NCBI RefSeq assembly: GCF_005795905.1
Contig: NZ_VAWE01000001.1
Coordinates: 3,952,001 to 4,016,000, forward strand
DNA: 64,000 bases
DNA from: Streptomyces marianii
GTDB taxonomy: Bacteria > Actinomycetota > Actinomycetes > Streptomycetales > Streptomycetaceae
Direction: 5' to 3'
The notes beneath the pieces were generated by a model. The model searched no databases and was not told the DNA's origin. It worked only from the letters and a program-made list of their open reading frames with translations. The position numbers and the translations under genes were made by a program. Below, in pieces: positions 1-64,000 of this stretch (position 1 is the stretch's first letter; every line of letters starts with the position of its first letter).

Positions 1-647
1 TCCTCGGGCCCAACGGCGCAGGCAAGAGCACGCTGCTCTCCCTCGGCGCCAGCGCCTCAATGACGCAGTCGGGACTCGTCCGGTTCGGGCGGCTCGACCC
101 GGCGAACCGCAGGCAGGTGCAGGCTTACCGACGGAAGGTGTCCTGGTTGCCGCAGCGCCCCGGTTTCCTTCCGGGACTGACGTGCAGAGAGCATGTGGCG
201 TACGTCGGGTGGCTCAAGGGAATGCGTGGGCGTGACGCATGGCTCGCGGCGCCGGAGGCGATCGAGAGGGTCGGCCTCACCGACAAGATGAACAACAAGG
301 TCAAGACTCTGTCCGGGGGTCAGCAACAGCGGATCGCGATTGCCCAAGCGCTCGTTCATGAAGCGGAATTGCTGCTTCTCGACGAGCCGACTGTAGGGCT
401 GGACCCGCACCAGCGGCGCCGATTCCTCGATTTGCTGATCTCGCTGCGCGGCATGGTCAACGTGATCGTCTCCACCCATGACATCGGCGACCTCGACGAG
501 GCGTTCGACGAGGTCGTCGTCCTCGAGTCGGGCCGGGTGAGGTTCATGGGGGCGGTCGAAGAATTCGCCGCACATGCCCAACCCGACTGCGCGCCGGGTC
601 GACGGCTGGAGAGCGCCTACGCCTCGCTGCTGGAGGCGACCGAGTGA
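1..647 (+). CDS. ABC transporter ATP-binding protein (5' partial)
   Basis: The reading frame is open from the window edge, so the N-terminus is missing. Walker A (GPNGAGKST) lies at about nt 6-32, the signature LSGGQQQR near nt 310-335, Walker B with LLLLDEPTVGLD near nt 367-402, and the switch histidine in STHD near nt 472. It is the nucleotide-binding subunit that powers the transporter made with the next two membrane proteins. The stop codon overlaps the next gene's GTG by 4 bp, so translation is probably coupled. The substrate cannot be read from the sequence; the fold and gene order suit a drug or peptide exporter, which is inference. Confidence 0.93.
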   Translation, partial: LGPNGAGKSTLLSLGASASMTQSGLVRFGRLDPANRRQVQAYRRKVSWLPQRPGFLPGLTCREHVAYVGWLKGMRGRDAWLAAPEAIERVGLTDKMNNKVKTLSGGQQQRIAIAQALVHEAELLLLDEPTVGLDPHQRRRFLDLLISLRGMVNVIVSTHDIGDLDEAFDEVVVLESGRVRFMGAVEEFAAHAQPDCAPGRRLESAYASLLEATE

Positions 648-1894
648 TCACCTGGGCGAACCTCCGCTCCTCGGCTGCACTGTGGCTGGCTCTGCCCGCC
701 TTGTTCTACGCCGGTCTGTACATCGACGACGTCACTTACACCGCGCCGTCGAGATACGGGGTGGAGTCCGGTGAGCTGGCGGCCTACGGCATGGCGATCA
801 TCGCCCCGGCGGTGGCCGGGGCCGCCGCGTGGGAAGCGGGCCGCCACCGTCTGTTGGGAGCCCTGCGAATCGTCGGCGCACGCCGCCTTCCTCATCAGCT
901 CTTCCGGGCTGTCACGCCCGTATTGATCCTGCACCTCCTCCTCATCGTGGGTGCCCTCGTGATGGCCCGCAGGGCTGTGGGAGTGTGGCCGGGCGATGCC
1001 GGGTGGCTCGCCGTGGCGCATCTGGTCGTGCTCCCCCTCGGCTGGATGATCATCGGCTGGTGCCTGGGAGAGGTGCTGCCCAGGAGTATCGCGGCGCCCA
1101 TCGCCGGGATTGGTTGCTGGGCCTGGCTCTCCGTACCGCACACATTGGCCACCGCTTGGGTGCGCCACCTCGGTGGTTTCATAGACGGGACGTCGACCGT
1201 CACCGATGTCCGCTTGCCTGCCGCGTATGCCGTGCCGTGGGCCGTCGTCGCCGGCATGGGCCTTGCCCTCTGGCTCTTCGTCCATATGCGTCGGCGCGCC
1301 TGGGGTGCAGCCGTCGGCGTCCTCGTGCTGGCAATCACGTTCGTCACCGGTCGCATCATGGTCGCCGACTGGGGCTACCAACGCCCGACGAGCCCACGAA
1401 GCGTCGCCATGACCTGCGTAGGAGACGCCCCAAGAGTGTGCGTTCCGCCGGAATACAAGCAGTACGCCGAGCAGCTGCGACGCGATGCGCTGGTCCCCCT
1501 GGCACGGCTCAAGGCCGCCGGCCTCACCTCGCCTCAAGAACTGCGCATCACCTCCGATACGGTCCCGCTCAAACCGGGCACGTGGCCGCTGTTCTGGTCG
1601 CTCCCGCCGCTCCATTCCCAGGCCGACCCTGACCAGTACGCGGTGAGTCTGGCCCAGTCGGCAGTAGTCGGCACAGCCGCGCGCGCGGGGACCGACTGCC
1701 GGCAAGGCAGCGCTGTCCCATCCGCCTGGGCAGCCCTGGTGATCGGTGTGGACGAACCGGCCATGCGGCAGGCGATGCTCGACACCGACTGGGCCGCTCT
1801 CCAAGAGGTCCGTCGCCTTCCTGCCAAGGAACAGCTCGACTGGTTCGGCAAGGCAGCGGCAAGCGGAGAGCCCTGCTCCCGGGGCGTCTCATGA
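644..1894 (+). CDS. Membrane protein, probable ABC transporter permease
   Basis: A 416-residue protein starting with GTG inside the stop of the ATPase gene (GTGA). About six or seven hydrophobic segments fill the first 250 residues, followed by a soluble tail of about 160 residues with a close Cys pair (TCVGDAPRVC) and another two Cys near the end. No family motif is recognised by eye. Position directly after an ABC ATPase argues for a permease subunit. The long polar C-terminal part is unusual for a simple permease and may face outward, where its cysteines could pair. It is coupled to the next gene by an ATGA overlap. Confidence 0.8.
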   Translation: MITWANLRSSAALWLALPALFYAGLYIDDVTYTAPSRYGVESGELAAYGMAIIAPAVAGAAAWEAGRHRLLGALRIVGARRLPHQLFRAVTPVLILHLLLIVGALVMARRAVGVWPGDAGWLAVAHLVVLPLGWMIIGWCLGEVLPRSIAAPIAGIGCWAWLSVPHTLATAWVRHLGGFIDGTSTVTDVRLPAAYAVPWAVVAGMGLALWLFVHMRRRAWGAAVGVLVLAITFVTGRIMVADWGYQRPTSPRSVAMTCVGDAPRVCVPPEYKQYAEQLRRDALVPLARLKAAGLTSPQELRITSDTVPLKPGTWPLFWSLPPLHSQADPDQYAVSLAQSAVVGTAARAGTDCRQGSAVPSAWAALVIGVDEPAMRQAMLDTDWAALQEVRRLPAKEQLDWFGKAAASGEPCSRGVS

Positions 1895-2463
1895 ACCGCT
1901 ACGTGGTCGTCGTGCGCCGCTGGTGGACCGTGCCCTTGGCCCTCCTCCTCCTCATCCTGGTGAGCGGGACGGTGGGGACCAGCGAGGTTCCCGTTCCGAG
2001 TCTGACCGGCGGCATGGCCGGCGCCCGCGTCGCCTATTTCACCCCCGTCGTGATCGTCATCGCCGTCATGTACTGCCTGGAACGGCGGCTCCCGTCAGCG
2101 GAGAGCACAGCGGTCGTCCCCATCCGCCGGTTCGACCAAGGCGCCGTGGTCCTCACCGTGGTGCTCGCACACGGGGCGGGACTGGTGGTGGGAATGGATG
2201 TCGCCCGCAACATCACCCTCATCCTCGCCCTCGCCCTCCTCACATGGCGACTCGCCAACGAGGCAACCGCAGCAGTGGCCGGACTGCTGTTCCTCATCCT
2301 CAACCTCATGCTCGGCCGTGCCTACGACGCCAATGGCCACGCATCCCACACGTGGTGGGCCCTCGCTCTCTACCCGGCTCGGAGCGTGGGTGCATGGCTG
2401 ACGGCAGCCGTCCTCTTCGCCCTCGCGCTGCAGTTGTCGGCGTCAAAACGCCGCGGTATCTGA
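1891..2463 (+). CDS. Small integral membrane protein of the ABC operon
   Basis: A 190-residue protein with about five hydrophobic helices and short loops. ATG overlaps the previous stop by 4 bp, so it is the third gene of the operon. It has no recognised motif; its size and topology suit a second permease half or an accessory membrane subunit of the same exporter. The operon ends here, about 170 bp before the tRNA-Gly remnant, so this gene appears to be the last one before the island begins. Function is inferred only from context. Confidence 0.75.
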   Translation: MNRYVVVVRRWWTVPLALLLLILVSGTVGTSEVPVPSLTGGMAGARVAYFTPVVIVIAVMYCLERRLPSAESTAVVPIRRFDQGAVVLTVVLAHGAGLVVGMDVARNITLILALALLTWRLANEATAAVAGLLFLILNLMLGRAYDANGHASHTWWALALYPARSVGAWLTAAVLFALALQLSASKRRGI

Positions 2464-2632
2464 ATGAGGCAGGCATTGCCCCGAGCGCAGCGCGCTCGAC
2501 GACCCGTGCCACTACGTGCCAGTCCGAGCGGTAAACAGCGGTCAGGAAGGGACTTCAGGGCCTCTCGGGACTGTAGCCGGATCAGGTGTTTCCGCAGGTC
2601 AGACGCCATGCATGGGCTCAAGTACCGGGTGA

Positions 2633-2673
2633 TTCCCAAGCTCAGAGCGCGGGTTCGATTCCCGTCACCCGCT
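2633..2673 (+). other. 3' half of tRNA-Gly(CCC), probable attachment-site remnant
   Basis: From the anticodon loop TTCCCAA the sequence follows a tRNA-Gly(CCC): 3' anticodon arm AGCTC, T arm GCGGG-TTCGATT-CCCGT, acceptor CACCCGC, then T. The 5' half (acceptor GCGGGTG, D arm) is absent upstream, so this is not a working tRNA. A 3' half alone is the usual scar of an element that integrates into a tRNA gene. A diverged copy lies at 13319-13383. Confidence 0.75.
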
Positions 2674-2680
2674 CTTGAAC

Positions 2681-2709
2681 GAAGGCCCTGGTCAGAGACC
2701 AGGACCTTC
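2681..2709 (+). terminator. Hairpin after the tRNA-Gly remnant
   Basis: Arms GAAGGCCCTGGTC and GACCAGGACCTTC pair with one mismatch around a 3-nt loop. It sits 7 nt after the tRNA 3' end, as expected for the tRNA's own terminator carried along with the attachment site. Confidence 0.65.
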
Positions 2710-2992
2710 GTCGTTGTCTAGACCTCTCGGGGCCTGTCGTGCCCTCCGCGTGCCCCAACTCAGCTATACGCCCTGCCCATGGCGCTACACCCACACCATT
2801 TAGGTGGTGCGGGGGTAGCGCCGTCTCAATATGCGGGCGGGTAGCTCTGTGATCCACACCACTTCCGGCTGAGAGAACGTTCCTCCGCAGGCGCAAATGC
2901 GAGTGTCAACGCACGACGGAGAGTTGCGACCTGCGGGAGGCGGCCGCACCACGGGCACCACCGCGCCCGCCCTCCTGGGCCATGACCGGGAG

Positions 2993-4653
2993 TGTCTAAT
3001 CAACGGGTCTGGCCCGTAGTCGGTGGTGACGGCCAGTAGCCATCAGCGCAGGAGGATGCGGTGGCGGAGGAGGTCGAATCCGGCGCGGCCGTGCATCTGT
3101 CTCATGATCCGTTTCGTTCTGGTGTTGACGCCTTCGGTGCGGCCGTTGTGGTAGGGCAGGGTGAGGCCGGCGTCGATGGCTGAGCGGTCGAGTTCGAGTC
3201 CGTTGGCGAAGCTGTGCAGGTGGGGCAGCGCCGCGGCGCGGGTGGCGATGATCCACCCCGTGAGCTTCACATCGTTGTCCAGGAGCGGCGTGAGCAGGGC
3301 CGCGAAGTCGCGTACGAGGTTGGCGAGTTCGGTCATCTCAGGGCAGGCTGCGGTGATCTTCTCCAGCAGGGCGGTCTGTTTCGGGCGCAGGTGGTCTGGG
3401 TCGGTGAGGAGGAGCCGCGCGGCGCGGCGTGGGGTGGGGTGGTGACGGGCCGGTCGCCGTCGGCGCGGCCCTGGTTGAGGTATTTGTGCAGGCCGTTGAG
3501 GCTGCCGGTGTATCCGAGTTCCTTGATCTCGTGGAAGAGGTGGAGGACCGGGACGCCCGGCTCCTCGGTGCGGCGTCGGCGCAGGTGCTCGCGGTAGGCG
3601 TCAACGAGAGTGGGCCGGTAGGCCGGTGCGATGCGCAGGCCCGTGGGCTCGGGCATGCGGGCGTAGCGCTTGACGGTATTCAGCGCCAGGCCGAGGCGGC
3701 GGGAACAGTCCAGCAGCCCGACGCCCTGGCCGAGCAGGGTGTGGATCTTGTTCCAGCGTTCACGGGTGGTCTGCTCGCGTACTCCGCCGGGCAGCGGCGG
3801 GTTGAGGGCCGCGGCCCAGCAGTCGGCGTGGGCGCGGATTTCGAGCTGGACCTTGTCGCACAGGTTGCGCCAGATGTGCCAGCGGTCGCTGACCTGCACC
3901 GCGTCGGGCAGGGCGCGGCGGATGGCTTCGGCGTAGGTGGCTGAGCCGTCCCGGCAAACCGTCGTGATGCCGGGGTGTTTGCGTAGCCAGGCTTCCAGGG
4001 GACCGGCGTCCCGGCCGGGCAGGACCTCGATGCGCCGGCCGGTGATGGCATCGGTGATGATCGTGGCGTATCGGTGACGGCGCCGCAGCGCGAAGTCGTC
4101 CACTCCGATCACCGCGGGGACCGGCGCTTCGGGCGTCGGCAGGCGCCACAGCCACCTGAGCATGGTGGTACGGGAGGCCGGCACGGTGAGCCGGCCGGCC
4201 AGACGTGCGGCCGCCCGGCCGCATAACTCCCGTGCCACTTCGGCAATCTGCCTGGTCAGCCGCACCGTCCGACGCTGGTGGCGCTCCAGCAGCCCGGGAA
4301 CCTGCTCACGGAAGGTCTGCCGTGCACAGCCCAGAACCGGACAGACCAGCCGCCGCGCCCGCAAGCGGACGACGACCTGCCGACCGTCGACCGGCACGTC
4401 CGCCACCGTCCGGCGGTGATACCCGTGCACCCTCGCAGTCAGCGCCCCGCACGCTGGACACGGCACCGCCGCGTCCAGCGTGCGAGCTGTGACCACGACT
4501 GCGTCCCCGCCGTCCGCCACGTCCTCGACGAGCAATGCCGACAATCCCGAAAACACTGTGCTCACAAGCGAGTTGACATCCACCACAAGATCATGATCGC
4601 TGATGGCTACTGGCCGTCACCACCGACTACGGGCCAGACCCGTTAATTTGACA
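2993..4653 (-). mobile_element. ISL3-type insertion sequence with long perfect inverted repeats
   Basis: A 47-bp segment at 3002-3048 is the exact reverse complement of 4598-4644. With two mismatches the repeats extend outward to TGTC ends at 2993 and 4653. Inside is one transposase gene, split by a frameshift. Flanking 8-mers (ending 2992 and starting 4654) do not match, so no target duplication is seen. The long run of C after the right end (4656-4664) may hide slippage. Confidence 0.85.
3043..4586 (-). pseudogene. ISL3-family transposase, frameshifted
   Basis: The main frame (3333-4586, 417 residues) starts with a zinc-finger-like region, CPACGALT near residue 40 and a CPVLGC motif near residue 80. 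It continues through the DDE core with GVDDFALRRRHRYATI and the segment CRDGSATYAEAI. It then loses homology near nt 3420-3435. The C-terminal part continues in another frame (RLLLTDPDHLRPKQTALL, then the ORF 3043-3336 with NGRTEGVNTRTKRIMRQMHG). That places a single indel in a GC-rich CGCCGCGCGGC tract. The element is therefore probably unable to move itself, unless the indel is a sequencing error or a programmed frameshift. Family assignment rests on these motifs only. Confidence 0.85.
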
Positions 4654-4678
4654 CACCCCCCCCCAAGAACGTCGAACG

Positions 4679-4719
4679 CGTTCCCTTGGGGAACAGACGT
4701 CCTGTTCCCCAAGGGAACG
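4679..4719. terminator. Perfect 18-bp hairpin containing GTTCCCTTGGGGAAC
   Basis: CGTTCCCTTGGGGAACAG and CTGTTCCCCAAGGGAACG are exact inverted repeats around ACGTC. It lies 56 bp past the stop of the minus-strand flavoprotein gene, so it could end that transcript. Each arm is itself a near-palindrome, and the same 15-mer occurs at 13121-13135 after the last gene of the cluster on the other side. Confidence 0.6.
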
Positions 4720-4774
4720 GAGAGAGTGCTCCGTCCCGGAACCGGCCCTCCGTTCACGAGGAGAGCACCTCCGA

Positions 4775-5317
4775 TCACCTTCCGGAGGATCCTGCGATCT
4801 TGCCGTCCAGCAGCTCCAGCGCCTCCTCCCACCGGAAGCGGTCCGCTCCACCGCCTGCCTTGGGGCGGTGCGGCTCGTACGACCCGGCCAGCACGCCCAT
4901 CTTCCGCAGTTGGTCCAGGCTCCGGCCGTACGCCGGGTGTGCGGCCATGGCGGTGTTCACGTACGGCAGGACCACGGTCGGGATCTCCATCCCGTACGCC
5001 TCGCACAGGATGCCGAGGGCGAGGGTGTCGGCGATGCCGGCCGCCCACTTGTTGATCGTGTTGAACGTGGCCGGCGCCACGGCGATGGCGTCGGCAGGCG
5101 GGAGCGGGCGTGGTTCGCCGGGGCTGCGCCAGGCCGAGCGGATCGGGTAGCCGGTCTGGGCCTCGATGGCCTCGGTGTCGAGGAAGCCGAGCCCTTGAGG
5201 GGTGGCTATGACGCCGACGCCCCAGCCCTGCTCCTGCGCGGCGCTGATCAGCTTGTGGACGTCGCCCGCGATGCCGGCGGCGCAGACGACGACGTACAGG
5301 AACGGCTGTGCGGTCAC
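4775..5317 (-). CDS. Flavoprotein of the HFCD / phosphopantothenoylcysteine decarboxylase type
   Basis: A 180-residue protein starting with GTG that overlaps the upstream regulator's stop by 4 bp. It has the early beta strand typical of flavoproteins (FLYVVVCAAGIA), the substrate-loop region PATFNTINKWAAGIADTLAL, and the later PYVNTAMAAHPAY segment that corresponds to the PxMNxxM motif of FMN-dependent cysteine decarboxylases. Known members decarboxylate phosphopantothenoylcysteine or peptidyl cysteine. Only the decarboxylase-like half is present, with no CoaB synthetase domain, so a house-keeping CoA role is unlikely. It is co-transcribed with the XRE regulator and divergent from the MurA-like operon. 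Its substrate is unknown. Confidence 0.85.
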   Translation of the reverse strand: MTAQPFLYVVVCAAGIAGDVHKLISAAQEQGWGVGVIATPQGLGFLDTEAIEAQTGYPIRSAWRSPGEPRPLPPADAIAVAPATFNTINKWAAGIADTLALGILCEAYGMEIPTVVLPYVNTAMAAHPAYGRSLDQLRKMGVLAGSYEPHRPKAGGGADRFRWEEALELLDGKIAGSSGR

Positions 5318-6600
5318 GCGGGGACTCCCAGTCGGCGGCTGAAGTGGTGGAGCTCGGGCAGCGTACGCCGCCGGTCACGGGCGGCCATGTCGGCGACCAG
5401 GTCTCGGACGGCAGGACGGCGTACGTCCTGGGCGGCGCAGGTCTCGGCGATACGAAGGGCCTGGTAGCCCTCGGCCAGGCGGCCCTGCTGGTTGTAGGCG
5501 CGGGCTGCTTCGACCCACAAGGCCGCCCGGCGTTCGGGGACGGGGATGTGGCGGCGCATGAGGGGCGCGGCGGTGTTCAGGGCGATGCCGGCGTCACCGA
5601 AGGCGACCGCGGCGCTCACCGCGTGAAGGGCGAGGTTGGTGGGGCTGAAGTTCGCCCAGGCGTCGGGCCGGTCGAGGGCAACGTAGCGGGCGACGTCCTG
5701 GGCCTCGTCGAGAAACTCGCGGGTAGCGGCGCGGTCGCCGGCGGTGCTAGCGGCCGTGACCCCCCGCAGGAGGAGCAGGCCCACGGCGGCGAGGTAGCGA
5801 GGGGAACGTCGCTCATAGGAACCGGCGAGCTGTCCCGCCGTGTGCCGGACGAGAGTGACGGCCTGGGTGGTGTGCTTCTCGCGGGTCAGGACGTGGGCGT
5901 GCACACGGACGCTGGAAGCGAGGACGACGGGGTCGCCGGAGCGCTCGGCTTCGGCCAGGGCGCGGCCCACCGCGAGCCAGGCGTTGCCGTGGTCCCCTTG
6001 CTTGAGCAGCAGGCTGGTCGAGGTCTGGTACGCGGTGGCCAGGAGTCCGGCCATCTCGGCCTCGTTGCGGTGGTCGCCTGCGGCTTCCCGCAAGTCGGCG
6101 AGGAGGCTGGGCAGGGTGGTCTCCAGCTCCGCGTAGTCACAGGTGCAGAACAGACGCCGGGCGGCGGCGACGCGGGTCTCCAGCGAGCTCGTATCCGAGG
6201 CACCTCCCTGACCGGAGATCGGCCGCGGACCGGGGAGGAGGGCTCGGACGAGGTCGTCGTGGGTAGCCGTGGCGGGGGTGGTGGGGGCCGTGAGGGAGGC
6301 GATGCTCGCGGCGAGGAAAGTGCGGCGGCGCATGTCTTCTGTCTCGGGATCGTCGGGTGGTCCTGCTGCTGACGGGGCGGGGTCGCTCAGGCCGAGGATG
6401 TGGAGCGGGATGCCGAGTTCGGCGGCGACGGCGCGTAAGACCCGGGTGTCTTCCGTACCCCGTCCGCTCTCCAGGCGGCTGAGCTTCGACTGGTGGTAGC
6501 CCAGGGCGGTGGCGACGTTCGTCTGCGAGCGGCCGGCGCGCTGTCGGGCGTGCTTGATCGTCTCGCCGATCTTCTCGGCTTCGGTCTTCACGTCTGCCAT
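5314..6600 (-). CDS. XRE-family regulator with TPR-like C-terminal domain
   Basis: A 428-residue protein. The start at MADVKTEAEKIG is chosen because GGAAGG precedes it and the helix-turn-helix begins a few residues later; an in-frame ATG 34 codons upstream adds only poorly structured sequence. The HTH (residues about 12-66) has GRSQTNVATALGYHQSKLSRLE. The rest is helical and Ala/Leu-rich, with repeated pairs like those of TPR regulators. This type of actinomycete regulator commonly controls neighbouring genes. It shares a 4-bp overlap with the flavoprotein and is divergent from the HATPase operon, so it probably controls both through the intergenic region. Confidence 0.88.
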   Translation of the reverse strand: MADVKTEAEKIGETIKHARQRAGRSQTNVATALGYHQSKLSRLESGRGTEDTRVLRAVAAELGIPLHILGLSDPAPSAAGPPDDPETEDMRRRTFLAASIASLTAPTTPATATHDDLVRALLPGPRPISGQGGASDTSSLETRVAAARRLFCTCDYAELETTLPSLLADLREAAGDHRNEAEMAGLLATAYQTSTSLLLKQGDHGNAWLAVGRALAEAERSGDPVVLASSVRVHAHVLTREKHTTQAVTLVRHTAGQLAGSYERRSPRYLAAVGLLLLRGVTAASTAGDRAATREFLDEAQDVARYVALDRPDAWANFSPTNLALHAVSAAVAFGDAGIALNTAAPLMRRHIPVPERRAALWVEAARAYNQQGRLAEGYQALRIAETCAAQDVRRPAVRDLVADMAARDRRRTLPELHHFSRRLGVPA

Positions 6601-6667
6601 CCATGCCCTTCCGTCCGCGTCGAGCATGCCCCTGCGGTCGAGCGTAGGCGAGCGATGCAGGCGCTTC

Positions 6668-6682
6668 ATGCAGCTTCTGCAT
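6668..6682. promoter_or_regulatory. Candidate operator between divergent XRE and HATPase genes
   Basis: ATGCAG-CTT-CTGCAT is a perfect 6-bp inverted repeat in the 170-bp divergent intergenic region. Two further ATGC-containing words flank it (GATGCAGG at 6654 and GCGATGC at 6685). It is a reasonable site for the dimeric XRE regulator; this is inference from position and symmetry. Confidence 0.4.
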
Positions 6683-6770
6683 AGGCGATGCGGGACAGGC
6701 ACACGGCGTCGCGAACGGGGCTGACCGCGCGGTTCCTTGGGGTGGTCGATCCGACTCCTGGAGGCCGCTC

Positions 6771-7223
6771 GTGGAAGCGCAGCAGCTCACCTTGACTCTC
6801 CCGCCAACACCGGTCGCCGTGCCCACGGCGCGACGCCGGGTGCGGGAGGCCATAACCGTCTGGCCGACGGTGCCCGCGACGTCGGAAGCCATCCACACGG
6901 CCGAACTGGTCGTCAGCGAGCTCGTCACCAATGCGGTCCGGTACGCCGGTCATCAGCCGATCAGCGTCGTAGCCCAGCTCTCCGACACGGTTCTGCGCGT
7001 GGAGGTCAGCGACGCGAGCCGCACGCTGCCGACACCGGCGCTGCCTGACGAGGAGAGCGAGGGCGGACGCGGTCTCTTCCTCGTCGACGTCCTCTCGGAC
7101 CGCTTCGGCACGGCGCCGACTGACTCCGGCAAGTGCTGCTGGGCCGAGATCGACATGGCTGGCCCGCCTCCGGCCGGTGCTGCCGTCGCCTTGTCCCTTC
7201 CTACGCAGAGGAGTTGTACGTGA
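6771..7223 (+). CDS. HATPase-domain protein, anti-sigma-factor kinase-like
   Basis: 150 residues, GTG start with GGAGG 7 bp upstream. The N box is ELVVSELVTNAVRYAG and the ATP-lid region is VEVSDASRTLP followed by GGRGLFLVDVLSDRFG. This is the SpoIIAB/RsbW-like ATP-binding fold so abundant in Streptomyces. Known members bind or phosphorylate sigma-factor regulators, but many have no assigned partner. It is the first gene of the seven-gene operon and its stop overlaps the MurA-like start (GTGA), so it is probably a regulatory component of the cluster, working with the XRE protein. No sigma or STAS partner is adjacent. Confidence 0.88.
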   Translation: MEAQQLTLTLPPTPVAVPTARRRVREAITVWPTVPATSEAIHTAELVVSELVTNAVRYAGHQPISVVAQLSDTVLRVEVSDASRTLPTPALPDEESEGGRGLFLVDVLSDRFGTAPTDSGKCCWAEIDMAGPPPAGAAVALSLPTQRSCT

Positions 7224-8542
7224 GTACCCGCGTCCCCGCCGTCACGTCCCAGGTCATCGCGATCCGGCCCGGCCGGCCCCTCGCCGGCGCCGTGACGGTC
7301 GACGGTTCGAAGAACGCCGCGCTCCCGCTCGTAGCCGCTGCGGCAGCCCTCCTTCGCCCCGTCCGTCTGGACAACGTGCCCGCCAGCTCGGACGTCCAGA
7401 CCCTGCTGGATCTGCTGCGTCACGCGGGCTGGAACACCGAACATCCGGTCGGTGACGACCACACCGTCCTCGTCCTTCCCCGCGAGACGGCTCCGGCGCC
7501 CGACGGCCTGGGCGAGGCCGCGTCCAGCATTCGGGCCTCGTACTACCTCGTCCCCTCTCTGATCGCCCTGTGCGGCCGGGCCCGGCTTCCCTGGCCGGGC
7601 GGTTGCCGGATCGGCGACCGCGGGATGGAGCAGCACTTCAAGGTGTACGAAGCCTTCGGCGACCGCGTCCGCGTAGATGACAACGGGTACGCCGTCGAAG
7701 CAGGCAAGGCGGTTCGTGGCACGGTGTCGTTGGTCCTGCCGTTCCGCTCGCGCGGGGCGACGATCGCCGCGGTCCTACGCGCTGTGGTCGCCAGCACGCC
7801 GCTGCGGCTCGGGCAGCCGAACCTCTCCCCGGAGGTCCTCGGCGTCCTGAACGCCCTGACGGCCGTGGGGTACCCATGCCGTGCCGGCGATCGCGTCCTC
7901 ACCCTCGTGCCGCCGTCTTCCGTCCTGGAAGAGGACGTACCCGTCTGGAAGGTTCCGGGAGACAAGATCGAGGCCGGGACCTTGGCCTGCGCCGTGGCCG
8001 CAACCGGCGGCACCGCGCGGATCGACGGCGTCCACGGACCCGATGTCACACCGCTGGTCGGCGCCCTCCACCGGATGGGCATCCCCACGACCAACGAACC
8101 GGAGACCCTGGTCATTCACGGACGGGACACCCAACCGACCGGCCGCCCCCTGCGGGCCATGGCCACACTGGCTCCCGGTGGCCTCGACGCCGACTTCGAG
8201 CCGCCTCTCCTCGGCCTCGCCCTGGGCTTCCCCGGCACCCACCTGTTCTCGGACCCGATCAACCCCGGGCGCCACAGCAACCTCATCCCGCAGCTCGTCC
8301 GCATGGGCGGCGAGATCACCGAACTGTCCTCCACCGAGTGCCGGTTCACTGGCCCCCAGAGGCTGACGGGTGCGGGAGTGGAGGCGACCGACATCCGCAC
8401 GGGTTCGGCACTGATGGTCGCCGGCCTCACTGCTCGTGGCGTCACGACCCTCGGCGGGGTCGACCAGATCCGTCGCGGCCATGCCGACCTGCCCGGGAAG
8501 CTTCTCACCCTCGGAGCCGACATCTGCGAGGTCACCCCATGA
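7220..8542 (+). CDS. MurA-like enolpyruvyl transferase
   Basis: 440 residues. The GTG at 7220 is chosen because AGAGGAG lies 6 bp upstream and the homology begins at once; an upstream in-frame ATG at 7133 lies within the HATPase gene. MurA/EPSP-synthase features are the DGSKNAALPL lysine loop near residue 30, the PGGCRIGDRG loop with the PEP-binding Cys at residue 129, an Asp in GLDADFEPPL, and DIRTGSALMVAGLTARG near the end. MurA transfers enolpyruvate from PEP to UDP-GlcNAc. NikO and PolA are relatives that use UMP in nikkomycin and polyoxin synthesis. Clustering with nucleotide-type enzymes favours a nucleotide-like acceptor over cell-wall synthesis; this is inference. Confidence 0.9.
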   Translation: MSTRVPAVTSQVIAIRPGRPLAGAVTVDGSKNAALPLVAAAAALLRPVRLDNVPASSDVQTLLDLLRHAGWNTEHPVGDDHTVLVLPRETAPAPDGLGEAASSIRASYYLVPSLIALCGRARLPWPGGCRIGDRGMEQHFKVYEAFGDRVRVDDNGYAVEAGKAVRGTVSLVLPFRSRGATIAAVLRAVVASTPLRLGQPNLSPEVLGVLNALTAVGYPCRAGDRVLTLVPPSSVLEEDVPVWKVPGDKIEAGTLACAVAATGGTARIDGVHGPDVTPLVGALHRMGIPTTNEPETLVIHGRDTQPTGRPLRAMATLAPGGLDADFEPPLLGLALGFPGTHLFSDPINPGRHSNLIPQLVRMGGEITELSSTECRFTGPQRLTGAGVEATDIRTGSALMVAGLTARGVTTLGGVDQIRRGHADLPGKLLTLGADICEVTP

Positions 8543-9771
8543 CCGCAACCAGGCGCTTCCAGCGAATCATCGCCACCACCGACATCCACTCGGCCTTCGA
8601 CGACGCCCTCCCGATGCTCGCGCACCTGCACGCCATGAGGCACGACAGCCTCGTCGTCGACTGCGGGGACTTCTTCGAGGGCACGGGCTACTACCGACTG
8701 GGCAAGGGCGCCGTCGAGCGGGACATTCTCACGACGCTGTACGACGTGCTGGCGCCCGGCAACCACGGCTGGCCACACTACTTCGAGCCCGGCCTGCGGG
8801 AGATGACGGTCTGCGCCAACGCCGTCGACGACGCCACCGGACGACCGCTGCTCGACCGTCTCCGTGTCGTAGAGGTGCACGGCCGCCAAGTCGCCGTCAC
8901 AGCGGTCATCGGCGTCAGCGCGTTCCACACCATCCCCGCCGACGAGCGGGCGGGGCACCTCGTCACCGACCCCGTGACTGCGCTACGCGAGCTGATGCTG
9001 GAACACCACCACCACGTGGACTCGTGGATCGTGCTGTCCCACTCCGGTTTCGACGAGGACCTCAAGCTCGCCGACGCCTGCCCGTTCGTGGACGTCGTCT
9101 TCGCCGGCCATTGCCACAGCGACACCTACGGGCCGGTGCACGTCGGTGACACCCTCGTCGTCAAGGGCCGTGAGCTGGCCGACGGATACGCCGCCGCCGA
9201 ACCGGTCGGCTCCGGGTGGGCCGCCCGGACGACCGTCTTCCCCGCCCCTGCGACGGTCTCGGACGAGCTCGCCGTCCTGGACAAGCAGCTCGACTCCACC
9301 TGCCGGATGCTCGCCACTCCTCTCGGCGCCGTCAACGAGCCCTACTGCAACGCCGTCCTCAACCGCCACCGGCTCCTCCAGGACATCGCTGCCCGGCTGC
9401 ACACCGGCCTCGGCGCCGACGCGGTCGTCCTCAACGACACCACCCTTCGCCCCACCCTCCTCGGCGACATCCTGACGCTCGGCGACCTGCTGGCCATCGA
9501 GCCGTTCGACAACCAGCTCGTCCACGCCTTCCTCCCCGACAAGTACGCGGAGGATCCGAACGTCCTGCTCAAGCACCTGACCAAGCAGACCGGCCCCCTG
9601 GCCGTCGTTCCCTGGCCGCTGCCCCAGGGCACCCGGTCCGTCCTGACGACCGACTACCTCGCCGACACGCACCTCGGCGGACGCACCCACCAGGCCGGCC
9701 TCCGCCTCGGCGAGGCCGTCCGTCGCACCCTCGCCACTCCGCCGCCCGACCAGGAGGAAGGCGCACGATGA
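8539..9771 (+). CDS. 5'-nucleotidase-like metallophosphoesterase
   Basis: 410 residues, ATG overlapping the previous stop. The N-terminal metallophosphatase domain shows the metal-binding motifs in order: TDIH (DxH), CGDFFEG, PGNHGW, SHSGFDED and GHCHSD. The C-terminal part (from about residue 240) resembles the 5'-nucleotidase substrate domain, with DAVVLNDTTLR and GDLLAIEPFDNQLV. There is no signal peptide, so unlike UshA it should act in the cytoplasm. Known relatives remove phosphate from nucleotides. In this operon it would suit dephosphorylation of an enolpyruvyl-nucleotide intermediate. It overlaps both neighbours by 4 bp. Confidence 0.88.
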   Translation: MTATRRFQRIIATTDIHSAFDDALPMLAHLHAMRHDSLVVDCGDFFEGTGYYRLGKGAVERDILTTLYDVLAPGNHGWPHYFEPGLREMTVCANAVDDATGRPLLDRLRVVEVHGRQVAVTAVIGVSAFHTIPADERAGHLVTDPVTALRELMLEHHHHVDSWIVLSHSGFDEDLKLADACPFVDVVFAGHCHSDTYGPVHVGDTLVVKGRELADGYAAAEPVGSGWAARTTVFPAPATVSDELAVLDKQLDSTCRMLATPLGAVNEPYCNAVLNRHRLLQDIAARLHTGLGADAVVLNDTTLRPTLLGDILTLGDLLAIEPFDNQLVHAFLPDKYAEDPNVLLKHLTKQTGPLAVVPWPLPQGTRSVLTTDYLADTHLGGRTHQAGLRLGEAVRRTLATPPPDQEEGAR

Positions 9772-10307
9772 TCCTCACCGGCCCCGAGATCACCGCCGCC
9801 GCCCACGACGGCCGTCTGACGATCAGCCCATTCGAATCCGGGCAGGTCAACCCCAACAGCTACAACGTCCGCCTCGGCCCCAGTCTGCTGACCTACACGA
9901 CCGCGGTCATCGACGCCCACCGGGCGAACCCGACCACCACGGTCAAGATCGGCGAGGACGGGTACGTGCTTCAGCCCGGCGAGCTCTACCTCGGCCACAC
10001 CCTCGAACAGGTCGGCTCCGACACCTTCGTCCCGCTGCTGTTCGGCCGCTCCTCCGTCGGCCGACTCGGCCTGTTCGTCGAGATCACCGCCCCCATCGGC
10101 GACATCGGCTTTCACGGCCAGTGGACCCTGATGCTCTCCCCGATCCGCCCCCTGCGCGTGTACGCCGGCATGAAGATCGGGCAGATCATGTTCTTCGTCT
10201 CCACCGGCGACATCGACCTGTACGCGGGTAAGTACCAGGCGGCCGACGGCCCCCAGCCCTCTCGCTGCTGGCGGGATGTCACTCGCGTGGGGGCGGTCGC
10301 GCCGTGA
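9768..10307 (+). CDS. dCTP deaminase-like protein, catalytic Glu replaced
   Basis: 179 residues. The Dcd/dUTPase fold is clear: NSYNVRLG near residue 25, LQPGELYLGHTLE near residue 70, GRSSVGRLGL near residue 90, IGDIGFHGQWTL and then YAGMKIGQIMFF. The triphosphate-binding Ser/Arg loop RSSxxR is intact. The residue that aligns with catalytic Glu138 of E. coli Dcd (VLEF) is Met here (TLMLS), so deaminase activity is doubtful. Dcd enzymes are trimers with active sites at subunit interfaces. The following gene has the opposite pattern, so the two may form one hetero-oligomer. ATG overlaps the phosphoesterase stop. Confidence 0.88.
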   Translation: MILTGPEITAAAHDGRLTISPFESGQVNPNSYNVRLGPSLLTYTTAVIDAHRANPTTTVKIGEDGYVLQPGELYLGHTLEQVGSDTFVPLLFGRSSVGRLGLFVEITAPIGDIGFHGQWTLMLSPIRPLRVYAGMKIGQIMFFVSTGDIDLYAGKYQAADGPQPSRCWRDVTRVGAVAP

Positions 10308-10839
10308 TCCTCACCGGGCCTGCGATCACAGCCTCCATCCGTGCCGGCGAGATCATCATCGACCCGTACGACCCCGCCCGCGTCTCCACGAACGCCTACG
10401 ACTGGCGCCTCGGCAACGCTCTCCGGGTCTGCGCCGGTGACCTCGACGCCGCTGTCCCACCGCCTACACCGAGCAGACGATCCCCAGCACCGGCCTGGTC
10501 CTCCGGCCCGGGCTGCTCTACCTCGGCGTCACCCACGAGCGGACCGGATCGGAGGCGTACGCGCAGATGCTGAACGGCGACCGCACCGTCGGCGCCCTCG
10601 GCATCTGGGTCCACGTCTCTGCCCCGCTTGGACACCAGGGCCACGCGATCCGCTGGACCCTGGAGATCCGGGCTGCGCGGCCCGTCCGCGTCTACCCGGG
10701 CATGACGTTCGGCAAGCTGGTCTTCCTGGCCGCCCAGGGCACACCGGCCAGCTACCAGCAGCAGCTCGCGAAGTACGCCTCCACCGAGGGCATCGACATC
10801 TCCCGCCTTTACGAGGAGATCGGCGGAGACAGTCGATGA
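10304..10839 (+). pseudogene. Second dCTP deaminase-like gene, frameshifted
   Basis: The GTG start overlaps the first deaminase-like stop. The N-terminal part runs in frame to about nt 10450 (NAYDWRLGNALRVCAG). The rest continues in another frame (YTEQTIPSTGLVLRPGLLYL, then the ORF 10567-10839), so one indel lies near 10445-10465. The reconstructed protein is about 178 residues. It keeps the catalytic-Glu segment (RWTLEIRA) but has GDRTVGALG where GRSSxxRLG is expected, losing the Ser and Arg. This is the mirror image of its neighbour. If the indel is a sequencing error the gene is intact; if real, the protein is lost. Confidence 0.75.
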
Positions 10840-11953
10840 ACTCCCCCGCCAATCCCTCTCCAGGGCCGATGACCGCCACGTTCCTGGACATGCCCGCCGG
10901 CAGCCCAGGCGGCAGCGTCGAACTCTTCCTCGACCTCTACACCGGCGAGAAGTCCCTCATCCCCGCGAGGGCCTTCATGCTCGCCCCGGCCGGACCCCGT
11001 CCCCGGACTCCGACCGGCCTCGACCTGCTCAGCGCAGGCGGCAAGTGCTTGGAGGGACCGGCCTTCGGCCGCTACGTCGCCGCCCTGCACAGGGCGCTGA
11101 CGGCCGCGATCAACCCTTCCGAGATCGACGTCCTGCACCTGCACCACCTTGCCTTCGGCGCCACCCCCGCCCTGATGAGGGCCCTACCCACGCACCCCCG
11201 CATCGCCCTGGTCCACGGCACCGATCTACTCTTCGCCGAAGCCCACCGCGACCAGCTCCAGGTCCTGAGGGCAACCGCCCGGGCCGCCGACGCCATCGTC
11301 GTCCCCACCGGCGCCATGGCCGACCGCCTCCTCAAGCTCGCCCCGCAGACCGATCGCCGCAAGATCACCCACATCCCCTGGGGCATCCCCGACCGGCTCC
11401 TCAGCTGCCCGTTAGTCCGCACCACCCACCCGCTGAGGAGCCACCTGCGGCTGCTGTACGCGGGCCGGCTGACGGCGGAGAAGGGCGTCGAGGCCCTGCT
11501 CCGGAGCGTGGCTCTGCTCCAGGGCGTCGAGTTGTCGATCGCCGCCCCCAGCACCCAGTTCCGTGTTCTGGCCCCACGGCTGCAGCGGGCCGGGGTGAGA
11601 ACCCGCTACCTCGGCTGGCTCCGCCGTCCCCAGCTGTGGAAAACGTTCACCGAGCACGACGTGCTCGTCATGCCCTCCACGACCCTGGAGGCCATGGGCC
11701 TGGTCGCCCTGGAAGCCCAAGCCTGCGGCCTCCCCGTCCTCTACCAGCCCATTCCCGGCCTCAGTGAAGCGCCCGCTCCGGTATGGCCACCGACTTCACC
11801 CAGCCCGCCGCCCTCGTCCGAGACCTGGACCGCCTGCGAACCGAACCCGGTCTCCTCCCCGCCCTCCGGCAAGCCGGGTACGCCAACGCCGCCCGGTACC
11901 TCCTGTCGAAGACCGCCCGAGAACTGGCCGACCTCGGCCGCCAGCTCACCTGA
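10836..11953 (+). pseudogene. Glycosyltransferase (GT4-like), frameshifted near its 3' end
   Basis: ATG overlaps the previous stop by 4 bp. The first about 310 residues read as a GT-B enzyme: GGSVELFLDLY near the N-terminus, HLHHLAFGATPALM, VHGTDLLFAE, a LLYAGRLTAEKGVEAL nucleotide-sugar region and the donor-binding EAMGLVALEAQACGLPVL. After LSEA (nt about 11767) homology continues in another frame (ARSGMATDFTQPAALVRDL) to the TGA at 11951-11953. A one-base change therefore separates the last 60 residues. It would glycosylate the product of the cluster. The acceptor is unknown. Confidence 0.8.
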
Positions 11954-12062
11954 GACCAGCCGGGCCGGGCAACGCCCGCGACCACCGGCACGCCAATCGC
12001 CCGGCCCGACCGGCCCACCTCACTACGCTGGCCGCTGGGATGCCCACACGAAGAGGGAGACC

Positions 12063-13106
12063 ATGCCGTACCGCACCGAACGCATCGAGAACCTGCTGAG
12101 CGAAGGCGTCCGCGACAAGGTCTACCCGGGCGCGGTGTGGGCCGTCGGCGACCCCGGCGGAGTCCGGGCGACGGGTGCCACGGGCGTCCTGGACCCCGAC
12201 GAACCGGACGTGAGGATGCGGCCGGACACCGTCTTCGACGCCGCCAGCCTCACCAAGATCCTCGCTGTCTGGGCCTCCATCGGAGCCCTGTGGGAGGACA
12301 GCGTCCTCGACCTCGACGCCCCGCTCGGCACCTTCTGGGACGAGGTCACCGGCCACCCCCTCGGGGCCGTGACCGCCCGCCAGCTCCTGACCCACACCGC
12401 CGGCCTCCCCCTCCGGGCCCAGCTGGAGAACCTCTACGGAACCGACCCCGTCGGCATCCGCCGCGGAGTCCTGCACGAAGCCCTCAACCGGCCGCCCGGC
12501 GAAACCGTCGAGTACACCGACCGGGCCGCCCTCATCCTCGGCTACCTCGCCCAGCACCTCTCCGGCCTGCCGCTCGACCAGCTCTGCGAGGCGAGGACGT
12601 GGCGCCCGCTGGGCATGGACTCCACCCGCTTCGGCCCGCTACCCGCCGACATCGCGTTCCGATGCGCCCCCACCGAGCTCGACCAGGACACCGGCACCCA
12701 CCTCAAGGGCACCGCGCACGACTTCTCCGCCCGGCTCCTCGGCGGAGTATGCGGCATCGCCGGCACCTTCACCGCCCTCGACGACCTGGCCGTCTTCCTG
12801 CGCTACATGCTCGACCACACCACCGCCCCCGCCGAGGCCGGCTTCGGCGCCGAGTGGACCGCCCACTCCCTCACCGTGCAGACCGGCGGCCTCCAGCCCG
12901 AGCGCGGCTTGTTCTGGCACGCCGCCCCGGGCACCACCGACGAGCAGGATGTCTGGGTCCACTACGGCTTCACCGGCACCGGCATGTGGATCTCGCCCGC
13001 CCAGGACCGGTGGGCGGTACTGCTGACCAACAAGCTCTACTACACCCGCGACCGCCAGCCGCTGACCGATGTCCGCAACGCCTTCCGAGAGATGACGTTC
13101 AACTGA
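12063..13106 (+). CDS. Serine hydrolase of the class C beta-lactamase family
   Basis: 347 residues, ATG with GAAGAGGGAG just upstream. The SxxK nucleophile motif is DAASLTKIL near residue 60, the second motif is YTDRA near residue 155 and the third region is HYGFTGTGMWIS near residue 300. There is no signal peptide, so it is probably cytoplasmic, unlike true beta-lactamases. Family members include esterases, transesterases and D-aminopeptidases; several work as acyl transferases in natural-product pathways. It is 109 bp after the glycosyltransferase, without overlap, and ends the operon. A role in hydrolysing or acylating the cluster's product is inference. Confidence 0.87.
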   Translation: MPYRTERIENLLSEGVRDKVYPGAVWAVGDPGGVRATGATGVLDPDEPDVRMRPDTVFDAASLTKILAVWASIGALWEDSVLDLDAPLGTFWDEVTGHPLGAVTARQLLTHTAGLPLRAQLENLYGTDPVGIRRGVLHEALNRPPGETVEYTDRAALILGYLAQHLSGLPLDQLCEARTWRPLGMDSTRFGPLPADIAFRCAPTELDQDTGTHLKGTAHDFSARLLGGVCGIAGTFTALDDLAVFLRYMLDHTTAPAEAGFGAEWTAHSLTVQTGGLQPERGLFWHAAPGTTDEQDVWVHYGFTGTGMWISPAQDRWAVLLTNKLYYTRDRQPLTDVRNAFREMTFN

Positions 13107-13120
13107 GGTGGCCCTGCCAT

Positions 13121-13135
13121 GTTCCCCAAGGGAAC
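13121..13135. repeat. GTTCCCCAAGGGAAC, copy 3
   Basis: The same 15-mer occurs in both arms of the hairpin at 4679-4719. Here it stands alone, 14 bp past the serine-hydrolase stop. It is near-palindromic (GTTCCC-CAA-GGGAAC) and could be a weak terminator or a protein site. It marks the 3' ends of both divergent transcription units of the cluster. Confidence 0.5.
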
Positions 13136-13318
13136 AGGAGCGTGCTCCTCGAAGAGTCCGACGGCTGAACACCAGCACGTCCCTGCCGTCGCTTCCCCCG
13201 TCGCGCCGCAGACCATGCACTGACGTGCCAGTAGCCAACGGTGAGAAGCGGTCGACAAGGGAACAGGATGCGCCGGGGCGAGATGAGGTCACCTGCTCCG
13301 GTGACGCCCGGGCTTGTG

Positions 13319-13383
13319 GTGAGGGTTCGGTTCCAGTCCTCCGCTTTACAGCGAAGCCTCGGGTCAGCGACGAGGACTGTTGC
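13319..13383 (+). repeat. Diverged copy of tRNA-Gly 3' end plus hairpin
   Basis: Aligned without gaps to 2647-2711, about 46 of 65 positions match. The T-arm core GGGTTCG-TTCC, the CCGCT end and the following CGAAG, GGTCAG and GAC-AGGAC pieces all keep their spacing. It is too degraded for a tRNA. It most likely marks the other end of the island that starts at 2633. Confidence 0.5.
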
Positions 13384-13464
13384 TTTCAGCGGGATCCTTC
13401 CCGGCTACCGCGCGCTGCGGACGGGAACGGCGTAGCGGATACGCGTGGGCGCATACTGGCAGCA

Positions 13465-13686
13465 ATGACAAAGCCCAGTGCACCGAAGCGCTTCTTGCCC
13501 ACCAGCCCCTTCAAAGCCCCGGTCACGCTGCCTCCCAAGCGGTTCGCCGTAGGCGACCAGGTCACACACGACGTGCACGGTCTCGGCCGGGTCACCGGCA
13601 TCGAGGACGGGATAGCGGCGGTCGTGGATTTCGGCTCGACGCAAGAGCGAATCTTGAGTCCGTACGCCAAGATGAGCAAGCTGTAG
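13465..13686 (+). CDS. Small CarD/tudor-like beta-barrel protein
   Basis: 73 residues, ATG start. The C-terminal 45 residues (FAVGDQVTHDVHGLGRVTGIEDG then VVDFGSTQERIL) read as a small SH3/tudor-like barrel of the kind found in CarD-type RNA-polymerase-binding domains and at the end of UvrD helicases. The GDxVxHxxxGxGxV pattern is characteristic. The N-terminus is basic and proline-rich. It stands alone just outside the island. Its job is unknown; nucleic-acid or polymerase contact is a guess from the fold. Confidence 0.75.
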   Translation: MTKPSAPKRFLPTSPFKAPVTLPPKRFAVGDQVTHDVHGLGRVTGIEDGIAAVVDFGSTQERILSPYAKMSKL

Positions 13687-14019
13687 GACCGCCGTGCCGG
13701 TCACGGCACACCAGATCCGTTCACGGACCCACAAGGAAGAGGACCCCTCTCATCAACCTGACCTCGCCGTTCTCCGCTCCGGTAGAGACGTCCCCCTGCG
13801 CTGCCGCAGCATCGCCGCATCCCACCACACATCCCTTCCAGGCGCCCGGCTTCGGGGAGATCGAAGCCTGCCTGCTCGACGAAGACGCGCAAGCGTCCGC
13901 CTCTGGCGCGAGCGCGGCTCGACGCGAGGCATGCTAGCTCCCACCCCTGACGACGGCTTCGGCATCGGGCGACGAGGCGTATCCGTTTCGGTCTCCCTCC
14001 ACGGCGTGGTCCCTCCACA
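13687..14019. other. Intergenic region without a recognised gene
   Basis: Open frames here are short, disagree in codon use, and none has a ribosome-binding site with recognisable protein. Some peptide stretches resemble coding DNA in changing frames, so this may be the decayed 5' part of the STAS pseudogene that follows. Confidence 0.4.
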
Positions 14020-14300
14020 CGGGGGGCGGGTTCGACACCGATAGCGTCGCCTGCCTACGCGAGCGCTCGGTGATGCCCGCCGGGGCGCCGCCGAGCGGAT
14101 TCCGCTCGATGTCTCGGTTTCGGAGGCTCCGCCTTTCTCCGCTCGCTGGTCGAGGCTGCGTCGCGGGCTCGCCCAGCTGGTCCTCGTCGGCCCGCTTCCC
14201 TTCCAGATCCGGCTCATGTTCGAGATCACTGGCACCTTGCGACTGTTCCACCTCGCGGCGGACCGCAGCGACTCCCGCTTCGTCCGAGCCTTGCCCATCT
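14020..14300 (+). pseudogene. STAS-domain (anti-sigma antagonist) gene remnant
   Basis: Two frames together read like the second half of a STAS protein: FDTDSVACLRE in one frame, then RALGDARRGAAERIPLDVSV in the next, followed by LVLVGPLPFQIRLMFEITGT and LRLFHLAADRSDSRF. The pattern VGP...RLMFEITG..R.F is typical of the last helix and strand of Streptomyces anti-anti-sigma factors. There is no start in either frame. It lies next to a SpoIIE-type phosphatase, whose usual substrate is a phosphorylated STAS protein. The call is by eye only. Confidence 0.45.
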
Positions 14301-14304
14301 CTGA

Positions 14305-14814
14305 TCAGGCCGGCTCCTGCGCCGGGCCCGCCGACCGGGGCGGCCCGGCGAGGAGGATCTCAGCGGCCTGACTGGCGTTGCCGGGTACGACGGCTCGGAC
14401 CATGGCCTGGCGGGCGGCCTCCGGTGGTGTGTCCGGCGGGACGACCATGAGGGAGAAGTGGTCGCTGTCGCCGCGGGTGATCAGCACAGTGTCGTCGCCG
14501 ACGGGGAAGGAGTCGAGGTGCACGACCTGGTCGTCGACGACCAGGCGGGTCGGGATGCCATTCCAGGCCGAGGCGTCCAGGCCCACCCGGGTGATGGGCC
14601 CGAGATGCTCGGACAGGGCGCTGATCAGCGGCGGGATTTCCCGCTCGACGTCACGCGAGCGCGGCCACCAGGCGCCGTCGAGGAGGCTCTGCCGGGACCC
14701 CGTCGTCTCCAGCCGGAGCAGCGCGGTGCCCAGGCCGACGGCCTGATGGACCTCGTCCGGCAGGAGACGCGGAGGCGTGGGGACGTGGTGGGGGGAAGTG
14801 CCTGCGTCGGTCAT
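14305..14814 (-). CDS. DUF5994 family protein (first copy)
   Basis: 169 residues; start at MTDAGTSPHH chosen because the family signature follows soon after. The motif LLDGAWWPRSRDVEREIPPL near residue 50 defines DUF5994, together with ITRVGLDASAWNGIP. Function is unknown; members are small soluble actinobacterial proteins often near SpoIIE/STAS genes. A second copy lies at 16870 on the other strand, beyond the SpoIIE phosphatase. Confidence 0.85.
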   Translation of the reverse strand: MTDAGTSPHHVPTPPRLLPDEVHQAVGLGTALLRLETTGSRQSLLDGAWWPRSRDVEREIPPLISALSEHLGPITRVGLDASAWNGIPTRLVVDDQVVHLDSFPVGDDTVLITRGDSDHFSLMVVPPDTPPEAARQAMVRAVVPGNASQAAEILLAGPPRSAGPAQEPA

Positions 14815-15039
14815 GATCAGTCCGTCCGTCCACGGGTGGCGCCGCTGCCGCCCGGACCGGTGCCACGGCGGACGCTGAGCTGGCGGGCGGGGCGACGGCC
14901 CCGCTCTTTCACCGTACTCCGGGAGGCCGCGGGGATGAGCCGCTCCCCGCTGCGGAGCCGTTCGGCACCGGCGGCTTCGGACGTACCGTGGAGGGAAGGA
15001 GGCCCCGGTCCGCTCCTGTCGTTCGCGGCCGGGCCTCCG

Positions 15040-15327
15040 ATGGGAAAGGGCGGTGCCGCCTTGGATCGCAACGCGTCGGAAGCCCTGCCGCCGCCGGGGC
15101 ACGCCGAAGTCCGCATCGTCGCCGCCACCCCGGACGCCGCCCGGATGGTGGCCGACGTCCTCCGCCACTGCTTCGCTGGCGGCGAGCAGCGCAGCTACCC
15201 GACCCCGGGCGGGGGCACCCGCCTCCACCTCACCGTCGACACCGCACAACCCGCCGAACCGGCCCGGTCCTGGCTGGCCACCAGCAGACCCTCGAGCGGC
15301 ACCGGGCCCCACTCCGAGGAACCCTGA
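15040..15327 (+). CDS. Small hypothetical protein
   Basis: 95 residues from the ATG at 15040 (a TTG at 15061 is an alternative). The core EVRIVAATPDAARMVADVLR followed by GGEQRSYPTPGGGTRLHLTV suggests a compact alpha/beta fold with alternating strands. The C-terminal tail is Pro/Ser-rich. No family is recognised. It lies between the divergent DUF5994 gene and the SpoIIE phosphatase, so it may belong to the same regulatory group. Confidence 0.6.
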   Translation: MGKGGAALDRNASEALPPPGHAEVRIVAATPDAARMVADVLRHCFAGGEQRSYPTPGGGTRLHLTVDTAQPAEPARSWLATSRPSSGTGPHSEEP

Positions 15328-15460
15328 CCGGGCAGGCGGAGCCGATGGCGCGCGTGGCGGCCCCGGCTGCCGCGGAGCATCCTGGAAGCCGCACGCTGTC
15401 GGATCCGGCTCCTCGGCACCGGTCCAGGACGTCGCCGCGCCGCCCGCCAGGAGGCCCCGG

Positions 15461-16666
15461 ATGACCGTCGGACGGTACGAGGACCGGAACCCCGACCGCT
15501 CGGAGAGCTTCGGGGAGATGCTGCTGGGCCGGCTCCTGGACCACGCCCACGCGCTACCGCCTGAACGGGTGGGGCCGGCTCTGGCCGACGCGGTCGCCCT
15601 GATCGGCGGGCGGGAGGTGCAGGTCCTTCTCCAGGACTACGAGCAGGAGCACTTGGTCCCCCTGCCCGGGGACGGGCTGGAGGACGGCCGTCCCCTGCCC
15701 ATCGACGATTCGACGGTCGGACGGTGCTTCCTCACCTCGCACCCGGTCGAGGTGCCGCTGGCCAACGGGGTGCGGGTCCACGTCCCGCTGCTGGACGGCG
15801 GCGACCAGGCCGGCGTCCTGGCCGTCACCCTGGACGCGGTCGACGACGACGACCGCCGCATCCTGCGCAGGCTGGCGCACCTGGTCGCCGATGTCTTGCA
15901 GACCAAGAACGGCTACACCGACTTCTTCTTCCGCACCCGCCGCGGCGAACCGATGAGCGTCGCCGCCGAGATCCAGTGGTCGCTCCTGCCACCGCTCGCC
16001 ATGACGATGCCCCGCATCGCGGTCGCCGGAGTCCTGGAACCCGCGTACGACGTGGCTGGCGACAGCTTCGATTACGCCCTGAACGGCGACGTCCTCCACC
16101 TCGCCATGATCGACGCCATGGGCCATGGTCTGGACGCGGCCACGATGGCGACCGTGGCCATCGGCGCGTACCGGCACGCCCGCCGCACCAGCGTCGAGCT
16201 GTCCGAGATCTACCTCTTCATGGACCGGGCCATCGCCGAGCAGTTCGCCCCTGACCACTTCGTCACCGCGCAGATGCTGCGGCTCGGCACCGGCACCGGC
16301 CGCCTCCAGTGGGTCAACGCCGGACACCCCGCCCCCATGCTGATCCGCGACCACCGTGTCGTACGCCGTCTTAACAGCCCCACTACCCTCCCCGTCGGCT
16401 TCGGCGGAGACCAGCCGCAGGTCAGCGAAGTGACCCTCGTGCCCGGAGACCGGATCCTCTGCTTCACCGACGGGCTGGTCGAAGAACACGAGAGCAGACA
16501 GGAGGAATTCGGCGAGGACCAGCTGATCGACTGGGTCCATCGGCTGGACCGGGCCGACCGGGGCGTACGGGCCGTGGCACGCGACCTGTCCCACACGCTC
16601 AGACGGGCCCGCGGCGAGACCACCACCGACGACGCCACTCTCGTCCTCCTGGAGTGGCGCGGATGA
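15461..16666 (+). CDS. GAF-like / SpoIIE-type protein phosphatase
   Basis: 401 residues, ATG with AGGAGG 9 bp upstream. The first about 150 residues resemble a GAF sensor (GREVQVLLQDYEQEHLVPL, then STVGRCFLTSHPVEVPL). The catalytic SpoIIE/PP2C domain shows PAYDVAGDSFDYAL, DAMGHGLDAATMATVA, VNAGHPAPMLI and the terminal TTDDATLVLL. Such enzymes dephosphorylate STAS anti-sigma antagonists and so release sigma factors. The Asp residues needed for Mn2+/Mg2+ (GDSFD, DAMGHG, TDDA) are all present. Its partners may be the STAS remnant upstream or distant proteins. Confidence 0.92.
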   Translation: MTVGRYEDRNPDRSESFGEMLLGRLLDHAHALPPERVGPALADAVALIGGREVQVLLQDYEQEHLVPLPGDGLEDGRPLPIDDSTVGRCFLTSHPVEVPLANGVRVHVPLLDGGDQAGVLAVTLDAVDDDDRRILRRLAHLVADVLQTKNGYTDFFFRTRRGEPMSVAAEIQWSLLPPLAMTMPRIAVAGVLEPAYDVAGDSFDYALNGDVLHLAMIDAMGHGLDAATMATVAIGAYRHARRTSVELSEIYLFMDRAIAEQFAPDHFVTAQMLRLGTGTGRLQWVNAGHPAPMLIRDHRVVRRLNSPTTLPVGFGGDQPQVSEVTLVPGDRILCFTDGLVEEHESRQEEFGEDQLIDWVHRLDRADRGVRAVARDLSHTLRRARGETTTDDATLVLLEWRG

Positions 16667-16869
16667 CGGAGGGAGGTCGTGTCCGGCGCCCCGGCCGCTG
16701 CCGGAGAACGGACACGACCGGACGCCCTCGCCCGGTCCCCGCGCGGAGTACGGCGCAGTACGTTGGGAGCACCGGAAGCAACTCGTACACCCGCCTCCAC
16801 GCGGACGTCGTTCCCGGCGATCGCCACGCCGGGCCGGTCACGGGCGACTCGGGGACAGGTCCCTGTCTC

Positions 16870-17325
16870 ATGACCAGCACGACCGCGCCCACCAGCCAGG
16901 CGCGCCTGGCGCTGACGCCGAACACCTCCCTGGCCGGCTTGCTGGACGGGGCCTGGTGGCCGTACTCGCGCGACCTCACCGCCGAACTGCCGCCCCTGGT
17001 GGACGCGCTGGAGGAACGCCGGGGACGCATCACGCGCATCACGGCGAACCCCGCGCCCTGGCCCGTCGCCTCCTACAAGGTCCCTGTCGGCGGATACACC
17101 GTGCACGTCGGCTGGCTCACCGACCAGGACCGCGACACGATGATGCTGCTCTCGCACGCCCTCGGCCGCTGCGACCTGCTGGTGATTCCGCCCGAGACCG
17201 AACCCGCCCTTGCCGCCCTGCTGATGGCCGTCGCATCCGCCCCCGGCAACCTTCAACACCACCGACACCCTCATGTCCGACGAGAGCGCGATCGACCACC
17301 GTGTGCGGGAGACCCGAGGCAGTGA
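16870..17325 (+). CDS. DUF5994 family protein (second copy), possible 3' frameshift
   Basis: The ATG at 16870 begins MTSTTAPTSQARLALTPNTS; the family motif LLDGAWWPYSRDLTAELPPL follows. After about residue 128 (SAPGNLQ) the listed frame turns into His/Arg-rich sequence. An alternative frame from about nt 17253 reads MSDESAIDHRVRETRGSEAA and stays open to the TGA at 17381-17383. The original gene may therefore have been longer, with an indel near 17250. It is related to the copy at 14305-14814. Confidence 0.75.
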   Translation: MTSTTAPTSQARLALTPNTSLAGLLDGAWWPYSRDLTAELPPLVDALEERRGRITRITANPAPWPVASYKVPVGGYTVHVGWLTDQDRDTMMLLSHALGRCDLLVIPPETEPALAALLMAVASAPGNLQHHRHPHVRRERDRPPCAGDPRQ

Positions 17326-17383
17326 GGCCGCCTGGGAGACGGAAGGAGGGGCCTCCGCCCGCCCCGCCCCCCCCGACCCGTGA

Positions 17384-17799
17384 TGGGAGCGCGCCTGATC
17401 CCTCTGCCACGAAGCATGTGGAGGTGACGCCGGCCGTCCCGCGACCGCGCCGTTCCCCGTGGGGGAGACGTCCCGGCCGGTCGCCCTGTCTTCCGGAACG
17501 CTCCGTTCGGAGTGAACGAATACCTGCATTCGCGACCTGAGGGTTTACTCGTCCTCACTCGGAGACTTTTTGCCGGCAACGCGTAGAGGAAAATTTCGGT
17601 CGCGCACAGGCCGCAGTGACGTGCTACTGTCGATATCAGTTGCAGTTTTGGTACCCAAAGACTCCAGGCGCCTCCTGCCGGCCGCGTGCCGCATGGAAGC
17701 GCTTTGTATTTCCGGTCATTTTCCGGACAGGGCATCATCGCGGCGACACGGCGTCCGTAGGGTACGGATTCCGGCGTACTGCCCCAAAGGAGATATGAC
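17384..17799. other. Leader region upstream of the cold-shock gene
   Basis: No gene is seen. The stretch from about 17540 is AT-richer than its surroundings, suggesting a promoter and a long 5' untranslated leader, as is common for cspA-type genes. Exact -35/-10 boxes cannot be assigned with confidence. Confidence 0.45.
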
Positions 17800-18003
17800 A
17801 TGGCTACTGGCACCGTGAAGTGGTTCAACGCGGAAAAGGGATTCGGCTTCATCGAGCAGGACGGTGGCGGCGCCGATGTGTTCGCCCACTACTCGAACAT
17901 CGCCACCCAGGGCTTCCGTGAACTCCAGGAGGGCCAGAAGGTCTCCTTCGACATCGCGCAGGGCCAGAAGGGCCCGACGGCCGAGAACATCGTTTCCGCC
18001 TGA
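17800..18003 (+). CDS. CspA-family cold-shock protein
   Basis: 67 residues, the usual family length, ATG preceded by AAAGGAG 8 bp upstream. RNP1 is KGFGFI and RNP2 is VFAHY, so the single-stranded nucleic-acid binding surface is intact. These proteins melt RNA secondary structure and can act as transcription antiterminators. It is a single-gene unit with its own strong terminator. Confidence 0.97.
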
Positions 18004-18021
18004 CGCCGACGCGTAACACGT

Positions 18022-18059
18022 AGCTGGGGCCCGCATCCCTCGGGGTGCGGGCCCCAGCT
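18022..18059 (+). terminator. Terminator of the cold-shock gene
   Basis: AGCTGGGGCCCGCA and TGCGGGCCCCAGCT pair perfectly (14 bp) around a 10-nt loop, 18 bp after the stop. There is no T run, which is usual in Streptomyces. Confidence 0.85.
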
Positions 18060-18282
18060 GCCTGCATTCGCAGGGATTTCGCGTACACCTGCACCTCTCA
18101 CTTTTCCTTGCTCGCCCAGTTGCACCGAAAACCTCGCCCTGGGCCACGCCGCCTGCCGGTCGCATTTCATTCGGCCTGTGTCTGTGATTCCCGACGCCGC
18201 TTATCCGCTGCCGGAATTCCTTGATACGCGCCGCACCAAGGAAGGTTCTGAATGAACCCCACACGCACGAACGGCCGTTCCT

Positions 18283-19747
18283 CCCAGGGCCCCGGCGAGT
18301 GCCTGGATCGTCCCGGCCTGGGGTGTTGATCTCGGTGGTGGCCCCGGGAAGCAGGTGAACACGGCACCTGTGGATCATGTAGTTCTCTACGCTGCAAGAT
18401 CCACGAAGGTGCCGTGTTCGTTCCTCCATCATTCCCTGTCGCTGCCCCCGTGCCTCATGCGCCCCGCCTGGAAGCCCTCGGCGAGAGCGCCGCCAAGGAG
18501 CAAGTCCGCTGCCTGGTAGCCGAGTTCGAATCGGTCACTGATCCGAGAGGGGCTTGCGGAGTGCGGTACCGGCTCTCCTCGCTGCTGGCCCTGGTGGTCT
18601 GCGCGATGACCCCGTCCGGCCACGACTCGATCACCGCGGCGGCGGAGTGGTGCCGACGTGCGACGTCGGAGGAACTGGCCGCCTTCGGCTTGCCCTACCA
18701 CCCACTCCTTGGCCGCTACCGGGTGCCGAGCGAGAAGACCCTGCGCAGCGTCCTGGGGCGGCTCGATCCCGGTGAGATCGGCGCGGCCAGCTACGACTAC
18801 CTTCGGCCTCTGCTGTCCGCACAGCCCCACCGGCCGGAGCCGGTAATGCCCGACGGTGGGGCTGAGCGTGAACAGCGCCGGGCCCACCGGGCGGCCGCCC
18901 GCGCCGAGCCGGTACGGCTCCGGCGGCGGGCGATCGCGGTGGACGGCAAGTGCCTGCGCGGCGCGAGGCGCCCGGACTGCAGCCGGGTCTTCGTCCTGTC
19001 CGCCGTCCGTCACGGCGACGGTGTCACTCTCGCCTCCCGCGAGATCGGCGCGAAGACCAACGAAATCCCCGAGTTCGCACCTCTCCTCGACAGAATCGAC
19101 GACGCGGATCTCGCGGGGGTGGTCGTTACCGCCGATGCCCTCCACGCCCAACGCGACCACGCCATCTACCTGCGCGAACGCGGCGCTCACTACCTGCTGA
19201 CCATCAAGAACAACCAGCGCGGCCAGGCCCGTCAACTCCACGCCCTGCCCTGGAAGGAGATCCCCGTGATCCACCGCGACGACGCCCGGGGCCACGGCCG
19301 TCACGAGCAGCGGCTCGTGCAGGTCGTCACCGTCGAGGGCCTGCTCTTCCCGCACGCGGCCCAGGTCCTGCGGATCCAGCGCCGTCGCCGTCTCTACGGG
19401 GCGAAAAAATGGTCCAGCGAGACCGTCTACGCCATCACCGACCTGCCCGCCGAGGAAGCGAACGCAGCCGAGATCGCGTCCTGGGCTCGCGGGCACTGGA
19501 CCGTGGAAAATACCGTCCACTGGTGTCGAGATGTCACCTTCAACGAGGACAAGTCCCAGGTCAGGACCCACAACGCGCCCGCCGTACTCGCTGCCCTCCG
19601 CGACCTGATCCGCAGCGCGCTCAAGCTCGCCGGCTACGTCAACATCGCCACCGGACGACGAGCCCACACCGAGCGCCCCCGCGTCCTAGCCCTCTACGGC
19701 ATCACATGATCAAACCGGACGATCCAGGCACTCGCCGGGGCCCTGGG
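18283..19747 (+). mobile_element. ISAs1-type insertion sequence
   Basis: 31-bp perfect inverted repeats, CCCAGGGCCCCGGCGAGTGC onward at 18283-18313 and its reverse complement at 19717-19747, flank one intact transposase gene. No matching target duplication is seen next to the ends. The element is complete and looks able to move. Confidence 0.9.
18414..19709 (+). CDS. ISAs1-family transposase
   Basis: 431 residues, start 100 bp inside the left repeat. The N-terminal region has LVAEFESVTDPRGACGVRYR and the early PSEKTLRSVLGRLDP segment. The DDE core shows AIAVDGKCLRGAR (first D), VVVTADALHAQ (second D) and RGHWTVENTVHWCRDVTFNED (E), which are characteristic of the ISAs1 group. No frameshift is seen. 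The end is inside the right inverted repeat region by 8 bp short, as usual. Confidence 0.93.
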   Translation: MFVPPSFPVAAPVPHAPRLEALGESAAKEQVRCLVAEFESVTDPRGACGVRYRLSSLLALVVCAMTPSGHDSITAAAEWCRRATSEELAAFGLPYHPLLGRYRVPSEKTLRSVLGRLDPGEIGAASYDYLRPLLSAQPHRPEPVMPDGGAEREQRRAHRAAARAEPVRLRRRAIAVDGKCLRGARRPDCSRVFVLSAVRHGDGVTLASREIGAKTNEIPEFAPLLDRIDDADLAGVVVTADALHAQRDHAIYLRERGAHYLLTIKNNQRGQARQLHALPWKEIPVIHRDDARGHGRHEQRLVQVVTVEGLLFPHAAQVLRIQRRRRLYGAKKWSSETVYAITDLPAEEANAAEIASWARGHWTVENTVHWCRDVTFNEDKSQVRTHNAPAVLAALRDLIRSALKLAGYVNIATGRRAHTERPRVLALYGIT

Positions 19748-19909
19748 TGCGGCCCGGGTAGGTTCCGGGACCGCACCCCCTGTGCGTCACCTCCGCCGGG
19801 CCGTTCCGGCAGGACCCACGAGCGGTGGAACGATCCCGCGGACGGTGGCGGTCGCGCTGGTGCCCGGCCCCCGATCCGCCGACGCGAGCTGGCTGCGGAC
19901 GGTGGCGTC

Positions 19910-20104
19910 GATGTCACCGGCGAGCTTGCGCTGGTGCTCCCACTCCGCCACCACGTGCTGCACGCCATGCTCCACCGCACGCTCGGCGACGACGCCCGCC
20001 AACACGGCTCCCTCGTCGACGTCGGCCGCCTCCGCTTCGATTTCGCCCACTTCTCCGCCGTCGACCGCCCCCAGTTCGCCGCCATCGAGACGTCAGTTCC
20101 GTGA
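19910..20104 (+). pseudogene. Alanyl-tRNA synthetase fragment (editing-domain region)
   Basis: The frame reads ELALVLPLRHHVLHAMLHRT, then LGDDARQHGSLVDVGRLRFD and FAHFSAVDRPQFAAIE before a stop. The stretch LH..L...LG....Q.GSLV...RLRFDF.HF matches the AlaRS/AlaX editing domain closely, including part of its zinc histidine motif. Only about 60 residues remain and there is no start, so it is a broken piece, either of alaS or of an AlaX-type trans-editing protein. It lies 160 bp from the insertion sequence, which may have brought or broken it. Confidence 0.55.
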
Positions 20105-20452
20105 CCGAGTCCCCCTCGGCGAACGGCCGGACCACGACTCGTCCACGGCTGCTGAGTCGCGTCGGCCTGCCGACTGATGATCCGCCCATCTCCCCCATTG
20201 CCGACCGAAGTGAAGATGTTCCGCCCGCTGGGCTGGGCGTATGCCGCCGACAGCGCGCAGGCGGCTCGTCCCGACGCGGGAGCCCCGTATGCGCAGACGG
20301 CCCGTTGCGCGCACGGGTGCCATCCGCGCGCGTACACCCGGGGCCTGGTCCCGGGGAGAGACACATGGCCCTGCGGCAGGCCGAACGGCCCATCGTGATC
20401 CTCTGCGAAGGCTCACACACTGGGAGGAGGAACCCTTCGAGGAGGTGAGCCA
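20105..20452. other. Intergenic region, nothing recognised
   Basis: Several overlapping frames are open but Arg/Pro-rich and without family resemblance. It contains the promoter region for the SHOCT gene and two strong purine stretches, GGGAGGAGG (20421) and GAGGAGGTGAG, the latter being the SHOCT ribosome-binding site. Confidence 0.4.
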
Positions 20453-20455
20453 GTG

Positions 20456-20719
20456 ATGTACTGGCATGACGGCGGAGGCTGGGCATGGATGGCTTTCATG
20501 CCGTTGCTGTGGATCCTGCTCATCGGCCTGGTCATATGGGCGGTGGTCCGACTCACCCAGCGCCCCTCCTCCCACAGTGGTGCCACCGACCGCGAGAGAG
20601 CGCCGAGTGAGACCCCTGAGGAGATCCTCGACCGACGCTTTGCCTCCGGGGAGATCGACGCCGCCGCTTACTCCGAGGCGCGCAAGAAGCTCGCCGAGCA
20701 CAGGCCGAGATCCCGATGA
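20456..20719 (+). CDS. SHOCT-domain small membrane protein
   Basis: 87 residues from ATG 20456 (GTG at 20453 is equally possible; GGAGG lies 7-10 bp upstream). One transmembrane helix (FMPLLWILLIGLVIWAVV) follows a Trp/Gly/His-rich start. The C-terminal SHOCT motif is PEEILDRRFASGEIDAAAYS. SHOCT modules are short C-terminal helices linked to oligomerisation. Overlap with the next gene (ATGA) and nearness to the metal ATPase suggest a small metal-stress operon. Confidence 0.85.
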   Translation: MYWHDGGGWAWMAFMPLLWILLIGLVIWAVVRLTQRPSSHSGATDRERAPSETPEEILDRRFASGEIDAAAYSEARKKLAEHRPRSR

Positions 20720-21354
20720 GAACCGTGCCACGTGGTCGGGGAGTGCCGCTGGTGGTGCTGGTCGTCGCGGTGTCGGCGCTGATCGCGTCGTTGGTGTGGG
20801 TGGTCGGCGCCGACACCTGGCGGCCCGGGCCATGGGCGATGACGGGGGCGGTCTCCCGGGAAGGCCCGGTCCGCGACTTCTCCGACGCCGAACAGGCGGC
20901 CCAGCGGTTCGCCGACCGCTGGAACCTGCGCGTCGGGGAGGTCATGCGGTTCAGTGACGGCTACTACGCACAGCTTCTCGACTCGCGCGGCAGGGGCGCC
21001 ACGGAAGTGCTGATCGACCCGGGGGGCGGCACCGTCCACAGGGAGTTCGGCCCGGCCATGATGTGGAACACCGCGTACGGCATGATGGCGCGGCCCGTCG
21101 AGACCGGCTCCCGCACGATCGAGCCCGGTCGGGCCGTGCGGATCGCCGACCAATGGCTGGGGGAGCACCGGCCCGGCCTGCGCGCCGCCGAACCGACGGC
21201 GTTCCCGGGCTACTACACGCTGCACACCCTGCGCGGTGACCGGATCACGGGCATGCTGTCGGTCAACTCGTCCACGGGACAGGTGTGGTACCACACCTGG
21301 CACGGCGAGTTCCTGGGTACGAGCGAGCACCCTCCCACCCCTCTGACGCCATGA
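20716..21354 (+). CDS. Membrane-anchored hypothetical protein of the metal operon
   Basis: 212 residues, ATG overlapping the SHOCT stop. One N-terminal signal anchor (PLVVLVVAVSALIASLVWVV) and an exported domain. The two similar segments (DAEQAAQRFADRW...VGEVMRFSDGYYAQLLD and RAVRIADQWL...TAFPGYYTLHTL) look like a tandem PepSY-like fold; the second ends GDRITGMLSVNSSTGQVWYH. Met, His and Trp are common. Such proteins are often found beside copper P-type ATPases. Role unknown. Confidence 0.75.
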   Translation: MRTVPRGRGVPLVVLVVAVSALIASLVWVVGADTWRPGPWAMTGAVSREGPVRDFSDAEQAAQRFADRWNLRVGEVMRFSDGYYAQLLDSRGRGATEVLIDPGGGTVHREFGPAMMWNTAYGMMARPVETGSRTIEPGRAVRIADQWLGEHRPGLRAAEPTAFPGYYTLHTLRGDRITGMLSVNSSTGQVWYHTWHGEFLGTSEHPPTPLTP

Positions 21355-21488
21355 GGGCCGCACCGCGGTCTCCGGTTCACGGCTCGTGCTCGTGCTCGTG
21401 GCGGAGTCGAAGCCGGCCCCTGCAGACGGTGCGCGCGGCGCTGGGGCATGGACCATCCTGCCTTCGACTCGTCGGGAGATGAGGGCAC

Positions 21489-24011
21489 ATGTCCCACCCG
21501 CCGGAGAGGAACGGTCCCCGGATCCCGGAGGCCGGGGGCAAGGGGCGCAGCACGGCGGTACTCGATGTGAGGGGGCTGAACTGGGCCTCTCAGCAGAGCA
21601 CCGTCGCCGCCGTGCTGGGTCGCCGACCGGGTGTACTGGACGTCGAGGTGAACCCCGTCGCCCAGGAGGCCACGGTGGTGTTCGACCCGCGCAGTACGTC
21701 GCTGGCCCAGCTGCGCCGCTGGGTGACGGAGTGCGGCTACCACTGTGCCGGGCAGTCGGTGCCCGGGCACATCTGCGACCCCATGGCCGAGCCGGATCCG
21801 CCCCCGCCGGCCCGGCCGGCGCCCGCCGGACCTACAGCGCCCGTCGAGCGCCCCGCTCATCCGCCCGCGGCCCCCTCGGAGGTTCTCACGCCTGGGGAGG
21901 CACTACCGCCGCACGAGGCCATGGGCCATGGCGGGCATGCCGGTATGTCGATGGCGGCGATGGTCGCCGACATGCGCAACCGCTTCCTCGTCGCGGTGTC
22001 CTTCTCCGTCCCGATCGTGATCTGGTCGCCGATCGGTGAGGACGTCCTCGGCCTCCACGCCCCCGTACCCTTCGGTCTCCGGCAGGACGTGTGGGCGCTG
22101 CTCCTGAGCCTGCCGGTGATCTTCTACTCGTGCACGATCTTCTTCACCGGCGCGGTACGGGCCCTGCGGGCGCGCACCCTGGACATGATGGTGCTGGTCG
22201 CCGTCGCCGTCGGCGCCGGCTGGGTGTACTCGCTGGTCGTCACCCTCACCGGGGGCGGAGAAGTCTTCTACGAAGCGGCTACCGTCCTGGCTTCGTTCGT
22301 CCTGCTCGGACATTGGTTCGAAATGCGTGCCCGGGGCGGGGCCAACGATGCCATCCGCGCGCTCCTGGATCTCGCTCCGCCCAGGGCGCTGGTGCTGCGC
22401 GACGGCGAGCCGGTCGAGATCCCCACGGCCGAGGTCGCCGTCGGTGATCTGCTCCTGGTGCGCCCCGGCACGAAAATCGCCGCCGATGGCGTGGTCGAGG
22501 AGGGCGAGAGCGACGTCGACGAGTCGACGGTGACTGGTGAGAGCCTCCCCGTCCACAAGGCGCCGGGGGACGAAGTGGTCGGCGCGACCGTCAACGCCAA
22601 CGGCACGCTGCGCGTCAGGGCCGTCAGGATCGGCGCGGACACGGCACTGGCCCAGATCGTCAAGCTCGTGCAGGAGGCGCAGAACTCCAAGGCTCCCGGG
22701 CAGCGACTGGCCGACCGGGCCGCCTTCTGGCTGGTCTTCGTCGCGTTGATCGGCGGCGCGCTCACCCTGGCCGTGTGGCTGCTGGCCACCGACCGGCCGT
22801 TCAGCTCCGCCATGCTCTTCGCCATCACGGTCGTCGTCATCACCTGCCCCGACGCGCTGGGCCTGGCCACCCCGACGGCGATCATGGTGGGTACGGGCCT
22901 GGGCGCCCGGCGCGGGGTGCTGTTCAAGAACGCGGCCGCCCTCGAAGCCACCGCCTCCGTCCAGACCGTCGTCATGGACAAGACCGGCACCCTCACCAAG
23001 GGCGAGCCGGAGGTCACCGACGTCATCACGGCCCCCGGCACGGACCGGGACGAGGTGCTGAGGCTGGTCGCCGCCGTCGAGCGGCAGTCCGAGCACCCCC
23101 TGGCCGAGGCGGTCGTCCGTCACGCCGACGGCCGCGGTGTGCCGCGGGCCGACGCACGCCACTTCGAGAACGTACCGGGCCACGGCGCGACCGCCGTGGT
23201 CGACGGTCACCGCGTCGCCGTGGGGAACCGGCGCCTGGCGGCACGCGAAGGCGTCGACCTCGGTCCGCTCGCGGAGAGGCGCGACGAACTGGCCGCCACC
23301 GGCCGCACCGTCGTCATCGCCTCCGTCGACAGCCGGGCGGCGGCGATCATCGGCATCGCCGACGCGGCACGGGACACCTCCGCGACCGCCGTCGCGGAAC
23401 TCCACTCCCTCGGCGTCGAGGTCGTCATGCTCACCGGCGACAACGAGGCCACCGCCCGGCGCATCGCCGACCAGCTGGGCATCGACACCGTCATCGCCGA
23501 GGTGCTCCCGGGCGAGAAGGCCGCGAAGATCGCGGAACTCCAGCGCGGCGGCCCCACCGCCGAGGAAGGCGCGGGCCGCAAGGTCGCCATGGTCGGTGAC
23601 GGCGTCAACGACGCCCCCGCCCTCGCTCAGGCCGATCTCGGCATCGCGATCGGCGCCGGCACCGACGTCGCCATCGAAACAGCCGACCTCGTCCTCATGC
23701 GCTCCGATCCGCTGGACGTGCCCACCGCCCTGCGCATCGGTCGCGGCACCCTGCGGAAGATGCGGCAGAACCTCGGCTGGGCCGTCGGCTACAACGCCAT
23801 CGCTCTCCCCATCGCCGCGGGTGTCTTCGAACCCGCCACCGGGCTCGTCCTGCGGCCCGAGATCGCCGCCCTGTCCATGTCGGGCTCCAGCGTCATCGTC
23901 GCCCTCAACGCCCTCGCCCTCAAACGCCTGCGCCTGCCGCGGCACGCGGCGGACGCCTCCTCCGAGCCCGCGACAGAGACAGGAAAGGCGAGCCTGCCCG
24001 AAGGACGGTGA
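21489..24011 (+). CDS. Heavy-metal P1B-type ATPase with CPD motif
   Basis: 840 residues. An HMA-like ferredoxin fold opens the protein ([20 protein letters not shown]) but its CxxC is missing. Next comes a Pro-rich linker and a His/Met-rich [14 protein letters not shown] stretch like that of CopB-type pumps. Six or more membrane helices surround TGES (about residue 345), the ion-path motif [11 protein letters not shown] (Cys-Pro-Asp, residues 453-455), the phosphorylation site DKTGTLT (Asp497) and [10 protein letters not shown]. It is a metal exporter; CPD in place of CPC or CPH leaves the ion uncertain, with copper favoured by the His/Met tract. Confidence 0.92.
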
Positions 24012-24464
24012 CGGACAGGGGCAGGTGCCGCGACAGCCGACTCACACCGCCGCGGCGGACACGTCCGTGCCACAACGTGCCAGTCTCCAGCGGAAACCGT
24101 CCCGCCGCATGACTTCCGGGTCCAGGAACCCGTGGCGACGGCCGTCCAAGAGGCAGAAGTACTCCGCCCTCCAGTCGATCTTCATGCCGCGAGGTTAGAC
24201 ACCATGGGCGAGGACGGACGGTCCCGCCCGGCTCAGCGCGTTCGCCAGGGCCCGGCAGTGGACCTCTCCGTGCGGAACGGCCCTGAGCGCGAGAACCGAT
24301 CGACGACCCTGAGCCGGTCGGACCCGGTCAGTGGAATGAAGGCGCTTGCCGTCGCTTTCCGCCCCTCACCAGGTCCCTCCAGAAGGTGATCCGGGTCACT
24401 TCCTGTCACAGGGGGCGATGGTCCGGTGTCTTGTGCCCGACCCCTTGAGACAGAGGAGGAAGCC
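24012..24464. other. Intergenic region with third GTGCCAGT-type motif
   Basis: No gene is seen over 450 bp. At 24068-24103 lies CGTGCCACAACGTGCCAGTC followed by TCCAGCGGAAACCGTC, closely matching the motif at 2505 and, less closely, the one near 13224. There is no tRNA-like segment here. The end holds the promoter region and AGAGGAGGA site of the oxidoreductase gene. Confidence 0.5.
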
Positions 24465-25712
24465 ATGCCTGACAGGAACGGCACGAAGCACCGCGTCGTC
24501 GTCCTCGGCGCCGGTTACGCCGGGGCCTACGTCGCCGGGACCCTGGCGCGGCGGCTGGCACCGTCGGATGCCGAGATCACCGTGGTGAACGCCGAGCCGG
24601 ACTTCGTGCAGCGGCTGCGGCTGCACCAGCTCGCGGCCGGCCAGGAGATCGAGGCCCCACGGCTCGCCGACGTCTTCGCGGGAACCGGGATCCGGCTGCG
24701 GCTGGCCCAGGTCACCGACATCGAACCCGAGCGCCGGGTCGTCGCCGTGGCCGGCACCGACGGTGGCGGTGAGGTCGGCTACGACACGCTCGTCTACGCG
24801 CTGGGCAGTCACGGCGCCGACCACGGTGTCCCCGGAGTCGCCGAGCACGCCTTCGACGTCGCAGGCCGGCCCTCCGCGCTGCGGCTGCGTGACCGCCTGG
24901 ACGGTCTGGAGGCGCGGAGCGAGGGCGGGAAGGTGGTGGTCGTCGGCGACGGGCTGACCGGGATCGAGACCGCCGCCGAGGTCGCCGAGTCCCGGCCCGG
25001 CTTGTCGGTGACGCTCATCGCCCGAGGCGCATTGGCCACTGCGCTCTCCGCCGGGGCCCGCGACCACCTGCGTCGGGCCTGCGACCGGTTCGGCATCACC
25101 GTCCTGGAGCACGCCGGCGTGGAAAGCGTCGAAGCGAAGCGGGTGCTCTGCGCGGACGGCACCGCCCTGCCGTCCGACGCGACCGTGTGGACGGCCGGGT
25201 TCGCGGTCGCCCCGATCGCCGCCGGCGCCGGCCTCGAGGTCACCGACGGCGGCCGGATCGTCGTCGACCGCACCATGCGCTCGGTGTCACACCCGAACGT
25301 GTACGCCGTCGGCGACAGCGCCCACACCCTCGGCGACAACGGCCTTCCCCTGCCGATGTCCTGCGCCTCGGCCGGCTACACCGGACGACAGGCGACGGCC
25401 GCGATCGTGGCCCGCCTGACCGGCGGCAAGGTCAAGCAGACCGGGCTGGAGTACGTGGGCAACCACATCAGCCTCGGGCGGCGCGACGGCATCCTGCAGA
25501 TGGTCGGCCATGACGCCCAGGCGAAGCCGAAGTACCTGGGCGGCCGGAAAGCCGCGCGGATCAAGGCCGGCATCCTCAGCATGTCGCTGTGGACCACCTC
25601 CCACCCCACCTTCGGCCTCCCCACTCGAAGGCAGCGCCTGACCGACACGCCGGAATCGAACGACGAGACAGCGACCCGCCCGGTCGGAAGCGGAGAAGCC
25701 GCCCGTGGCTGA
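24465..25712 (+). CDS. FAD-dependent NAD(P)H oxidoreductase (NDH-2-like)
   Basis: 415 residues, ATG with GAGGAGGA upstream. Two Rossmann motifs are visible: VVVLGAGYAGAYVAG at the start for FAD and VVVVGDGLTGIETAAEVAE near residue 160 for NAD(P)H. NVYAVGDSAHT near residue 280 is the second FAD-binding site. The fold matches type II NADH dehydrogenases and related quinone reductases; the C-terminal amphipathic part could touch the membrane. It is 37 bp upstream of an ECF41 sigma factor; such sigma factors usually sit next to an oxidoreductase or CMD protein that they control. Confidence 0.9.
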   Translation: MPDRNGTKHRVVVLGAGYAGAYVAGTLARRLAPSDAEITVVNAEPDFVQRLRLHQLAAGQEIEAPRLADVFAGTGIRLRLAQVTDIEPERRVVAVAGTDGGGEVGYDTLVYALGSHGADHGVPGVAEHAFDVAGRPSALRLRDRLDGLEARSEGGKVVVVGDGLTGIETAAEVAESRPGLSVTLIARGALATALSAGARDHLRRACDRFGITVLEHAGVESVEAKRVLCADGTALPSDATVWTAGFAVAPIAAGAGLEVTDGGRIVVDRTMRSVSHPNVYAVGDSAHTLGDNGLPLPMSCASAGYTGRQATAAIVARLTGGKVKQTGLEYVGNHISLGRRDGILQMVGHDAQAKPKYLGGRKAARIKAGILSMSLWTTSHPTFGLPTRRQRLTDTPESNDETATRPVGSGEAARG

Positions 25713-25749
25713 GCCGTCCCGCCGTCCATGCCAGAAGTGAGGCCCTGAG

Positions 25750-26643
25750 ATGACCGACGACACCACCGGCCTGGCGACGGAGGCGTTCATCGCCCACCGG
25801 AACCTGCTGTTCACCGTCGCCTACGAGATGCTCGGCTCGGCGGCCGACGCCGAGGACGTACTTCAGGAGACCTGGCTGCGCTGGGCCACCGTAGACCTCG
25901 CGCGGGTGAGCGACGAGCGGGCGTACCTGGTGCGGATCACGACGCGCCAGGCGCTCAACCGGCTGCGCACCGTGAAGCGACGCCGCGAGGCCTATGTCGG
26001 CCAGTGGCTGCCCGAGCCGCTGATCACCACATCGGACGTGACCGAGGACGTCGAACTCGCCGAGAGCATGTCGATGGCGATGATGCTCGTCATGGAAAGC
26101 CTTGCTCCGATCGAGCGGGCGGTGTTCGTGCTGCGCGAGGTCTTCGAGGTTGGCTATGACGAGATCGCGGAGGCCGTCGACAAAAGCCCCGCCGCGGTCC
26201 GCCAGATCGCGCACCGCGCCCGCAAGCACGTCGGAGCCCGCCGCCCCCGCACCACGGCATCGCTCAGCGAGGCTCAGGCAGCCTTGGAGTCGTTCCGGCG
26301 CGCCATCGACACCGGCAACCCACAGGACCTACTCGACGTCCTCGCCCCCGACGTCGTACTGCTCAGCGACGGCGGCGGCCTCAAGAAGGCGGCCCTGCAC
26401 CCGGTCGTCGGCGCCGAGAAGATCGTCCGCTTCTACCTCGCCGGCACCACCAAGCTTCAGGCCACCGTCACTTGGGAACCCACCGTCGTCAACGGCAGCC
26501 CCGCGCTCGCCGCCTACGTGGACGGCGCACTCGACGGCGTCATGGCCGTCCGCGTCGAGAACACCCGCATCACCGGCCTCTACTTCGTCCGCAACCCCGA
26601 AAAGCTCACCCACCTCGACTCCGAGACCACGCTCACCCGCTAG
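25750..26643 (+). CDS. ECF41 (SigJ-type) RNA polymerase sigma factor
   Basis: 297 residues, ATG. Region 2 contains FTVAYEMLGSAADAEDVLQETW, region 4 IERAVFVLREVFEVGYDEIAEAV with a following helix-turn-helix. The C-terminal about 110 residues form a SnoaL-like domain (NPQDLLDVLAPDVVLLSDGG and VVGAEKIVRFYL), which in ECF41 factors replaces a separate anti-sigma factor and tunes activity. No anti-sigma gene is adjacent, in line with this. It is probably transcribed with the oxidoreductase and may also autoregulate. Confidence 0.94.
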   Translation: MTDDTTGLATEAFIAHRNLLFTVAYEMLGSAADAEDVLQETWLRWATVDLARVSDERAYLVRITTRQALNRLRTVKRRREAYVGQWLPEPLITTSDVTEDVELAESMSMAMMLVMESLAPIERAVFVLREVFEVGYDEIAEAVDKSPAAVRQIAHRARKHVGARRPRTTASLSEAQAALESFRRAIDTGNPQDLLDVLAPDVVLLSDGGGLKKAALHPVVGAEKIVRFYLAGTTKLQATVTWEPTVVNGSPALAAYVDGALDGVMAVRVENTRITGLYFVRNPEKLTHLDSETTLTR

Positions 26644-27058
26644 TGCCGCATCAGGCGACGTTCGCCCCGTCGCGGCGCCCGGCACGGCGACTCGAGGCGT
26701 TGCCGAATCAACCGAGTAGGCCCACCACGAGGTCGATCCGGCGCCTTGCGATCTTCCCCTCGGCCCGGGAGGGCCTGGGAAGACCCCACCCCCTCGACCG
26801 GAGGGCCCGGGGCAGACCCCACCCCCTCGACCGGAGGGCCCGGGGCAGACCCCACCCCTCGACCGGAGGGCCCGGGGCAGACCCCACCCCCTCGACCGGA
26901 GGGCCCGGGGCAGACCCCACCCCTCGACCGGAGGGCCCGGGGGAGGCCCCGCGCACCGGACGCCGCTCCTTGACGGGCAAACCCTGCCTGACGCGGCGCT
27001 AGGACCGAACACCGGCGCCTCGCCGACCGCAGCACACGACGAAAGGAAAAACCGCACC
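26644..27058. other. Intergenic region dominated by tandem repeats
   Basis: Apart from the repeats at 26783-26944 there is only the GAAAGGAAAA ribosome-binding region of the next gene. The ORFs over the repeats code for monotonous Pro/Gly/Arg peptides in every frame, so they are not genes. Confidence 0.7.
26783..26944. repeat. Five tandem repeats of 32/33 bp
   Basis: The unit contains CTCGACCGGAGGGCCCGGGG followed by CAGACCCCACC. CTCGA occurs at 26793, 26826, 26858, 26891 and 26923, so the spacing alternates 33, 32, 33, 32 according to a run of four or five C. Each unit contains the near-palindrome CCGGAGGGCCCGG. The last copy decays into GGGGGAGGCCCC. Confidence 0.9.
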
Positions 27059-27466
27059 ATGCCCAGACAGGCGACGACCACCACGGCTCGCGGCGGCAGC
27101 TTCCTCAGGACCGCGGTAGTCCTGCAGACCCTGGCCCTGTTCTTCCAGGCATGCACCGCCGGCCTGCTGCTGACCTCGTCCCGCGCCTACGCGCTGCACG
27201 ACCACGGATCGAAGGTGATGTACGGGGCCGCCATGCTCTACGTGCTCGCCACGATCCTGGCCTGGCGCCCGGGCGGCGGATCCCCCCGCCCCGTCCTGTA
27301 CTCCACCGGCTTCCTCCTCCTCGCCTCCGCGCAGGTCGCACTCGGCATCGCCCACGTGGCATCGCTGCACGTCCCCCTGGGCGTGCTGATGTTCGCCCTC
27401 AGCGTCCTCGCCCTCGTCCACGCGCTCTCCCCCCGCTCGCCGCTACGCCCGGCCACCGGTTCGTAG
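27059..27466 (+). CDS. Small four-helix membrane protein
   Basis: 135 residues, ATG. Four hydrophobic helices: VVLQTLALFFQACTAGLLLT, YGAAMLYVLATILAW, VLYSTGFLLLASAQVALGIA and VPLGVLMFALSVLALVHAL. A His residue lies in the first loop (ALHDHGSK) and another in helix 3 (IAHVASLH), reminiscent of small haem- or quinone-interacting membrane proteins. No family is recognised with certainty. A single-gene unit followed by a strong hairpin. Confidence 0.75.
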   Translation: MPRQATTTTARGGSFLRTAVVLQTLALFFQACTAGLLLTSSRAYALHDHGSKVMYGAAMLYVLATILAWRPGGGSPRPVLYSTGFLLLASAQVALGIAHVASLHVPLGVLMFALSVLALVHALSPRSPLRPATGS

Positions 27467-27536
27467 CCGCCCGAGGAGACGTGAGCTTGCGGCGAACTCG
27501 CCCGGCAGGCCCGACTTGGACGCCGCCTTTTGTCTC

Positions 27537-27563
27537 GCCAGAGGGCCCGTATGGCCCTCTGGC
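27537..27563 (+). terminator. Terminator of the four-helix protein gene
   Basis: GCCAGAGGGCC and GGCCCTCTGGC pair perfectly over 11 bp around CGTAT, 70 bp after the stop, preceded by CCTTTTGTCTC. Confidence 0.75.
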
Positions 27564-27672
27564 GTGCACCTACGCCGTCATTACCACCGCTGCAGCCCGG
27601 TGGAAGTCTGAGCCGGGGGACCCCTGTACCGGAATCACCCGGCCGCCTCCCGCTCCTGCGGGTAGTCAAGGC

Positions 27673-28020
27673 ATGGCAGCCACGTCCAGCGTCCCCGAGC
27701 TCCGCCGCACCGGATTCGCCCGGCGGCTTCCCGCCGAGCTCTCGGAGCTCGCCGGCCCCGCCCACGGCCACGTCGACCTTCCACCGCACCTCGTGTGGTC
27801 CGGCCTGTCCCGGTTCGATCTCGACCAGCCCCGATTGCGCATGAGCTGTTACCGCATCGTTCTGGCCGAGGGACAACACGATGACCTGGTCTGTTATCTG
27901 AACCGAGAACTCCTCGTCACCATGTGGCCTGTCCTCCGGACTCTGATCAGCCGGGACGTCCGTGACGTCTGGGAGAACGCCTTCAGCGATCTGAACCCCG
28001 ATGCCCAGGCTGCTGCGTGA
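27673..28020 (+). CDS. Hypothetical protein
   Basis: 115 residues from ATG 27673. The sequence is coherent and lacks the Arg/Pro bias of shadow frames: VDLPPHLVWSGLSRFDLDQP, MSCYRIVLAEGQHDDLVCYL and LVTMWPVLRTLISRDVRDVW. It looks like a compact soluble domain of mixed helices and strands. No catalytic motif or family is recognised. The start lacks a strong ribosome-binding site, so a slightly different start is possible. Confidence 0.7.
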   Translation: MAATSSVPELRRTGFARRLPAELSELAGPAHGHVDLPPHLVWSGLSRFDLDQPRLRMSCYRIVLAEGQHDDLVCYLNRELLVTMWPVLRTLISRDVRDVWENAFSDLNPDAQAAA

Positions 28021-28411
28021 ATCTCACGGAACTGCACCGGCGAGACCGGATCGAGCGTCGCGTGCCCGTTCCATCCCCGATGCCAACTCGTCGGGCAGGT
28101 CAGCGGTTCTCTCCAGCCCAGCGCGAACGCGGGCGTCGATTCCGCCGGCTACTTCCCTCTGCCCTGCAGGTCGGAATGCTGGCAGATCCGCGCTGATTGG
28201 CGGTACTCGGGCGGCATTGTCACGACACCCTTGCGGCACCTCAGATCTTCCTCAGTTTTCGATCACCGTGTGAAGGGTGCGCCGCGGGGTGTGATTAAGT
28301 GATCTTGCTCGGCGCGCAGGGGGAACTGCAGCACGATCGACCAATTGTGCGAGCGCCGTGCGTCCTGACGGGGTGCCAGCCCCGACGGGAACTCCCTGAC
28401 CAAGGAGAAGA
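28021..28411. other. Intergenic region, nothing recognised
   Basis: No gene or repeat is seen. The last 60 bp carry the AAGGAGAAG ribosome-binding site of the secreted protein gene. The region near 28290 (GTGTGATTAAGTGATCTTG) is locally AT-rich and could hold its promoter. Confidence 0.45.
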
Positions 28412-28960
28412 ATGAAGAAGTACCGTCGTACGGCGCTCGTGTCCATTGTCTGCGCCGCTGCCGTCACCTTCACCGGCGCCGGCACAACACACGCCGCCGT
28501 GCAGGGCCCCGCCGTCTCCGTCGCGGCCACAGCGGAAGCCTCCCCGCAGCAGGTTGACGAACTTGCCAAGTACCTGGAGGCGATCTACAGCGGGGAACTG
28601 CGCACCGCCGACGGCAAGTTCAACCACGAGGCCGCCACTGCGAAGTTCGGCTCCGAGTTCGCGGACGCGGTCAAGTCGAAGATTACCGAACAGCGCTTTG
28701 CCTCTTCGGGTGCCAAGGCGGCATTCGGCAAGGACAGCTACGGCAAGTGCCTTCTGAAAGCGGTCGGCCTCGGGGGCCTCGGCGGCGCCACCTCCGCCAT
28801 CATGAACAAGCTCTCCGAGAAGAAGTGGTCCGACGCGGCGCGGCTCATCACCAAGGAAGCAGCCAAGCGCGGCATCAAGATAGCCGTGAAGGGCGGAGTG
28901 GTCGGGCTGGCCGCCTCGCTCGCCGCCAGCGCCATCTGGTGTGCCACCCCGTGGGCCTGA
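28412..28960 (+). CDS. Secreted protein with bacteriocin-like Gly-rich C-terminus
   Basis: 182 residues, ATG after AAGGAGAAG. A signal peptide (MKKYRRTALVSIVCAAAVTF then GAGTTHAAV) is followed by a polar helical middle (QQVDELAKYLEAIYSGELRT). The last 70 residues are cationic and amphiphilic: KCLLKAVGLGGLGGATSAIM, then KKWSDAARLITKEAAKRGIK and a hydrophobic end with GLAASLAASAIWC. Two Cys, near residues 112 and 179, may bond. The layout of signal, pro-region and small cationic Gly/Ala-rich tail resembles pore-forming bacteriocins. No immunity or export gene is adjacent. Function is inferred and uncertain. Confidence 0.75.
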   Translation: MKKYRRTALVSIVCAAAVTFTGAGTTHAAVQGPAVSVAATAEASPQQVDELAKYLEAIYSGELRTADGKFNHEAATAKFGSEFADAVKSKITEQRFASSGAKAAFGKDSYGKCLLKAVGLGGLGGATSAIMNKLSEKKWSDAARLITKEAAKRGIKIAVKGGVVGLAASLAASAIWCATPWA

Positions 28961-29006
28961 TCGCCGTCGCGGCATGACCGCAGGTCTCACGATCCGAACG
29001 TGAGAT

Positions 29007-29038
29007 TGATGAGGCGGGGTGTCGGCCCCGCCTCATCA
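29007..29038. terminator. Bidirectional terminator
   Basis: TGATGAGGCGGGG and CCCCGCCTCATCA pair perfectly over 13 bp around TGTCGG. It lies between the converging secreted-protein gene and the winged-helix gene and could serve both. Confidence 0.85.
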
Positions 29039-29063
29039 GCGCTCTTGGCGCCGAATATCCGGG

Positions 29064-29369
29064 CTACTTGATCTCTGATTGCACTACCTTGCGCAACTCG
29101 TCGAGGTAGACCTCGAACCTCTCACGCCCAGCCGGGGAAAGCCGAAGGCGTGTGACGGCATGCCGACGCTCGCGGAACTTGGCGATCTCGATCAGACCGT
29201 CCCGCTCCAGAATTCCCAGCTGCCGTGACAGTTCCGAAGTCGACAACTCCAAGGACTCCTGCAAGTCGGCGAAGTTGATCTGCTGGACATGACGGAGGGC
29301 TCCCAGGATCGCAAGTCGGTTCGGGGAGTGCATCACCGTCGACAGGTGTGTGCGCGGCTGCGGAGACAC
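29064..29369 (-). CDS. Winged-helix transcriptional regulator
   Basis: 101 residues, GTG start 1 bp after the stop of the upstream membrane gene. The fold is a short MarR/ArsR-like winged helix: MHSPNRLAILGALRHVQQIN, then ESLELSTSELSRQLGILERD as the recognition helix and RLRLSPAGRERFEVYL as the end. This group often controls a partner membrane gene. The perfect 23-bp palindrome upstream of the two-gene operon is its likely operator, so it probably represses itself. Confidence 0.88.
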   Translation of the reverse strand: MSPQPRTHLSTVMHSPNRLAILGALRHVQQINFADLQESLELSTSELSRQLGILERDGLIEIAKFRERRHAVTRLRLSPAGRERFEVYLDELRKVVQSEIK

Positions 29370-29370
29370 G

Positions 29371-29811
29371 CTAGCGCCTCCATCGCAGCATGAGGTAGCA
29401 GGCGAGGACGGCGGTGGGCACTGCGGCCGACATCAGCCCACCTGCAAGATCAGCAGGGTTGTTCCACAGCAGCCTGAGGCCGGGAATCGCCAGAGCCACC
29501 GGAGTGAAGAAGGACAGCCACTCCTCGGTCTTCGTGTGGGGCCTCCTCCCGGGTGCCCGCAAGTGGAACCACCGCCATCGAAGAACGAGAGCCAGGGCCG
29601 CCAGCAGGACCACGCATCCCAGTGCCGCAGGGATGCCGACCACCGCTCCTGCCGCGAGCACAACGAACAGCGCGACAATCGACAGCACGCCGAGCGCCCG
29701 CTCCGTGCCGCCGGCAGCCCTGCTCAGCACCGGGGCCCCTTCAATGGCCCGAAGTTGCTCTGCAGAGTCTGAGCCACGTTCCATGGTCCACCCCTCTTCG
29801 ACTCCGTTCAT
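29371..29811 (-). CDS. Membrane protein paired with winged-helix regulator
   Basis: 146 residues from MNGVEEGWTM; an in-frame ATG at 29847 is rejected because it lies within the palindromic operator. Four hydrophobic stretches occur, in two pairs: LGVLSIVALFVVLAAGAVVG, IPAALGCVVLLAALALVL, then FFTPVALAIPGLRLLW and AAVPTAVLACYLML. No family motif is seen. The pairing of a membrane protein with a winged-helix repressor one base downstream is a common actinomycete arrangement. Confidence 0.8.
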   Translation of the reverse strand: MNGVEEGWTMERGSDSAEQLRAIEGAPVLSRAAGGTERALGVLSIVALFVVLAAGAVVGIPAALGCVVLLAALALVLRWRWFHLRAPGRRPHTKTEEWLSFFTPVALAIPGLRLLWNNPADLAGGLMSAAVPTAVLACYLMLRWRR

Positions 29812-29828
29812 GGTCACGTTTCTAGCAG

Positions 29829-29851
29829 CTAGTTGCACAATGTGCAACTAG
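29829..29851. promoter_or_regulatory. Perfect palindromic operator upstream of membrane/wHTH operon
   Basis: CTAGTTGCACA-A-TGTGCAACTAG has two perfect 11-bp arms around one base. It ends 17 bp before the start codon of the operon, where it would cover the promoter or early leader. The most likely ligand is the winged-helix protein encoded in the operon. Confidence 0.8.
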
Positions 29852-30247
29852 CTTCCATTGAGGCGACATGACCGAGGCCGCAGGCGCCGCGGTCACCGGA
29901 ACCGGCAGTGGCCGGGAACTCGCCCCGTACCGCCTCACACAGAGGCGCCTGCGGGTGGCACGCCCGGTTTCCTGAGCCGGTCGGATTCGGGCGGGGCAGC
30001 CCGCAGCACGGGGAGTTGATCGCGCGTGAGCGAGGAGAAGCGGGTCGGGCTCATGGTGGCCCTGTCACAGCTCGGCTGTCTGGCGGCGGCCGTGATGCGT
30101 CCGAGGAAGTTCTGAGTGCCTCTCGGAGGGATGCCTCATGCCGCCCGCTGTCCGGACAGGACGTCCGGGTAGGGTGACCGCCGCCGGTTCGTTGACGGGT
30201 TCGACACGCCCCCGGCAGCGGAGCGGTGAGGCGAGGGAGGCCGGCGG
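29852..30247. other. Intergenic region, nothing recognised
   Basis: No credible gene is seen in about 395 bp. The end contains GAGGCGAGGGAGG, the ribosome-binding region of the Trk-type gene. Confidence 0.45.
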
Positions 30248-31621
30248 GTGGCTGGGCAGCTGACGAGAGTGCGGCGGTCGCTCTTCGCCGTGCACCCGGC
30301 CCGGAGCCTGGTCATGGCGTTCGGCGCGGTGATCGTACTGGGGACGTTCCTGCTCATGCTGCCGGTGTCCTCGCAGGAGGGCGGGGCGACCGGGTTCGTG
30401 ACGGCCCTGTTCACGTCCACCTCGGCGGTGTGTGTGACCGGCCTGGTCGTGGTGGACACCGGCACGTACTGGAGCGGGTTCGGCGAGGGCGTGATCCTCG
30501 CGCTGATCCAGATCGGCGGCTTCGGCATCATGACGATGGCCTCGCTCCTCGCGCTGCTCGTCTCGGGCAGGCTTCGGCTGCGGATGCAGCTGACGGCGCA
30601 GGCGGAGACGAAGAGCCTGGGGATCGGCGACGTGCGCCGTGTCCTGCTCGGCGTCGCCGGGACCACGCTCGCCGTGGAGCTGGCCGTGGGTGCCTGGCTC
30701 GCGCTGCGCTTCCGGTTCGGTTACGACCGGTCCATCGCCGAGTCGGCCTACTCGGGGCTCTTCCACGCGGTGTCGGCGTTCAACAACGCGGGCTTCGGAC
30801 TCCACGCCGACAGCCTCACCCCGTACGCACAGGACCCCTGGGTCACCGTGCCGATCGCCTTGGCGGTCATCCTCGGCGGGCTCGGCTTCCCCGTCCTCCT
30901 CGAGCTACTGCGGCACCGGACCCGCCGCAGACTCACCGGGCGGCGCACCTGGACCCTGCACACTCGGATGACCCTTCTGGCCACGGCGGCCCTGCTGCTG
31001 ACCGGTACCGTGTTCACCTGCCTGCTGGAGTGGGCCAACCCCGGCACGCTCGGGCCGTTCGACTGGGACGAGAAGCTCCTGAACGGCTTCTTCCACTCCG
31101 CGATGAGCCGCACCGCCGGGTTCAACGCCGTCGACATCGGCGCCATGCACGCCTCGACCCTCCTGATGACCTGCACACTGATGTTCATCGGCGGCGGCAG
31201 CGCGGGTACGGCCGGCGGCATCAAGGTCACCACCTTCGCGGTCCTGGCCGCCGCGATCTGGGCGGAGGTGCGCGGCGAGCCCAACTCCACCGTCATGGGC
31301 CGGCGCCTGGCCCCGCACGTGCTGCGCCAGGCGCTGACCGTGGCCCTGCTGGCGGTGGGACTGGTGATCGCGGCCACCCTCGCCCTGCTGACCGTCTCCT
31401 CGGCCCCGATGGAGGCGGTCCTGTTCGAGGCGGTGTCCGCGTTCGGCACCGTCGGGCTGTCCACCGGCATCACGGCGGACTTCCCGGACAGCGGCCGGCT
31501 CGTGCTGATCCTGCTCATGTTCGTCGGTCGACTCGGTCCCGTCACCCTGGTCTCCGCGCTCGCCCTGCGCGAGCGGACCCGCCGCTACCAGCTACCCGAG
31601 GAGCGACCCGTCATTGGGTAA
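30248..31621 (+). CDS. TrkH/KtrB-type potassium channel subunit
   Basis: 457 residues, GTG after GGGAGG. The four pore-loop repeats of the family are visible: TSTSAVCVTGL, SAFNNAGFGLH, SRTAGFNAVDIG and SAFGTVGLSTGI, each with the Gly that lines the filter. This is the membrane subunit that conducts K+, gated by the cytoplasmic RCK subunit made from the next gene, which it overlaps by 8 bp. It lies beside a decayed Kdp operon. Confidence 0.95.
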   Translation: MAGQLTRVRRSLFAVHPARSLVMAFGAVIVLGTFLLMLPVSSQEGGATGFVTALFTSTSAVCVTGLVVVDTGTYWSGFGEGVILALIQIGGFGIMTMASLLALLVSGRLRLRMQLTAQAETKSLGIGDVRRVLLGVAGTTLAVELAVGAWLALRFRFGYDRSIAESAYSGLFHAVSAFNNAGFGLHADSLTPYAQDPWVTVPIALAVILGGLGFPVLLELLRHRTRRRLTGRRTWTLHTRMTLLATAALLLTGTVFTCLLEWANPGTLGPFDWDEKLLNGFFHSAMSRTAGFNAVDIGAMHASTLLMTCTLMFIGGGSAGTAGGIKVTTFAVLAAAIWAEVRGEPNSTVMGRRLAPHVLRQALTVALLAVGLVIAATLALLTVSSAPMEAVLFEAVSAFGTVGLSTGITADFPDSGRLVLILLMFVGRLGPVTLVSALALRERTRRYQLPEERPVIG

Positions 31622-32333
31622 CTATCTGCACAACCTGCGTCTCCGTCGCCGCAAGCGGCTCGCCCAGCAGTACCCGGAGATGAGCGACCAGCGGGTCGCC
31701 GTCATCGGCCTGGGACGGTTCGGCAGCTCCCTGGCCCTGGAGCTCACCCGGCGTGGCTGGGACGTGCTCGGGATCGACACCGACCCGCAGCTCGTCCAGC
31801 GCCACAGCGACGCCCTCACGCACTCCGCGGTCGCCGACTGCACCGACCCGGAGGTCCTGCGCCAGCTCGGGGTACACGAGTTCACCAGCGCGGTCGTCGG
31901 CATCGGCACGGACATAGAGGCCAGCATCCTGATCGCCTCCAACCTCCTTGAGGAGAAAGTCCCCAACATCTGGGCGAAGGCGATCAGCCGTCAGCACGGT
32001 CAGATCCTGGAGCGGCTCGGGGTCCACCACGTCGTGCTGCCGGAGCACGAGATGGGCGAGCGGGTGGCCCACCTGGTGACGGGGCGGATGCTCGACTTCA
32101 TCGAGTTCGACGACGACTACGCCCTGGTGAAGACGGTCACGCCGGACAGCATCACGGACACTCCGCTGGGCCGGAGCGGGGTGCGGACGAAGTACGGGGT
32201 GACCGTCGTCGGGATCAAGCGCCCCGGCGAGGACTTCACCCACGCGACCGCCGAGACCGTGGTGATGAAGGGGGACGTCATCATCGTCACCGGCAAGACG
32301 CACGCTGTGGAGGCGTTCGCCGAAATGAGCTGA
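31614..32333 (+). CDS. TrkA/KtrA-type RCK regulatory subunit
   Basis: 239 residues, TTG start overlapping the channel gene by 8 bp, so it is translationally coupled. The Rossmann motif VAVIGLGRFGSSLALELTRR binds nucleotide; GIGTDIEASILIASNLLEE continues the RCK-N fold. The C-terminal part (from about residue 150, LVKTVTPDSITDTPLG) is the RCK-C domain. The extra basic start (LHNLRLRRRKRLAQQYPE) precedes the usual beginning of the family. It gates the channel in response to ATP/ADP or c-di-AMP in relatives. Confidence 0.94.
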   Translation: MGNYLHNLRLRRRKRLAQQYPEMSDQRVAVIGLGRFGSSLALELTRRGWDVLGIDTDPQLVQRHSDALTHSAVADCTDPEVLRQLGVHEFTSAVVGIGTDIEASILIASNLLEEKVPNIWAKAISRQHGQILERLGVHHVVLPEHEMGERVAHLVTGRMLDFIEFDDDYALVKTVTPDSITDTPLGRSGVRTKYGVTVVGIKRPGEDFTHATAETVVMKGDVIIVTGKTHAVEAFAEMS

Positions 32334-32374
32334 CTCAGGCCGGGCGGGCGGCACGGCTCGGGTGTTCCCCTCTT

Positions 32375-32996
32375 GACCGCGTCCTCGGGGACCTCGGACT
32401 CCGGCACGCCGTTGAAGGCGGCCACGGCTCGCTTGGGGTCGCCGACCTGCCTGGTCAGCGTCGCATCGGACGCGCCGAGCTGGCTGGAGCCGGTGGACAG
32501 CGGGTCGCAACCGCTGTTGGACGGGCGCGGCTGGAACCACTTCGGGTCCGGCCGCGCGGCCTCGTTCTCGTCGTCCCCCGTCGTTGAATCAGATGCTGCC
32601 TTCTTCGGCAGGTCCCAGGTCTGGCCGATGAGCTCGGAGCCGACCTCCTTGCCGTCGGCCTTCACGATCGAGCCGTTCGCCTTGTCGGGGAAGAGGCCCT
32701 GGGCGATGCCCGTGACCGCGAGGGGGTAGAGGACGCCGGTCACGACCGTGAGGACGAGCAGGGTAGAGGAACAGCACACTCACCGCGGAGAACGCCAGGA
32801 CACCGCGCAGGTAGGCGGGCCAGCGCATCTCCGTGTCGGAGTTCGCTCCGACGGCGCGTTGGATCCGCTTCTCCACCCTCAGGTGCTTGCCGGAGGAGAA
32901 GACAGCGGCCATGTGGTCGCCGAGGGGGCGGTGCACGAGGGCGAGCGCGCTGATCAGCGCGGTCACCTGGAGCACGTCGGCAAGAACGGGGCTCAT
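32375..32996 (-). pseudogene. kdpA'-'kdpC': Kdp operon remnant: kdpA 5' end fused to a kdpC fragment
   Basis: From ATG 32996 the frame reads as KdpA: SPVLADVLQVTALISALALV, then EKRIQRAVGANSDTEMRWPA and LRGVLAFSAVSVLFLY. At about 32762 it jumps to KdpC sequence in another frame: LVLTVVTGVLYPLAVTGIAQ, then FPDKANGSIV and SNSGCDPLSTGSSQLGASDA. The rest of kdpA (about 85%) and all of kdpB are gone. The KdpC part breaks off at VPEDAV (about 32375), before its conserved LDPHIS end. No working high-affinity K+ pump can be made. Confidence 0.85.
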
Positions 32997-33004
32997 ATCC
33001 GGAC

Positions 33005-33094
33005 TCAGAACCTCTCCGGCTTGACGAGGGCGAGGACGAGATAGCCCAGCAGGGCGCCGGCCATGACGAGACCGATGACGTTCTCGGCGGTCAC
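33005..33094 (-). CDS. kdpF: KdpF small membrane peptide
   Basis: 29 residues, GTG start, sequence MTAENVIGLVMAGALLGYLV ending ALVKPERF. This matches KdpF, the small stabilising subunit of the Kdp ATPase, including the terminal KPERF. It overlaps the peptide gene upstream (GTGA) and lies 8 bp before the kdpA remnant. It is intact but has lost its complex. Confidence 0.85.
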   Translation of the reverse strand: MTAENVIGLVMAGALLGYLVLALVKPERF

Positions 33095-33174
33095 AGCTTC
33101 GCCACCCCCCTGGCGATGAAGACCACCAGCGCGAACACCGCGACCGTGGTGACGACGAAGGCCACGTCGGCCAT
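33091..33174 (-). CDS. 27-residue membrane peptide upstream of kdpF
   Basis: MADVAFVVTTVAVFALVVFI followed by ARGVAKL, with AGGAG upstream. One transmembrane helix with a positive end. Streptomyces kdp operons often have such a peptide as first gene; its function is unknown. The GTGA overlap with kdpF supports one operon. It is too short for most gene finders. Confidence 0.7.
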   Translation of the reverse strand: MADVAFVVTTVAVFALVVFIARGVAKL

Positions 33175-33696
33175 CGCATGCTCCTGGGAAAGGGTCGGAG
33201 AGGAACGGACACCACGAGCGAAGCGCACCCCTGGCGTGAAACCGACCCCCGTTGACGACGCCCTTACGCCGCCGACGACCGCCTTGACGGCATCCATACG
33301 CCGCAGTGCCCCGCGTCACGCCCACGGCGGGCGGCGTCGGTCTCGCCGCCTACGAGTTGCTGCGCGCCGCTCACGCTGCGGCTACACGACCGAGACAGGC
33401 CGGGCCGTGCTCAGGGCCAGCGAGGCGGGCTACCGGCACGTTGTCCGGCACGTCCGTACAGGCGCACTCGTCAGCGCTTCCTCAACGCCGTTCCTCGAGG
33501 CGGGCCACGGCGACGGCCACGGCGCCGGCAGTGAACACCAACGGCACGAAGCCAGGGGCCGCTCGGAGCCAGCCGGGGCCGCGGGACGCCCTGGACGCCG
33601 GGGAAGTGGTCGCCCGGCCAGGGGCTGTGTGGGGCCGCCGCGGTTGCATTCGCCCGAGGTCGGTTCTGGACGCCACCCACCGGCGGACCTCGCTGC
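33175..33696. other. Intergenic region, nothing recognised
   Basis: Promoter side of the old kdp operon and then about 400 bp with only Arg/Pro-rich shadow frames. A TTETGRAVLRASEAGYRHVV stretch in one frame looks slightly protein-like but has no start and no family. Confidence 0.4.
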
Positions 33697-34056
33697 CTAG
33701 CGGAGTGCCCGGGCGGACGGCGTCTCCTCCGGGAGGAGGTGCCTGCTCCCCCACTCCCCCAAGGGCTCCAGGGCCGTGTTGAGGGCGTGGCCCAGCGGGG
33801 TCAGGGAGTACTCCACACGCGGCGGGACCTCGTCGTAGGCCCGGCGGTGCACCAGGCCGTCCGTCTCCAGCTCGCGCAACTGGGCGGCCAGCACCTTCTC
33901 GGACACCCCGGGGACCAGTCGCCGCAGTTCACCGAAGCGGCGCGGCCGCTGGTCCAGCTCCCACAGGAGCGACACCTTCCATTTGCCGTCGATCACGGAC
34001 ATCGCCGCGGCCACACCGCAGTGGTCCGCCCCGGGCCTTCGCGTCACACCCATCAC
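33697..34056 (-). CDS. HxlR-family transcriptional regulator
   Basis: 119 residues, ATG. The family pattern is clear: AAAMSVIDGKWKVSLLWELD (the CP.....GGKW..L region, here DHCGVAAAMSVIDGKW), then RFGELRRLVPGVSEKVLAAQ, LRELETDGLVHRRAY and VEYSLTPLG. An N-terminal Cys (DHCGV) is at the usual redox-sensing place. It is divergent from an NADP-dependent reductase and probably regulates it through the inverted repeat between them. Confidence 0.92.
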   Translation of the reverse strand: MMGVTRRPGADHCGVAAAMSVIDGKWKVSLLWELDQRPRRFGELRRLVPGVSEKVLAAQLRELETDGLVHRRAYDEVPPRVEYSLTPLGHALNTALEPLGEWGSRHLLPEETPSARALR

Positions 34057-34083
34057 GCACCCCTCCCCACGTGTTCACTCACC

Positions 34084-34105
34084 TTGGAGTAACCACCCAC
34101 TCCAA
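34084..34105. promoter_or_regulatory. Inverted repeat, candidate HxlR operator
   Basis: TTGGAGT-8 nt-ACTCCAA in the 94-bp region between the divergent HxlR and reductase genes, 28 bp upstream of the regulator start and 46 bp upstream of the reductase start. Spacing and place fit a dimeric HxlR repressor covering both promoters. Confidence 0.65.
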
Positions 34106-34150
34106 AGTGCGTACTTGAGGGCCTTTCGGCCCACCACCAGTCTGAACTCC

Positions 34151-35041
34151 ATGACCGACACGAACATCGCACGGCGCTCCCTCACCCTTCTCGGCCTCGG
34201 CGACATGGGCACCGCCCTGGCCCGCACCTGGCTCGCCGCCGGCCACTCACTGACCGTCTGGAACCGCACCGCCGCCAAGGCCGAGGCGCTCGCCGGGACT
34301 GGCGCCCTCGTCGCATCGAGCCCCGCCGAGGCCGTGGCCGCGAACGACCTCGTCGTGCTCTGCCTGCTGGACGACGCCAGCATCGACTCGGCTCTGGAAG
34401 GCACCGGCCTGGACGGCAAGGGCCTGGTCAACCTCACCACCGGCACCCCTGGCGAGGGCCGGGCCCGCGCGGCCTGGGCCGAGGCTCGCGGGGCCCGTTT
34501 CGTGGACGCCGGGATCATGGCCACACCCGCGATGATCGGCGCCCCCGAAACCGGCGGCTACGTCCTCTACAGCGGCTCCCGGGCCCTGTTCGACACCCAC
34601 CGGGCCGTGCTGGAGGTCCCGGCCCCGGCCCGGTTCGTCGGCGAGGACCCGGGCCACGCCGCCCTGCACGACGTGGCACTGCTCAGCGGGATGTACGGGA
34701 TGTTCGCCGGCATCTCGCACGCCTTCGCGCTCATCGAGGGCGAGGACATCGCCCCGAAGGACCTCGCCCCGCTGCTGTCGGAGTGGCTGGGCGCGATGGG
34801 CTTCTTCGTGGGCAACGCGGCCGAGCGGCTGACCTCGGGCGACTTCACCACCGGTGTGGTGTCGAACCTGGCCATGCAGGTGGCGGCCACCGGGACGCTG
34901 CTGCGCACCGCGTCGGAGCAGGGGGTCAGCACGGAGCTGATCGACCCGTACTTCGAGCTGATGCGGCGCCGGCTGGCCGCCGACCGGGCCGAACACGCCC
35001 ATGAGGACACGGCGGGCGCGATCACCCTGCTGCGGCGCTGA
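34151..35041 (+). CDS. NADP-dependent imine reductase-like / 6PGDH-family dehydrogenase
   Basis: 296 residues, ATG. The Rossmann motif is LTLLGLGDMGTALARTWLAA, followed by TVWNRTAAKAEAL, in which the Arg after Asn points to NADP. VNLTTGTPGEGRARAAWAEA and FVDAGIMATPAMIGAPE are typical of imine reductases (GxxxATPxxIG). The C-terminal half forms the interlocking helical dimer. Known members reduce cyclic imines or act as beta-hydroxyacid dehydrogenases. Substrate unknown. Divergent HxlR regulator suggests induction by a small electrophile or substrate. Confidence 0.9.
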   Translation: MTDTNIARRSLTLLGLGDMGTALARTWLAAGHSLTVWNRTAAKAEALAGTGALVASSPAEAVAANDLVVLCLLDDASIDSALEGTGLDGKGLVNLTTGTPGEGRARAAWAEARGARFVDAGIMATPAMIGAPETGGYVLYSGSRALFDTHRAVLEVPAPARFVGEDPGHAALHDVALLSGMYGMFAGISHAFALIEGEDIAPKDLAPLLSEWLGAMGFFVGNAAERLTSGDFTTGVVSNLAMQVAATGTLLRTASEQGVSTELIDPYFELMRRRLAADRAEHAHEDTAGAITLLRR

Positions 35042-35326
35042 GGACGTCCCGCAGGCGAACTCCGGCGAGCCGGGGGACCCGGCATCGGTGACCGAGTCCC
35101 CGGCCGGCGGCTGAGACGGTGAGCGACGGGGTCGGTTGACGGCTCCGGCTGCCCTCCGGACGACGCCTTCCGAGGCGGCAGCCGCGGAGGTCCTTTCGGG
35201 GCCTTCCGGGGCGCGCCGCATGACGTACGGCGCCCGCTCCGTCCGCAGTGCGGCCGGCTCGTGAAGTCGGGCGCGCCGGTCGTCGGTGCCGGGCGCGCCC
35301 GGTGGTGTCAGGGCTGGGTGAGGTTC

Positions 35327-35653
35327 CTACGCGCCGGCCTCGGCCGCCGCGTCGGCGACTGCGATCTCGATGCTGAGCGCCCGGGCGATGTTGCCGGCTG
35401 CCGTCATGACGCGCGCCGTGCCGACGATGGGGGCGATGGCGACCAGGACGTCCTGCAGTTGGTCGGCGGTCAGTCCGGCCTGGAGGGCGGGGTCGATGTG
35501 TGCGACGTAGGAGATCGGCGGAGCGTCCGAGGCGGCGAGAGCGGCGATACGGGTGAGCATGAACATGTCCGGGTCCAGTCCGCAACGCTCGATCGAGTCG
35601 ACCGTCATCGCGGCGAGGGTGTCCAGTACCGGGGTTTCGGATGCTGTGGCCAT
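35327..35653 (-). CDS. Carboxymuconolactone decarboxylase (CMD) family protein
   Basis: 108 residues, ATG at 35653. The all-helical CMD fold is seen in FMLTRIAALAASDAPPISYV, AGLTADQLQDVLVAIAPIVG and ARVMTAAGNIARAL. The redox CxxC of AhpD-type members is missing (IVGTARV instead), so peroxidase activity is unlikely. Single gene; no partner is adjacent, although CMD proteins often go with ECF41 factors such as the one at 25750. Confidence 0.88.
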   Translation of the reverse strand: MATASETPVLDTLAAMTVDSIERCGLDPDMFMLTRIAALAASDAPPISYVAHIDPALQAGLTADQLQDVLVAIAPIVGTARVMTAAGNIARALSIEIAVADAAAEAGA

Positions 35654-36139
35654 GGCAGGTCGTCTCCTGATGGTGTCGTGACGAGTATCGGCCGGGCGGA
35701 GCCGCGGCAGGGCTCCGCATCTCGGTGCAGCGTCTCCTGCTCGACCGTAAGTCGGTTTGCCGCGGATCGCCCGTCGAGGCGGCCTCGGGGCGGTGCGGGG
35801 CAAACCGGGGACGGCGTCGCGGCCGGTGGGCCGGGGGAGCGTCGGCGGGCACCCGCAAGGGCGACCGGGCTCGTACACCCCGGCGGCACGCCGCCCCACC
35901 GGCCGGTCCCACCGCCCTGCCCGGTCGGACTCCCGGAAAGGGGTCGTACGCCTGCCGGTCGGCCCGTACGCCTATTGGTCGGCCCGGCGGGCACGGCGCG
36001 GTACCGGCTTGTAGCGTCAGCGCACAAGCAGTGATCAATCAGATATTCCCACTGGTACCGGTGGAGGCCCGGAGCGGGCCGGCCGGTGCGGGCGCAGTGC
36101 GGTGTCCACACCCGTGAAGCGGTACGGAGAGGAGGCGAG
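35654..36139. other. Intergenic region, nothing recognised
   Basis: About 485 bp without a credible gene. A short GGTCGGCCCGTACGCCT word is repeated with changes at 35959-35991. The end holds GAGAGGAGG, the ribosome-binding site of the following TTG-start gene. Confidence 0.45.
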
Positions 36140-37129
36140 TTGGCACGTCGCAAGGTCACATCGATGGCCGCGTTCGGGGTTGTTGTCCTTGCGATCGCCG
36201 TCAACCCCGTGATCCCCGTCGTCCCGAAGGCCGGCCTCCGGCACGCCCCCAGGACGGAGCACGCGACGCAGCGGTTCGAGGGGCGGCCCGTCGAATGCAC
36301 CTCCGGGAAGCCCAGGCTGGCGCAGTCGCTCGTCCGGCACATGGTGAACTCGCTGGAGAGGCGGTCCAGTCGGGTCTCGATCGCGCTCTACGACCGCACG
36401 TCCCGCACCTCGTGCACCTACCGCGCCGATGTGCACTACGACTCCGCCAGCACGGTCAAGCCGATCGTCCTGGGCGCGTTGCTGCTGGCCAAGGGCACCG
36501 ACCTGTCCAGGAAGGAGAGGTCTTTGGCCAGGGAGATGATCGTGAACTCGGACAACGACGCGACGTACGCCCTGTGGGACCTGCTGGGCCGGGCGAGAAT
36601 CCAGGACTTCCTCGACGAGGCCGGGCTGGAGGACACCGACCTGAACGACGCCGGCTTCATGGGGCTGACCCAGATCACCGCGCGTGAGCAGGTGAAACTG
36701 CTTCAGCTGCTCACGGGGGAGGACGAGTCCGTACTGAGCTCCCGGGAACGCGCCTACGTTCTGCGGCTGATGCGGGAGGTGCAGGACGACCAGCGCTGGG
36801 GAACGCCGGCGGGCGCTCCGTCGGACGCCGTCGTCCAGGTCAAGAACGGATGGCTACAGCGTTCCGAGGACGGGGTCAGGAGCTCGTGGGACCGCGGGGA
36901 CTGGAAGGTCCACAGCATGAGCGCCATCACCGGAAGCTCCTACGACTACGGCCTCGTGATCCTGACCGAGAACAACCGCGTCCCCGAGGGTGCGTCACCC
37001 GAGGTGGGCTGCGACTACGGCATGGAGACGATCGAGCGGGTGGCGAAGGCGATCCACCGCGACCTGCACCCGGCGGAGACGCCCGAGGTCCGCCGGGCGT
37101 CCCGGCCGCTGGTGAGTACCGCGCGATAG
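36140..37129 (+). CDS. Secreted class A beta-lactamase-like serine hydrolase
   Basis: 329 residues. TTG at 36140 is chosen because GAGAGGAGG lies 4-12 bp upstream and a signal sequence (MAAFGVVVLAIAVNPVIP) follows directly. The nucleophile motif is DSASTVKPI near residue 109, the SDN motif is IVNSDNDATYAL and the third motif is VKNGW, similar to KTG. The class A omega-loop Glu is not obvious. It is probably exported; role in cell-wall or beta-lactam hydrolysis uncertain. Confidence 0.87.
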   Translation: MARRKVTSMAAFGVVVLAIAVNPVIPVVPKAGLRHAPRTEHATQRFEGRPVECTSGKPRLAQSLVRHMVNSLERRSSRVSIALYDRTSRTSCTYRADVHYDSASTVKPIVLGALLLAKGTDLSRKERSLAREMIVNSDNDATYALWDLLGRARIQDFLDEAGLEDTDLNDAGFMGLTQITAREQVKLLQLLTGEDESVLSSRERAYVLRLMREVQDDQRWGTPAGAPSDAVVQVKNGWLQRSEDGVRSSWDRGDWKVHSMSAITGSSYDYGLVILTENNRVPEGASPEVGCDYGMETIERVAKAIHRDLHPAETPEVRRASRPLVSTAR

Positions 37130-37299
37130 GAAACGGATGGGATGTGTCGGGGCACGGGCACGGGACCGTACTCGGGCGTGTCGGGGCGCGGGCGACGGTC
37201 CCGGGATCGTGCTCGGGTGTGTCGGGGGCCGGGCCACGGCCCGCTTCCGGGCGCCGGGCGGCCCGGACCCGTTCGGACCTCCCGGCGAACCCCGGGGCG

Positions 37300-37794
37300 T
37301 CAGCCCCAGTCGCAGCCGATGCCGTCGTTGTCGCGGTCGAGGTGGCTGCCGTAACCGGGCTCACCGCGGCGGACGGGCGCGGCACCGGCGGCGCGGGCCG
37401 CCGCGCAGTTCTCGTAGTAGACGTCGGCGGACCCTCCCCCGCCACCGCTCGCACTGCTGCCGTCGCCGCCCGATCCGCGGACCTCGACGGTCCTGGTCTT
37501 CGTGACGGTGACCGTGGGCCCCGGCTCGGTGACCGTCGCCGAGGGAGCCTCGGGGGTCGCGGTGACCGTCGCCGTGGCCGTCACTGTCGCGGTGACCGTC
37601 GGACCGGGACCCGCCTCTGCCGCCGCGGAGGCCGGGCGCCCTTCCTCGGCCCCGTCCGCGGCTCCACCGCAGCCGAAGCCGATCGCCATGAGGAGCAGGC
37701 CGCCGGCATAGGTGCGCTTCATCCTCCACAGCGGCCGGTGCGCTCCCGCGGGCTGCGGTCCGGGCTGCGGAGCGATGGTGTACGGATTGCTCAA
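37300..37794 (-). CDS. Excalibur calcium-binding domain lipoprotein-like protein
   Basis: 164 residues, TTG start. A hydrophobic segment with a Cys (GGLLLMAIGFGCGG) near residue 40 looks like a lipoprotein signal. A Thr/Val-rich linker follows (TVTATVTATATVTATPEAPS), then a Gly/Ser run and the C-terminal excalibur domain: YYENCAAARAAGAAPVRRGE, GYGSHLDRDNDGIGCDWG, with its DxDxDGxxC calcium loop and paired Cys. Such proteins are extracellular. The repeated TVTAT linker is a likely site of strain variation. Confidence 0.9.
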   Translation of the reverse strand: MSNPYTIAPQPGPQPAGAHRPLWRMKRTYAGGLLLMAIGFGCGGAADGAEEGRPASAAAEAGPGPTVTATVTATATVTATPEAPSATVTEPGPTVTVTKTRTVEVRGSGGDGSSASGGGGGSADVYYENCAAARAAGAAPVRRGEPGYGSHLDRDNDGIGCDWG

Positions 37795-37939
37795 GGCCCC
37801 CCCTGTGCAGATTCAGTGAACGATGTGTGGGGACACGGTAATCCCAAGTACCGGACCTGGGGAGGGAAATGACAGACATTCCGCTTCCGGGCCGGGACCA
37901 CCCCGCGTCCCCTTCGGCCGTCGGCTCACCCGGCCGCGT

Positions 37940-38668
37940 TCACGTCGTTCCGGTCCGCGCGCGCACGCGCCCCGGAGACGTTCCTGCGCGTACGGCGCTC
38001 CGCACCCCCCTCGCCCGCGCGGCGCCGACGTGCTGGACGACGGCGGAGACGTCCGCCGCGCCGGAGACGCCCCAGACTCCCGGGCCGGGGCGGCAGTGGA
38101 CGGGGAGGCGACCGGGCCGGACGGACCAGCGACCGTCCCGCGCCGGGAACGAGAGCGTGCAGAGCGCCGGTGCGTCGAGGCGCCAGAAGGCACGCGCCGG
38201 TGCCGACAGTGCATGCACGAGCAGGGCCCTGACGGTCGTTGGTTCGGCGATCACCAGGGCGCGGCCGGTGTCCGGCGGGAGGCCGTCCAGCCACTCGGCG
38301 GTACGGCGGCACAGTCGGCGTACGGACTCACCGCCGTGGGGCGTGGCGTCCGGATCCCTCAGCCAGGCCGTGAAGCCGTCGGGGTCGGCCGCCGCGACCT
38401 CCTCGACCGTACGGCCCCGCCAGACGCCGTAGTCGATGTCGCGGAGCGCGGACTCGACCGCGGGTTCCAGTCCGAGGGCGGTGGCCACGGTCGCACAGCG
38501 CGCCGAAGGCGCCCGGAGGGAGGGCAGGTACGAGGGCAGGGCCGCCCTGGCCGCACCCGCGTCCCGCAGGACACGCTCGCTCGGGGGCCCGTCACCGAAA
38601 ACCGTGCTCCGGGTACCTCGGGTGCCGTCCCACGCGACCGCACAGAGAAACGTCAGGCGGACCGTCAT
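37940..38668 (-). CDS. Histidine-phosphatase-fold protein without RHG motif
   Basis: 242 residues, ATG at 38668. The body matches phosphoglycerate-mutase-like proteins: YLPSLRAPSARCATVATALG, ALRDIDYGVWRGRTVEEVAA, HGGESVRRLCRRTAEWL and VIAEPTTVRALLVHAL. The catalytic RHG at the start is replaced (LTFLCAVAWDGTRG), and the late His of the family is Glu (IAEPTTV). So it is probably not an active phosphatase. The C-terminal 60 residues are a Gly/Arg-rich extension of doubtful value; true end may be frameshifted. Confidence 0.75.
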   Translation of the reverse strand: MTVRLTFLCAVAWDGTRGTRSTVFGDGPPSERVLRDAGAARAALPSYLPSLRAPSARCATVATALGLEPAVESALRDIDYGVWRGRTVEEVAAADPDGFTAWLRDPDATPHGGESVRRLCRRTAEWLDGLPPDTGRALVIAEPTTVRALLVHALSAPARAFWRLDAPALCTLSFPARDGRWSVRPGRLPVHCRPGPGVWGVSGAADVSAVVQHVGAARARGVRSAVRAGTSPGRVRARTGTT

Positions 38669-39387
38669 GACGACCGACCTCCTTCCGGGTCCGGCGAGTG
38701 CGCCGGACTCCTGCCGCCGGTCAGCTGATCAGCGGACGGGTGTGGTGCCGCGTGCAGCAGGGTCCGAGCGGCCTGGGCGGGCCCGCCTTGGGCGCGGGCA
38801 TGCCGAGGATCGCCGGTTCGCGGACACGGCCCGGCCGCGCGAGGACGCTCCCGGCGGGCCGGACCGTCGGGGGTGCCGGCGGCACGGTAGGCGTCCGCCG
38901 GAAGCGCGGCAGCCGCCGGAGCTGCCGCGGACCTCACGACCTGCTGTACGTCGGGCCTCATGTGCTCCAGCGTCGGCCACGGCTGCCGGGGCCGACCATC
39001 CGGCAGGTGTCCGGACCGCCCCCGCCGAATGGCCGGTGGGCTGCGGCGGGGTGGGTGGTCGAACCACCGGGGGCGGGTACCCACGGGGGGGGCAGCCACA
39101 GGCCGTACCGGGCCCCTGCACCGTGGTGCCGTGCACGAACGTAGCGTGCCCTCGCCCGTACCCGATCCTGCCGAACCCGTGCATGCCCGTACCGTGCCGT
39201 GCATGCCCGTACCGTGCCGGACGGGCGTGGCCGTACCCGTCCATGGCCGCGCATGGTGGTGCGCCCGAAGCCGCGGACCGGCCGGGGAAGGGGCGGTCGT
39301 GATGCCAGCGCCCGGCGGCACCGGCGCTTGAACCGAATCCGACGGCGGGCCGTACAGGTAGTCGCGGGCGTGGCGGCCCCTGTCGTC
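38669..39387. other. Intergenic region, nothing recognised
   Basis: About 700 bp with only shadow frames. A repeat of CGTGCATGCCCGTACCGTGC occurs at 39178-39216, and CCGTACC words are frequent. A start of the sulfatase gene within this stretch (39199 frame) cannot be excluded. Confidence 0.4.
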
Positions 39388-41571
39388 ATGCCGATCACCA
39401 GCCCTGCGCGGAAGGACCTACGGGTGGCGCTCTGGACACGCTCACGCCGGCTGCCGGCCCAGGCCTCGGCTCAGGCCTCGGAAACCGGGACGGACGTCGG
39501 CACGGACACCGGCGAACGGCCCGTTCCCGACGGCTCCCGGGACCGCTCCTCGGCCGACCGCCCGGACGGCGGCACCGAGGCGGAGGGGTGCAGCATGCAC
39601 CGGGCGGGCGACGGTCAGGACGTCCTCGGCACAGACGACGGGGACGCCTCTGCCCGCACCGACGTGGAAACCAACACCCGTACCGCCTCCGACACCGGCA
39701 CTGCCTCCACCTCCACCTCCACCTCCGGCACCGGAACCGGAACCAGGACCAGGACCGGGGCCGACACCAACGCCCGTACCGCCTCAAACACCGGAACCGC
39801 CTCCACCTCCGACACCGGCACTGCCTCCACCTCCGGCACCGGCACCGGCACCCGTACCGACGGAGATCTGGTCTCCCCGGTGGCGCCCGGCACAGGCGGC
39901 CGTCGTGTCGTTCACCCCGTCGCGGCGCGCGTGGCCCACCACGGCGCCACCGCCGTGGCCGCCCTGGTCGTCCTCGCCGCGCTCCTCCTGCCGAACAAGC
40001 TCGGGCATCTCACGGCGCCCATGTTCCTCCGCATACCGGTGGAGGGGATCTTCGGCGTCGCCGTGCTGCTGCTCCTCGGACCGGGCCGGCGCGGCCGGGT
40101 GAGGCGCCTCGTCCCGGCGTTCGCCGGCACGGCGCTCGGCCTGATGGTCGTGCTCAAGCTGCTCGACATCGGGTTCGACGCCGTCTACAAGCGACCGTTC
40201 GACCTCGTGCTCGACTGGATCCTCCTCGACGACGGCCAGTCGTTCCTCCGCGACTCCATGGGCCCGGCGGGCGCGATCGGCGTCGTGGTCGGAGTCCTCG
40301 TGCTCGTGTTCCTGCTGCTCGTCCTCCTGACGTGGGCCGCCGTACGGCTGAACCGGGTCCTGGCCCGTCACGGGGCGGCGGCGGCGGGAGGCACGCTCGT
40401 GCTCGGGACCGTGTGGGTCGTGTGCGCCGCGCTGGGGGTGCGCAACACGGCGGTGCCCGTCGCGGCGGGCGGTTCGGCCGAGTTCCTGCAGGACCGGGTG
40501 CAGCAGGTACGCGCCGGCCTGCGGGACAAGGAGGAGTTCGCCCGCGAGTCCGCCGACGACGACTTCGCCGGTGTACCCGCCGACCGGTTGCTCACCGGAC
40601 TGCGCGGCAAGGACGTCCTCTTCGCCTTCATCGAGAGCTACGGACGCAGCGCGGTCCAGGACCCGGAGATGGGACCGCGGGTCTCGGCCCTCCTCGCGGA
40701 CGCGGACCGCCGGCTGCGCGCGGCCGGCTGGTCCTCCCGGAGCGCGTTCCTCACCTCCCCGACATACGGTGGCGGGAGCTGGCTGGCGCACTCCACGTTC
40801 AACTCGGGCCTGTGGATCAAGAACCAGCAGCGGTACCGCAACCTCACCTCCGGCGACCGCATGACGCTGACCAGTGCCTTCCAGAAGACGGGGGCCTGGC
40901 GGACGGTCGGCATCATGCCCGGCGTCACACGGTCCTGGCCGGAAGGGAAGTTCTACGGCCTCGACCACGTCTACGACTCGCGCGGCATGGGCTACAAGGG
41001 CCCGAAGTTCAGCTGGACGCCGGTGCCCGACCAGTACAGCCTCTCCGCGTTCGAGCGCCTGGAGCACGGAAGGCCGGGCCGGGGGCCCATGATGGCGGAG
41101 ATCATCCTCGCGTCGAGCCACAACCCGTGGGCGCCGATACCGAGGACACTCGGCTGGGACGAGATCGGGGACGGCTCCGTGTACGACGCCATCGCGGAGG
41201 AGGGCAAGGACCCCCAGGAGGTATGGGAGGACCCGGCGCGGATCCGCACCGAGTACCGTCGTGCGATCGAGTACTCGCTGACGAGCCTCATCACGTACGT
41301 GGAGAAGTACGGCGACGAGAACACCGTGCTCGTGTTCCTCGGCGACCACCAGCCCGTGTCCACGGTCACCGAGGACAAGCTCGGCCGGGACGTGCCCGTC
41401 ACGATCCTCGCCCGCGATCCGGCCGTGCTGGACCGGGTCTCCGGCTGGGGCTGGCAGCCGGGCCTCAAGCCCGGTCCGGATGCCCCGGTCTGGCGCATGG
41501 ACGCCTTCCGCGACCGGTTCCTCTCCGCGTACGGGGACCGGCCGGGGGCGGCGCCGTCGACGGGGCGCTGA
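39388..41571 (+). CDS. Membrane-anchored sulfatase/phosphoglycerol-transferase-like protein
   Basis: 727 residues from ATG 39388; the frame is open further upstream, so the start is uncertain. A long Thr/Ser/Gly low-complexity region comes first (units like TNTRTASDTGTAS and STSGTGTGTRT). Four or five membrane helices follow (ALVVLAALLLPNKLG onward). The C-terminal half is a sulfatase/alkaline-phosphatase fold: DVLFAFIESYGRSAV, SPTYGGGSWLAHSTFNSG with the Ser/Thr nucleophile region, ILASSHNPWAP and FLGDHQPVSTV. Relatives transfer phosphoglycerol or phosphoethanolamine to surface polymers. It converges with the lipid-synthase gene at 42379. Confidence 0.85.
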   Translation: MPITSPARKDLRVALWTRSRRLPAQASAQASETGTDVGTDTGERPVPDGSRDRSSADRPDGGTEAEGCSMHRAGDGQDVLGTDDGDASARTDVETNTRTASDTGTASTSTSTSGTGTGTRTRTGADTNARTASNTGTASTSDTGTASTSGTGTGTRTDGDLVSPVAPGTGGRRVVHPVAARVAHHGATAVAALVVLAALLLPNKLGHLTAPMFLRIPVEGIFGVAVLLLLGPGRRGRVRRLVPAFAGTALGLMVVLKLLDIGFDAVYKRPFDLVLDWILLDDGQSFLRDSMGPAGAIGVVVGVLVLVFLLLVLLTWAAVRLNRVLARHGAAAAGGTLVLGTVWVVCAALGVRNTAVPVAAGGSAEFLQDRVQQVRAGLRDKEEFARESADDDFAGVPADRLLTGLRGKDVLFAFIESYGRSAVQDPEMGPRVSALLADADRRLRAAGWSSRSAFLTSPTYGGGSWLAHSTFNSGLWIKNQQRYRNLTSGDRMTLTSAFQKTGAWRTVGIMPGVTRSWPEGKFYGLDHVYDSRGMGYKGPKFSWTPVPDQYSLSAFERLEHGRPGRGPMMAEIILASSHNPWAPIPRTLGWDEIGDGSVYDAIAEEGKDPQEVWEDPARIRTEYRRAIEYSLTSLITYVEKYGDENTVLVFLGDHQPVSTVTEDKLGRDVPVTILARDPAVLDRVSGWGWQPGLKPGPDAPVWRMDAFRDRFLSAYGDRPGAAPSTGR

Positions 41572-41782
41572 GCGGACCCGCACGTACGGGCGAGCGGGGC
41601 CCTCCCCCGCGGGCCTCGCCATCCGCCGGACCGCGGTGCCCGCCCGGCCGGAAGCACACACGTCACCTGCCGGGAGCACGTAGGCCGGAAGTACGCAGGC
41701 CCCGCCCCCGCGAGTAACGCCGGCCCCGCCCCGCGGGCACCTCGGCGCGCTCCCGGCGGGGCGTCGGCCCCGCCCGGCGGCG

Positions 41783-42014
41783 CTTGGAACCCCCGTCCGG
41801 ACGGACTACCCGTACGCCGCCTGCCGGCGAGTACGCCGGCCCCGCCCCGCGAGCACCCCAGCGCGCTCCCGGCAGGGCGCAGGCCCCGCCCGGCGGCGCT
41901 TGGAACCCCCGTCCGGACGGACTACCCGTACGCCGCCTGCCGGCGAGTACGCCGGCCCCGCCCCGCGAGCACCCCAGCGCGCTCCCGGCAGGGCGCAGGC
42001 CCGCCCACCGGATA
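41783..42014. repeat. Two tandem 116-bp repeats plus degenerate third
   Basis: CGCTTGGAACCCCCGTCCGG and the following DNA recur exactly 116 bp apart (starting 41782 and 41898). A further, more diverged copy precedes them (about 41667-41781: ACGCCGGCCCCGCCCCGCGG, CGCGCTCCCGGC). The last copy breaks off after GCAGGCCCGCCCACC. Confidence 0.85.
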
Positions 42015-42268
42015 CGCCGGCTCTCCCTCCGCCTCCCCCGCCTCGCGTCCGTCGACCCCGCGCGAGCCGTCGTCAGCGGCCAGCCCGGGTTCCCCGCCAG
42101 TCCTGCCTTCCCACCCGCCGGCGCCCGCGCACGCCCCGGACACGTTCACCGGTCCGGCACCCCGTCCGCACTCCCGCGCCCGCGTACGCGCCGCCGGACG
42201 TTCCGCGGCACACCGGCCCGGCCCGGCCGCCCACCGCGCAACACCGTCCCCGGACCGCCCCATGCGAA

Positions 42269-42313
42269 GGCCCCGACCGTGCTCGGACGCTGCGTCCGAG
42301 CACGGTCGGGGCC
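42269..42313. terminator. Long perfect hairpin between convergent genes
   Basis: GGCCCCGACCGTGCTCGGACG and CGTCCGAGCACGGTCGGGGCC form a 21-bp perfect stem around CTG. It lies 66 bp past the end of the minus-strand phosphatidyltransferase and could end both transcripts. Confidence 0.85.
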
Positions 42314-42378
42314 CCCGCCGCACCGGCCGGGACGGTGGCGGGCCCCCCGTGCCCGCCGCCCGTGGCCCGGCCGGCGGG

Positions 42379-43236
42379 TCAGACCCGCTCGCGCGCCCGC
42401 TCCCGTACCGCCGCCGCGCGGGGCCGGGACCTACCCGCGAACGGAACGCCGTCGCGGGCCCTGACGCACCAGAGGCCCCTGATGTCGCGGCCGAAGGACC
42501 AGACGAGGGACGCCAACGCGCCGAGGACGAGCAGCCAGGCGGCCGTGAACGGCAGAAGGCCGGCCGCGGCGAGCAGCAGGACCACGCCCTGGAGCGCGGC
42601 CACGGTCTTGCGGGCCATGCTCGGCGGCAGCGGGCCGTTCAGCCACGGCAGTATCCGCGCGGCGGCGACGAACACGTACCGCATCGCACCGATCAGCAGC
42701 ACCCATGCGCCCAGCGAGGCGGCCACGTGGACGCTGAGCACCAGGATGAGGAACGCGTCGGCCTCCATGTCGAAGCGCGCGCCCAGCGCGGACTCCGTCC
42801 CGGTGCGCCGGGCGACCTGGCCGTCGACCGCGTCGAGTACCAGCGCCACCGTGGTCAGCACGACCAGTGCGGTGATGCGGGGTCCGCTCGCGAAGGACTC
42901 GGCGACCAGCGCGGTCACCCCGCCGACGAGCGTCGTGCGGACCAGTGTGACGGCGTTCGCGGGACCGAACGGCCTCGGCGGCCACGACCGGTGCAGGGCG
43001 CGTGTGAGCAGCACCCACGTCGCGACCGTGAACGCCGCGCCCGTCAGCCAGCCGGCCGCGCCGAGTCCGGTCACCGCGTCCAGCAGGACCAGCAGGACCG
43101 TCTGCGCGCCGGCCCCTGCCGCCGTCTCCGGGCGCAGCAGCCGAGTCTCGTAGGTGCCGATCAGGGCCACCGCGGTACCACCCTCCGGACGTGTGACAGA
43201 GTCGACGAGTGCCGCGTACGGTGTGCGCGGTCTCAT
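42379..43236 (-). CDS. CDP-alcohol phosphatidyltransferase family membrane protein
   Basis: 285 residues from MRPRTPYAAL; a longer in-frame start at 43317 would overlap the divergent dehydrogenase. The catalytic pattern D..DG..AR........G...D...D is complete (LDAVDGQVARRTGT, then ALGARFDMEAD). Six or so membrane helices surround it. The enzyme swaps an alcohol for CMP on a CDP-linked lipid. In this cluster it could attach a cluster-made alcohol or cyclitol to a lipid. It is divergent from the dehydrogenase gene with a 49-bp gap. Confidence 0.9.
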   Translation of the reverse strand: MRPRTPYAALVDSVTRPEGGTAVALIGTYETRLLRPETAAGAGAQTVLLVLLDAVTGLGAAGWLTGAAFTVATWVLLTRALHRSWPPRPFGPANAVTLVRTTLVGGVTALVAESFASGPRITALVVLTTVALVLDAVDGQVARRTGTESALGARFDMEADAFLILVLSVHVAASLGAWVLLIGAMRYVFVAAARILPWLNGPLPPSMARKTVAALQGVVLLLAAAGLLPFTAAWLLVLGALASLVWSFGRDIRGLWCVRARDGVPFAGRSRPRAAAVRERARERV

Positions 43237-43285
43237 GATTTTCAGAACGTAAACCGTCGCGGGAGTGTTCAGCGGGAGGTCGTGG

Positions 43286-44266
43286 ATGGAGCGCGCCGCA
43301 CGCGCCTTTTGGCTCAATTCCCCAGGTCAGGGCGAGATTCGGGATGTTCGTCTGGAGCAACCCGACCAGGGTGACGTGGTCGTGCGCAGCCTCTGCTCCG
43401 GGGTGAGCCGCGGCACGGAGAGCCTCGTCTTCCGGGGCGGGGTGCCGGAGAGCCAGTATGCGGCGATGCGGGCGCCGTTCCAGGAGGGCGAGTTCCCCGG
43501 ACCGGTCAAGTACGGCTATCTCAGCGTCGGCGTCGTCGAGGAGGGCCCGTCGCACCTCCTCGACCGGACGGTGTTCTGCCTCCACCCGCACCAGAGCCGT
43601 TACGTCGTTCCGGCGAGTGCGGTCACCCCGGTGCCGGACACGGTGCCCGCCGGACGGGCGGTGCTGGCGGGGACGGTGGAGACCGCGGTGAACGCCCTGT
43701 GGGACGCCGCCCCCCTGGTGGGCGACCGGATCGCGGTCGTCGGCGCCGGGATGGTCGGCGGCTCCGTCGCCGCGCTGCTGGCCGGATACCCGGGCGTACG
43801 GGTGCAGTTGGTCGACGCGAACCCGGAGCGGGCCGCCCTGGCCGCGGCGCTGGGCGTCGACTTCGCCCTCCCGGAGGAGGCCCTCGGCGACTGCGACCTC
43901 GCCGTTCACGCCAGCGCCACCGAGGCCGGTCTGACCCGCTCGCTGGAACTCCTCGCGCCGGAGGGCACGGTGCTGGAGCTGAGCTGGTACGGCGACCGGC
44001 GGATCAGCGTGCCGCTGGGCGAGGCGTTCCACTCCGGCCGGCTGGTCCTGCGCGGCAGCCAGGTGGGGCGGGTGGCGGAGGCCCGGCGTTCGCGCCGCAG
44101 CTACGCGGACCGGCTGGCGCTCTCCCTGGACCTGCTCGCCGACCCGGTGTTCGACGCGCTGATCACCGGTGAGTGCGCCTTCGAGGAACTGCCGTCGGTG
44201 ATGCCGCGGATCGCCTCGGGTGAACTCCCGGGCCTGTGCCACCGGGTGGTGTACGACGCTTCGTAG
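43286..44266 (+). CDS. Zinc-less alcohol-dehydrogenase-type oxidoreductase
   Basis: 326 residues, ATG after GGGAGG. The medium-chain dehydrogenase fold shows LCSGVSRGTESLVFRG and GPVKYGYLSVGVVEEG in the first half, and the Rossmann motif IAVVGAGMVGGSVAALLAGY near residue 155. The catalytic zinc residues Cys and His-Glu are not present in the usual places (CSGVSRGTES). The same type of protein occurs in other PTPS-containing actinomycete loci. It would reduce or oxidise a sugar or alcohol intermediate. It is the first gene of the plus-strand operon. Confidence 0.87.
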   Translation: MERAARAFWLNSPGQGEIRDVRLEQPDQGDVVVRSLCSGVSRGTESLVFRGGVPESQYAAMRAPFQEGEFPGPVKYGYLSVGVVEEGPSHLLDRTVFCLHPHQSRYVVPASAVTPVPDTVPAGRAVLAGTVETAVNALWDAAPLVGDRIAVVGAGMVGGSVAALLAGYPGVRVQLVDANPERAALAAALGVDFALPEEALGDCDLAVHASATEAGLTRSLELLAPEGTVLELSWYGDRRISVPLGEAFHSGRLVLRGSQVGRVAEARRSRRSYADRLALSLDLLADPVFDALITGECAFEELPSVMPRIASGELPGLCHRVVYDAS

Positions 44267-44488
44267 CGGGCGCCGAGTCGCCGCTTCCGCGGCCCCACTT
44301 CGGGTCCCCGCCGCGCGGACGTCCCCCGGTCCGGCACGTACCGCACCCGTGAGGCACCGCTCCGACGTGCCCGATCCCCGCGGAAATCCGAACGACCTGC
44401 GTCTTTGAACACGCAGTACTCTCCGGCCGTACTGATGGACACGGCCGCCCGCCGGCGGCCGAGCCGTACGACCGGGAGGTCACAGCCG

Positions 44489-44887
44489 TTGTTCAGCGTC
44501 ACCGTCCGTGAGCACCTCATGATCGCTCACAGCTTCCACGGCGAGGTCTTCGGGCCCGCGCAACGTCTGCACGGAGCGACGTACCTTGTGGACGCCACCT
44601 TCCGCCGTGCCGAGTTGGACGCCGACGGCCTCGTCGTCGACATCGGCCTCGCCACCGCCGAACTGGGCAAGGTGGTCGGCGAGTTCAACTACCGCAACCT
44701 CGACGAGGTGCCCGAGTTCGCCGGGACCAACACGTCCACGGAGTTCCTGGCCAAGGTCATCGCCGACCGACTGGCGGACCGGGTCCACTCCGGAGCGCTC
44801 GGCGAGGGGGCTCGCGGACTGTCCGGCCTCTCCGTCACGCTGCACGAGTCACACATCGCGTGGGCGAGCTACGAGCGGGATCTGTGA
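44489..44887 (+). CDS. 6-pyruvoyl-tetrahydropterin synthase / QueD-like protein
   Basis: 132 residues, TTG start with GGGAGGT upstream. Three zinc-ligand His can be seen (AHSFHGEVF and RLHGATYLV), and the late Glu/His pair is [12 protein letters not shown]. The catalytic Cys, normally between the His motifs, is absent (the stretch is EVFGPAQRL). Known members act on dihydroneopterin triphosphate to make tetrahydrobiopterin or carboxytetrahydropterin (queuosine). Loss of Cys implies a different reaction. Its stop overlaps the next gene (GTGA). Fits a pterin or pyrimidine pathway fed by the GTP cyclohydrolase homologue. Confidence 0.88.
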
Positions 44888-46077
44888 GAGCGGGCTCCGT
44901 GAGCACGCGTCCCGAGGAGTACGGCGCCGCAGCCGCGCCCGAGCGCACCGTCCGGTTCGTCATGCCGGGGGGCGTGGACGACCCGGCGGCGCCGAGCGGC
45001 GGCAACGTCTACGACCGCCGGGTGTGCCGTGAACTGCCCAGGATCGGCTGGCAGGTTCACGAGCACGCCGTCCCGGGCGAGTGGCCGCGGCCCGGTGCCG
45101 GGCCGCGGTCCGAACTGGCGCGGGTGCTGCGCGAGTCGCCCGACGGCAGCCTGGTCCTCCTCGACGGACTCGTCGCGTGCGGGGTCCCCGACCTCGTCGT
45201 GCCCGAGGCGGCACGGCTGCGGCTGGCGGTGCTGGTGCATCTGCCGCTGGGCGACGAGACCGGGCTCGCTCCGGCGGTCGCCGCGGAACTGGACGCCGCG
45301 GAGCGCATGACGCTGCGGTCCGCGGCGGCGGTCGTGGCGCCCAGCGAGTGGGCTGCGGGACGGCTGGTGGAACACCACGGGCTCGACCCGGACCGGGTCC
45401 GTGCCGCCGCCCCCGGCGCGGATGTCGCGCCGCTCGCGCCCGGCACCGCGACCGGGGCGCCCGCCCTCCCCGGGCGGGGTGCCGCGCCGGACGTCGTGGG
45501 TCCCCGGCTGCTGTGCGTGGCCTCCGTGACCCCGCGCAAGGGGCAGCACCTCCTGGTCGAGGCCCTGGCGTCCGTCGCGGGACTGCCGTGGACCTGCGAG
45601 CTCGTGGGCGGAATCGGCCATGACCCCGGCTACGTCGCCCGGCTCCGGGAGCTGATCGCGGAGCACGGCCTGGACGGCCGGGTGCGCCTCGCCGGACCCC
45701 GGTCCGGTCCCGACCTGAACGCGAGCTACGCGGCCGCCGATCTGCTGGTGCTCGCCTCGCACACCGAGACGTACGGGATGGTCGTCACCGAGGCGCTCGC
45801 ACGCGGTGTCCCCGTCCTGGCGACGGCCGCCGGCGGGCTCCCGGAGGCGGTCGGGCAGGCGCCCGACGGGAGTGTGCCCGGCACGCTCGTGCCGCCGGGG
45901 GACCCGGCGGCGCTCGCCGCGGCACTGCGCCGCTGGCTCTCCGAGCCCGGCGAGCGGCACCGCTCGAAGACGGCCGCGCGACGGCGGCGCACCGCACTGG
46001 CCGGCTGGGAGGCGACCTCCCGGAGCCTGGCCAAGGCGCTGGAACAACTCCGGCAGAACCCCCTGGAGGCCGTGTGA
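44884..46077 (+). CDS. GT4-family glycosyltransferase
   Basis: 397 residues, GTG overlapping the PTPS stop; a second GTG seven codons later (GTG AGC ACG) is possible. N-terminal acceptor domain begins [20 protein letters not shown]. The donor domain has [20 protein letters not shown], then [40 protein letters not shown] and [12 protein letters not shown], which hold the E-x7-E motif of GT4 enzymes. It transfers a sugar from a nucleotide donor. Next to the methyltransferase (GTGA overlap) it probably decorates the cluster product. Confidence 0.92.
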
Positions 46078-47027
46078 GTACGACCGATGTCACGCGTTAC
46101 GCACCGGAGTGGCTGGCGCTGCGGGAGGCCGCCGACGCGGCGGCCCGCGCGCCCGAACTCCTGGAGCCGCTGCGGCTCCGGCTGCCCGGCTCCGGCCCGG
46201 ACCCGACGGACCTGCACGGCCCGGTCGCCCCGCTGGTGATCCGGGACCTCGGGTGCGGCACCGGTTCGATGGGGCGCTGGCTGGCGCCCCGGCTGAGCGG
46301 CCGCCAGCACTGGATCCTGCACGACCACGACCCGCGGCTGCTCGAACTGGCCGCCACCCGGTTGCCGCGGAGGGCGGCGGACGGCAGCCCCGTCACGGTC
46401 GCGACGGAGCGCGGTGACGTCTCCCGGCTGACGGCGGAACGGCTCAAGGGCACCTCGCTGGTGACGGCGTCCGCGCTGCTGGACCTGTTCACCCGGGAGG
46501 AGCTGGACGGGCTGGTCGCGGCCTGCGCCGGGGCCGGCTGCCCGGCACTGCTGGCGCTGTCGGTGGTGGGGCGGGTGGACCTGTCCCCCGCGGACCCGAT
46601 GGACGCCGAGGTCACCGATGCCTTCAACGCCCACCAGCGGCGTGAGGAACACGGCCGCCGGTTGCTCGGGCCCGACGCGGTCGCGGCGGCCTCCGTCGCC
46701 TTCGCCCGCCGGGGCATGACCGTGCGGGTGCAGACCAGCCCGTGGCGGCTCGGCGCCGGGGCGGTGGGCTTCCCTGACACCGCGGCGGTCCCGGGCTCCG
46801 TCGGCGGTGACGGCCACGCGCAGGACGGGCGGTTGTCGCGGCAGCTGGCGGCGGAGTGGCTGCGGGGCTGGGTCGGCGCGGCGCGGGAGCAGCGGCCGGG
46901 AATCGCCTCACGCGCCGAGGCGTATCTGCGGCGCCGTCTGGAGGCGTGCGAGGCAGGCGAGTTGAGCGTGGTGGTCCATCACAGCGATGTGCTGGCGCTG
47001 CCCGGGCGGACGGGCGGCGCCTCGTGA
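46074..47027 (+). CDS. SAM-dependent class I methyltransferase
   Basis: 317 residues, GTG overlapping the previous stop. Motif I is IRDLGCGTGSMGRWLAPRL near residue 60, followed by the acidic residues HDHDPRLLELAA. TSLVTASALLDLFTREELDG and CPALLALSVVGRVDL continue the fold. The C-terminal half contains a helical cap. The target atom cannot be read; small-molecule methylation in this cluster is likely. Its stop overlaps the flippase-like gene. Confidence 0.9.
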   Translation: MSTTDVTRYAPEWLALREAADAAARAPELLEPLRLRLPGSGPDPTDLHGPVAPLVIRDLGCGTGSMGRWLAPRLSGRQHWILHDHDPRLLELAATRLPRRAADGSPVTVATERGDVSRLTAERLKGTSLVTASALLDLFTREELDGLVAACAGAGCPALLALSVVGRVDLSPADPMDAEVTDAFNAHQRREEHGRRLLGPDAVAAASVAFARRGMTVRVQTSPWRLGAGAVGFPDTAAVPGSVGGDGHAQDGRLSRQLAAEWLRGWVGAAREQRPGIASRAEAYLRRRLEACEAGELSVVVHHSDVLALPGRTGGAS

Positions 47028-48004
47028 TCAGGGCGATCCGGGGGCGTCTCCGGCTGCTCGCCGGGACGGCGCGCAGGGCGGTCCGGGGGCGTCTCGGCCT
47101 GCTCGCCGGTGCGGCGCTGGTCGCGGCGACGCTGTGGTGGCAGGGCACCGGCGCCTTCGTGGACGGGCTGCGCGGTGTCGACGCGCCCGCGCTCCTGGCC
47201 GCCCTGGGCATCGGCCTGTTCACGACGGTGCTGAGCGCGTGGCGCTGGTGCCTGGTGGCACGGGCGCTGGACATCCGGCTGGCGCTCGGGCCGGCCGTCG
47301 CCGACTACTACCGCTCCCTGTTCCTGAACGCCGCGCTGCCCGGCGGGGTGGCCGGTGATGTGCACCGCGCGGTGCGGCACGGTCGGAGCGCCGGCGCCGT
47401 GGGCCGGGGGGTGCGCGCGGTCGTCCTCGAACGCGTGGCGGGGCAGGCGGTCCTGGTGGCCGTCGGTGCCGTCCTGCTGGTGGCACATCCGTCGCGGCCG
47501 CTGGAGCGGGCCGGCGGGGCTCTCCGGGAGTTCGTGCTGACGCCCGGTGCTGCCGTGTTCGTCACCGTGGTGGCCGGGCTGGTGGCCGTGGCCGCCGTGC
47601 GGCGGCCGGGCGGCTCGCGGTGGGGCCGCGCGGTCCGCGGCACGCTGGCCGAGGCGCGGGTGGCGTTCCTCGGCCGGCGCCACGGTCCCGGGGTACTGCT
47701 CTCGTCCGTCGCGGTGCTGGCCGGGCATCTCGCGATGTTCCTCCTCGCCGCCCGGGCCGCCGGATCGACGGCCGCCGCCGTGGAGTTGCTGCCCCTGATG
47801 GTGCTGGCGCTGCTCGCGATGGCGCTGCCGCTGAACGTGGGCGGCTGGGGTCCCAGGGAGGGCGTCACCGCCTGGGCCTTCGGAGCCGCGGGCCTGGGCA
47901 GTGCCCAGGGACTGAGCACTGCCGTGGCCTACGGGCTACTGGCCTTCGCCGCCGCCCTCCCCGGTGCCGCCGTGCTCGCCGTCCAGTGGTTCGCCGGACC
48001 GCGG
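47024..48004 (+). CDS. Flippase-like / LPG-synthase TM-domain protein (end uncertain)
   Basis: GTG at 47024 overlaps the methyltransferase stop. About 320 residues read as the polytopic family: LLAALGIGLFTTVLSAWRWC, YYRSLFLNAALPGGVAGDVH, AVVLERVAGQAVLVAVGAVL and ALPLNVGGWGPREGVTAWAF. Homology ends around LAVQWFAGPRR (nt about 48004). But no stop codon follows until 49003, so the frame runs on for 1 kb, antisense to the reductase gene. The original stop is probably lost by mutation or sequencing error. The listed end is an estimate. The family includes lipid flippases. Confidence 0.8.
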
Positions 48005-48853
48005 CGCACGCAGGTCGAGTTCGAAGAGGGTGTCCTCGCCGAGGAAGGCGCGGCGCACGGGCGGCCGGAGCGCGTCCCGCATCACGTCGGGTCCGGGGAA
48101 GGCCAGGCCCGGCACACCGTCGCCGATCAGCACCGGCGCCACGGTGACGTACAGCCGGTCGAGGGCGCCCTCGTGGAGGAAGCGGGACACGGTCACGCCG
48201 CCGCCCTCGACGAGTACCCGGCCCAGTCCCCGGCGCGCGAGCTCGTGCACCAGGCGGCGGGGGGTGAACGCGGCGGTGTCGGGGAGGACCAGTACGTCCG
48301 CTCCGGTGCCCGCCGTGCCGTCCGCCGCGGCCCGCGCCGGCTCGCTGCCGGCACCGACCACCCACAGGGTGGGGGCCGCGCCGTCGGTGAACACCTGCCG
48401 GGTCAGCGGGACCCTGCCGTGCGGGTCGAGGACGACGCGCACCGGGTGCGGGCCGGGGCAGGCTCGGACCGTCAGCCGGGGGTCGTCCGCGACGGCGGTC
48501 CCGGCGCCGACGACCACCGCGTCGGAGAGCGCGCGCAGCCGGTGCAGGTGTTCGCGGTCCTCGGGGCCGGTGACGTAGTCGGCGTCGCCCTTGCGGGTCG
48601 CGATGAACCCGTCGAGGCTCTGGCCGAGTTGGGCGAAGGTGAAGCGGGGGCCGGCCAGGCAGAGCGGCAGATAGCGCTCGGCGAGGAGCTCCGCCCCGGC
48701 GGAGGCGTCGTCCGTCCACCGGTACCGCCCGTGCGCGTCGCGGCGCAGTCCGGCTGCCTCGGCGTCCGCTTCGGTCCTTACGTCGAGCAGGCGCTTCCAG
48801 GCGCTGGGCGCGTCGAGCACCCCGGCCGACCGCCCGGGGGGAAGGCCGTTCAC
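47936..48853 (-). CDS. RibD-type pyrimidine reductase (dihydrofolate-reductase fold)
   Basis: 305 residues, GTG start overlapping the creatininase-family stop. The reductase domain starts RFTFAQLGQSLDGFIATRKG and has the NADPH-binding PHPVRVVLDPHGRVPLTRQV and VLVEGGGVTVSRFLHEGALD segments; LYVTVAPVLIGDGVPGLAFP closes it. The deaminase half of bifunctional RibD is missing; instead about 70 residues of unknown nature precede. It would reduce the ribosylaminopyrimidine made from GTP. It ends with a Gly-rich tail that overlaps the flippase-like gene. Confidence 0.92.
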   Translation of the reverse strand: MNGLPPGRSAGVLDAPSAWKRLLDVRTEADAEAAGLRRDAHGRYRWTDDASAGAELLAERYLPLCLAGPRFTFAQLGQSLDGFIATRKGDADYVTGPEDREHLHRLRALSDAVVVGAGTAVADDPRLTVRACPGPHPVRVVLDPHGRVPLTRQVFTDGAAPTLWVVGAGSEPARAAADGTAGTGADVLVLPDTAAFTPRRLVHELARRGLGRVLVEGGGVTVSRFLHEGALDRLYVTVAPVLIGDGVPGLAFPGPDVMRDALRPPVRRAFLGEDTLFELDLRAPRSGEPLDGEHGGTGEGGGEGQ

Positions 48854-49623
48854 CGGGCTCCCTCCCCGGACGGCGCGGCGGAACGTTCCGCCACCAGCAA
48901 CGAGAAATACGCGTCGAAGGAATCGACGAGAGCGGCCAGCAATTCCTTACCCTTCTCCGCCGATGCCAGGGAAGGCCGGCCGACCACACCGGTCTCCGTG
49001 TAAGGGCGCAGACCCAGGGTGAGCAGATGCTCCCGGTCGTCGGCGAGGAAATCGGAGGTCATATGACCGGGGCGTACGAGTTCGGGATGGTCATGCAGCA
49101 GAATCGAAGTCTCCACTTCACCCGCGTGCATATCACTGTGGGACGGGGTCTCCACACCCGCGCGTTCGCGCGCCGCACTCCAGTCGGCCGAACCGGGGAA
49201 AAGCGCCATGCGGGTGCCGGTGCCCAGGGACTCCTGAACCACGTTGCGCAGCACATAGTTTCCGCCGTGCCCATTGATGAGCACGAGATTGCGGACGCCG
49301 GAGCGCCGAAGCGATTCGGCGATGTCCCGCACCACGGCGACGAGCGTCGTGGCGGAAACACTGACGGTACCCGGCCAGGCCGAGTGCTCGTGCGAACAGG
49401 AGAACGTCAGCGGCGGCAGCCGGTGGACCGGGTACGCGGCTGCGACCTCCCGCGCGACGGCACAGGCGATCAACGTGTCGGTGACCAGGGGGAGATACGG
49501 TCCGTGCTGCTCGAAGCTGCCGATCGGCAGGACCGCGACCTCCGCCCGTCCCGCACCCGCGTCCCGGGTCGTGTCCAACGGCAACAGGCCGAGTTCCGGC
49601 GGCCGTACCCGCGGGTCGGTCAT
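48850..49623 (-). CDS. Creatininase-family amidohydrolase, candidate FAPy deformylase
   Basis: 257 residues from MTDPRVRPPE; upstream in-frame ATG (49716) adds doubtful sequence. Metal-binding motifs are VLPIGSFEQHGPYLPLVTD, LVLINGHGGNYVLRNV and SDMHAGEVETSILL. Archaeal ArfB is a creatininase-family enzyme that removes the formyl group from FAPy. Next to a GTP cyclohydrolase II homologue with the FAPy-type residue, the same reaction is the best guess. Mycofactocin MftE is another relative, but no mycofactocin genes are near. Confidence 0.9.
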   Translation of the reverse strand: MTDPRVRPPELGLLPLDTTRDAGAGRAEVAVLPIGSFEQHGPYLPLVTDTLIACAVAREVAAAYPVHRLPPLTFSCSHEHSAWPGTVSVSATTLVAVVRDIAESLRRSGVRNLVLINGHGGNYVLRNVVQESLGTGTRMALFPGSADWSAARERAGVETPSHSDMHAGEVETSILLHDHPELVRPGHMTSDFLADDREHLLTLGLRPYTETGVVGRPSLASAEKGKELLAALVDSFDAYFSLLVAERSAAPSGEGAR

Positions 49624-49760
49624 CTTCCCGCCCCTTTCCTTACGCGCACTTTCTGCGTTCCATGAGATGCGGCCGATCGGAACCGGTGCAATAGCCCGGT
49701 CAGTCGAGATCTCCACACCGAAGACAACTCCCGCCAGAGGCTACCCGATAGGATCCGGCC

Positions 49761-50432
49761 ATGACAGACAGCGATGGCACTCTCCGCATGGACGCTCGCG
49801 CCAAGAACACCGAGCGCATGGCAACTGTCCAACTGTCCACCAAATACGGCATTTTCCGCGCCATCGGCTATCTGGATCGTATTCGCGGTGACGAACAAAT
49901 CGCGCTGGTATACGGCGACATCACGGGAGAGGATGTTCTCGCCCGGCTGCATTCGGAGTGCCTGACCGGCGATGCCTTCGGTTCACGCCACTGCGAGTGC
50001 GGCGACCAACTGGCCGCGGCACTCCGGGCGATCGTCAGCGAGGGTCGCGGAGTCCTCGTGTACCTCCAGGGGCACGAGGGGCGCGGTATCGGTCTGCTCG
50101 CCAAACTCCAGGCGATGCAGCTCCAGGCGGAGGGCATGGACACGGTCGAGGCCAATCTCGCCCTCGGCCTCCCCGTCGACTCCCGCGACTACGGCGTGGC
50201 GGCGGACATGCTGCACGACCTCGGCGTCCGGTCGGTGCGGCTGATGTCGAACAACCCGCTCAAGCGGGAGGCGTTGCTGCGGCACGGCATCGAGGTCAGC
50301 GAGCAGGTGCCGCTGCTCACGCAGCCCCGCGAGGAGAACATCTTCTACCTGCGGGCCAAGCGGGAGCGCATGGGCCATCTGCTCCCCCACCTCGACCGCC
50401 CCCCGCTGGACCGCACGGCGGACCAGCCCTGA
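49761..50432 (+). CDS. GTP cyclohydrolase II homologue of the FAPy-forming type
   Basis: 223 residues, ATG. Zinc ligands are LHSECLTGDAFGSRHCECGD with three Cys. The GTP site has YLQGHEGRGIGLLAKLQA and the end matches RibA (LMSNNPLKREALLRHGIEVS). The residue after KLQA is Met119, where APy-forming enzymes have Tyr (AYxLQ). In the S. coelicolor homologue SCO6655 the equivalent Met120 makes the enzyme release FAPy, with formyl retained; Met-to-Tyr restores APy. So this is predicted to be a FAPy synthase, not a riboflavin enzyme. Divergent from the creatininase-family gene. Confidence 0.92.
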   Translation: MTDSDGTLRMDARAKNTERMATVQLSTKYGIFRAIGYLDRIRGDEQIALVYGDITGEDVLARLHSECLTGDAFGSRHCECGDQLAAALRAIVSEGRGVLVYLQGHEGRGIGLLAKLQAMQLQAEGMDTVEANLALGLPVDSRDYGVAADMLHDLGVRSVRLMSNNPLKREALLRHGIEVSEQVPLLTQPREENIFYLRAKRERMGHLLPHLDRPPLDRTADQP

Positions 50433-50576
50433 GCACGCGCCGCACGACCGACCAGCCCTGAGCACGCGCCGCACGACCGACCAGCCCTGAGCACGCGCCG
50501 CACGGCGGACCAGCTCTGAGCACGCGCCGCACGACCGACCGGCCCTGAGCACGCGCCGCACGGCGGACCAGCCCTG
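50419..50576. repeat. 29-bp tandem repeats beginning inside the cyclohydrolase stop region
   Basis: Five full copies and a partial one of a unit with GACCAGCCCTGAGCACGCGC then CGCACG. The first copy contains the last three codons and the TGA of the cyclohydrolase gene. Each copy repeats this stop context. Copies differ at a few positions (CGG or CCG start, AGCTCTGAG in copy 4). Confidence 0.9.
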
Positions 50577-50633
50577 AGGACGGACGCCACGGCGAACCGG
50601 GCTCGAAGCCGACGGCACGGCGGGCCGCGTCCC

Positions 50634-50668
50634 GAGAGGCCCCTCACCCGACCGGTGAGGGGCCTCTC
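50634..50668 (+). terminator. Strong hairpin terminator
   Basis: GAGAGGCCCCTCACC and GGTGAGGGGCCTCTC form a perfect 15-bp stem around CGACC. It follows the repeat tract and separates the cluster from the ArsR-type gene. Confidence 0.88.
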
Positions 50669-50721
50669 GCACGCCCCACCCCCGAGGCGTCCCTGAGATC
50701 TCCCCCCTTCGACCCTGAGAT

Positions 50722-50773
50722 GTGTCAGTTCTCTTTGACAGGCACTCCGGGGGGTGTCAGCTTTGACTGACAG
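50722..50773. promoter_or_regulatory. Two inverted repeats, candidate ArsR-type operator
   Basis: TGTCAG-TTCTCTT-TGACAG-like and TGTCAG-CTTTGA-CTGACAG elements lie within 52 bp, 20-70 bp upstream of the regulator's start. TGTCA/TGACA half-sites recur four times. The arrangement fits autoregulation by the ArsR-type protein. Confidence 0.65.
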
Positions 50774-50793
50774 GTAACCGCGAGAGGGACGTG

Positions 50794-51150
50794 ATGACCG
50801 GAGGCCCGGCCCCGCACCCGACCGGGGACGAGCTGCTGCGGATCCTCGCGGCGCTCGGCAACCCGCACCGGCTGCGGATCGTCGCCGTGCTCACCGGGGG
50901 CGGCCGCAACTACGTCAGCAGGCTCGCCCGTGAGCTGGGCATCGGACGGCCTCTGCTGCACATGCACCTGCAGCGGCTCGAGGCGGCCGGACTCGTCACG
51001 GGCTCCCTGGAACAGGCGGCGGACGGAAAGGCCGTGAAGTACTTCGAGGTCACCCCGTTCGCCGTCGCCCTGACCCCGGAAGCGGTCGCCCGAGCGGCCC
51101 TGACGATCACCCAGGAGGAGAAGGAAAACGTGAAGGAGAAGGCGAAATGA
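50794..51150 (+). CDS. ArsR-like winged-helix regulator
   Basis: 118 residues from ATG 50794 (GTG at 50791 also possible), with GAGAGGGA upstream. The winged helix reads ELLRILAALGNPHRLRIVAV, then YVSRLARELGIGRPLLHMHL (recognition helix) and QRLEAAGLVTGSLEQA. No metal-binding Cys motif is seen, so the signal is not an obvious metal. A Lys/Glu-rich tail ends the protein. It overlaps the membrane gene (ATGA), which is its likely partner and target. Confidence 0.9.
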   Translation: MTGGPAPHPTGDELLRILAALGNPHRLRIVAVLTGGGRNYVSRLARELGIGRPLLHMHLQRLEAAGLVTGSLEQAADGKAVKYFEVTPFAVALTPEAVARAALTITQEEKENVKEKAK

Positions 51151-51404
51151 ACTCAGCGGACTGGGCCGGAGCCATCGGTGCCGGCGGTGTCTTCCTCTTC
51201 CTGATGGTCGTCGTGTGGCAGGTCGCCGCGACCTGGCGGGCCAGGATGCTCGCGTCCCGCGAGGAGCAGTACAAGCGGCTCGCGGCCAGGTACGCCGAAC
51301 TGCTGGAGGACAACGTCGAGCTGCACCGGCGCACGCTGGAGGAACTGACGCAGGCCCGCGCCTCGATCACGTCGATGGAGAAGATGATGCGCTCCGTCGA
51401 GTAG
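51147..51404 (+). CDS. Small membrane protein with coiled coil
   Basis: 85 residues, ATG overlapping the regulator's stop. One N-terminal helix (IGAGGVFLFLMVVVWQVAAT) and a long amphipathic tail (EEQYKRLAARYAELLEDNVE, LHRRTLEELTQARASITSME) that should form a coiled coil. It is the partner of the ArsR-type regulator. Similar pairs are frequent in Streptomyces, but the function is unknown. Confidence 0.83.
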   Translation: MNSADWAGAIGAGGVFLFLMVVVWQVAATWRARMLASREEQYKRLAARYAELLEDNVELHRRTLEELTQARASITSMEKMMRSVE

Positions 51405-52144
51405 CGCGGACCCGGCGGACCGGCGCCCCCGCGGACGGCCGGGCACCACAAACCCACGACGAACGGGCGTACTGGCGGGGCCGACCGGCACCGGAGGCGT
51501 CCCCACCTCGGCCGGTTCGGTGCTCGCCGCGGCCCTCGCGGTGTTCGCGGCGGTGCCGCCGGTGACGACCCGGGGCTGCTCTTCGGCATCGGGTCCTGCC
51601 CGGAGACGTTCCTCGTCCGTGCGGCCCCGGCGCCCTGCCTCGCCCCGGACCTCGGCCGCCGGTTCCGGTGGCCCAGCCGCCTCTTCCGGGGGATCGACGG
51701 GCGGCCCGGGCCGCCCCGGCCGGGCGGGGACCGGGCGCGCCCCCGTCCGGACTCCGTGGCGGTCCGGCCGGGCCGGCCGGACCGCCACGGAGTCCGGATG
51801 CGGCGCCCCTTGCCGGACCTCGGTCACCCGGCCGGACTCCCGTGGGGTGACGCGGCCCTCGGCCCGTCCCGAGGGCCGTGGTCACCAGCGCCGGCCGCGG
51901 CAGCCCCCTCCTCCCGGCACCTGCACCTCCGGTCGCCCCAGCCGGCGGTCGCCCCAGCCGGCGGTCCGCCTCCCCACCGGTCCGCTTCCCCACCGGTCCG
52001 CCCCCCTGGCCGTGCTCACCCTCGTCGGTCGCGCTCACCACCGGCCGTTCGTAACCTTATGAGGTACTTTGTCGCTTATGCGGCCGACAAGCGTGCTCCG
52101 GCACCGACGGCCGGCGAGTGCGCAGACGAGGATCGAGAGCCGAC
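51405..52144. other. Intergenic region of 740 bp before the pst operon
   Basis: No credible gene; all frames are Arg/Pro/Gly-rich. It holds the hairpin at 51749-51795, two copies of the peptide-like DNA CGCCCCAGCCGGCGGTC (51944 and 51958), and an AT-richer stretch GTTCGTAACCTTATGAGGTA (52049) that is likely the pst promoter region. A clear PHO box pair (GTTCACC repeats) is not seen. Confidence 0.5.
51749..51795. terminator. 21-bp perfect hairpin in the pre-pst gap
   Basis: GGACTCCGTGGCGGTCCGGCC and GGCCGGACCGCCACGGAGTCC are exact inverted repeats around GGGCC. It is 345 bp after the nearest upstream gene, which is far for its terminator. Confidence 0.6.
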
Positions 52145-53122
52145 GTGAACATCCCCCGTTCCCCTCGCCGGGCCACGGCGCGCCTGACCCTGGCCGCCGC
52201 CGTCGTCGTGGCCGCGGGCGCCTGCGGAGGTGCCGACGCCGGCTCCGGGGACGGCGGGGACGGGGAGCTCTCCGGCACGATCCGGGTGGACGGCTCCAGC
52301 ACGGTGGCCCCGCTCTCCACGGCGGCGGCCCAGCTCTTCCAGCAACGCAACCCCGGCGTGCGGATCACGGTCGGCACGTCCGGCACCGGCGGCGGGTTCG
52401 AGAAGTTCTGCAACGGCGAGACGGACATCGCCGACGCCTCACGGCGCATCACCGCCGAGGAGCAGGCCCGGTGCGCTGAGAAGGGCGTGAAGTACGAGGA
52501 GTTGCGGATCGCCAACGACGGCATGTCCGTCGTGGTGAACAAGGACAACGACTTCACCGACTGCCTCACCGTCGAACAGCTGAGGAAGATCTGGGAACCC
52601 GGCTCCCGGGTCGACAACTGGAACCAGGTCGACCCGGACTTCCCGGACGTCGAACTGGAGCTGTTCGGCCCCGGTACCGACTCCGGCACCTTCGACTACT
52701 TCACCCAGGCCGTCAACGGCGAGGAGGGCCGGTCCCGCACCGACTACTCCCCCAGCGAGGACGACAACGTCACCGTGCAGGGCGTCTCCGGCTCCAAGGG
52801 CGGCCTGGGCTACTTCGGGCTGTCGTACTACGAGGAGAACAAGGACAGGCTCAAGCTCCTCAAGATCGACGGGGGGAACGGCTGTGTCGCGCCGACGCAG
52901 ACCACCGTCCAGAACGGCACCTACCGGCCCCTGTCGCGCCCCCTGCTCATCTATCCGAACGCCGCCGCACTCGACCGGAGGGACGTCGAGGCGTTCGTCG
53001 AGTACTACGTCGAGAACAGCGCCGACATCGCCAGGGCCGCCCAGTTCGTCCCGCTCGGCTCCCGCCAGGAGGACGAACTGCGGCAGGACCTGACGAGGCT
53101 GCGCGAACGGCACGCGCCATGA
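52145..53122 (+). CDS. pstS: Phosphate-binding lipoprotein PstS
   Basis: 325 residues, GTG at 52145. The lipoprotein signal (TLAAAVVVAAGACGG) has its Cys at residue 27. Phosphate-binding loops are VDGSSTVAPLSTAAAQLF, VGTSGTGGGFEKFCNGETDI and FGPGTDSGTFDYFTQAVNGE. It captures phosphate outside the membrane and passes it to PstCA. First gene of pstSCAB; its stop overlaps pstC (ATGA). Confidence 0.96.
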   Translation: MNIPRSPRRATARLTLAAAVVVAAGACGGADAGSGDGGDGELSGTIRVDGSSTVAPLSTAAAQLFQQRNPGVRITVGTSGTGGGFEKFCNGETDIADASRRITAEEQARCAEKGVKYEELRIANDGMSVVVNKDNDFTDCLTVEQLRKIWEPGSRVDNWNQVDPDFPDVELELFGPGTDSGTFDYFTQAVNGEEGRSRTDYSPSEDDNVTVQGVSGSKGGLGYFGLSYYEENKDRLKLLKIDGGNGCVAPTQTTVQNGTYRPLSRPLLIYPNAAALDRRDVEAFVEYYVENSADIARAAQFVPLGSRQEDELRQDLTRLRERHAP

Positions 53123-54069
53123 CCCCGCGGGCAGTGCGCCGACGGGCCGCTCCGGGAAGTCCCGGCTTCCTGAAGCGGTCGCAGCCGCGCTGGACCGAGC
53201 GGTCGGTCAAGGTCCTGCTCGTGGCCGCCGCACTGGTCTCGGTGCTGACCACGGTCGGCATCGTCGTCGCCCTGATCCCGCCGGTCGTGGAGTTCTTCGG
53301 CAAGGTGGACTTCGGGGAGTTCATCACCGGCACCGACTGGTCACCTCTGTTCGAACCGCCGCACTTCGGTGTCCTGCCGCTGGTGACGGCCACCCTGGTG
53401 GTCACGGTCATCGCGCTGTTCGTGGCCGTCCCGCTCGGTCTCGGCGCGGCCGTCTATCTGAGCGAGTACGCGGGTCACCGCGTCCGCGGAATCTTCAAGC
53501 CGGTGCTGGAGGTCCTCGCCGGCATCCCGACGGTGGTCTACGGCTTCTTCGCACTCAAGGCGATCACCCCGGCGCTCCAGCGGTTCTGGCCCGGGGACGA
53601 CCCGCCGGAGGTCTTCAACGCCCTCTCGGCGGGGTTCGTCATGGGCATCATGATCATCCCTACGATCGCGTCGCTGGCCGAGGACTCCATGGCCGCCGTG
53701 CCCCGCTCGCTGCGCGACGGCGCCTACGCCCTCGGCTCGTCGCGGATGCAGGTCTCCACCAGGGTCGTGTTCCCGGCGGCCCTGTCCGGCATCGTCGCCG
53801 CCGTCGTCCTCGGAGTCTCCCGCGCCATCGGGGAGACGATGATCGTGGCGATCGCGGCCGGCGGACGTCCGAACCTCACCTTCAACCCGCTCGAGGGCAT
53901 GCAGACGATGACCGCGTTCATCGCCGCGGCCGGCATCGGCGACCTGCCCACCGGGTCCACCGGCTACCAGACGATCTTCGCCGTCGGCCTGCTGCTCTTC
54001 GCCATCACGCTGGTGATGAACCTGATCAGCATCCGCCTGGTGCGCCGCTACCGCGAGGTGTACGAATGA
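53119..54069 (+). CDS. pstC: Phosphate ABC transporter permease PstC
   Basis: 316 residues. Six transmembrane helices and the permease loop typical of the family: ALGSSRMQVSTRVVFPAALS, GIVAAVVLGVSRAIGETMIV. LEVLAGIPTVVYGFFALKAI in the middle is a PstC hallmark. ATGA overlaps on both sides give a coupled operon. Confidence 0.96.
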   Translation: MTPRAVRRRAAPGSPGFLKRSQPRWTERSVKVLLVAAALVSVLTTVGIVVALIPPVVEFFGKVDFGEFITGTDWSPLFEPPHFGVLPLVTATLVVTVIALFVAVPLGLGAAVYLSEYAGHRVRGIFKPVLEVLAGIPTVVYGFFALKAITPALQRFWPGDDPPEVFNALSAGFVMGIMIIPTIASLAEDSMAAVPRSLRDGAYALGSSRMQVSTRVVFPAALSGIVAAVVLGVSRAIGETMIVAIAAGGRPNLTFNPLEGMQTMTAFIAAAGIGDLPTGSTGYQTIFAVGLLLFAITLVMNLISIRLVRRYREVYE

Positions 54070-54965
54070 TCCCCACCGCGGTCACCTCCGACCCGCCCGA
54101 GGCCCCCCGCCTCAAGGGGCGGGGCACGCCGCTGCGCGAGCAGTTCTTCCGGCTCAGTCTGTGGGCCTCGCTGGCCATCGGAGTGGTGTTCCTGGCCGGC
54201 CTGCTCACATACGTGGTCATCGAGGGCTGGCCCCGGCTGAACTCGAAGCTGTGGACCAACTTCCCGGACATCATCGACCCGTCCAACGCCGGCGCCCAGT
54301 CGGCGATCACGGGCACGATCTGGGTCATCTCCTTCACCGCCCTGTACTGCCTGCCGACCGGCGTGCTCACCGCGATCTACCTGGAGGAGTACGCGGACCG
54401 CGACCGGTGGTGGAACCGGGCGGTCGAGATCAACATCCAGAACCTGGCGGCCGTCCCCTCCATCGTCTACGGCATCCTCGGCCTGGGCGTGATCTCCCGC
54501 GGCCTGGGCTTCGGCCAGACCGTGCTCACCGCCGCGCTCACGCTGTCCCTGCTGGTCCTGCCCATCGTGATCATCTCGTCCCGGGAGGCGATCCGGGCGG
54601 TGCCCCAGTCGATCCGCCAGGCCTCCCTCTCGCTGGGCGCCACCCAGTGGCAGACCATCTGGCGCCAGGTGCTGCCCGCAGCCGTGCCCGGCATGGCGAC
54701 CGGCTCGATCCTCGCGCTGTCCCGCGCCATCGGGGAGGCCGCGCCGCTGCTGCTGCTCGGCGGGCTGACGTTCATCACGTTCAACCCGACCGGTGTGCAC
54801 AGCCAGTTCACGGTGCTGCCGATCCAGATCTTCAACTGGATCAGTCAGTCCCGCGCCGAGTTCACCGCACTCGCCTCCGCCGCGATCGTCGTCCTGCTGG
54901 TGATCCTGCTGGTCATGAACTCGCTGGCGATCTGGCTGCGCAACCACTTCACCCGCAGATGGTGA
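54066..54965 (+). CDS. pstA: Phosphate ABC transporter permease PstA
   Basis: 299 residues. Family hallmarks include LAAVPSIVYGILGLGVISRG, SLGATQWQTIWRQVLPAAVP and GMATGSILALSRAIGEAAPL. Six helices. It forms the channel with PstC. 37 bp separate it from pstB. Confidence 0.96.
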   Translation: MIPTAVTSDPPEAPRLKGRGTPLREQFFRLSLWASLAIGVVFLAGLLTYVVIEGWPRLNSKLWTNFPDIIDPSNAGAQSAITGTIWVISFTALYCLPTGVLTAIYLEEYADRDRWWNRAVEINIQNLAAVPSIVYGILGLGVISRGLGFGQTVLTAALTLSLLVLPIVIISSREAIRAVPQSIRQASLSLGATQWQTIWRQVLPAAVPGMATGSILALSRAIGEAAPLLLLGGLTFITFNPTGVHSQFTVLPIQIFNWISQSRAEFTALASAAIVVLLVILLVMNSLAIWLRNHFTRRW

Positions 54966-55002
54966 CTGCCGTGCCACCGAAGACCCCGTGTGAGGAAGCA
55001 CC

Positions 55003-55854
55003 ATGACCACCCCTCCCGGCCACGGACCCGGCGGCACCAGGCCGCCCCAGCCGACCCGCAGCGTCACCCCGCAACCGTCCGAGACGGTCTTCGAGGTCGG
55101 CGGCCTGTCCGTGTTCTACGGCGACCACGAGGCCGTACGCGACGTCAACATGACCATCGGAGCCCGCCAGATCACGGCGATGATCGGCCCGTCGGGCTGT
55201 GGCAAGTCCACCGTGCTGCGCTGCTTCAACCGCATGAACGACCTGCTGCCGGACGCCCGTGTGGTCGGCAAGGTCCGCTACCACAACGAGGACCTCTACA
55301 GCCGCGAGGTCGACCCCATCGAGGTCCGCCGCCGCATCGGCATGGTCTTCCAGAAGCCCAACCCGTTCCCCAAGTCCATCTACGACAACATCGCCTACGG
55401 CCCCCGGGTCGGCGGCTACAAGGGGAGCCTGGACGACCTGGTGGAGGAGACCCTGACCCACGCGGCGCTGTGGGACGAGGTCAAGAACAAGCTCAAGACC
55501 TCCGCGCTGGCACTCTCCGGCGGACAGCAGCAGCGGCTGTGCATCGCCCGGACCATCGCGGTCGAGCCGGAGGTGATCCTGATGGACGAGCCGTGCTCCT
55601 CCCTGGACCCGATCGCCACGGCCAAGATCGAGGACCTCATGGAGCACCTGGCCCAGGAGTTCACCATCATCGTCGTCACGCACAACATGCAGCAGGCGGC
55701 CCGGGTGTCGGAGCGGACCGCGTTCTTCAGCTCGGAGATCGACCGGGACGGCGTGCGCCACGGCCGGCTGATCGAGTTCGACGAGACGGGCACGCTCTTC
55801 AGCAATCCGTCCGACCAGCGCACGGAGGACTACATCTCCGGCCGCTTCGGCTGA
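55003..55854 (+). CDS. pstB: Phosphate ABC transporter ATPase PstB
   Basis: 283 residues. Walker [21 protein letters not shown], the PstB-specific [20 protein letters not shown], signature [16 protein letters not shown], Walker [17 protein letters not shown] and the H-loop [11 protein letters not shown] are all present. A Gly/Pro-rich N-terminal extension of about 25 residues precedes the core. No phoU follows. Confidence 0.97.
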
Positions 55855-56333
55855 GCTCCGGCACGTCGGCGGTCGCGGTGGAGACGGCCGGTACGCGAAT
55901 GCACACGGCGTCGGGCGTCAGGCGTCAGACATCGGGCGTCGGGCGTCGGGCGTCAGACATCAGGCGTCAGACATCAGGCGAGTGTGGCGATGGTCTTCCG
56001 TACCCGGGTGGCCACGGATCTGCGCCCGCCCCCTTTTCCTCCTGGGATCGTCGTCGATCCCGTCCCGGAGTGGGTGACGTCCGGGCGAACATCAGTCGGC
56101 GCCCGGCCGGCCCCGGGTGCGGCCCCGTGCCGGCGGCGGGTCCTCCGGACACCGGGCCGGGCGTTCCGGCCCCCTCTCCGGGGGCGGAGCCCGGCCGGAG
56201 ACGGCGCGTCCGCCGTCCGGGGACGGCGGCTGCACACTCCCCGGCCCCACCGCCCCGAGCCCCCGGACCCGCGTACGGGTGCCCGCCGCGCGCGGGCGGT
56301 ACGTCCGGGCGCGAGCCGGGCACGGATTGCTCC
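55855..56333. other. Intergenic region with short tandem repeats
   Basis: About 480 bp, no credible gene. From 55912 to 55980 short units GGCGTCA, GGCGTCG and GACATC repeat (GGCGTCAGACATCGGGCGTC and variants), a simple-sequence tract. The rest contains only shadow frames. Confidence 0.55.
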
Positions 56334-57104
56334 ATGCCCATGCTCGTCGGAACCTCGGGGTGGCAGTACAAGGACTGGCGCGGCGGCCTCTACCCGCCCG
56401 GGGTGCCGCAGCGGCTGTGGCTGGAGGAGTACGCCCGGCGGTTCGCCACGGTGGAGAACAACAACGCCTTCTACCGCCTCCCCACCCGGGACGTCTTCGC
56501 CTCCTGGCGGGAACGCACGCCCGGGGACTTCGTCATGGCGGTGAAGGCGAGCCGCTATCTGACACATCTGAAGCGGCTGCACGAACCCGGGGAGCCGGTG
56601 GCGCGGCTGCTGGACCGGGCCGAGGCACTCGGCGGCCGACTGGGGCCCGTCCTGCTGCAGCTTCCGCCGAACTTCCGTGAGGACACCGCGGCGCTGGACG
56701 CCTGCCTGCGCTGCTTCCCCCGTCGTGTCCGGGTCGCCGTCGAGCTGCGCCACCCCTCGTGGTGGGACGCCGAGCGGGAACTCCGGACGGTGCTGGAGCG
56801 GCACGGCAGCGCGCTGTGCTGGGCGGACCGGGGGTCACGTCCCGTCACCCCGCTGTGGCGCACGACGGACTGGGGCTATCTGCGTCTCCACGGCGGGCTC
56901 GCCCAGCCCCCGCCGCGCTACGGCCGCCAGGCGATGACGGCCTGGGTACGGCGTCTGACCGGCTGCTGGCGGGACGAGGACGACGTGTACGTGTACTTCA
57001 ACAACGACACGGGAGGCGCTGCCGTCGTGGACGCCGCGCGGTTCGCACGGTCCGCCGCGGCGTCGGGCCGGACCGTGACCCGTACGCCCGACCTCACGGG
57101 CTGA
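56334..57104 (+). CDS. DUF72 family TIM-barrel-like protein
   Basis: 256 residues, ATG 56334. Family marks: LVGTSGWQYKDWRGGLYPPG at the start, FATVENNNAFYRLPTRDVFA, FVMAVKASRYLTHLKRL, LGPVLLQLPPNFREDTAALD and YLRLHGGLAQPPPRYG, DVYVYFNNDTGG. The length and all blocks match. The fold is a TIM barrel of unknown activity, suspected to be metal-dependent. Confidence 0.93.
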   Translation: MPMLVGTSGWQYKDWRGGLYPPGVPQRLWLEEYARRFATVENNNAFYRLPTRDVFASWRERTPGDFVMAVKASRYLTHLKRLHEPGEPVARLLDRAEALGGRLGPVLLQLPPNFREDTAALDACLRCFPRRVRVAVELRHPSWWDAERELRTVLERHGSALCWADRGSRPVTPLWRTTDWGYLRLHGGLAQPPPRYGRQAMTAWVRRLTGCWRDEDDVYVYFNNDTGGAAVVDAARFARSAAASGRTVTRTPDLTG

Positions 57105-57207
57105 CCCGACCGGCCCCGGACCAGCCGGGATGCGTCCCGAAGGCCCGCTGTACAGTGCGAAGGTCGTGCCACGACGACGTGACGAGTTCGATGGGTGGGG
57201 GTCTCTC

Positions 57208-57573
57208 ATGGCGCTGTTCGGAAACGCGCACACGGTCGATCCGGCCAAGGCGCAGCAGGACTACGCACGGCTGCTGGGGCAGGGGGAGCAGGTGCACGCC
57301 GCGTTCCTGCTGATCCGCGACACCATCCTGTTCACCGACCGCCGGCTGCTGCTGGTCGACAAGCAGGGCATCACCGGCAAGAAGGTGGAGTACCACTCCG
57401 TCCCCTACCGCAGCATCACGCACTTCGCGGTGGAGACGGCCGGCACGTTCGACCTGGACGCGGAGTTGAAGATCTGGATATCGGGGAGCGCAGCGCCTGT
57501 CCAGAAGACGTTCACCAAGGGCGTCGACATCTACGAGGTGCAGGCGATCCTCACCCAGTTCGTCACCCGGTAG
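57208..57573 (+). CDS. PH-domain (bPH_3/DUF1696) protein
   Basis: 121 residues from MALFGNAHTV; an upstream in-frame ATG at 57130 lacks homology. ALLIRDTILFTDRRLLLVDK-like core (FLLIRDTILFTDRRLLLVDK), then QGITGKKVEYHSVPYRSITH and KIWISGSAAPVQKTF match bacterial PH domains of the YvbH/DUF1696 type, which form rings. Function unknown. Confidence 0.9.
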   Translation: MALFGNAHTVDPAKAQQDYARLLGQGEQVHAAFLLIRDTILFTDRRLLLVDKQGITGKKVEYHSVPYRSITHFAVETAGTFDLDAELKIWISGSAAPVQKTFTKGVDIYEVQAILTQFVTR

Positions 57574-57586
57574 GCAGGGCCGCGAG

Positions 57587-57642
57587 GGCGCCCCGGCGGT
57601 TCTGACGCTGCCGGTCGTTCGCGTCGGTCCTGCCGGGGCGCC
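57587..57642. terminator. Bidirectional hairpin between PH-domain and phytase genes
   Basis: GGCGCCCCGGC and GCCGGGGCGCC pair over 11 bp around a 34-nt loop that has a smaller internal hairpin. It lies between converging genes. Confidence 0.5.
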
Positions 57643-57679
57643 TGCGGTTCGGGCGGGTCAGGCGGCCGTTCCGTCTCCG

Positions 57680-59008
57680 TCAGCGGCCGACGCGCTCCAT
57701 GACGGTGCCGAGGTCCACGAACTTGAAGCCCGTGGCCTCGCGGTCGCCGTCGCCCGGGGTGTCGTGCCCGTCCTGCACGACGAGCAGGCCCTCCGGGTAC
57801 CTGGCGCCGAGCGGCGCGTTCAGCACGGCCGCGCCGTCGCACTCCTCGGAGCCGTCGAGAGCCGACGAGGCCGCGGTGACGCGGAAGCCGCCCTCGTACT
57901 CGTTGCGGTCGCGCACCTCACGGTCGTACAGGGCGAAGGTGTCGTCGCCCTGGCTCGACGCCAGTACGTATCCGTCGCCGTCGGGCTCGGTGAGCAGGGC
58001 CAGCCCCTCGACGTCGGCGGACAGGTGCTCGCCGCCGAAGCCGGGGTCCGCGCCCGCGACGCACTCCTCGGTCACCTCGTCGTAGACGGCGGGGACGCCG
58101 AACTCCCGGACCTTGTCGACGAGCCGGGGCGTGCCGGTGAGATCGGCCCGGACGCGCCAGATGCCGACGTCCTCCTGGCCCGCGTAGAGCATCCCGTTCG
58201 CCGGGTCGACGACCATGCCCTCGACCTGCGGCGCGTCCCCGGGCTCACCGCACGGCGTCCAGGCGGTGCCGTCGGGCAGGCGGAAGGAGGACGGCAGCTC
58301 CAGGGTGCGCACCGTGGGGTAGGTGACCGTCCCCGAGGAGGTCGGGCGCAGCTCCAGCAGCGCGACCTCAGTGCTCGCACGCCGGCTGACCAGGGCGTAC
58401 GACCGGCCGCCGACCCGGTCGGTCCAGGTGGCGAGGCCGTAGGCGGTCCGCTGGGCGTTGATCTCGTCCTGGTTCCGGGAGAAGACCGGCGGCGCGGCGG
58501 GGTCGGTGACGTCGGTGAGGGGGCCTCCGGGGCGTGCCCGGTCGATGCGGTGGATGCGCAGCCTGTCGTGGCCCCGGTCGGTGGTCACGGCGAGGTCGGC
58601 GCGTCCGGACGGCAGCCGCAGCCCGTGCACGAGGTCCACGTTGTTGAAGCGGCCGGGAGCGTCGCCCGGGCGGGCGGGGCCGGGCGCCGCGATCGACTGA
58701 ACCGGACGGGCGTCGAGGTCGTACACCCGCAGTCCGCCCTCCTTGGCCGTCGCTATCACCAGGCTGCGCCCGGGGTCGGCGGTGTTGCGCCAGATCGCGG
58801 GGTCGTCCGCGTTCGCGTCGCCGCCGGCCTCGTCGTCGTACAGCGTGGGCGCCTCTGCCGCGGGGGTGACGGCCGGCAGGGCGGAGGCGGTGGGTCCGGC
58901 CGGGTGGTCCGGGGACGCCGCGGCGGCCGGGAGGGCGGACGCCACGAGCACCAGGCCCAGTACGGCGGTGGCCTGCCGGAAGAGCCGGAAGGGAAGGGGT
59001 CTGCTCAC
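57680..59008 (-). CDS. Secreted beta-propeller 3-phytase
   Basis: 442 residues. GTG at 59008 is chosen because GGAGGAG lies 6-12 bp upstream and a signal peptide follows (ATAVLGLVLVASALPAAAAS). The propeller shows DANADDPAIWRNTADPGRSL, VIATAKEGGLRVYDLDARPV, RFNNVDLVHGL, GLATWTDRVGGRSYALVSRR, VEGMVVDPANGMLYAGQEDV and GEHLSADVEGLALLTEPDGD, as in calcium-dependent phytases. It frees phosphate from phytate outside the cell, which the nearby PstSCAB can import. Confidence 0.93.
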   Translation of the reverse strand: MSRPLPFRLFRQATAVLGLVLVASALPAAAASPDHPAGPTASALPAVTPAAEAPTLYDDEAGGDANADDPAIWRNTADPGRSLVIATAKEGGLRVYDLDARPVQSIAAPGPARPGDAPGRFNNVDLVHGLRLPSGRADLAVTTDRGHDRLRIHRIDRARPGGPLTDVTDPAAPPVFSRNQDEINAQRTAYGLATWTDRVGGRSYALVSRRASTEVALLELRPTSSGTVTYPTVRTLELPSSFRLPDGTAWTPCGEPGDAPQVEGMVVDPANGMLYAGQEDVGIWRVRADLTGTPRLVDKVREFGVPAVYDEVTEECVAGADPGFGGEHLSADVEGLALLTEPDGDGYVLASSQGDDTFALYDREVRDRNEYEGGFRVTAASSALDGSEECDGAAVLNAPLGARYPEGLLVVQDGHDTPGDGDREATGFKFVDLGTVMERVGR

Positions 59009-59283
59009 GAAGCACTCCTCCATGTCGGGAACATGACGACTTCCCGGTCGAGGGTGGAAGCGGCGGATGACGGCCCGGCGTCCGGGACACGGTGCCCGCG
59101 TGTGCACGCCGTGAACTTGGCCGACCTCCGCCGGGAAGCGCAGTATCGAATGGTGAGGCGCGATCCACCGGCGTGTGCGCCCGACCACCACTTCTCCGCC
59201 TGACCGCGCCGACGGCCCGCCCCGGACACCGCACTCCGGCGGCCCCGGGGACCTGCGGCATCGGCGCAGGAGGTGACACCACC

Positions 59284-59817
59284 ATGAAACTCCCGACCGA
59301 GCGTGCCCGACACTCCGCGGGCCCCGTCGCGGTCGGCGCGGCCGACGCGGGCGTGCTGCTGCTCCGGCTGGCCGTCGGACTGATCCTGGCGGGGCACGGG
59401 GCCCAGAAGCTGTTCGGCTGGTTCGGCGGCCCCGGCCTGGAGACCACGGGCAAGGGCTTCTCGCAGCTCGGCTGGGACCCGGGCGTCTTCTACGCCGGAC
59501 TGGCCGGGGTCTCCGAGTTCCTGGGCGGCCTGGGCCTGGCCATCGGCATGCTCACCCCCCTCGCCGCCGCGGCCTGCATCGGCGTCATGGTCGACGCCAT
59601 GGCGATCGCCCCCGAGATCGACCTGTGGTCCGCCGCCGGCACCGCCTTCGTCTACCCGATGCTCCTCGCCGTCGGCGCGCTCGCCGTCGCCGCGGTGGGA
59701 CCGCTCCGGCTCTCCCTCGACGCGCGTCTCCCGTGGCGGGACGGCGGCTGGCTCCCGGCGGGGTTCGCCCTGGTCCTGGGTGTCGTCGGGGCGTTCATCA
59801 TCCTGGCGCTGAAGTAG
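59284..59817 (+). CDS. DoxX-family membrane protein
   Basis: 177 residues, ATG after CAGGAGG. Four helices: LLLRLAVGLILAGHGAQKLF, FYAGLAGVSEFLGGLGLAIG, AAACIGVMVDAMAIAP and FALVLGVVGAFIILAL. RLAxGxxxxxHGxQKLFGxFGG is the DoxX signature. These proteins are linked to oxidative stress and thiol or quinone metabolism. Single gene. Confidence 0.92.
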   Translation: MKLPTERARHSAGPVAVGAADAGVLLLRLAVGLILAGHGAQKLFGWFGGPGLETTGKGFSQLGWDPGVFYAGLAGVSEFLGGLGLAIGMLTPLAAAACIGVMVDAMAIAPEIDLWSAAGTAFVYPMLLAVGALAVAAVGPLRLSLDARLPWRDGGWLPAGFALVLGVVGAFIILALK

Positions 59818-59937
59818 CCGGGCGGCCACGGTCGGACCGCAGTGATCGCGGCCGCGGCGATCGCGAAATAGTCTGGTCCGTGCCGGGTTCTTCGGAAGTA
59901 CGGCGATCGAGCGACCCCGCCAGACGAGGTGCAGGCG

Positions 59938-61104
59938 ATGTCCGACAGGCGTCCACGCGCGGTACGGGCGGGCAGGTGGCCGCTCCGGGCCTCAGGTCAC
60001 GGCCGGCAGCCGGCCGCCCCCGCCCCCGAGCACTCCATGGACCCGCGGGCGGAGCACGAGTCGCAGGAGCCGGCACCGCTGGAACGCAGCATCGTGGACG
60101 CCGCGCTCTACCGCGGCGGGCGCCGGATGGAGACGCCCGTCTCGCTGGCGGAGATCTACCACCGCCTCCCCGGAGAGCCGGGCACGATGGCCTGGATCGG
60201 GCTGTTCCGGCCCTCCCCCGCCCAGCTGTGGGAGGCGGCGGAGCAGTTCGGGCTGCACGAACTGGCCGTCGAGGACGCGATCGTCGCCCATCAGCGCCCC
60301 AAGCTGGAGCGGTACGGGAAGACGCTCTTCGTCGTGCTGCGCCCGGCCCGGTACCTGGACGAGGCCGAGGAGGTGGACTTCGGCGAGATCCACGTCTTCG
60401 TCGGCCCCGAGTTCGTCCTCACCGTGCGGCACAGCCAGACCCCGGACCTCGCGGTCGTCCGCAGCCGGCTGGAAGCCGACCCGGATCTGCTGGCCCTCGG
60501 CCCCGAGGCGGTGCTGTACGCCATCCTGGACGCGGTCGTCGACGGCTACGCCCCGGTGATCGCGGGCCTCCAGCACGACATCGACGAGATCGAGACCGAG
60601 GTCTTCCGCGGCGACCCGAAGGTATCCCGGCGGATCTACGAGCTGTCCCGCGAGGTCGTCGACTTCCAGCGGGCCACCCGGCCGCTGCTGGCCATCATGA
60701 ACGGGCTCCAGGCCGGCTTCCAGAAGTACGGCACGAACGAGGAGCTCCAGCGCTACCTGCGGGACGTGGCCGACCACGCCACCACCGTCGCCGAGCGGGT
60801 CAACGGCTTCCGGCAGGCACTCGGCGACATCCTCACCGTCAACGCCACGCTCGTCTCACAGGCGCAGAACGAGGAGATGAAGATGCTCGCGGAGGCCGGC
60901 CACGCCCAGAACAACGAGATCAAGAAGATCTCCAGCTGGGCCGCCATCCTCTTCGCGCCCACCCTCATCGGCACCGTGTACGGCATGAATTTCGTCCACA
61001 TGCCCGAGCTCGACTGGCGCTTCGGCTACCCGTTCGCCGTCGCGCTGATGCTGCTGGTGTGCATCAGCCTGTACCTCGTCTTCAAACGCCGCGACTGGCT
61101 CTGA
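59938..61104 (+). CDS. CorA-family Mg2+/Co2+ transporter
   Basis: 388 residues from MSDRRPRAVR; GTG at 59929 is also possible. The basic Pro-rich start precedes the usual CorA core: AVEDAIVAHQRPKLERYGKT, LFVVLRPARYLDEAEEVDFG, FGEIHVFVGPEFVLTVRHSQ. The two C-terminal helices flank the YGMNFVHMPEL filter (GMN). ISSWAAILFAPTLIGTVYG comes just before it. Pentameric cation channel in the membrane. Confidence 0.96.
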   Translation: MSDRRPRAVRAGRWPLRASGHGRQPAAPAPEHSMDPRAEHESQEPAPLERSIVDAALYRGGRRMETPVSLAEIYHRLPGEPGTMAWIGLFRPSPAQLWEAAEQFGLHELAVEDAIVAHQRPKLERYGKTLFVVLRPARYLDEAEEVDFGEIHVFVGPEFVLTVRHSQTPDLAVVRSRLEADPDLLALGPEAVLYAILDAVVDGYAPVIAGLQHDIDEIETEVFRGDPKVSRRIYELSREVVDFQRATRPLLAIMNGLQAGFQKYGTNEELQRYLRDVADHATTVAERVNGFRQALGDILTVNATLVSQAQNEEMKMLAEAGHAQNNEIKKISSWAAILFAPTLIGTVYGMNFVHMPELDWRFGYPFAVALMLLVCISLYLVFKRRDWL

Positions 61105-61211
61105 CCCGGCCGCACCGGCCGCCCGGTGCCCGCCACCGGACCCCGCGACGGCCTTCGCGTCACAATGGGTGGTGAGGACATGCCGTCCACAGCGGTGAGG
61201 CGGGACCGAGG

Positions 61212-61952
61212 ATGCCCTACATAGCCGTGACCGCCCTGAGCGACGTCGGGCTGATCCGGGAGCACAACGAGGACAGTCTCGTCGCCGGCCCCTGGACCCT
61301 GTGCGGCACCGTGACGGAGAACCCGCAGACGCTGCTCTTCCCGCTGGGCACCCCGCTCGTCGCCGCCGTCGCCGACGGGCTCGGCGGTCAGCCCGCCGGT
61401 GAGGTGGCCAGCGCGCTCGTCGTACGGCAGCTCGCCGCGCTCGGTCCCGCACTGGACGACCAGGACGCCGTCAACGAGGCGCTGAACATGTGCAACCACA
61501 TGGTGTACTCGGCCGCCGACGACAACCCCGACCTGCTCACGATGGGCACCACGATCGCGGGCGTCGTCGTCCTGCCCGGCTCGGTGACGGTGTTCAACGT
61601 CGGCGACAGCAGGGTCTACGCCGCGGCCGAGGACGGACTGCGGCAGCTGAGCGTGGACGACAGCCCACCGGCGGCGCCGGGACGGCGCGTCACGACGGCG
61701 GTCACCCAGACGCTCGGCGGCGGCCCCTCCTACACTCCCGTCACTCCCCATGTCACGACCACCTCACTGTCCCCGGGCGGCCGCTGCCTGGTGTGCACCG
61801 ACGGTCTGACCGACCCGGTGCCGGACGAGGAACTCCACGCCCTGCTGCGGGTGCACGACGACGGCAGGGCCGCCTACGAACTGTGGAAGGCCGCCATCGA
61901 GGCGGGCGGGCCGGACAACATCACGCTGGCGCTGGTCCGCATCGGCGAGTAG
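61212..61952 (+). CDS. PP2C-family Ser/Thr protein phosphatase
   Basis: 246 residues, ATG after GAGG. The metal-binding pattern is DVGLIREHNEDSLV, VAAVADGLGGQPAGEVASAL, FNVGDSRVYAA, LVCTDGLTDPVPDEELHALL and GGPDNITLALV, complete for PP2C. It reverses Hanks-type kinase phosphorylation. A remnant of a collagen-like gene meets its 3' end on the other strand. Confidence 0.95.
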   Translation: MPYIAVTALSDVGLIREHNEDSLVAGPWTLCGTVTENPQTLLFPLGTPLVAAVADGLGGQPAGEVASALVVRQLAALGPALDDQDAVNEALNMCNHMVYSAADDNPDLLTMGTTIAGVVVLPGSVTVFNVGDSRVYAAAEDGLRQLSVDDSPPAAPGRRVTTAVTQTLGGGPSYTPVTPHVTTTSLSPGGRCLVCTDGLTDPVPDEELHALLRVHDDGRAAYELWKAAIEAGGPDNITLALVRIGE

Positions 61953-61954
61953 CG

Positions 61955-62250
61955 GTGACCCACCCGCGGCGAGGACCGAGGCGGTCGCCCTCCCCCCGGT
62001 GGCGGGACCCGTGCCGACGGACACCGGCGCGCCGTCCTCGACGTCGATGGCGACGGGGTCGCTGCTGTCGTAGCCGCCGCCGATGGCGATGTCGTTGCCC
62101 AAGGGCTGTCGAGGTGACGTCCAAGTCCACGTCGTCGGTCGCGACCGGGCCTGTCACGACGCAGGTGTCGAACTCACCCTCGGGGCCGGCCGGCCCGGGA
62201 AGGCCCTGCGGACCCTGCGGGCCACGCTCGCCGCGCTCGCCACGGCGGAA
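61955..62250 (-). pseudogene. Collagen-like (Gly-X-Y) surface-protein remnant
   Basis: On the minus strand the frame reads FRRGERGERGPQGPQGLPGP then AGPEGEFDTCVVTGPVATDD: eight Gly-X-Y triplets and a C-terminal domain start. After DVDLDVTSTALG (nt about 62098) the protein continues in another frame: NDIAIGGGYDSSDPVAIDVE, then DGAPVSVGTG. A stop lies just upstream of the first triplets (62262) and no start is present. So both the N-terminus and frame are lost. The C-terminal GGGYD...PV pattern resembles actinomycete collagen-like proteins. Confidence 0.6.
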
Positions 62251-62302
62251 CGAAATATTTGCCCATCACACGAGTACCGGCCGCCCGTTGATCGGGCCCG
62301 CC

Positions 62303-62716
62303 TCAGCACTCCATCAGATCCAGCGCGTGCTTGACCGAGAGGGCGCACAGAAAGAGCCGCCGGGAAATCTCGGCGGCAATCAGATCGCGTACCGGGGAGG
62401 ACGGGTGGACCAGGACGATGTTCCGGTCGTGGCGGTTCCAGGAGAGAAAGAGCTCCAGCAACTCGTTGTCGCACTCGGTGATTTCCGCGCAGTCGACGAC
62501 GAGCCGCGAGTACCCGGACTTCACGGCGACGGTCAGCATCAGCCGCAGGGGGTAGACGCTTTCGCGGTCGACCACCCCCCGGAGGGCGATGACCAGCGTG
62601 CGGTCGATGGTCCGGCAGTAGGAGATGGCCGGTGGGTCGTTCCGCCGCCCGGGAGTGCCGCAGGGGCCAGGGTCCGCGGTATCCGAATGCACCGCGACCG
62701 ACGCTGCGACTGTCAT
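62303..62716 (-). CDS. STAS-domain protein without phosphorylatable Ser
   Basis: 137 residues, ATG. The STAS core is TLVIALRGVVDRESVYPLRL, MLTVAVKSGYSRLVVDCAEI and LVHPSSPVRDLIAAE. The Ser/Thr that SpoIIAA-type proteins carry after the second strand (DCSxxxFxDSSG) is here TECDNELLEL, with Asn. So classical phosphorylation-dependent switching is unlikely. Some Streptomyces STAS proteins work as permanent antagonists. Single gene; no kinase adjacent. Confidence 0.85.
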   Translation of the reverse strand: MTVAASVAVHSDTADPGPCGTPGRRNDPPAISYCRTIDRTLVIALRGVVDRESVYPLRLMLTVAVKSGYSRLVVDCAEITECDNELLELFLSWNRHDRNIVLVHPSSPVRDLIAAEISRRLFLCALSVKHALDLMEC

Positions 62717-62941
62717 GCTGCTGTACCCCTTCGCGGTGTGCCGCCCGAATGCCGCTCTACAACTACCGTAAAAGTGCCGGGAACTGCATCCGGGGAACGA
62801 TCCATACGGGTGACGGCGGCCGGTTCCATTCGGCCGCGGCGGAGATCTGCTTTCCGTATCAACTGGCCTCTCCGGCGCACCGCCCGGCTCGCACCCCGGG
62901 CGTCGACGTGTCCATCGGCGCGGGAAATCGTTTTGTCATCG
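62717..62941. other. Promoter region between divergent STAS and hypothetical genes
   Basis: 225 bp, AT-richer than its surroundings (TACAACTACCGTAAAAGTGC). Promoters of both genes should lie here. No inverted repeat stands out. Confidence 0.4.
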
Positions 62942-63382
62942 ATGAATTCTTCCAACACTTCGCCGCCTTCCGGCTCTTCGGACTCCCTGGCCCCACCGGC
63001 CCCCCACACCGGGGTCCTGGCGTGGGAGCGCCGTCCCGGTTCCGAGCGGTCCGGCCCTCGTCACCGCGGCACGGGCGAACTCGCCCAGACACCGGTGTAC
63101 GGGCAACTGGTGTCCGAGTGGCGGGCGCGCGGGGCGATGCTGCCGGGCGCCCGTGATCCGCAGTGGGACCGGCTGGTCTCCCTCCGCGCCTTCGAGGAGG
63201 ACACCCAGCGGACGCTCCGCATGCTCCGGCTGGAGCGGGATCCGCTGCCGCTCCTGCCCGACGCGGAGGCGCGGCTGGCCAACGGGGACGCCGACCACCC
63301 GGTCGCGGGTGCGGTCGCGCACCTGGCGGGGTCCCTCAGGACCGGCTCCGCCCCGCCGCACCGGCGCTACCCGTCCCCGTAG
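62942..63382 (+). CDS. Hypothetical protein
   Basis: 146 residues from MNSSNTSPPS; the frame is open upstream, so the start is not certain. Low-complexity start of Ser/Pro, then a helical body: GELAQTPVYGQLVSEWRARG, AMLPGARDPQWDRLVSLRAF, EEDTQRTLRMLRLERDPLPL. No family is recognised. Codon use and amino-acid mix fit a real gene. Confidence 0.6.
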   Translation: MNSSNTSPPSGSSDSLAPPAPHTGVLAWERRPGSERSGPRHRGTGELAQTPVYGQLVSEWRARGAMLPGARDPQWDRLVSLRAFEEDTQRTLRMLRLERDPLPLLPDAEARLANGDADHPVAGAVAHLAGSLRTGSAPPHRRYPSP

Positions 63383-63481
63383 CCACGACCGTGCATCGTG
63401 AAAACTTGAGCCATTGGAGCTCATCGTGTGAATTCTCGGGCGAGTGCGAGTCCCGGACCCGCGTGAAGCGTTTGTGCGTAT

Positions 63482-64000
63482 GTGGAACCGCGAGAGTTGT
63501 GGGAAAGAAATACAGTCCTTGCGAATGCCTTCTGCACCAGCGACGACCGGGTGCGGCTGGCCCAGAGCGCACTCGACGAGGCCCAGGCCGACCGTACGAG
63601 GATGCTGGCCGCATTCGCGGTGGTGGTCGGCGACGACGGCACCGTCGCCGGCATGATGGGCCTGCCGGAACGCGAGGTCAGGGTTGCCCGCAGGACCGTC
63701 GGCCGGGAAGGCGCGCGTACCGTCGCGGCAAATCTACTGACACGAATGTCGGACCAGTCGGCCGACACGGACGGGGAACCCGTGCAGACGGCCGGGGAGA
63801 CCACGGCGTCTTTTCCCCGGGCGGAGCCGGCCGCGGTGCCGGCCTCGGCTCCGCCCGTGTCCCCGTACGCCACCGCACAGCCGTCGCAGCCGACCGGTAC
63901 CTATTCGGTTCCGGTGGTCGAGGAACAGATCTGGGCCGAACCCGTCCAGCCCGTTCCGTCCACGCAGCCCGCGAGTCCCGTCTGGTCTCCCTCGATGGAT
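63482..64000 (+). CDS. Hypothetical protein with HTH-like start and Pro-rich tail (3' partial)
   Basis: The frame from GTG 63482 (VEPRELWERNTVLANAFCTS) stays open to the window edge, 173 codons. The N-terminal part RVRLAQSALDEAQADRTRML, then VAGMMGLPEREVRVARRTVG looks like a helix-turn-helix related to sigma-factor region 4. After residue 90 it becomes Pro/Ala/Ser/Thr-rich (PVSPYATAQPSQPTGTYSVP). The start is weakly supported (no strong ribosome-binding site; TTG at 63497 is an alternative). The protein continues outside the window. Confidence 0.65.
   Translation, partial: MEPRELWERNTVLANAFCTSDDRVRLAQSALDEAQADRTRMLAAFAVVVGDDGTVAGMMGLPEREVRVARRTVGREGARTVAANLLTRMSDQSADTDGEPVQTAGETTASFPRAEPAAVPASAPPVSPYATAQPSQPTGTYSVPVVEEQIWAEPVQPVPSTQPASPVWSPSMD

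What the first reader, a model, noticed from the sequence alone, without database searches (positions are those of the whole stretch)
4775..13106. Compact enolpyruvyl-transferase / nucleotidase / deaminase-like cluster in a probable island
Seven head-to-tail genes, most with 4-bp overlaps, combine a MurA-like enzyme (PEP-binding Cys129 kept), a cytoplasmic 5'-nucleotidase-type phosphoesterase, two dCTP-deaminase-like proteins, a glycosyltransferase and a serine hydrolase, with a divergent HFCD flavoprotein and XRE regulator. MurA-type enzymes NikO and PolA act on UMP in nikkomycin and polyoxin synthesis, so a nucleoside product is plausible. The radical SAM and aminotransferase genes of those pathways are absent. 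An alternative is a nucleotide-targeting defence system, since Dcd proteins can protect against phage. I do not recognise this combination from any described pathway.
Basis: partly seen in the sequence, partly recalled or inferred. Interest (0 to 1): 0.82.

Follow-up and report, generated by a model that had tools for sequence, protein, structure and literature searches.

The report
Mobile nucleotide-pathway cassette with split deaminase
A compact mobile gene cassette of soil actinobacteria looks like a small pathway that remodels a nucleotide, and its two look-alike deaminase genes each keep only part of the usual catalytic residues, which suggests that they work together as one enzyme.

Summary
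A flavoprotein gene (F) and an XRE regulator (R) lie divergent from H-M-P-D1-D2-G-S; five of six junctions of the seven genes overlap by 4 bp. M-P-D1-D2-G-S keeps its order in 31 of 33 survey loci and 56 of 64 named loci (overlapping sets), also on a plasmid; 37 of 64 named loci hold a relaxase relative. New: the two Dcd-like proteins are complementary. D1 keeps the RSSxGR and Gln motifs but has Met for the deaminase Glu in 73 of 73; D2 keeps Glu and has lost those motifs in 72 of 72. In 30 of 30 tandem pairs examined, from several kinds of cluster including two of Rhizobium, exactly one partner has the Glu and only the other has the Asp of the dUTPase reaction. Best reading: a cytosolic pathway to a nucleotide-derived metabolite whose Dcd pair forms one asymmetric enzyme. 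M is closer to MurA than to NikO, so the NikO-like step is plausible but unproven. Substrates, product and assembly of the pair are untested.

The parts
4775..5317 (-). F: HFCD-type flavoprotein (PF02441), start overlaps the end of R by 4 bp
   Evidence: in the same place in 29 of 33 survey loci
5314..6600 (-). R: XRE regulator, C-terminus like NsdA/TPR regulators (NF053720 70.1 bits, below its cut-off of 75); start uncertain (ORF open to 6702)
6771..7223 (+). H: HATPase_c_2 (RsbW-like) protein; the least conserved member
7220..8542 (+). M: MurA-like enolpyruvyl transferase; PEP-reaction residues kept, loop after the catalytic Cys and the FPSVG segment changed (RGME[Q/L], FRSRG)
8539..9771 (+). 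P: metallophosphoesterase; model is a two-domain 5'-nucleotidase; no hydrophobic signal-like start
9768..10307 (+). D1 (beta): Dcd-like, deaminase Glu replaced by Met, RSSxGR, Asp and Gln kept
10304..10839 (+). D2 (alpha): Dcd-like, Glu kept, RSSxGR, Asp and Gln lost in the family; frame interrupted near 10455 in this copy
   Evidence: family model (S. tanashiensis copy, L070)
10836..11953 (+). G: GT4 glycosyltransferase; frame interrupted near 11770 in this copy
12063..13106 (+). S: serine hydrolase of the beta-lactamase/esterase fold, SxxK kept; no claim of drug resistance
3333..4586 (-). ISL3-family transposase beside the cassette (neighbour, not part of it)

Best explanation
The locus is one copy of a conserved, horizontally moving cassette that encodes a small cytosolic pathway to a nucleotide-derived metabolite. 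Shown: gene content and order, mobility context, kept catalytic residues, complementary Dcd pair. [quoted passage not shown] a trimer with both subunits would have a beta-beta site with Ser102, Asp119 and Gln148 of the dUTPase-type reaction and a beta-alpha site with the deaminase Glu. The pair would turn a cytidine- or deoxycytidine-type nucleotide into a uridine-type monophosphate; M would put an enolpyruvyl group from PEP on a hydroxyl of this or a related nucleotide (precedent: NikO/PolA on UMP); P would remove the 5'-phosphate (precedent: PolJ); G would add a sugar and S would cut or move an ester. R, H and F would mostly be regulators. Rough odds: pair works as one enzyme 0.7; cassette is biosynthetic for a nucleotide-derived compound 0.6; M acts on a nucleotide that is not UDP-GlcNAc 0.5; the order of steps is a guess.
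For: Order M-P-D1-D2-G-S in 31 of 33 survey loci and 56 of 64 named loci, overlapping sets. D1: Met for Glu, RSSxGR and Gln kept in 73 of 73; D2: Glu kept, RSSxGR lost, Gln to Lys in 72 of 72 (3 rows dropped on each side). Asp of motif III in 74 of 76 D1 rows, His there in 72 of 75 D2 rows before cleaning. In 30 of 30 pairs exactly one partner has Glu and only the other has Asp; each of the five positions is present in at least one partner; 30 of 30 housekeeping Dcds have all of them. Subunit origin of the motifs: PMC12524310, passages. Ser102, Asp119, Gln148 needed for dUTP hydrolysis: PMC3360063, passages. D2 model nearest to M. tuberculosis Dcd:Dut, TM 0.86. P model nearest to an E. coli nucleotidase with cytidine or uridine bound. 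M residues. NikO/PolA/PolJ precedents: PMC5365060, passages. Pairs in other clusters.
Against: No biochemistry; the trimer was not modelled (single-chain predictions only). Alpha has lost the Asp that contacts the 3'-OH, so a mixed site would not be an ordinary dCTP site. A pair annotated as two Dcd genes is also listed in the phaseolotoxin cluster, whose product is, from recall, not a nucleoside. UMP and dUMP are ordinary metabolites, so the need for a special Dcd is unclear. M is nearer to MurA than to NikO. One locus (L219/L224) has P-D1-D2-G-S with no M match, and L218/L220 have D1-D2-G without M or P. No transporter is in the cassette. D2 and G are interrupted in this genome. In the tree beta is not a clade, only alpha is.
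Confidence: 0.5

Rival explanations
1. Anti-phage or anti-element defence by changing nucleotide pools: the Dcd pair destroys dCTP or another nucleotide on infection, or the enzymes make a chain-terminating nucleotide.
For: Patchy, mobile distribution; dCTP deaminases are known in nucleotide-depletion defence (PMC11084316, passage); XRE regulator.
Against: PADLOC matched only the HTH of R among nine proteins; D1 lacks the deaminase Glu; M, G and S have no role in known depletion systems (recalled); pairs sit in varied clusters with TauD, PIG-L, P450, ligases and methyltransferases.
Confidence: 0.12
2. Cell-envelope or UDP-sugar cassette: M is a third MurA-type enzyme acting on UDP-GlcNAc or a UDP-sugar, G builds a glycan, S trims it; the Dcd pair binds a nucleotide sugar.
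For: M is nearest to MurA; the related type B clusters hold a MurG-like GT28 and PIG-L; G has weak MshA/BshA similarity.
Against: The uridine-side loop and FPSVG segment of MurA are altered in all or nearly all rows; no hydrophobic segment above a Kyte-Doolittle mean of 1.65 in F, R, H, M, P, D1 or S (G and D2 not tested); a 5'-nucleotidase and a Dcd pair do not fit.
Confidence: 0.15
3. D1 and D2 are unrelated in function: D1 is a homotrimeric dUTPase-type enzyme and D2 a separate enzyme or a binding or regulatory protein.
For: Beta alone keeps Ser102, Asp119 and Gln148 equivalents, so a beta homotrimer could have complete dUTPase-type sites; in 14 of 30 pairs alpha keeps motifs II and IV as well.
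Against: Partners occur together in 30 of 30 loci; in the other 16 of 30 pairs alpha alone has no Ser, Arg or Gln for a nucleotide phosphate site.
Confidence: 0.2
4. This copy is a decaying remnant without function in its host.
For: Frames of D2 and G interrupted; truncated second F-R copy about 8 kb upstream; transposase beside it.
Against: F, R, H, M, P, D1 and S are open and aligned over nearly full length; frameshifts may be assembly errors, untested.
Confidence: 0.4

Closest known systems
NikO / PolA enolpyruvyl-UMP transferases with PolJ phosphatase (nikkomycin, polyoxin)
   Same: Enolpyruvyl transferase of the MurA/EPSP fold plus a phosphatase acting on a pyrimidine nucleotide.
   Different: M scores twice as many bits to MurA as to NikO; no radical SAM enzyme or aminotransferase in the cassette; Dcd pair, GT4 and serine hydrolase are extra.
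Bifunctional dCTP deaminase:dUTPase (M. tuberculosis, M. jannaschii)
   Same: Fold and motifs; D1 aligns over its length at 77.5 bits, D2 model TM 0.86.
   Different: The known enzymes carry all residues on one chain; here deaminase Glu and the dUTPase-type residues are divided between two paralogues.
Phaseolotoxin cluster, tandem phtJ-phtK (both annotated deoxycytidine triphosphate deaminase) beside phtL (PPDK)
   Same: Two Dcd genes in tandem; the Streptomyces type D locus L216 has a Dcd-PPDK fusion, a second Dcd, a fatty acid desaturase and an L-amino acid ligase, ingredients also listed for that cluster (PMC3927611, passages).
   Different: The window has none of PPDK, desaturase or ligase; PhtJ and PhtK residues were not examined here; a 2024 review says functions are assigned to only a few of those genes (PMC11278893, passage).
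Mycothiol/bacillithiol logic (GT4, phosphatase, PIG-L, aaRS-like ligase)
   Same: Type B relatives combine GT4, phosphoesterase, PIG-L deacetylase and an aaRS-like ligase.
   Different: The window has no PIG-L or ligase; the comparison is by recalled logic only.

Membership tests
MurA (UDP-GlcNAc enolpyruvyl transferase) | Score above NCBIfam MurA cut-offs | tested here: not met
   TIGR01072 230.5 bits, cut-off 392.7; PRK09369 240.8, cut-off 297
MurA (UDP-GlcNAc enolpyruvyl transferase) | Catalytic Cys, Lys, Arg and Asp residues of the PEP reaction | tested here: met
   K, N, both early Arg, Cys, Asp and three C-terminal Arg identical in 76 of 76 rows; mapping from the alignment, residue roles recalled
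MurA (UDP-GlcNAc enolpyruvyl transferase) | Conserved uridine-side loop (RPVDL-type) and FPSVG segment | tested here: not met
   RG[MI][EDN][QLME] and FRSRG instead (own MurA RPIDF, YPSVG)
NikO/PolA enolpyruvyl-UMP transferase | Closer to NikO than to MurA by sequence | tested here: not met
   NikO 4fqd 83.5 bits, best MurA 163.5 bits
NikO/PolA enolpyruvyl-UMP transferase | Transfers enolpyruvyl to the 3'-OH of UMP | not testable with these tools
   needs assay
dCTP deaminase (TIGR02274) | Score above curated cut-off | tested here: met
   D1 103.8 bits, cut-off 92.8; the D2 fragment tested scored 37.2, below it
dCTP deaminase (TIGR02274) | Deaminase glutamate (Glu129 of M. tuberculosis) on the same chain as RSSxGR and Gln motifs | tested here: not met
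   D1 0 of 73 with Glu; D2 0 of 72 with RSSxGR or Gln
Heteromeric Dcd (proposed here) | Two paralogues always together with complementary residues | tested here: met
   30 of 30 loci; classes were labelled by the Glu, so the independent parts are the Asp, the one-of-each count and the tree
Heteromeric Dcd (proposed here) | Physical hetero-oligomer with a shared active site | not testable with these tools
   no multimer prediction offered
5'-nucleotidase (UshA type) | Metallophosphatase domain with metal ligands plus C-terminal nucleotidase domain | tested here: met
   D-x-H, GD, N-H, S-H and G-H-C-H motif residues in 72 of 72 rows; full-length model matches 3ive/3ivd, TM 0.75
5'-nucleotidase (UshA type) | Asp of the GNHE.D catalytic dyad (recalled) | tested here: not met
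   GNHGW followed by a variable residue
Known anti-phage dCTP deaminase systems | Match to PADLOC models | tested here: not met
   no match for D1 or the D2 fragment
Nikkomycin/polyoxin type cluster | Radical SAM enzyme with the enolpyruvyl transferase | tested here: not met
   none among the nine cassette proteins by Pfam

The most novel reading that the evidence does not exclude
The alpha/beta Dcd pair is a new class of heteromeric enzyme that opens several otherwise different small-molecule pathways (this cassette, the TauD/PIG-L/GT4 clusters, the P450 clusters, phaseolotoxin-like clusters, Rhizobium clusters) by a reaction other than plain dCTP deamination. One bold form: ammonia released from cytosine C4 at the alpha-type site attacks the alpha-phosphate held at the beta-type site, giving a uridine 5'-phosphoramidate as a source of P-N bonds, which would explain the pair beside a PPDK-like kinase in a phaseolotoxin-like cluster and a HIT protein in type B clusters.
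Probability: 0.12. Interest if true: 0.92.

Novelty: new variant of a known kind. Interest (0 to 1): 0.72.

Why it matters
If true, proteins that are annotated automatically as dCTP deaminases (D1 passes the curated cut-off) are half-enzymes of specialised metabolism. The pair would be a searchable mark for a group of nucleotide-derived pathways that one mark has not so far joined, and it would give a role to two unexplained genes of the phaseolotoxin cluster. The cassette is small, soluble and conserved, so the pathway can be rebuilt in vitro from six proteins of a harmless soil bacterium.

Tried and rejected
NikO orthology: rejected on bits. Residue-level comparison with NikO was not possible, because the tool prints only the five best matches. 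PADLOC defence systems: only the HTH of R matched. Phage relatives of D1: 107 records with matches, all under 60% identity, listed ones annotated as ordinary dCTP deaminase or dUTPase (20 of 107 listed). Known pathway in print: searches found no description of the cassette or of paired Dcd with divided residues; the library holds open-licence PubMed Central papers only. Mobile-element proteins from relatives had no match in the window, L141, L144 or L068. A first alignment of M with the genome's own MurA used a wrong frame and was repeated. Counts: D1 and D2 sets began with 76 and 75 rows after removal of repeats; six rows were dropped as cross-assigned or housekeeping: L127_a, L065_a, L130_a, L062_b, WIN_b, L130_b. 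The window's D2 is not among the 72, since its frame is interrupted. The 30 pairs are a chosen set: 12 M-type or close (L051, L066, L076, L119-L122, L126, L131, L218-L220), 4 type D (L214-L217), 6 type B (L208-L212, L227), 4 type C (L213, L228, L229, L231), 2 type F (L142, L207), 2 Rhizobium (L230, L233); other pairs found were not included. In one search alpha and beta were labelled by the Glu itself.

Not done: multimer models, the third Foldseek job, the third protein-database search, a test of assembly errors, and any look at PhtJ or PhtK sequences.
Full report
WHAT IS THERE. The window lies at 3952001-4016000 of the largest contig of a 9.0 Mb genome, in the genus Streptomyces by its relatives. 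Nine genes make the cassette: F and R on the minus strand, then H, M, P, D1, D2, G and S on the plus strand. H/M, M/P, P/D1, D1/D2 and D2/G overlap by 4 bp. D2 and G are each interrupted by one change of frame (near 10455 and near 11770). Intact copies exist in relatives; whether this copy has decayed or the assembly errs was not tested.

CONSERVATION. M has a match at E <= 1e-80 in 32 of 295 Streptomyces genomes, the window's own included. From the other 31 genomes I fetched 33 loci; 31 of 33 have M-P-D1-D2-G-S in order and 29 of 33 all nine genes. The exceptions are L062 and L067. A scan of named genomes gave 64 loci: 56 of 64 have the core and 50 of 64 all nine genes. Several of the eight exceptions are short or end at a contig edge; L130 keeps only a broken M. 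The two sets overlap: I recognised 16 shared loci. Hosts are mostly Streptomyces, with Kitasatospora, Streptacidiphilus, Yinghuangia and Promicromonospora. In 394 genomes of the class, D1 at E <= 1e-40 was found in 5, all of the window's genus; one of these five, at 45% identity, is the different cluster L142.

MOBILITY. One copy is on a 208 kb plasmid of Streptomyces sp. NBC_00161. In the 64 named loci, relatives of an upstream relaxase are found in 37 and of two integrases in 13 and 6; at least one of six proteins of this kind in 40 (one of the six was not identified by Pfam, and a DUF2637 and an IstB-like protein are among them). None of these proteins matched the window or its fetched neighbourhood. 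In the window genome the cassette lies about 10 kb from the housekeeping dcd and a tRNA-Gly(CCC), with a truncated second copy of F and R between. L130 has dcd, tRNA-Gly and a broken cassette in a row. Of 60 sources scanned for tRNAs, 8 held one, so this site is one of several.

THE DCD PAIR. D1 passes the curated dCTP deaminase cut-off, but aligned to M. tuberculosis Dcd:Dut it has Met at Glu129. In the cleaned family sets D1 has Met there in 73 of 73, RSSxGR in 73 of 73 and the Gln in 73 of 73; D2 has Glu in 72 of 72, RSSxGR in none of 72, and Lys for Gln in 72 of 72. Before cleaning, the Asp at position 119 is Asp in 74 of 76 D1 rows and His in 72 of 75 D2 rows. A paper on mycobacterial enzymes gives Ser102, Asp119 and Gln148 as needed for dUTP hydrolysis, Asp119 touching the 3'-OH and the catalytic water (PMC3360063, passages). 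So D1 keeps the dUTPase-type residues and lacks the deaminase Glu; D2 is the reverse. That Glu129 is the deaminase residue is recalled; solved mutants at the equivalent place (E138A, E145Q) appear.

THE PATTERN IS WIDER. A relative of D2 used as query matched 42 of 295 Streptomyces genomes at E <= 1e-26, many with two neighbouring matches in clusters other than this one. I examined 30 pairs, chosen to cover the kinds. Every locus has one protein with Glu (alpha) and one without (beta); Asp is absent in 30 of 30 alpha and present in 30 of 30 beta; Ser, Arg and Gln are present in 30 of 30 beta and 14 of 30 alpha; 30 of 30 housekeeping Dcds have all. The labels alpha and beta were set by the Glu, so that count alone is circular; the one-of-each rule, the Asp and the tree are not. 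In the FastTree tree the 60 paired proteins group together (support 1.0), alpha is a clade (0.884) and beta is not.

OTHER CLUSTERS WITH PAIRS. Type B (L208-L212, L227): P-like phosphoesterase, TauD dioxygenase, pair, PIG-L, WbqC, GT4, MurG-like GT28; an aaRS-like ligase and a HIT protein were identified in L210 and L227. Type C on plasmids: pair with methyltransferase and GT4 or other glycosyltransferase, and nucleotide-sugar or oxidoreductase genes. Type D (L214-L217): the two genes 7-10 kb apart, beta on an ORF of over 800 residues in 4 of 4; in L216, the one annotated, beta is fused to PPDK domains and lies with a desaturase, a urease-like protein and an L-amino acid ligase. Type E (L218, L220): pair with a G-like GT4. 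Type F (L142, L207): P450, pair, aaRS-like protein, methyltransferases, PLP decarboxylase. Two Rhizobium plasmids: pair, methyltransferase, NUDIX protein, with metallophosphoesterases in the neighbourhood. A review lists tandem phtJ and phtK, both annotated as deoxycytidine triphosphate deaminase, next to a PPDK gene in the phaseolotoxin cluster (PMC3927611, passages); another says functions are assigned to only a few of those genes (PMC11278893, passage).

THE OTHER ENZYMES. M keeps the residues of the PEP reaction in 76 of 76 rows but has RGME[Q/L] where MurA has RPVDL-type loops and FRSRG where MurA has FPSVG. It is nearer to MurA (163.5 bits) than to NikO (83.5), and below the MurA cut-offs. 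P: metal-ligand motifs in 72 of 72 rows, model mean pLDDT 90, best match E. coli c4898 with cytidine or uridine, TM 0.75; the Asp of the usual dyad is missing (role recalled). G keeps both Glu of the EX7E motif in 68 of 68 rows and S keeps SxxK in 72 of 72. F, R, H, M, P, D1 and S show no hydrophobic segment typical of a membrane span; G and D2 were not tested. The modelled D2 is that of S. tanashiensis (mean pLDDT 81).

HOW IT MAY WORK. [quoted passage not shown] I infer the same for Dcd. A mixed trimer then has a beta-beta site with all dUTPase-type residues and a beta-alpha site with Ser, Arg and Gln from beta and Glu from alpha. This would divide the two reactions of the bifunctional enzyme between two sites of one particle. 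The loss of Asp in alpha argues that the mixed site does not hold an ordinary 3'-OH deoxynucleotide; a ribonucleotide or a 3'-modified nucleotide is possible. M, P, G and S would then act as in the statement above, with NikO/PolA and PolJ as precedents (PMC5365060, passages). All of this paragraph is inference.

VERDICT. The cassette appears undescribed within the searches named. The strongest new point is the divided Dcd pair, a new variant of a known enzyme family that recurs beside varied small-molecule enzymes.

Noticed in passing
L141:12218-13710 (genome C1 3948217-3949709): Truncated second copy of F and R (R residues 109-425 only) between tRNA-Gly(CCC)/dcd and the window's cassette, a sign of repeated insertion at this place.
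   Followed up: partly
window:3333-4586: ISL3-family transposase directly beside the cassette.
   Followed up: no
L068 (genome C2 158637-158864): Short MurA-like stretch, 48% identical to the C-terminal part of M, on a 338 kb contig, with an S-like match nearby (34%).
   Followed up: no
L208-L212, L227: Conserved cluster phosphoesterase, TauD, Dcd pair, PIG-L, WbqC, GT4, MurG-like GT28, with aaRS-like ligase and HIT protein seen in L210 and L227.
   Followed up: partly
L216: Beta-Dcd fused to pyruvate phosphate dikinase domains, with a second Dcd, a desaturase, a urease-like protein and an L-amino acid ligase, resembling the gene list of the phaseolotoxin cluster.
   Followed up: partly
L230, L233: Dcd pairs with the same asymmetry on Rhizobium plasmids, followed by a methyltransferase and a NUDIX protein.
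   Followed up: partly
P0183, P0192: Proteins named from Candidatus Saccharibacteria and Patescibacteria bins are 61% identical to a type B alpha Dcd; real or mis-binned is unknown.
   Followed up: no
L219 / L224: A cassette with P-D1-D2-G-S but no M match, its G split by about 2.8 kb of inserted DNA.
   Followed up: partly
L003 (genome C1 1908328-1909599): Second extra MurA-like protein of this genome whose open frame begins with a helix-turn-helix-like stretch.
   Followed up: no
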